NCBI GenBank assembly: GCA_937907415.1
Contig: CALCHY010000136.1
Location: forward strand, 1 to 12,638
Direction of reading: 5' to 3'
Source: an uncultured Trueperaceae bacterium
GTDB taxonomy: Bacteria > Deinococcota > Deinococci > Deinococcales > Trueperaceae
Length of the DNA stretch: 12,638 bases
Shown here piece by piece: positions 1 to 12,638 of this stretch. The notes under the pieces are model-generated. The model had not been told where the DNA came from, searched no databases, and saw nothing but the letters and a program-made list of their open reading frames with translations. Each line of letters opens with the position of its first letter. Position 1 is the first letter of the stretch. The position numbers were made by a program, and so were the translations under genes.

Positions 1-1339
1 TGAGGCCGGTTTCGAGCACGGCCCAATTGGACGAGTCGAGCATGACGGGCACGCGGGCCACGTCCGGTTCGGCCGCCACGAGGTCGAGGAACTTGGCCAT
101 GGTGGCGGGGCCGTCGATGAGTCCCTCGTCGAAGTTGATGTCTATGAGCTGCGCTCCACCGGCGACCTGGTCGCGCGCGACCTCCAGGGCGCCAGCGAAG
201 TCGCCTTGGGTGATGAGGCGCTTGAAGCGCTTCGAGCCCGTGAGGTTCGTCCGTTCCCCTACGTTCACGAGGTTCGTGTCCGGTCGCAGAACCAGGGCCT
301 CGAGGCCGGAGAAGCGCGGCCTCGTGTCCCATGGGGCCGGTTGGCGTGGGGTGAGTCCTGCGGCGGCGGCGGCGAAGGCCCTGATGTGCTCTGGCGTGGT
401 GCCGCAGCAGCCCCCCAGAATGTTCACCCACTTCCGCTCCAGGAACTCGCGCATGATGGCCGTCATGCTTTCCGGGGTCTCGTCGTAACCCCCGAACGCG
501 TTCGGTAGCCCGGCGTTCGGGTAGGCGACCGTGAAAACGTGAGACAGGCCAGCCAGCTCCTCGACGTGCGGCCGCAGCTCTTCAGGGCCAAGGGCGCAGT
601 TGAGGCCGACGGCGAGGAGATCCGCGTGCTGCACGGACGTCCAGAACGCCTCCAACGTCTGGCCGGATAGGGTGCGGCCCGAACCGTCCGTGATGGTGCC
701 GGATAGCACGAGCGGCACGCGGCGTAGTGCCGTCGCGGCCGCGTCCTGGCAGGCGAGGATGGCGGCCTTGGCCATCAGCGTGTCGAACACGGTCTCGATG
801 AGGAGCAGGTCGACACCCCCAGCGATCAGGGCCCGTGCTTGCTCGAGGTAACCGGCATACACCTGGTCGAACGTGACCTCGCGGTAGGCGGGGTCCTCGA
901 CGCGCGGGCTGAGGCTGAGGGTCTTGTTCGTCGGGCCGATGGACCCGGCCACCCAACGCGGCGCTGCCGGCGTGGCGTGAGCGTCCGCTGCGCGCCGCGC
1001 GAGGCGCGCGGCCTCCTCGTTGATCTCGGCCACCACCTCACCGAGGCCGTATTCAGCTAGCCCTAACCGCGTGGCGTTGAAGGTGTTCGTCTCGATGATG
1101 TCTGCGCCAGCGGCCAGGTAGTCGTCGTGAATGGCGCTGATCAAGTCGGGGGCCGTGAGAACGAGCAGGTCGTTGGCGCCCTTGAGATCCAGTGGGTGGT
1201 TCTCGAAACGCGCGCCACGGAAGTCGGCTTCCGTTAGGTTCGCGCGCTGGATCATCGTTCCCATTGCGCCGTCGAGGATCAAGACGCGTTGCTTCAGGTG
1301 GTGCTCGAGGGCGGCCGCGGCGTCGATGGGAGGGGTCAT
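1..1339 (-). CDS. metH: Cobalamin-dependent methionine synthase (5-methyltetrahydrofolate--homocysteine methyltransferase), N-terminal part, cut by window edge
   Basis: The reading frame runs without a stop from ATG at 1339 to base 1, about 446 codons; full-length MetH is roughly 1,200 residues, so about one third is present. Residues 1 to about 320 form the homocysteine-binding barrel. It starts with [10 protein letters not shown] and carries the three zinc-ligand cysteines expected for the family, Cys248 (in GLNCALG) and Cys311-Cys312 (in GGCCGT). From about residue 345 the methyltetrahydrofolate-binding (pterin) domain begins ([13 protein letters not shown]), followed by [10 protein letters not shown]. 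The enzyme transfers a methyl group from methyltetrahydrofolate through cobalamin to homocysteine in the cytoplasm. It lies 59 bp downstream of the permease gene on the same strand. A TAGAGT box ends 8 nt before the ATG and no Shine-Dalgarno is obvious, so a private leaderless transcript is possible. The cobalamin and activation domains are outside the window. Confidence 0.96.
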
Positions 1340-1398
1340 GAGCGGACACTCTACCGTTCAGGGGCGATGGCCTCGGTCGTTGGAAAGCCCGAACCCCG

Positions 1399-2535
1399 CT
1401 ACCAACTACCCACGCCGCGGCCGCGGCCGATGAGCCAGAAGAACACCGGCCCGCCAACGACGGTCATGAGCACCCCGAGCGGCAACTCCAGCGGCGCGAT
1501 GAGGTTGCGCGCGAGCGCGTCACCGAATGTAACGAGCGCAGCACCACCGAGCAGGGCGGCAGGGAGGAGGACGCGGTGATCGTCACCCAACAGCCTACGT
1601 AGGATGAACGGCACGACTAGCCCAACGAATGCGATGCTGCCGCTATACGCCACGACCGTGCCGGTCGCCACGGCGGCCAGGGCGCCGGCGAAGAGCCGGA
1701 CACGCATGACGTCGACACCGAGCGAGGAGGCGGTGCTCTCGTCCAGCAGCACCATGTTCAGCTCCGGCGCCAGCCTCCAGAGGAAGACGGCGACGACAAG
1801 TATGAGCGGGGCGGCGAGGGCAACGTCACGCCAGAAGATGCCGGTTAGTCCTCCGAACGTCAGGTACGAAGCGTCCGGCATGCCAGGCTTGCGGACGGCG
1901 TTGACAAGCAACGTCACCACGCCAGCCAGGAACAGTTGCAGGGCAACGCCTGCGAGTACCAACGTGAGCCGGTCGGAGCGGCCGTGACGCCTCGCGAAGC
2001 CCATGAGCCACATGGCGCTAACCAGCGCCCCGCTGCAGGCGAACACGGGCAGCATCCAGCGGCCCAAGCTGACGGCTCCGACGATGTAGGCGAACACCAC
2101 CCCGAGCGTGGCTGCTCCACTAACACCTAGCAGGGTCGGATCGGCGAGTTGGTTGCCGAAGGAAACCTGCAGGGCCGCGCCAGCGATCGCCAGGGCCGCG
2201 CCGACGATGAAGCCCATCAGCACGCGTGGGAGGCGGATGTTCCACAGCACCGCACTCTGCTGCTGCGTGAACTCGATGCCAGTGGCTATCCCCGCCTTGT
2301 CGAGTGCGATGGCGACGGTCTGTTGCGGGCTGATCTTCACGGCCCCCCACCCGAGCGCAACGAGGAGGCTCGCTACCGCTAGCGCTCCGAGCACGAGAAG
2401 CGTGGCGCGCTTGCGCCCCGCAGCGCTGCTTGGGGCTACGGGGCGCATGTTCTGCTCTGGCGTTGGGGCGCCAGTAGCCCGTGGTGGGGCTACTGGCCTG
2501 ATTCGCGTGCCTACCGGTGTGTCTTCCGGTGTCAC
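1399..2535 (-). CDS. FecCD-family ABC transporter permease (haem/cobalamin/siderophore import, HmuU/BtuC-like)
   Basis: A 378-residue polytopic membrane protein of the FecCD/BtuC permease family. Its hydrophobic segments begin at about residue 44. It has the family signature NQLADPTLLGVSGAA near residues 128-142 and the cytoplasmic coupling region LLGDDHR near 314-320. The usual Pro-His of the VGLVVPH stretch is Pro-Phe here (around residue 310). The GTG start at 2535 overlaps the stop of the binding-protein gene (GTGA), which suggests translational coupling. The first ~40 residues are Pro/Ala-rich with an internal echo (RPVAPPRATG and RPVAPSSAAG) and are not part of the family fold. An in-frame ATG at 2448 would remove 29 of them. 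The permease would form a dimer with an ATPase not encoded in this window. Haem is favoured by the partner protein, but cobalamin is plausible because metH follows. Confidence 0.9.
   Translation of the reverse strand: MTPEDTPVGTRIRPVAPPRATGAPTPEQNMRPVAPSSAAGRKRATLLVLGALAVASLLVALGWGAVKISPQQTVAIALDKAGIATGIEFTQQQSAVLWNIRLPRVLMGFIVGAALAIAGAALQVSFGNQLADPTLLGVSGAATLGVVFAYIVGAVSLGRWMLPVFACSGALVSAMWLMGFARRHGRSDRLTLVLAGVALQLFLAGVVTLLVNAVRKPGMPDASYLTFGGLTGIFWRDVALAAPLILVVAVFLWRLAPELNMVLLDESTASSLGVDVMRVRLFAGALAAVATGTVVAYSGSIAFVGLVVPFILRRLLGDDHRVLLPAALLGGAALVTFGDALARNLIAPLELPLGVLMTVVGGPVFFWLIGRGRGVGSW
2471..2496 (-). other. Perfect 10-bp hairpin at the binding-protein/permease junction
   Basis: CCAGTAGCCC at 2471-2480 is followed after 6 nt by its exact reverse complement at 2487-2496. 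The hairpin lies 39 nt inside the permease reading frame if GTG 2535 is the start. It lies wholly between the two genes if the in-frame ATG at 2448 is the real start. It is GC-rich with no U-tract, so it looks more like an mRNA stabilising or translation-tuning stem than a terminator. Confidence 0.5.
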
Positions 2536-3380
2536 CGCAGGGAGTAAAGGTAGTCGACGAGTTCCGTTACGGCGTCGCCCGTGCGCACTCCTAGTCCGAG
2601 GAAGTACAGGTCCTCGAAGACGATGACGTTGCGGTTCTTGGCGGCAGGCGTGTCTTTGACGCCGGGTATCTCCAGCACGGCGTCGATGCTACCCACCGCT
2701 GAGATGCCGCGTTCCGTCACGATGATGACGTCTGGCGCGGCCGCGACGATGGCCTCTGGCGTGAACGGCACGTTGCCGACGAAGCCGGCTTCCTTGCCGA
2801 CGTCGATGCCGCCAGCGGCCTCGATGAGCACGTTAGATGCCGTGTTCGCGCCGCCAGCGAACTGCATGCTGCGCGCGCCGAGGTAGAGGAAGAGAACGCG
2901 CGGGTGCGGGTTCAGTTCGGCGCCGCGCGCTTCCGCCGCGGCGAGCTGCGCAGAGAGAGCGTAAGCGAGCTCGCTGCCGCGGTCACTCGCGCCAACGAGG
3001 TCCGCGATCAGCTTGATGTTCTCAACGGGCGTGTTGAGCGAGGGTTCGCTGCCAAGGTGCACGACCTGAACGCCTGCTGCCTCGAGCTGGTCGAGCACTT
3101 CTGGTGGTCCGGCCTGATTGTTGGCGAGTACGAGGGTGGGTTCGAAGGACATGAGGGCCTCGGCGGAAAGGCGACCGTAGTAGCCGACGTTCGGCAGGTC
3201 GTTGGCGGCCGCTGGGTAGTTCGAGGTGGCGTCGACGGCAACGAGCATGTCCTCTGCGCCTAGGGCGTAAACGATCTCCGTCGCTTCTCCAGCTAGCGAG
3301 ACGATGCGTTGGGCGGCCGCGACCGGCAGCAGCAGCAGCGCGGCGCCGAACAGGGTGAGGAGGGCGGTGCGGGACTTCAT
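2532..3380 (-). CDS. Periplasmic haem/cobalamin-type ABC transporter substrate-binding protein (HmuT/BtuF-like)
   Basis: A 282-residue exported protein with a hydrophobic signal peptide (about residues 5-20) and a likely cleavage after AAA at residue 23. There is no lipobox cysteine. The mature part is a class III periplasmic binding fold: RIVSLAGEATEIVYALGAED near the N-terminus, a long central helix, and a C-terminal lobe ending with LGLGVRTGDAVTELVDYL. The stretch NVGYYGRLSAEAL aligns with the HmuT/ShuT/PhuT region holding the haem-ligating tyrosine (Tyr67 or Tyr68 here). That places it nearer the hemin-binding branch than classical BtuF. It would deliver ligand to the permease encoded directly downstream. 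The ATG at 3380 is preceded by AAGGAG with a 6-nt spacer. Haem is the first guess for the ligand; corrinoid is the alternative given metH two genes on. Confidence 0.88.
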   Translation of the reverse strand: MKSRTALLTLFGAALLLLPVAAAQRIVSLAGEATEIVYALGAEDMLVAVDATSNYPAAANDLPNVGYYGRLSAEALMSFEPTLVLANNQAGPPEVLDQLEAAGVQVVHLGSEPSLNTPVENIKLIADLVGASDRGSELAYALSAQLAAAEARGAELNPHPRVLFLYLGARSMQFAGGANTASNVLIEAAGGIDVGKEAGFVGNVPFTPEAIVAAAPDVIIVTERGISAVGSIDAVLEIPGVKDTPAAKNRNVIVFEDLYFLGLGVRTGDAVTELVDYLYSLR

Positions 3381-3410
3381 GGAGGACTCCTTAATGGGGT
3401 GGGCGGCGCT

Positions 3411-3448
3411 TAATGCGGAAAGTGCCCACGCGTGCTGGACGCATTATC
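3411..3448 (-). promoter_or_regulatory. Candidate promoter and dyad operator for the transporter operon
   Basis: TAATGCG at 3411-3417 and its reverse complement CGCATTA at 3440-3446 form a long dyad, with the 8-bp palindrome CACGCGTG (3427-3434) nearly at its centre. On the minus strand the outer arm overlaps GATAAT (3448-3443), a good -10 match. No convincing -35 box stands at the standard distance. The position, about 60 nt before the binding-protein start, fits a repressor site. The regulator is unknown. Confidence 0.35.
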
Positions 3449-3519
3449 CGGAGGCTGCCCTCGAGAAGTGTCATGAAACTGTCGCGGCACCTTGCGTATT
3501 GGGCGCTCGGGCGGGGCGC

Positions 3520-3525
3520 TAAGAT
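3520..3525 (+). promoter_or_regulatory. Candidate leaderless -10 box for amn
   Basis: TAAGAT ends 5 nt before the ATG at 3531 and matches the TANNNT -10 pattern. No Shine-Dalgarno is seen between it and the start. A transcript from this box would begin at or within a base or two of the start codon. The -35 region is weak. Confidence 0.4.
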
Positions 3526-3530
3526 GGCGC

Positions 3531-4439
3531 ATGGAGAACGACAAGGACGCGTTGGAGCAAGCCGCGGCGGTGCATGACGCCGCCAGCGCAGGTCCCGAGC
3601 ATGGCCACGCCGATGACGACAGCGCCGCCGGTCGGCCGCTCAACCTCAACCTCATCTACAACAACCCAGACAAGTGGAGCATCGGCCGCGAGATCCTCGA
3701 GCGCTACACGGGCGCCGCCCCGGAGGCCATGCAGAAGCAGGTCCTGCTAACGAACTTCCAGTACTACCTCGACCGCTTCGAGGGCATGGCGGACGACGTC
3801 GTCACCACGCGCGGATCGGCCATGATGGCGCGCCACAGCGCGAAACTCGGGGTCTCGATCATCAACTTCTCGGTCGGTTCCCCAGTAGCTGCGTTGATCA
3901 TCGAGGTGCTAGCAACCGCCGACCCGAAGGCCGTGCTGTTCTTGGGCATGTGCGGCGGTCTGCACCGTTCGTTGCAGGTTGGAGACTTCGTGCTGCCCAC
4001 CGCAGCCATCCGTGACGAGGGCGCCTCGAACCACTTCATGCCCCCGCAAGTGCCGGCCCTACCGACGTTCAAGGTGCAGAAGTTCGTCTCCCAGATCATC
4101 GTTGAGCGCGGCCTCGACTACCGCACTGGGGTCGTGCACACGACCGACTACCGCTTCTGGGAGTTCGACGAGCGCTTCAAGCAGCAGCTCTACGAGGAAC
4201 GCGCGCTGGGCATAGACATGGAGACGGCGACCCTCTTCTCGGTCGGGTTCGCTAGCAAGGTCCCCATCGGCGCGCTGCTGCTCGTGTCCGACTTGCCGCT
4301 CAAGCGCGGCGGGATCAAGACCAAGGACTCCGCCAGGGCGGTGTTCAGGGAGCACACTGACAAGCACATCGAGGTTGGTATTCAGGCGATGAGCGAGATC
4401 GCTGAGCGCGGGGAGCATATTCGGCATTACCGCTGGTAG
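3531..4439 (+). CDS. amn: AMP nucleosidase (short form)
   Basis: A 302-residue cytoplasmic enzyme of the purine nucleoside phosphorylase/MTAN superfamily. It is predicted to hydrolyse AMP to adenine and ribose 5-phosphate in purine salvage. Residues 37-82 form the AMP-nucleosidase-specific entry region (NLNLIYNNPDKWSIGREILE). FLGMCGG is at 137-143, GDFVLPTAAIRDEG at 151-164, and the nucleoside-binding GIDMETATLF at 227-236, followed by SDLPLKRGGIKTKDS. The first ~35 residues are acidic, Ala/His-rich and probably disordered. ATG 3531 was preferred over an in-frame TTG at 3492 because it follows a -10-like box directly and the extra residues look non-coding. It is divergent from the transporter operon. 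The last codons (His-Tyr-Arg-Trp-stop) are inside a repeat that recurs at 6130 and 7937. A broader MTAN-like nucleosidase is the main alternative. Confidence 0.87.
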   Translation: MENDKDALEQAAAVHDAASAGPEHGHADDDSAAGRPLNLNLIYNNPDKWSIGREILERYTGAAPEAMQKQVLLTNFQYYLDRFEGMADDVVTTRGSAMMARHSAKLGVSIINFSVGSPVAALIIEVLATADPKAVLFLGMCGGLHRSLQVGDFVLPTAAIRDEGASNHFMPPQVPALPTFKVQKFVSQIIVERGLDYRTGVVHTTDYRFWEFDERFKQQLYEERALGIDMETATLFSVGFASKVPIGALLLVSDLPLKRGGIKTKDSARAVFREHTDKHIEVGIQAMSEIAERGEHIRHYRW

Positions 4440-4463
4440 AAATCCACCGGTGGGAAAGTGTCC
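4428..4463 (+). repeat. Repeat copy A: amn 3' end plus downstream flank
   Basis: This copy starts with TACCGCTGGTAGAAA (4428-4442), which contains the amn stop codon, then a CCACCGGTGG palindrome (4444-4453) and GGGAAAGTGTCC (4452-4463). Related copies lie at 6130 and 7937. Together they separate amn, the abiE module, the hipBA module and the pseudogene zone. Confidence 0.75.
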
Positions 4464-4488
4464 GGCATCGGGTCCGGAATTGTACGCG

Positions 4489-5340
4489 TCAAGCCTCATC
4501 TTCACTTAGCGCCTTAACCAGGCGGTTTAGTGACATCGCAGCGTCGTGGACCGTGGGAGAGTAACCCGTTAGGTCTAGCGCCGCTGCAAATCTTTGGTAC
4601 TCCACCTCCCAGGCGTCTGTGGGCACGTCGATCGCGGTCGGCAGATCGTGCGTAGCGCGGCGTGTGAAGGTCGCGGCGGCCGCGTCTCGTAGCGCCTTCA
4701 TGGGCGGGAGGCCACGGCGTTGGAGGAGCATCACGTCGACGAGGTCCTTGACGCGGGTGTTGAGGCGCGCGTCGGGCCGCGGCAGCGAGAGGGCGTGGAG
4801 CTTCTCCGCGAGGTGGACCTCGAGTGGGATCGCTGGGGTCTCGAGTGCGGGCAGGCCGGCGAACGAGAGGTCGATGCCGCCCTTTAAGAGGTCGGTTCGG
4901 TCGGGGACGGCGTCGCCCAGGCCGACGTCGAGTGGGAAGGGCTGGAAGCGCTTCCCGCCTAGGAGTGGGACCACGGTTAGGCGTTCGCCGCCCAATGGTG
5001 CGCCTTGGGGCATCCTGGCGGTGGTCGTCTCGATCCTGAACGACAGGTGGTCGCCCAGGTCGATCTCGCCCGCGTCGCGCAGGGCCTCCACCACCTCGTT
5101 GGCTGGTAGGCCCCGGATCGACAGGTCGAGGTCTTGCGTGGCGCGGGCCTGGTGCAGGCGTAACTCGAGAGCGTAGCCGCCTTTGAGGATCGCCTGTTGT
5201 GGCAGGGCGGTTGACGTTCTGGCCAGGAAGCGCTCCATCATGGTGCGTTTCAGGAGGCGGTTCAGATCCTTATCTGGATGTTGGTTGCGGAGGTTGGCCG
5301 CTAGGGCGGCCCTGAAGGCGGCCGCGTCCTCGTACCGCAT
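4489..5340 (-). CDS. abiEii: AbiEii/AbiGii-family nucleotidyltransferase toxin
   Basis: A 283-residue toxin of the type IV TA/abortive-infection AbiE system, a DNA polymerase beta-like nucleotidyltransferase. Visible motifs: LKGGYALELR at 52-61 (glycine motif), the metal-binding acidic pair in QDLDLS (Asp70, Asp72), a third acidic residue in FPLDVG (Asp138), EKLHAL at 179-184 and VKDLVDV at 197-203. All key residues are present, so it should be active. Its ATG lies 1 nt after the abiEi stop (TGA-G-ATG), so the pair is one operon. The gene ends about 25 bp from repeat copy A and converges on amn. Related AbiEii proteins are bacteriostatic and transfer nucleotides; the target here is unknown. 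Confidence 0.93.
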   Translation of the reverse strand: MRYEDAAAFRAALAANLRNQHPDKDLNRLLKRTMMERFLARTSTALPQQAILKGGYALELRLHQARATQDLDLSIRGLPANEVVEALRDAGEIDLGDHLSFRIETTTARMPQGAPLGGERLTVVPLLGGKRFQPFPLDVGLGDAVPDRTDLLKGGIDLSFAGLPALETPAIPLEVHLAEKLHALSLPRPDARLNTRVKDLVDVMLLQRRGLPPMKALRDAAAATFTRRATHDLPTAIDVPTDAWEVEYQRFAAALDLTGYSPTVHDAAMSLNRLVKALSEDEA

Positions 5341-5341
5341 C

Positions 5342-5959
5342 TCAGGCGCCTTCCGTGGTCCACGCCAGCCGTCGTTTCAGCTCAGGGTGGCGGGTGCGGG
5401 GGATGAGCTCCAGGTAGGCGGCCAGCCGCTCGGAGTCCGGCGCTAGCGCGCGCCGCCTGATGAGGCCGCGGGACAGTGCTTGCTCGTAAGCGAGTTGGAG
5501 CTGTTCGAGCGGGTAGCCGCCCTGCGCCAGGTCGAGGAGGGTCCTGGTGGGGTCCGTGAAGCGGAGGATGCCTTCCATGTGCGCCTCGTTCGGCGCGAGT
5601 TCCGCTCTGTGCAGGGTGACGTCGGGTAGCGGCCGCATGCGGAAGCTCGGGGGTACGGTGAGGTGGAGCTTTTCGGGGAAGGCGTCGCCTAGGTCGAAGT
5701 GCCTGAGGGCCGTTTCGTGACTAAGAGCTACTGCCGGGTCGAGGCGGCCCCAGAGCATCAGGACCGCCTCGCGCTCCTGCTCGGTGGTTGGGTAGGCGGT
5801 GAAGCGGTACACCCCGCGCTCCGGACGCTCGAGCCGGCCTGCCCGGAACTGGTAATGGATCGCTGGTCGCGTTAGGCCAACCGCTTCGGCCTGGCTGGTG
5901 GTGAAATGGCCGTGTTGCCGGGTGGCCAGTTCCTGTAGTTGCCGCCAGCGCGAATCCAT
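5342..5959 (-). CDS. abiEi: AbiEi-family antitoxin/transcriptional autoregulator
   Basis: A 205-residue AbiEi-type antitoxin. Residues 1-55 form the N-terminal winged helix (HGHFTTSQAEAVGLTRPAIH, then LERPERGVYRF). The C-terminal domain follows with SHETALRHFDLGD at 80-92, KLHLTVPPSFRMR and TRTLLDLA at 138-145. Known AbiEi proteins neutralise AbiEii and repress their own promoter through inverted repeats. The perfect palindrome directly upstream fits that. The ATG at 5959 is only 6 nt from a strong -10 box, so the mRNA is probably leaderless. It is transcribed first in the abiEi-abiEii operon. Confidence 0.92.
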   Translation of the reverse strand: MDSRWRQLQELATRQHGHFTTSQAEAVGLTRPAIHYQFRAGRLERPERGVYRFTAYPTTEQEREAVLMLWGRLDPAVALSHETALRHFDLGDAFPEKLHLTVPPSFRMRPLPDVTLHRAELAPNEAHMEGILRFTDPTRTLLDLAQGGYPLEQLQLAYEQALSRGLIRRRALAPDSERLAAYLELIPRTRHPELKRRLAWTTEGA

Positions 5960-5965
5960 GCGCCG

Positions 5966-5994
5966 ATGTTAAACACTGTTTAACGTATGTGCAA
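5966..5994 (-). promoter_or_regulatory. abiE promoter with internal palindromic operator
   Basis: On the minus strand TTGCAC (5994-5989) and TAACAT (5971-5966) are separated by exactly 17 bp. The palindrome GTTAAACACTGTTTAAC (5968-5984), two perfect 8-bp arms around one central base, fills most of the spacer and overlaps the -10 box. A protein bound here would block RNA polymerase. AbiEi is the obvious candidate. The start codon follows 6 nt after the -10 box, predicting a leaderless transcript. Confidence 0.75.
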
Positions 5995-6040
5995 GTATTT
6001 GCTGTTGCATTCAGGGCTCCGGGCCGAGGCTTGTGTGCGT

Positions 6041-6069
6041 GGGGCTGCCGCACGTAGGCCAGCAGCCCC
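6041..6069. other. Hairpin in the gap between abiE promoter and repeat copy B
   Basis: GGGGCTGC (6041-6048) and GCAGCCCC (6062-6069) form a perfect 8-bp stem around a 13-nt loop. There is no T-run on either side, so a classical terminator is not supported. It could insulate the abiE promoter from hipA read-through. No gene is seen between 5990 and 6246. Confidence 0.35.
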
Positions 6070-6129
6070 AACCAGCGAATGGTCCCCGACCCTTGCCTTA
6101 GGTGTAGCTTGATTCGGTTCGTGCGTTAC

Positions 6130-6165
6130 TACCGCTGGTAGAAAGCCCCTGGCGCGGAAATGTCC
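6130..6165 (+). repeat. Repeat copy B: amn-3'-end-like, between the two TA modules
   Basis: It shares TACCGCTGGTAGAAA with copy A and continues as GGCGCGGAAATGTCC, with one base missing relative to A. Upstream, CGT-TAC-TAC-CGC-TGG-TAG would read Arg-Tyr-Tyr-Arg-Trp-stop, against Arg-His-Tyr-Arg-Trp-stop at the end of amn. The shared segment with copy C extends left to TACTACC at 6127. Confidence 0.7.
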
Positions 6166-6179
6166 TTGACCCCGTCCCT

Positions 6180-6195
6180 AGGCGCCCGTGCGCCT
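6180..6195 (-). terminator. Weak hairpin downstream of hipA
   Basis: AGGCGC (6180-6185) and GCGCCT (6190-6195) pair around the 4-nt loop CCGT, about 50 bp after the hipA stop. The U-tract is missing, so terminator function is tentative. Confidence 0.25.
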
Positions 6196-6246
6196 TGGCA
6201 GGGTACTTCGCGAGTGAGGCCGACGTTTTCGCCAGAGCCAGACAGT

Positions 6247-7497
6247 TCAGCTCCGCTGCACGTCTGTTGGCAGGCCGGCTGCGCGACCCTCGAGGAGGTT
6301 CTGCGTGAACCCTGTGATGTCTGCCGTCAAGGCTGGGTGGGCGCGAGCGTGCGGTTTTTCGTGCCGGACGGTTTCGAGCACTGTGTCGAGCGCCTCGTCG
6401 ATAGCCGTTTCGGGCTCGGCGATGCCCCAGGAGTGGGCTTCTTCGATGAGATGGCTCCGTGTGATATGCGCATGGCGGTACTCGCCGGCGACCGCGAGCG
6501 CCATCTCCCCGTCGTTCCGTTGGTGCGCTTGTGGCACGAAGTCGTAGGCCGGAGCGAGCTCCACGGTTCCCTCTGCGAGGTGAAGGAGGGAGATGTTCTT
6601 CGCATGCATATCCAAGTTTCCGACGGCGGCGGCTAGTACCATCATCCGGAGGAGCGTTTCGCGGCTCGCGGGCGCTGTGTACGGTCCGAGCACGCGCGCG
6701 ATGCGCGCCAGGCTGACCTTCCCGCCGTACCGCTCGTACTTCTCGTCGCCGCTCGCGCCGAGGGCCTGGTTGAAGTCCTCCTGGTGGAGGCGTGACTGTG
6801 GTGCGTCAGGGGAGCGGTCGTAGCGCGCGATGACCAGCGCCGGCACGCCTGCGAACTCTTGGATCCACGTGCGGTATGGGATCAGCCCTACGGCGCGGGC
6901 CAGGCGGGCGCCGTACTCCTCGTCGTAGATGAAGGTGGGGAGGCCCTCGGGCACGGGCTTGAGGATGTGGGTCGAGGGATAACCGTCGAGTGCTCTGTTC
7001 CAGCCGTCCGCGGTATGCGCCAGGACGATCTTGTCCTGCACTCCGGCCAATGACGACTTGCCGCCCCGGGGCTTGTTGCCTAGCGGGAAGTCCTGCACGT
7101 TCTCGAGCAGCTCTGCCACCCCGGCCTCGTCGAGCGGTTCGAGCCTTGGTTGGCGGGGCTCGCCGGGTACGTCCGGGTCCCAGATCTGCAGCGCCCCGGC
7201 GACGTCGCGACCATATCGGCGGAGCAGTCCGATGGTGTCGCTCTCGGGCACGTTCGCTTCCTGAGCCAGCCGCTTCAGCATGCGGCCTTCGGGAAGGAGC
7301 TCTTGGAAGAAGTTGCGCCGCTTCTGCTTGTGCGCTCGAGTAGGCACCACTGCTAGCGGGACGGCGACCGACAGTATGGGGCTGTCGATACCGAATGTCC
7401 TCACGGCGCCTGGCTCGAACTGCAGGTCGAACGTGCGCCAGTCGCCCTCCAGCGTGCCGATTCTGGTGCCGTACAGTTCGACGACCAGGTCAGCCAT
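6247..7497 (-). CDS. hipA: HipA-family serine/threonine kinase toxin
   Basis: A 416-residue HipA-like toxin kinase of a type II TA system, cytoplasmic. The N-terminal HipA subdomain is residues 1-105 (GTRIGTLEGDWRTF, LPEGRML at 68-74). GGKSSLAGVQDK at 145-156 is the flexible P-loop with the likely autophosphorylated serine (Ser148 or Ser149). STHILKP at 175-181 holds the ATP-binding lysine (Lys180), and HQEDFNQALG is at 238-247. The catalytic loop NLDMHAKN has Asp296 and Asn301, and the metal-binding Asp319 is in AYDF. All kinase residues are present, so it appears functional. Its ATG overlaps hipB by 8 nt (ATGGCTGA), so synthesis is coupled to the antitoxin. HipA of E. coli phosphorylates glutamyl-tRNA synthetase; the target here cannot be read from sequence. 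A decayed paralogue lies at 8907-9261. Confidence 0.95.
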   Translation of the reverse strand: MADLVVELYGTRIGTLEGDWRTFDLQFEPGAVRTFGIDSPILSVAVPLAVVPTRAHKQKRRNFFQELLPEGRMLKRLAQEANVPESDTIGLLRRYGRDVAGALQIWDPDVPGEPRQPRLEPLDEAGVAELLENVQDFPLGNKPRGGKSSLAGVQDKIVLAHTADGWNRALDGYPSTHILKPVPEGLPTFIYDEEYGARLARAVGLIPYRTWIQEFAGVPALVIARYDRSPDAPQSRLHQEDFNQALGASGDEKYERYGGKVSLARIARVLGPYTAPASRETLLRMMVLAAAVGNLDMHAKNISLLHLAEGTVELAPAYDFVPQAHQRNDGEMALAVAGEYRHAHITRSHLIEEAHSWGIAEPETAIDEALDTVLETVRHEKPHARAHPALTADITGFTQNLLEGRAAGLPTDVQRS

Positions 7498-7729
7498 GCT
7501 TCTCGGGCGATCTGATGGTGGCGGAGAGTTCGACGTCTACCTCGCGCATCATCGCGAACAGCCGCTCCATGAAGATGGAGGGTTTTCCGGCCTCGATCTC
7601 CCAGATGTAGCGTTGGGTGGTGCCGAGGCGCTCGGCGAGTTCGCGTTGGCTCAAGCCTCTGAGCAGGCGGGCTTGTTGCAGGATCCTTCCCAGCGACTCG
7701 GCGCTTGTGACCTTGCCCGTGAACTCCAC
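7490..7729 (-). CDS. hipB: HipB-type helix-turn-helix antitoxin
   Basis: A 79-residue Xre/HipB-like DNA-binding antitoxin. The helix-turn-helix is residues 26-47 (SQRELAERLGTTQRYIWEIE), followed by a short dimerisation tail. The GTG at 7729 is chosen because AGGAGG precedes it with a 5-nt spacer. It is first in the hipB-hipA operon. It presumably neutralises HipA and represses through the GTAGTC/GACTAC array just upstream. Confidence 0.92.
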   Translation of the reverse strand: MEFTGKVTSAESLGRILQQARLLRGLSQRELAERLGTTQRYIWEIEAGKPSIFMERLFAMMREVDVELSATIRSPEKHG

Positions 7730-7752
7730 TTCCGCCTCCTGACTGCTGAATC

Positions 7753-7812
7753 GTAGTCATCCTATGCGACTACTAAAAGGTAGTCAAGCTTCCTGACTAC
7801 GACATAGTAGTC
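7753..7812 (-). promoter_or_regulatory. hipBA promoter within a five-element operator array
   Basis: GTAGTC or GACTAC occurs five times in alternating orientation at 7753-7758, 7768-7773, 7780-7785, 7795-7800 and 7807-7812. Start-to-start steps are 15, 12, 15 and 12 bp. This makes two 21-bp dyads GTAGTC-N9-GACTAC at 7753 and 7780 plus an extra half-site. On the minus strand TTGACT (7787-7782) and TAGGAT (7764-7759) form a promoter with a 17-bp spacer inside the array. E. coli HipB binds comparable spaced dyads (TATCC-N8-GGATA). Confidence 0.8.
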
Positions 7813-8074
7813 AAGGCGCTGCTGGCGACGGGCTGGTTAAGAGCAATCCGCGGAGACGTACGTTCGAGAGCGAGAGCCTCTGGGTCGAGAAGGCTCGTTG
7901 GTGGCATGCCTGGCAACCAAAACAATCGAACCCTACTACCGCTGGTGAAACTACCGGCGGGAAAGTGTTTCCGACTCTTACGCCCCTTGCGGTTTCCCGT
8001 CGTCAGGGGGCCGATGTCTGGCCCTTTCAGCCGCCTTGATCCTCCGTCGACGCCCTTGCTGCGGAGTTCTAGGT
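7813..8074. other. Stretch without a recognisable gene, containing repeat copy C
   Basis: Between the hipBA operator array and the abiEii remnant I see no convincing coding sequence on either strand. A 93-codon minus frame (7797-8078) crosses the repeat and resembles nothing known. The only structure is repeat copy C at 7937. Confidence 0.5.
7937..7970 (+). repeat. Repeat copy C: amn-3'-end-like, between hipBA and the pseudogene zone
   Basis: TACCGCTGGT-GAAA, then ACCGGCGGGAAAGTGTTT, aligns with copies A and B with single-base gaps. The segment TACTACCGCTGGT (7934-7946) is identical to copy B at 6127-6139. The frame reads Tyr-Tyr-Arg-Trp followed by TGA instead of TAG. Confidence 0.7.
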
Positions 8075-8188
8075 TCACCTCGTAGTGCCGCTTAGGAACG
8101 GCCCGATGAAGGCGCTGATGTCTGTCATCAGGGCATGGAAGCTATCGGCGGAGTTCTGGCGGATGCGCTTCAGGTAAGCGCTCCACTG
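8075..8188 (-). pseudogene. AbiEii-type toxin, C-terminal remnant
   Basis: The minus-strand frame from 8188 to the TGA at 8077-8075 reads QWSAYLKRIRQNSADSF and then a helix ending FIGPFLSG. This resembles the C-terminal end of many nucleotidyltransferase AbiEii toxins (Gln-Trp, Ala-Tyr/Phe-Leu-Lys/Arg, and a final Phe-x-x-Pro-Phe/Val-Leu). Upstream the frame closes at a stop after a few unrelated residues, so the rest is lost here. It may be the missing tail of the plus-strand AbiEii fragment at 8733-8906, separated by an inversion. The match is short and made from memory of the family. Confidence 0.5.
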
Positions 8189-8266
8189 GGAATGCCGACA
8201 TCGGCGGTGTCCCTACAAAGGCCCAATACTTGTGAGCATGTGTAGGGTTTCTGTCTGGACGTGTGA

Positions 8267-8732
8267 GTGATCGACCCCGTGACGATATTCAAGGAGCACG
8301 GTGGCCAGATGCGGATGAGCGAGGCGCTGGCGGCTGGGGTGTCGCGCTATCGGCTCTACAAGATAGTGGATGAGGGGGTGCTCGAGCGGGTCAGCCGCGG
8401 CGTCTACCGGCTGGCATAGCTGCCGCCCATCGGCGACCCGGATCTGGCGGTGGTTGCCCTGCGGGTTCCGCGGGCGGTGGTGTGCCTGGTGTCGGCTCTT
8501 GCCTTCCATGGTCTCACGATCCAAGTTCCCCACGCGGTCTGGATCGCGCTGCCCCGGGGAGTGGACACGCCGCAGCTCGATCACCCGCCGCTGGCGGTGC
8601 ACCGTTTCGCGCCGGATGCGTTCGAGGCCGGCGTTGAGCCCACGAGATGGATGGCGTGATGTAGGGGCCCTTCTGGAGTACGCGCGCATCTGCCGGGTAG
8701 AGCGGGTAATGCGCCCGTACCTGGAGGCGCTG
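8267..8732 (+). pseudogene. AbiEi-type antitoxin pseudogene (second subfamily)
   Basis: From GTG at 8267 the frame encodes IDPVTIFKEHGGQMRMSEA and VSRYRLYKIVDEGVLERV, the winged-helix start of the transcriptional-regulator type of AbiEi. At 8417-8419 a TAG interrupts RGVYRLA-stop-LPPIGDPDL; a GAG glutamate codon probably mutated. The frame resumes (VVALRVPRAVVCLVSALAFH, VPHAVWIALPRG) until about 8640. There roughly 50 residues are missing and the frame shifts by one. The end (LLEYARICRVERVMRPYLEAL, from 8658) is the usual C-terminus. The protein is clearly not made intact. It belongs to a different subfamily from the abiEi gene at 5342. Confidence 0.8.
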
Positions 8733-8906
8733 CTGCTTAGGGTTTGGGAGGCGCCGGTGGGTCGGCCCACATTGGACATCGACCTCCTGGGGCGTATGGA
8801 CAACGAGATTGACGCCGTCGCAGCGGTGCTGCGAGAGGTGATCCAATTGTCGGTGGAGCCGGACGGCGTTGTTTTCGATGTCGGGTCGCTGGAGGCAAGC
8901 CGGATC
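8733..8906 (+). pseudogene. AbiEii-type toxin, internal N-terminal-half remnant fused to abiEi remnant
   Basis: Directly after the abiEi C-terminus the same frame reads LRVWEAPVGRPTLDIDLLGR, then a helix and LSVEPDGVVFDVGSLEASRI. This is the nucleotidyltransferase core of a second AbiEii subfamily, with the acidic pair in LDIDLL. The start of the toxin, including its glycine motif, is deleted, so the antitoxin end runs straight into the toxin core. At 8906/8907 the similarity stops and hipA sequence of the opposite strand begins. Confidence 0.75.
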
Positions 8907-9261
8907 GCGGAGCAGGCCGATGGTGTCGCTCCCTGGCACGCCGCTCCCTGAGCCAGCCCCTTCAGCATGCGGCCTTCGGGAAGAAGTTCCTGGAAGTAGT
9001 ATCGCCGCTCTTGCTTGTGTGCTCTCGTGGGCACTGCCGCCAACGGGACGGCGACCGACGAGACGGAGCTGTCGATGCCGAACGTTCTCACGGCGTCCCG
9101 TTCGAACTCCAGGTCGAAGGTGCGCTGGTCGCCCCTCAACGTGCCGATGCGGGTGCCCAAGCGCTCGGCCAGCTCGCGTTGGCTCAGGCCTCTGACCAGG
9201 GGGCTTGCTGCAGGATGCTTCCTAGAGACTTGGCGGTTGTGACCTTGCCGGTGAGCTCCAT
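8907..9261 (-). pseudogene. hipB-hipA fusion remnant (second hipBA module)
   Basis: The minus strand from ATG 9261 begins MELTGKVTTAKSLGSILQQA, closely like intact HipB. It is frameshifted by a one-base loss (CCGCCTG versus CCCCTG type change) and continues RGLSQRELAERLGT. There it passes directly into the hipA sequence GTRIGTLRGDQRTFDLEFE, joining hipB codon ~37 to hipA codon ~10. HipA similarity continues through FQELLPEGRMLKGLAQ. A second one-base loss near 8940 shifts the frame, SDTIGLLR follows, and similarity ends at 8907 against the abiE remnant. Upstream only one GACTA half-site remains of the operator array. The copy is a divergent paralogue of the intact module, not a recent duplicate. 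Confidence 0.85.
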
Positions 9262-9377
9262 CCGCCTCCCGACGAGGAAATGCTAGTCGGAGGTCAGTGG
9301 TGGTGAGCCGGAGCTATGGAATCCGTGGCGTTAGGAGAGCTTCCGGACCGACAAGGCCCGTGGAGGCGCCCGCACGA

Positions 9378-10067
9378 CTAACTCGCACTCCCCACCCCGA
9401 TGCCCGCGTCTCGCGCCCGTTGGGCAGCGGCCCTGCGGTCACTGACCTCGAGCTTCCCGAGGATGGTGGAGACGTGGTTGCGCACGGTCTTGCACGTCAC
9501 TTGGAGGTGGCGCGCTATCTCGGCGTTGTTCAGGTCCTCTGCGATCAACGCCAGTACCTCGCGTTCGCGCTTGGTCAAGTCGGGGAACGGTAGTGCGCCC
9601 CCTGATACGGACGCGGCGGAGAAGTAGCGGCTGAAGCGCTGGACGACGTTCGAGTCGAACAACGCCTCGCCGTTCGCGGCGGCCATGATGGCGCGCTCGA
9701 GCTCCGCCTTGCTGCCGCCCTTCAGGACGTAACCCTTGGCGCCGGCTTTCATGGCGCGGAACACGGTCTCGTCGTCAGCGAACATCGTCACCATGATGAT
9801 GGCGGCGTTGGGATTGTTGGCCAAGATGCGGCCAGCCGCCTCAACCCCAGAGAGCCCGGGCATGCGCGCGTCCATCAGGATCACTTGCGGGTTCAGACTC
9901 TCCGCCAGCGCCACTGCTTCGCTGCCGTCATGCGCCATCCCGACGACTTCGCAACTGCTAAGCGTGGCGACCAAGAGTGCTAGCCCCTCGAGGAAGAGTT
10001 CGTGGTCATCTGCTACCAGGACCCTCGTCGTTGGCGCCAACTCGGGGGTGGCGGCCATGGCGGTCAC
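9378..10067 (-). CDS. NarL/FixJ-family DNA-binding response regulator
   Basis: A 229-residue two-component regulator. The receiver domain (about 14-130) has the acidic pair Asp20-Asp21, the phospho-acceptor Asp66 in ILMDARMPG, Thr94 and Lys116 in YVLKGG. The LuxR-type helix-turn-helix is at about 164-220 (LTKREREVLALIAEDLNNAEIA, VRNHVSTILGKL). The GTG at 10067 overlaps the kinase stop (GTGA), so the two are co-translated; an ATG three codons in (10058) is the alternative. The target genes are not shown. The cupredoxin-like gene upstream in the same direction is a candidate only by proximity. Confidence 0.95.
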   Translation of the reverse strand: MTAMAATPELAPTTRVLVADDHELFLEGLALLVATLSSCEVVGMAHDGSEAVALAESLNPQVILMDARMPGLSGVEAAGRILANNPNAAIIMVTMFADDETVFRAMKAGAKGYVLKGGSKAELERAIMAAANGEALFDSNVVQRFSRYFSAASVSGGALPFPDLTKREREVLALIAEDLNNAEIARHLQVTCKTVRNHVSTILGKLEVSDRRAAAQRARDAGIGVGSAS

Positions 10068-10819
10068 GTCGCTAAGGGCCGGCCAGTGGTCCTCACGCGC
10101 GCAGGCCGCACTTCCCCAGGTAGCGGCACGGTGACTATCAGGGTCATGCCGTGCGCCTCGTTGCGTAGAAGGTGCGCCCTACCACCAGCGCGGCGTGCAG
10201 CGGTCCTCAGCGACGCTAAGCCGATGCCACCCCTGTTACCAGCCGAGCGGGCTCCAACCCCAAGAGCCCCGACCCCGTCGTCGCGCACGACAAGGGTCGC
10301 CCGCGCAGCGCTCAAGCGGATGACCACCCAACAGTGCCGCGCTTGAGAGTGCCGCACAACGTTAGCCGTGCCCTCGAGCGTCGCCCGGTAGAGGAGTTCG
10401 GTGACGGCGGGAGAGAGATCGGCGGAGCCGGAGGCAGCGAAGCTGACTTTGAGGCCAGCTAACGCCACCGGGTTCAGCGCTTCTTTGACCGCGCCGATGA
10501 GGTCAAGCCGCTCGAGCGTCTCAGGCGGTTCGTCGTGCACGATGCGGCGCAGCTCCCCGACGAGGCGCGAAACCTCATCACGTAAGGCGGCGACCTGCGC
10601 TGGGGCGGTCGCGCACTCGCTTGCCGCTTCGGTGAGTAGTTGGAGTCTGACCTCGAGGCCGGCGAGGCCGGGGCCGAGCCGATCGTGGAGGTCGCTGAGT
10701 AGCTGCTCGCGCGTCCGAGAGTCGGAGTGGCTCACGCCTGGCCAACTGACCCGGTGTGCTCGGCGGCCAGTGACTGTGTTCGTGGTGCGGGGCTCGGCTA
10801 ACTTGGTGCTGAATGACAT
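10064..10819 (-). CDS. Soluble HisKA_3/NarX-type sensor histidine kinase
   Basis: A 251-residue kinase. Residues 35-100 form the HisKA_3 dimerisation domain with the phospho-acceptor His45 in SDLHDRLGPGLAG. The HATPase domain follows with the N-box Asn153 (EGTANVVRHS), the G1 box DDGVG at 180-184 and the G2 region GNRGGIGLASL at 194-204. There is no transmembrane segment and only ~35 low-complexity residues before the H-box, so there is no recognisable sensor domain. The input must come from another protein or the cytoplasm. ATG 10819 is preferred over 10849 because GGAGG stands 7-9 nt upstream of it. It overlaps the response regulator by 4 nt. Confidence 0.92.
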   Translation of the reverse strand: MSFSTKLAEPRTTNTVTGRRAHRVSWPGVSHSDSRTREQLLSDLHDRLGPGLAGLEVRLQLLTEAASECATAPAQVAALRDEVSRLVGELRRIVHDEPPETLERLDLIGAVKEALNPVALAGLKVSFAASGSADLSPAVTELLYRATLEGTANVVRHSQARHCWVVIRLSAARATLVVRDDGVGALGVGARSAGNRGGIGLASLRTAARRAGGRAHLLRNEAHGMTLIVTVPLPGEVRPARVRTTGRPLAT

Positions 10820-10869
10820 GCCAGTGCCCCTCCTTTCACCAGGAATCACGCTACTCCGGAAACATGAGA

Positions 10870-10899
10870 CGCGAGGGTGCCGATGATGGCACCCTCGCG
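10870..10899 (-). terminator. Strong hairpin after the cupredoxin-like gene
   Basis: CGCGAGGGTGCC (10870-10881) and its exact reverse complement (10888-10899) form a 12-bp stem with the 6-nt loop GATGAT. It sits 56 bp after the stop of the secreted-protein gene and 50 bp before the kinase start. Downstream on the minus strand only a short T-rich patch follows (TCATGTTT). It is either a terminator or a partial read-through element between the two units. Confidence 0.65.
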
Positions 10900-10954
10900 C
10901 GCGAGGCTTAGGTTTGAGTCATTCACGCTGAAGCGCGTGCATGATAGGCGCTGG

Positions 10955-11842
10955 CTAGTTGACGGTGAACTCCTGGATCATGCCCTCCATGAAGTGCGCC
11001 ATGGTCGGGTTGTTGAGGTCCTGCACGAAGCAGACTGCTACCCAGTTACCAGCGGTGAGGTCGAGTGGCATGTACACCGTCTGCCCGGGCGAGAGGGCTT
11101 CGATGTCGACGGTGGTCGTGGTGTCGAACGGTGGTTCGCCGGTGTTCGTCGAGTCGTTGAAGAACGCTTCGAGGTCTGCTTGAGTCTTGCCTTCATTGAG
11201 CTTGAAGAATGCGGCGATGTGCGGCTGGTCGCCTACGTTCGTGACCTCCCACAGGCCATCGCTTGCAGCCATGGTCGCCGGGAAGTCGAACGAGAAGTCT
11301 GCGAGCTGCAGGGTGTGGCTCGTTTCAGGGGCGGCTACTGGAGAGCCCGAGGCCGTAACTTCGAACGGTAGGTAGGTGGACGCGGCGGATTCGCTGCTCG
11401 TCGCATGCGACGCGATAACGTAACTGCCCTGTTCTAGGTCGACGACCATGTCGTACTCAGCGTGCGGCTTGACGACCGCGCCGCTGAGCGCGACTGCGGT
11501 CTCCAGGTACGTCTTGACGGCAGCCGTCTGGTCGCCGGATGCGATCGCCGCGTTGAGGGCGTCGTTGGCGGCGATGTAATCGCCTACGGCAAAGCCATTG
11601 TTGAGGCGCGCGATCGTGAACGTCATGTCCTCAGTGCCGTTGTTGACGAGCGCGACCGTGCGGTAGCCCTCGCCAGCGAAGACCTGAGGTCCGACTAGCT
11701 GACCATCTACGAACTCCGCGCTCAAGTCGGCGGCTGCGCTTGCCAAGCCCAACGTCAAGAGGCCAGCGAGCAGCGAGTACTTGACGAGCCGCCTCGGGGC
11801 GACCAAGCTCCGTAGGAAGCGTGTAATGGAAGAGTCATTCAT
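10955..11842 (-). CDS. Secreted protein with two tandem cupredoxin-like domains
   Basis: A 295-residue exported protein. A basic start (RRLVKYS) precedes a hydrophobic segment (23-37) ending ASAAA, a likely signal-peptidase I site near residue 38. The mature protein has two similar halves, about 40-165 and 172-295. Each shows a beta-strand V-x-N-x-G turn, an Ala-rich or acidic helix insert, a G-Q/E-rich strand and a final PFEVTA or IQEFTVN strand. The second half keeps possible type 1 copper ligands: His208 (GDQPHIAAF), Cys271 (WVAVCFVQD), His283 and Met285 or Met288 (AHFMEGM). The first half has Thr/Ser at the corresponding places and looks metal-free. The ATG is preceded by GGAGG at 6-7 nt. 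I cannot name the family; a general extracytoplasmic copper-binding or adhesion-like protein is possible. Confidence 0.7.
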   Translation of the reverse strand: MNDSSITRFLRSLVAPRRLVKYSLLAGLLTLGLASAAADLSAEFVDGQLVGPQVFAGEGYRTVALVNNGTEDMTFTIARLNNGFAVGDYIAANDALNAAIASGDQTAAVKTYLETAVALSGAVVKPHAEYDMVVDLEQGSYVIASHATSSESAASTYLPFEVTASGSPVAAPETSHTLQLADFSFDFPATMAASDGLWEVTNVGDQPHIAAFFKLNEGKTQADLEAFFNDSTNTGEPPFDTTTTVDIEALSPGQTVYMPLDLTAGNWVAVCFVQDLNNPTMAHFMEGMIQEFTVN

Positions 11843-11902
11843 AAACTGCCTCCGTTTCCTAGCGAAGCTTGCGCTCCCGGGCGTCCCGCTGTCATGGGGC
11901 GC

Positions 11903-11924
11903 CGTCCCGACCTAGTTCGGGACG
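11903..11924 (-). terminator. Hairpin after terC-like gene
   Basis: CGTCCCGA (11903-11910) and TCGGGACG (11917-11924) form a perfect 8-bp stem with a 6-nt loop, 14 bp after the stop codon at 11938. There is no clear T-run. The position fits a terminator or a 3'-end-stabilising stem. Confidence 0.5.
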
Positions 11925-11937
11925 ACCCAAGAGGCGC

Positions 11938-12638
11938 CTACTCGGTTGGCGGCAGGCCCTCTGGGTGAGGGTGCTCTTCCGGCTTGCCCCAGAGGAGCGA
12001 TGCCACGACGCTGATGACGAGAATCGCGACGACAACTCCCAGAGAGACGAGGCTTGGGATATGCAAGACGTCGAGGAGGACCATCTTCGCGCCTATGTAG
12101 ACGAGGATGATGGCCAGGCCCGTCTTGAGGAACACGAAGCGGTGCACGACGTGCGCCAGCAGGAAGTACATGGAGCGGAGCCCGAGGACGGCCATGATGC
12201 TTGCGGTGAAGACGATGAAGCCGTCCGTAGTGACGGCGAAGATGGCCGGGATGGAATCGACCGCGAAGAGCAAGTCGGTGAACTCGATGACCACTAGGAC
12301 GAGGAAGAGAGGCGTCGCCAAGCGCACGCCGTTCTTGCGCGTGAAGAACTTCTGCCCGTCGTACTCGCTACTTACCGGCATCAGGCGCCTGACGAGGCGC
12401 AGTGCGGGGTTCTTCTCGAGGTCGCTCTCGCCCTCGCCCTTCTGGAGCAGCATCCTGAAGCCGGTGACCAGCAGGAAGGCCCCGAAGACGTAGAGCACCC
12501 AGCTGAACGCCTGGATGAGCGCAACGCCAACTACGATCATGATCCCGCGCAGGACGAGGGCGCCGAGGATGCCCCACAGCAGTACGCGTTGTTGGTACTT
12601 GAACGGCGTCTTGAAGTACGTGAAGACGAGCACGAAGA
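11938..12638 (-). CDS. TerC-family integral membrane protein, 5' end outside window
   Basis: An open frame from the right edge (12636) to TAG at 11938, about 234 residues, lacks the N-terminal first membrane segments of a family usually near 320-340 residues. It shows several hydrophobic helices and the family core EFTDLLFAVDSIPA, whose acidic residues are thought to bind a metal. This is followed by TASIMAVLGLRSMYFLL and FLKTGLAIILVYIGAKM. The C-terminus is short and charged (KPEEHPHPEGLPPTE). TerC/Alx/MeeY-type proteins are linked to manganese efflux, metalation of exported proteins and tellurite resistance. The exact substrate here is not readable. It reads in the same direction as the secreted cupredoxin-like gene 95 bp downstream. 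Confidence 0.92.
   Translation of the reverse strand, partial: FVLVFTYFKTPFKYQQRVLLWGILGALVLRGIMIVVGVALIQAFSWVLYVFGAFLLVTGFRMLLQKGEGESDLEKNPALRLVRRLMPVSSEYDGQKFFTRKNGVRLATPLFLVLVVIEFTDLLFAVDSIPAIFAVTTDGFIVFTASIMAVLGLRSMYFLLAHVVHRFVFLKTGLAIILVYIGAKMVLLDVLHIPSLVSLGVVVAILVISVVASLLWGKPEEHPHPEGLPPTE

What the first reader, a model, noticed from the sequence alone, without database searches (positions are those of the whole stretch)
4428..7970. Three copies of an amn-3'-end repeat bracket two different toxin-antitoxin modules
A ~35-bp motif (core TACCGCTGGTAGAAA, then GGCGGGAAAGTGTCC-like) occurs at 4428, 6130 and 7937, and the gaps hold exactly one TA operon each (abiE, then hipBA) in the same orientation. 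Copy A contains the amn stop codon; B and C also read Tyr-Arg-Trp-stop (TAG, TGA). A gene 3' end repeated downstream is the hallmark of site-specific integration that regenerates the target gene. The window may therefore show tandem TA cassettes accreted at an amn-based attachment site. No integrase is in the window, so the motif could instead be the end of an insertion element or MITE.
Basis: partly seen in the sequence, partly recalled or inferred. Interest (0 to 1): 0.8.

Follow-up and report, generated by a model that had tools for sequence, protein, structure and literature searches.

The report
Toxin-antitoxin cassettes stacked behind amn
In a Truepera-like bacterium, small toxin-antitoxin gene pairs sit one after another behind the end of a housekeeping gene, each bounded by the same short repeat, which suggests that an enzyme inserted them at this one spot, although the enzyme itself has not been found.

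Summary
In detail: three copies of TACCGCTGGT (4428, 6130, 7937) bracket one abiE and one hipBA operon. The first 10 to 15 nt match the native 3' end of amn. The rest of the ~36-nt motif belongs to the left ends of the inserts, not to amn. Behind copy C the window holds relics of two more abiE types and a second hipBA: a decaying array of five TA modules. In one class of right ends the box TCAAAACAAT stands at -21 and again at -100 (once -99) in 5 of 5. Terminal inverted repeats are lacking, and no tyrosine recombinase was detected at the locus. Most likely these are integrase-less cassettes added by site-specific recombination at an amn 3'-end attachment site (0.72). The kind is known (islands behind Dehalococcoides ssrA, PAISt at bacA); this variant (TA units of 1.7 to 1.9 kb, fixed end boxes) seems new.

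The parts
3531..4439 (+). amn (AMP nucleosidase, PNP_UDP_1); its 3' end TACCGCTGG-TAG is the presumed attachment site
   Evidence: start codon position read
4428..4463 (+). copy A: amn 3' end plus left end of the AbiE-I cassette
4489..5340 (-). AbiEii toxin, AbiE type I, intact
5342..5959 (-). AbiEi antitoxin, AbiE type I, intact
6069..6078 (+). partial inverted copy of the core (CAACCAGCGA), 62 nt before core B; same offset in 3 of 3 class-U2 right ends
   Evidence: offset printed there as 54 because the last 8 nt had been trimmed off
6130..6165 (+). copy B: right end of AbiE-I (class U2) plus left end of hipBA
6247..7497 (-). HipA, intact
7490..7729 (-). HipB (HTH_3), intact; GTG start
7838..7847 (+). 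degenerate box TAAGAGCAAT (7 of 10) at -100 from core C
7917..7926 (+). box CCAAAACAAT (9 of 10) at -21 from core C
7937..7971 (+). copy C: right end of hipBA (class U1) plus left end of an AbiE type III cassette
   Evidence: 90% over 80 nt with the G023 left end
8036..8197 (-). relic: C-terminal 54 aa of AbiEii type III, with stops
8267..8921 (+). relic: AbiEi/AbiEii type II, a stop and missing parts
8907..8920 (.). 14-nt micro-homology (GCGGAGCAGKCCGA; 13 of 14 to hipA) at which the AbiE-II relic is fused to the second hipA relic
8942..9261 (-). relic: N-terminal part of a second HipA and pieces of a second HipB
9378..10067 (-). response regulator, right flank of the array (its relative also stands right of a core in G027)

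Best explanation
The 3' end of amn is the attachment site of a site-specific recombination system. Small integrase-less cassettes, in this window each one toxin-antitoxin operon, were added one after another at this site. Each cassette as a circle would carry [right end]-TACTACCGCTGGT-[left end]. Recombination within ACCGCTGGT joins amn to the new cassette's left end, which also supplies the amn stop codon, and leaves the cassette's right end joined to whatever lay behind amn. This yields amn|A|AbiE-I|B|hipBA|C|older relics. Shown: repeats, unit structure, one unit with the same ends in two contexts, conserved end boxes, decay of the distal part. Inferred: that a tyrosine recombinase acts in trans, that ACCGCTGGT is its overlap region, the circular form, and that the amn-proximal side is the usual entry side.
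For: The amn end is native. In G029 abiE type II lies between amn|core and core; in G027 the same abiE type II has core-bounded ends but an ABC block, not amn, on its left. G023 has abiE type III between two cores, and its left end recurs at window C. Exact direct repeats flanking the six units are 10 to 24 nt. Left ends travel with the cassette and carry the amn stop codon in the two cases that can be compared: TAA in G029 stands in the AbiE-II left end seen away from amn in G027; TGA in G027 stands in the left end that G023's abiE type III has away from amn. Right ends of class U1 (recognised by the box near the core): a second TCAAAACAAT-like box (7 to 10 of 10) stands at -100, once -99, in 5 of 5 (AbiE-II twice, AbiE-III, hipBA, ABC block); 0 of 1000 shuffles had more than 2 of 5. 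Class U2: partial inverted core at one offset in 3 of 3. 3 of 74 amn loci have downstream direct copies, 0 upstream, 0 inverted. Model R1 over 111 genomes: 20 places in 15 genomes, of which 7 array sites (3 of them were in the model), 10 amn 3' ends, 2 S7 gene ends, 1 other.
Against: No recombinase gene is near: 19 tyrosine recombinases from these genomes find nothing in 102 amn-related loci at E<=0.01 (the same search hits 17 of 17 control loci; serine recombinases and transposases were not tested). No close relative with an intact but unoccupied core was seen. AbiE-II is about as diverged between G027 and G029 (87% over 1339 nt, 82% over the left 464) as amn (86%), which fits inheritance in place rather than recent movement. 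Nine loci with TA relatives outside the arrays have the 10-mer core in 0 of 9, and in G028 and G030 hipBA or its relic lies in the amn region without a core. In G027 the right flank of AbiE-II resembles an AbiE-II left end (24-nt identical repeats on both sides), which a duplication would also explain. AbiE-I and hipBA are neighbours in both window and G027. Folding gives no consistent hairpin. Site discovery was seeded on the core, so invariance of ACCGCTGGT is partly circular.
Confidence: 0.72

Rival explanations
1. Decayed larger integrative elements (a variant of the same att model, so the odds overlap): each unit was once an integrase-bearing island or prophage at amn; everything except the addictive TA operon nearest an end was lost.
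For: The same att-like logic; TA operons tend to survive deletion (established knowledge). G028 carries a 4.8-kb insert behind amn with MazEF and other genes. Relics show deletion at a micro-homology. AMP nucleosidase genes are mentioned as an integration site of Burkholderia phages in PMC5247547 (passages). One unit in G027, the ABC block, is 6.8 kb.
Against: The five TA units measure 1.7 to 1.9 kb core to core and right ends of different kinds share fixed box offsets. No tyrosine recombinase remnant was found.
Confidence: 0.35
2. Transposon or MITE with a preferred target and a long target-site duplication.
For: Exact direct repeats of 10 to 24 nt flank each unit; in G027 the repeat around AbiE-II is identical over 24 nt.
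Against: No significant terminal inverted repeats in 6 of 6 units (shuffle fractions 0.09 to 1.0). The ORFs scanned in window units A-B and B-C are TA proteins (smaller ORFs were not scanned). Left ends and stop codons differ between flanks in most units, as expected of hybrid att sites.
Confidence: 0.08
3. Xer/dif-driven modules, like the TA-bearing dif modules of Acinetobacter plasmids.
For: Similar logic: modules with TA genes between Xer sites (PMC13141974, abstract). Related Xer-like recombinases were found in the 6 genomes compared (G002 was not compared); the five recombinases tested are below NCBIfam cut-offs.
Against: The sites are GC-rich direct repeats without AT-rich XerC/XerD-like arms (that consensus is recalled). 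A dif-like pattern search over 7 genomes gave no evident common site (inconclusive).
Confidence: 0.05
4. A tolerated insertion spot between convergent genes, with repeats spread by homologous recombination or duplication.
For: The region behind amn is variable also where no second core occurs: G024, G028, G030.
Against: Downstream copies of the amn end are absent from the other 71 of 74 amn loci. The units are of five kinds, so duplication of one unit does not make the repeats; box spacing is fixed.
Confidence: 0.07

Closest known systems
Tandem genomic islands behind ssrA in Dehalococcoides (PMC3146451, passages read)
   Same: Tandem units behind one gene, bounded by direct repeats of its 3' end (20 bp there); 15 islands without integration modules, discussed there as possible cis-mobilizable elements and accretion; conserved motif next to the repeat
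   Different: There tmRNA gene, serine recombinases in the integration modules, reductive dehalogenase cargo; here a protein gene, mainly TA operons, no recombinase found, 1.7 to 1.9 kb TA units, box pair at -100/-21
PAISt at the 3' end of bacA in Streptomyces (PMC4057263, passages read)
   Same: Protein-gene 3' end as attachment site; internal copy of the gene end splits the island into modules that excise separately
   Different: 105 and 569 kb modules with a tyrosine recombinase; 8-bp palindrome; a 141-bp duplicated gene end
dif modules of Acinetobacter plasmids (PMC13141974 and PMC6449649, abstracts and outlines)
   Same: Small modules, often with TA genes, between short recombination sites; no recombinase of their own (this last point recalled)
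   Different: Xer sites on plasmids; here GC-rich direct repeats at a chromosomal gene end
Integron gene cassettes (established knowledge; PMC8618304 and PMC9668308 seen in the listing only)
   Same: Arrays of small cassettes, TA-rich in chromosomal integrons (recalled), trans-acting recombinase
   Different: No GTTRRRY core (recalled consensus) in the place of the core, no integron integrase found at the locus, no consistent folded site, gene orientation not fixed

Membership tests
Elements integrated at a gene 3' end by site-specific recombination | Direct repeat of the gene's 3' end at the far boundary | tested here: met
   the repeat is short (10 to 15 nt beside amn)
Elements integrated at a gene 3' end by site-specific recombination | Gene remains intact, its end regenerated | tested here: met
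   amn ORF ends normally in window, G027, G029; stop codon lies in the cassette's left end
Elements integrated at a gene 3' end by site-specific recombination | Unoccupied site in relatives | tested here: inconclusive
   G002 has amn next to peptidase E without insert, but its amn end is TATCGGTGG
Elements integrated at a gene 3' end by site-specific recombination | Linked recombinase | tested here: not met
   tyrosine recombinases only: with control; so the units can be called at most cis-mobilizable or trans-mobilised
Cis-mobilizable elements | No integrase, functional attL/attR, mobilised by a neighbour | not testable with these tools
   absence of a tyrosine integrase and presence of att-like repeats seen; function needs experiment
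dif modules | XerC/XerD binding sites at both ends | tested here: inconclusive
   no resemblance to the recalled consensus; dif of this family not found
Integron cassettes | attC with GTTRRRY core and folded structure, integron integrase | tested here: not met
   core at the 12 sites is ACCGCTGGT; inconsistent folding; no tyrosine recombinase near
IS element or MITE | Terminal inverted repeats | tested here: not met
   6 of 6 units without significant terminal inverted repeats
AbiE type IV TA | AbiEi antitoxin and AbiEii nucleotidyltransferase in one operon | tested here: met
   (AbiEi scanned for types I and III; type II AbiEi only by similarity)
HipBA type II TA | HipB HTH antitoxin and HipA kinase fold | tested here: met
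   Couple_hipA, HipA_C and HTH_3 matches; kinase residues not checked

The most novel reading that the evidence does not exclude
Trueperaceae harbour a stand-alone cassette system: compact TA cassettes with their own two-class attachment ends (arm-like boxes at -100 and -21, or an inverted core at -62) that are added to, deleted from and reordered within an array by a recombinase encoded elsewhere, with the amn 3' end playing the part that attI plays in an integron.
Probability: 0.27. Interest if true: 0.8.

Novelty: new variant of a known kind. Interest (0 to 1): 0.6.

Why it matters
How toxin-antitoxin operons without transposases move and pile up in chromosomes is an open question. Here a defined insertion site, unit boundaries, two classes of end signals and a layered record of intact and decayed units are visible in one locus, so the mobility of single TA operons becomes testable with ordinary recombination assays. 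The conserved box pair is also a tag with which the missing recombinase can be searched.

Tried and rejected
Solo IS ends, a first idea from the look of the repeats: rejected, no terminal inverted repeats. attC-like folding: z-scores of 12 sites inconsistent; G027_r is negative at both lengths (-3.4, -3.5), window C at the short one (-2.5), the others weaker or positive; rejected as a general feature. Inverted core in U2 ends: offset constant in 3 of 3, but shuffle fractions per site are 0.063, 0.007 and 0.013 and it rests on three sites; kept as a lead. The 'dist' values are 8 too small. Viral and phage origin: the 15-mer core gave 54 stretches in viral contigs, which I judged near the number expected by chance (own estimate, stretches not inspected); other patterns gave 22 (not inspected), 1 (read, not alike) and 0 stretches; the TA proteins gave no relative, the phage collection no match. 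Plasmids: one weak DNA match; relatives of AbiEii-II there are all under 60% identity (642 records). Candidate recombinases in seven genomes by PF00589, 26 places: 17 loci fetched; no core next to them in the part of the output that was shown, which was cut. dif search inconclusive. Rfam at gathering scores: nothing in the window.

Dropped or unchecked rows: of the 12-mer places (33 of 39 genomes) I opened four outside the arrays: three S7 gene ends and one in G023 that I could not assign. The 74 loci count some genomes twice, and L001 had no downstream sequence. Other model hits opened: G006 reads as an amn end on a second contig, G003 as one S7 end and one unassigned place, G042 as an S7 end. 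G027's contigs C12 and C42 are assigned to one array by gene order only; the gap is not bridged. G023's array starts at a contig end and its amn was not found. Papers outside the library were not searched.
Full report
What is there. The window is from a relative of Trueperaceae: the closest amn loci are Trueperaceae/Deinococcales genomes. The repeat core TACCGCTGGT occurs at 4428, 6130 and 7937 on the plus strand, more than chance allows (0 of 200 shuffles reach three matches). Between A and B lies one AbiEi/AbiEii operon, between B and C one HipB/HipA operon, both on the minus strand.

Native or not. In 19 of 19 loci printed amn ends in IRHY(R/K)W-stop, and where the codons are TAC CGC TGG the core is simply the amn end. 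15 nt are common to A and B, 13 to B and C. The remaining part of the 36-nt motif is not amn: it is the left end of the next unit and recurs with it (G023 abiE type III and window C, 90% over 80 nt; G023 and the G027 amn site, 97% over 38 nt).

The same thing elsewhere. G029: amn ends GGCATTACCGCTGGTAAATAGTTTC, then AbiEi/AbiEii type II, then ATCGACCGCTACTACCGCTGGTAAAACGTTTC. G027: amn with core, a 6.8-kb block with MacB/FtsX and ABC ATPase genes (two more proteins without Pfam match), core, abiE type II, core; on another contig an AbiE-I remnant fused to hipBA, core, response regulator. G023: core, abiE type III, core near the start of a contig. So five kinds of unit (six units) have cores at both ends, and abiE type II keeps its ends in two contexts. 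The five TA units measure 1.7 to 1.9 kb core to core. G002 has no insert (peptidase E about 15 nt behind amn); G028 has 4.8 kb between the same two genes, with MazEF, and no core. Of 74 amn loci tested, 3 have downstream direct copies, 0 upstream, 0 inverted. Three of four 12-mers in G027 and two of four in G023 are in the arrays; of the other three, two are S7 gene ends and one is unassigned. Nine loci with relatives of these TA proteins outside the arrays have no 10-mer core (0 of 9), so the core belongs to these cassettes and not to the TA families at large.

End signals. Twelve sites were compared. Right ends fall into two classes, which I set by eye from the sequence next to the core. In class U1 (window C, G027_m, G027_r, G029_r, G023_r) a TCAAAACAAT-like box stands at -21 (8 to 10 of 10 matches; this is how the class was recognised) and, as the independent result, a second at -100, once -99, in 5 of 5 (7 to 10 matches). 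With the sequence upstream of -40 shuffled, 924 of 1000 trials had none of five, 74 had one, 2 had two. In class U2 (window B, G023_l, G027_C42) a partial inverted copy of the core stands at one offset in 3 of 3 (62 nt; one search prints 54 because of trimming). Boxes plus a core look like arm-type and core-type sites of a bivalent tyrosine integrase; that is inference from recalled systems. No terminal inverted repeats, no consistent hairpins.

The layers in the window. Behind C the similarity is first to the AbiE-III left end and C-terminus (to 8197), then to AbiE-II (8267-8921), then, fused at a 14-nt micro-homology (8907-8920), to a second hipA/hipB (8942-9261), then comes the response regulator whose relative also follows the last core in G027. 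The amn-proximal units are intact and the distal ones broken, as accretion on the amn side predicts. Against a simple clock: AbiE-II is as diverged as amn between G027 and G029, so it seems inherited in place, and AbiE-I with hipBA is an old pair that lies near amn in the window but near the regulator in G027.

Mechanism. In the two cases that can be compared, the amn stop codon sits in the left end of the adjoining cassette: TAA with AbiE-II (G029; the same left end occurs away from amn in G027), TGA with the GAAGC-type left end (G027; also in G023 away from amn). The window's TAG with AbiE-I has no second copy to compare. Hybrid sites with a constant 9-nt middle and exchangeable halves are what conservative site-specific recombination leaves; a target duplication would give equal flanks, which is seen over a longer stretch only around AbiE-II in G027 (24 nt). 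The site search was seeded on the core, which weakens the argument from invariance. The recombinase is not known. Seven genomes searched hold tyrosine recombinases elsewhere, with related Xer-like ones in the 6 compared (the five tested are below NCBIfam cut-offs), and 19 of these sequences find nothing in 102 amn-related loci, while they hit 17 of 17 control loci.

What is known. Tandem islands bounded by copies of a gene end, some without integration modules, are described behind ssrA in Dehalococcoides (PMC3146451, passages) and, as two modules, at bacA in Streptomyces (PMC4057263, passages); TA-bearing modules between Xer sites are described as dif modules (PMC13141974, abstract). AMP nucleosidase genes are named as integration sites of Burkholderia phages (PMC5247547, passages). 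Searches listed, by title and start of abstract, no paper on TA cassettes at amn or TA arrays in Trueperaceae; subscription papers are not covered. Hence: new variant of a known kind.

Noticed in passing
window 7739-7815: Several GTAGTC/GACTAC inverted repeats in front of hipB, likely HipB operators; similar boxes stand before hipB in G027 and in the hipBA relic of G014.
   Followed up: no
L191 (G028) about 1824-6618: A 4.8-kb insert between amn and peptidase E, compared with G002, holds a MazEF pair and other genes but no core repeat, so the spot receives insertions by more than one route.
   Followed up: partly
L239 (G014) 3103-3694: A hipBA relic starts right behind amn in a more distant genome; an internal deletion joins about the first 56 aa of HipA to about its last 66.
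   Followed up: partly
L245, L247, L249: The ribosomal protein S7 gene 3' end (named from its sequence) also reads HYRW-stop and shares the 12-mer ACTACCGCTGGT, yet in the three copies opened an elongation-factor gene follows and no TA module was seen among the printed ORFs.
   Followed up: partly
L211, L215, L218, L222 and L216, L227, L220: Trueperaceae carry paralogous Xer-like recombinases, related to each other and below the NCBIfam cut-offs where tested; their dif site was not found.
   Followed up: partly
L001 9200-9202: The contig of a close relative ends exactly at the amn stop codon, as assemblies do at repeats; an array may follow there.
   Followed up: no
L169 (G029) about 7186-9380: About 2.2 kb between the last core and the response regulator holds a DUF4870 gene and little else recognisable; whether this is native sequence or further decayed cassettes is open.
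   Followed up: no
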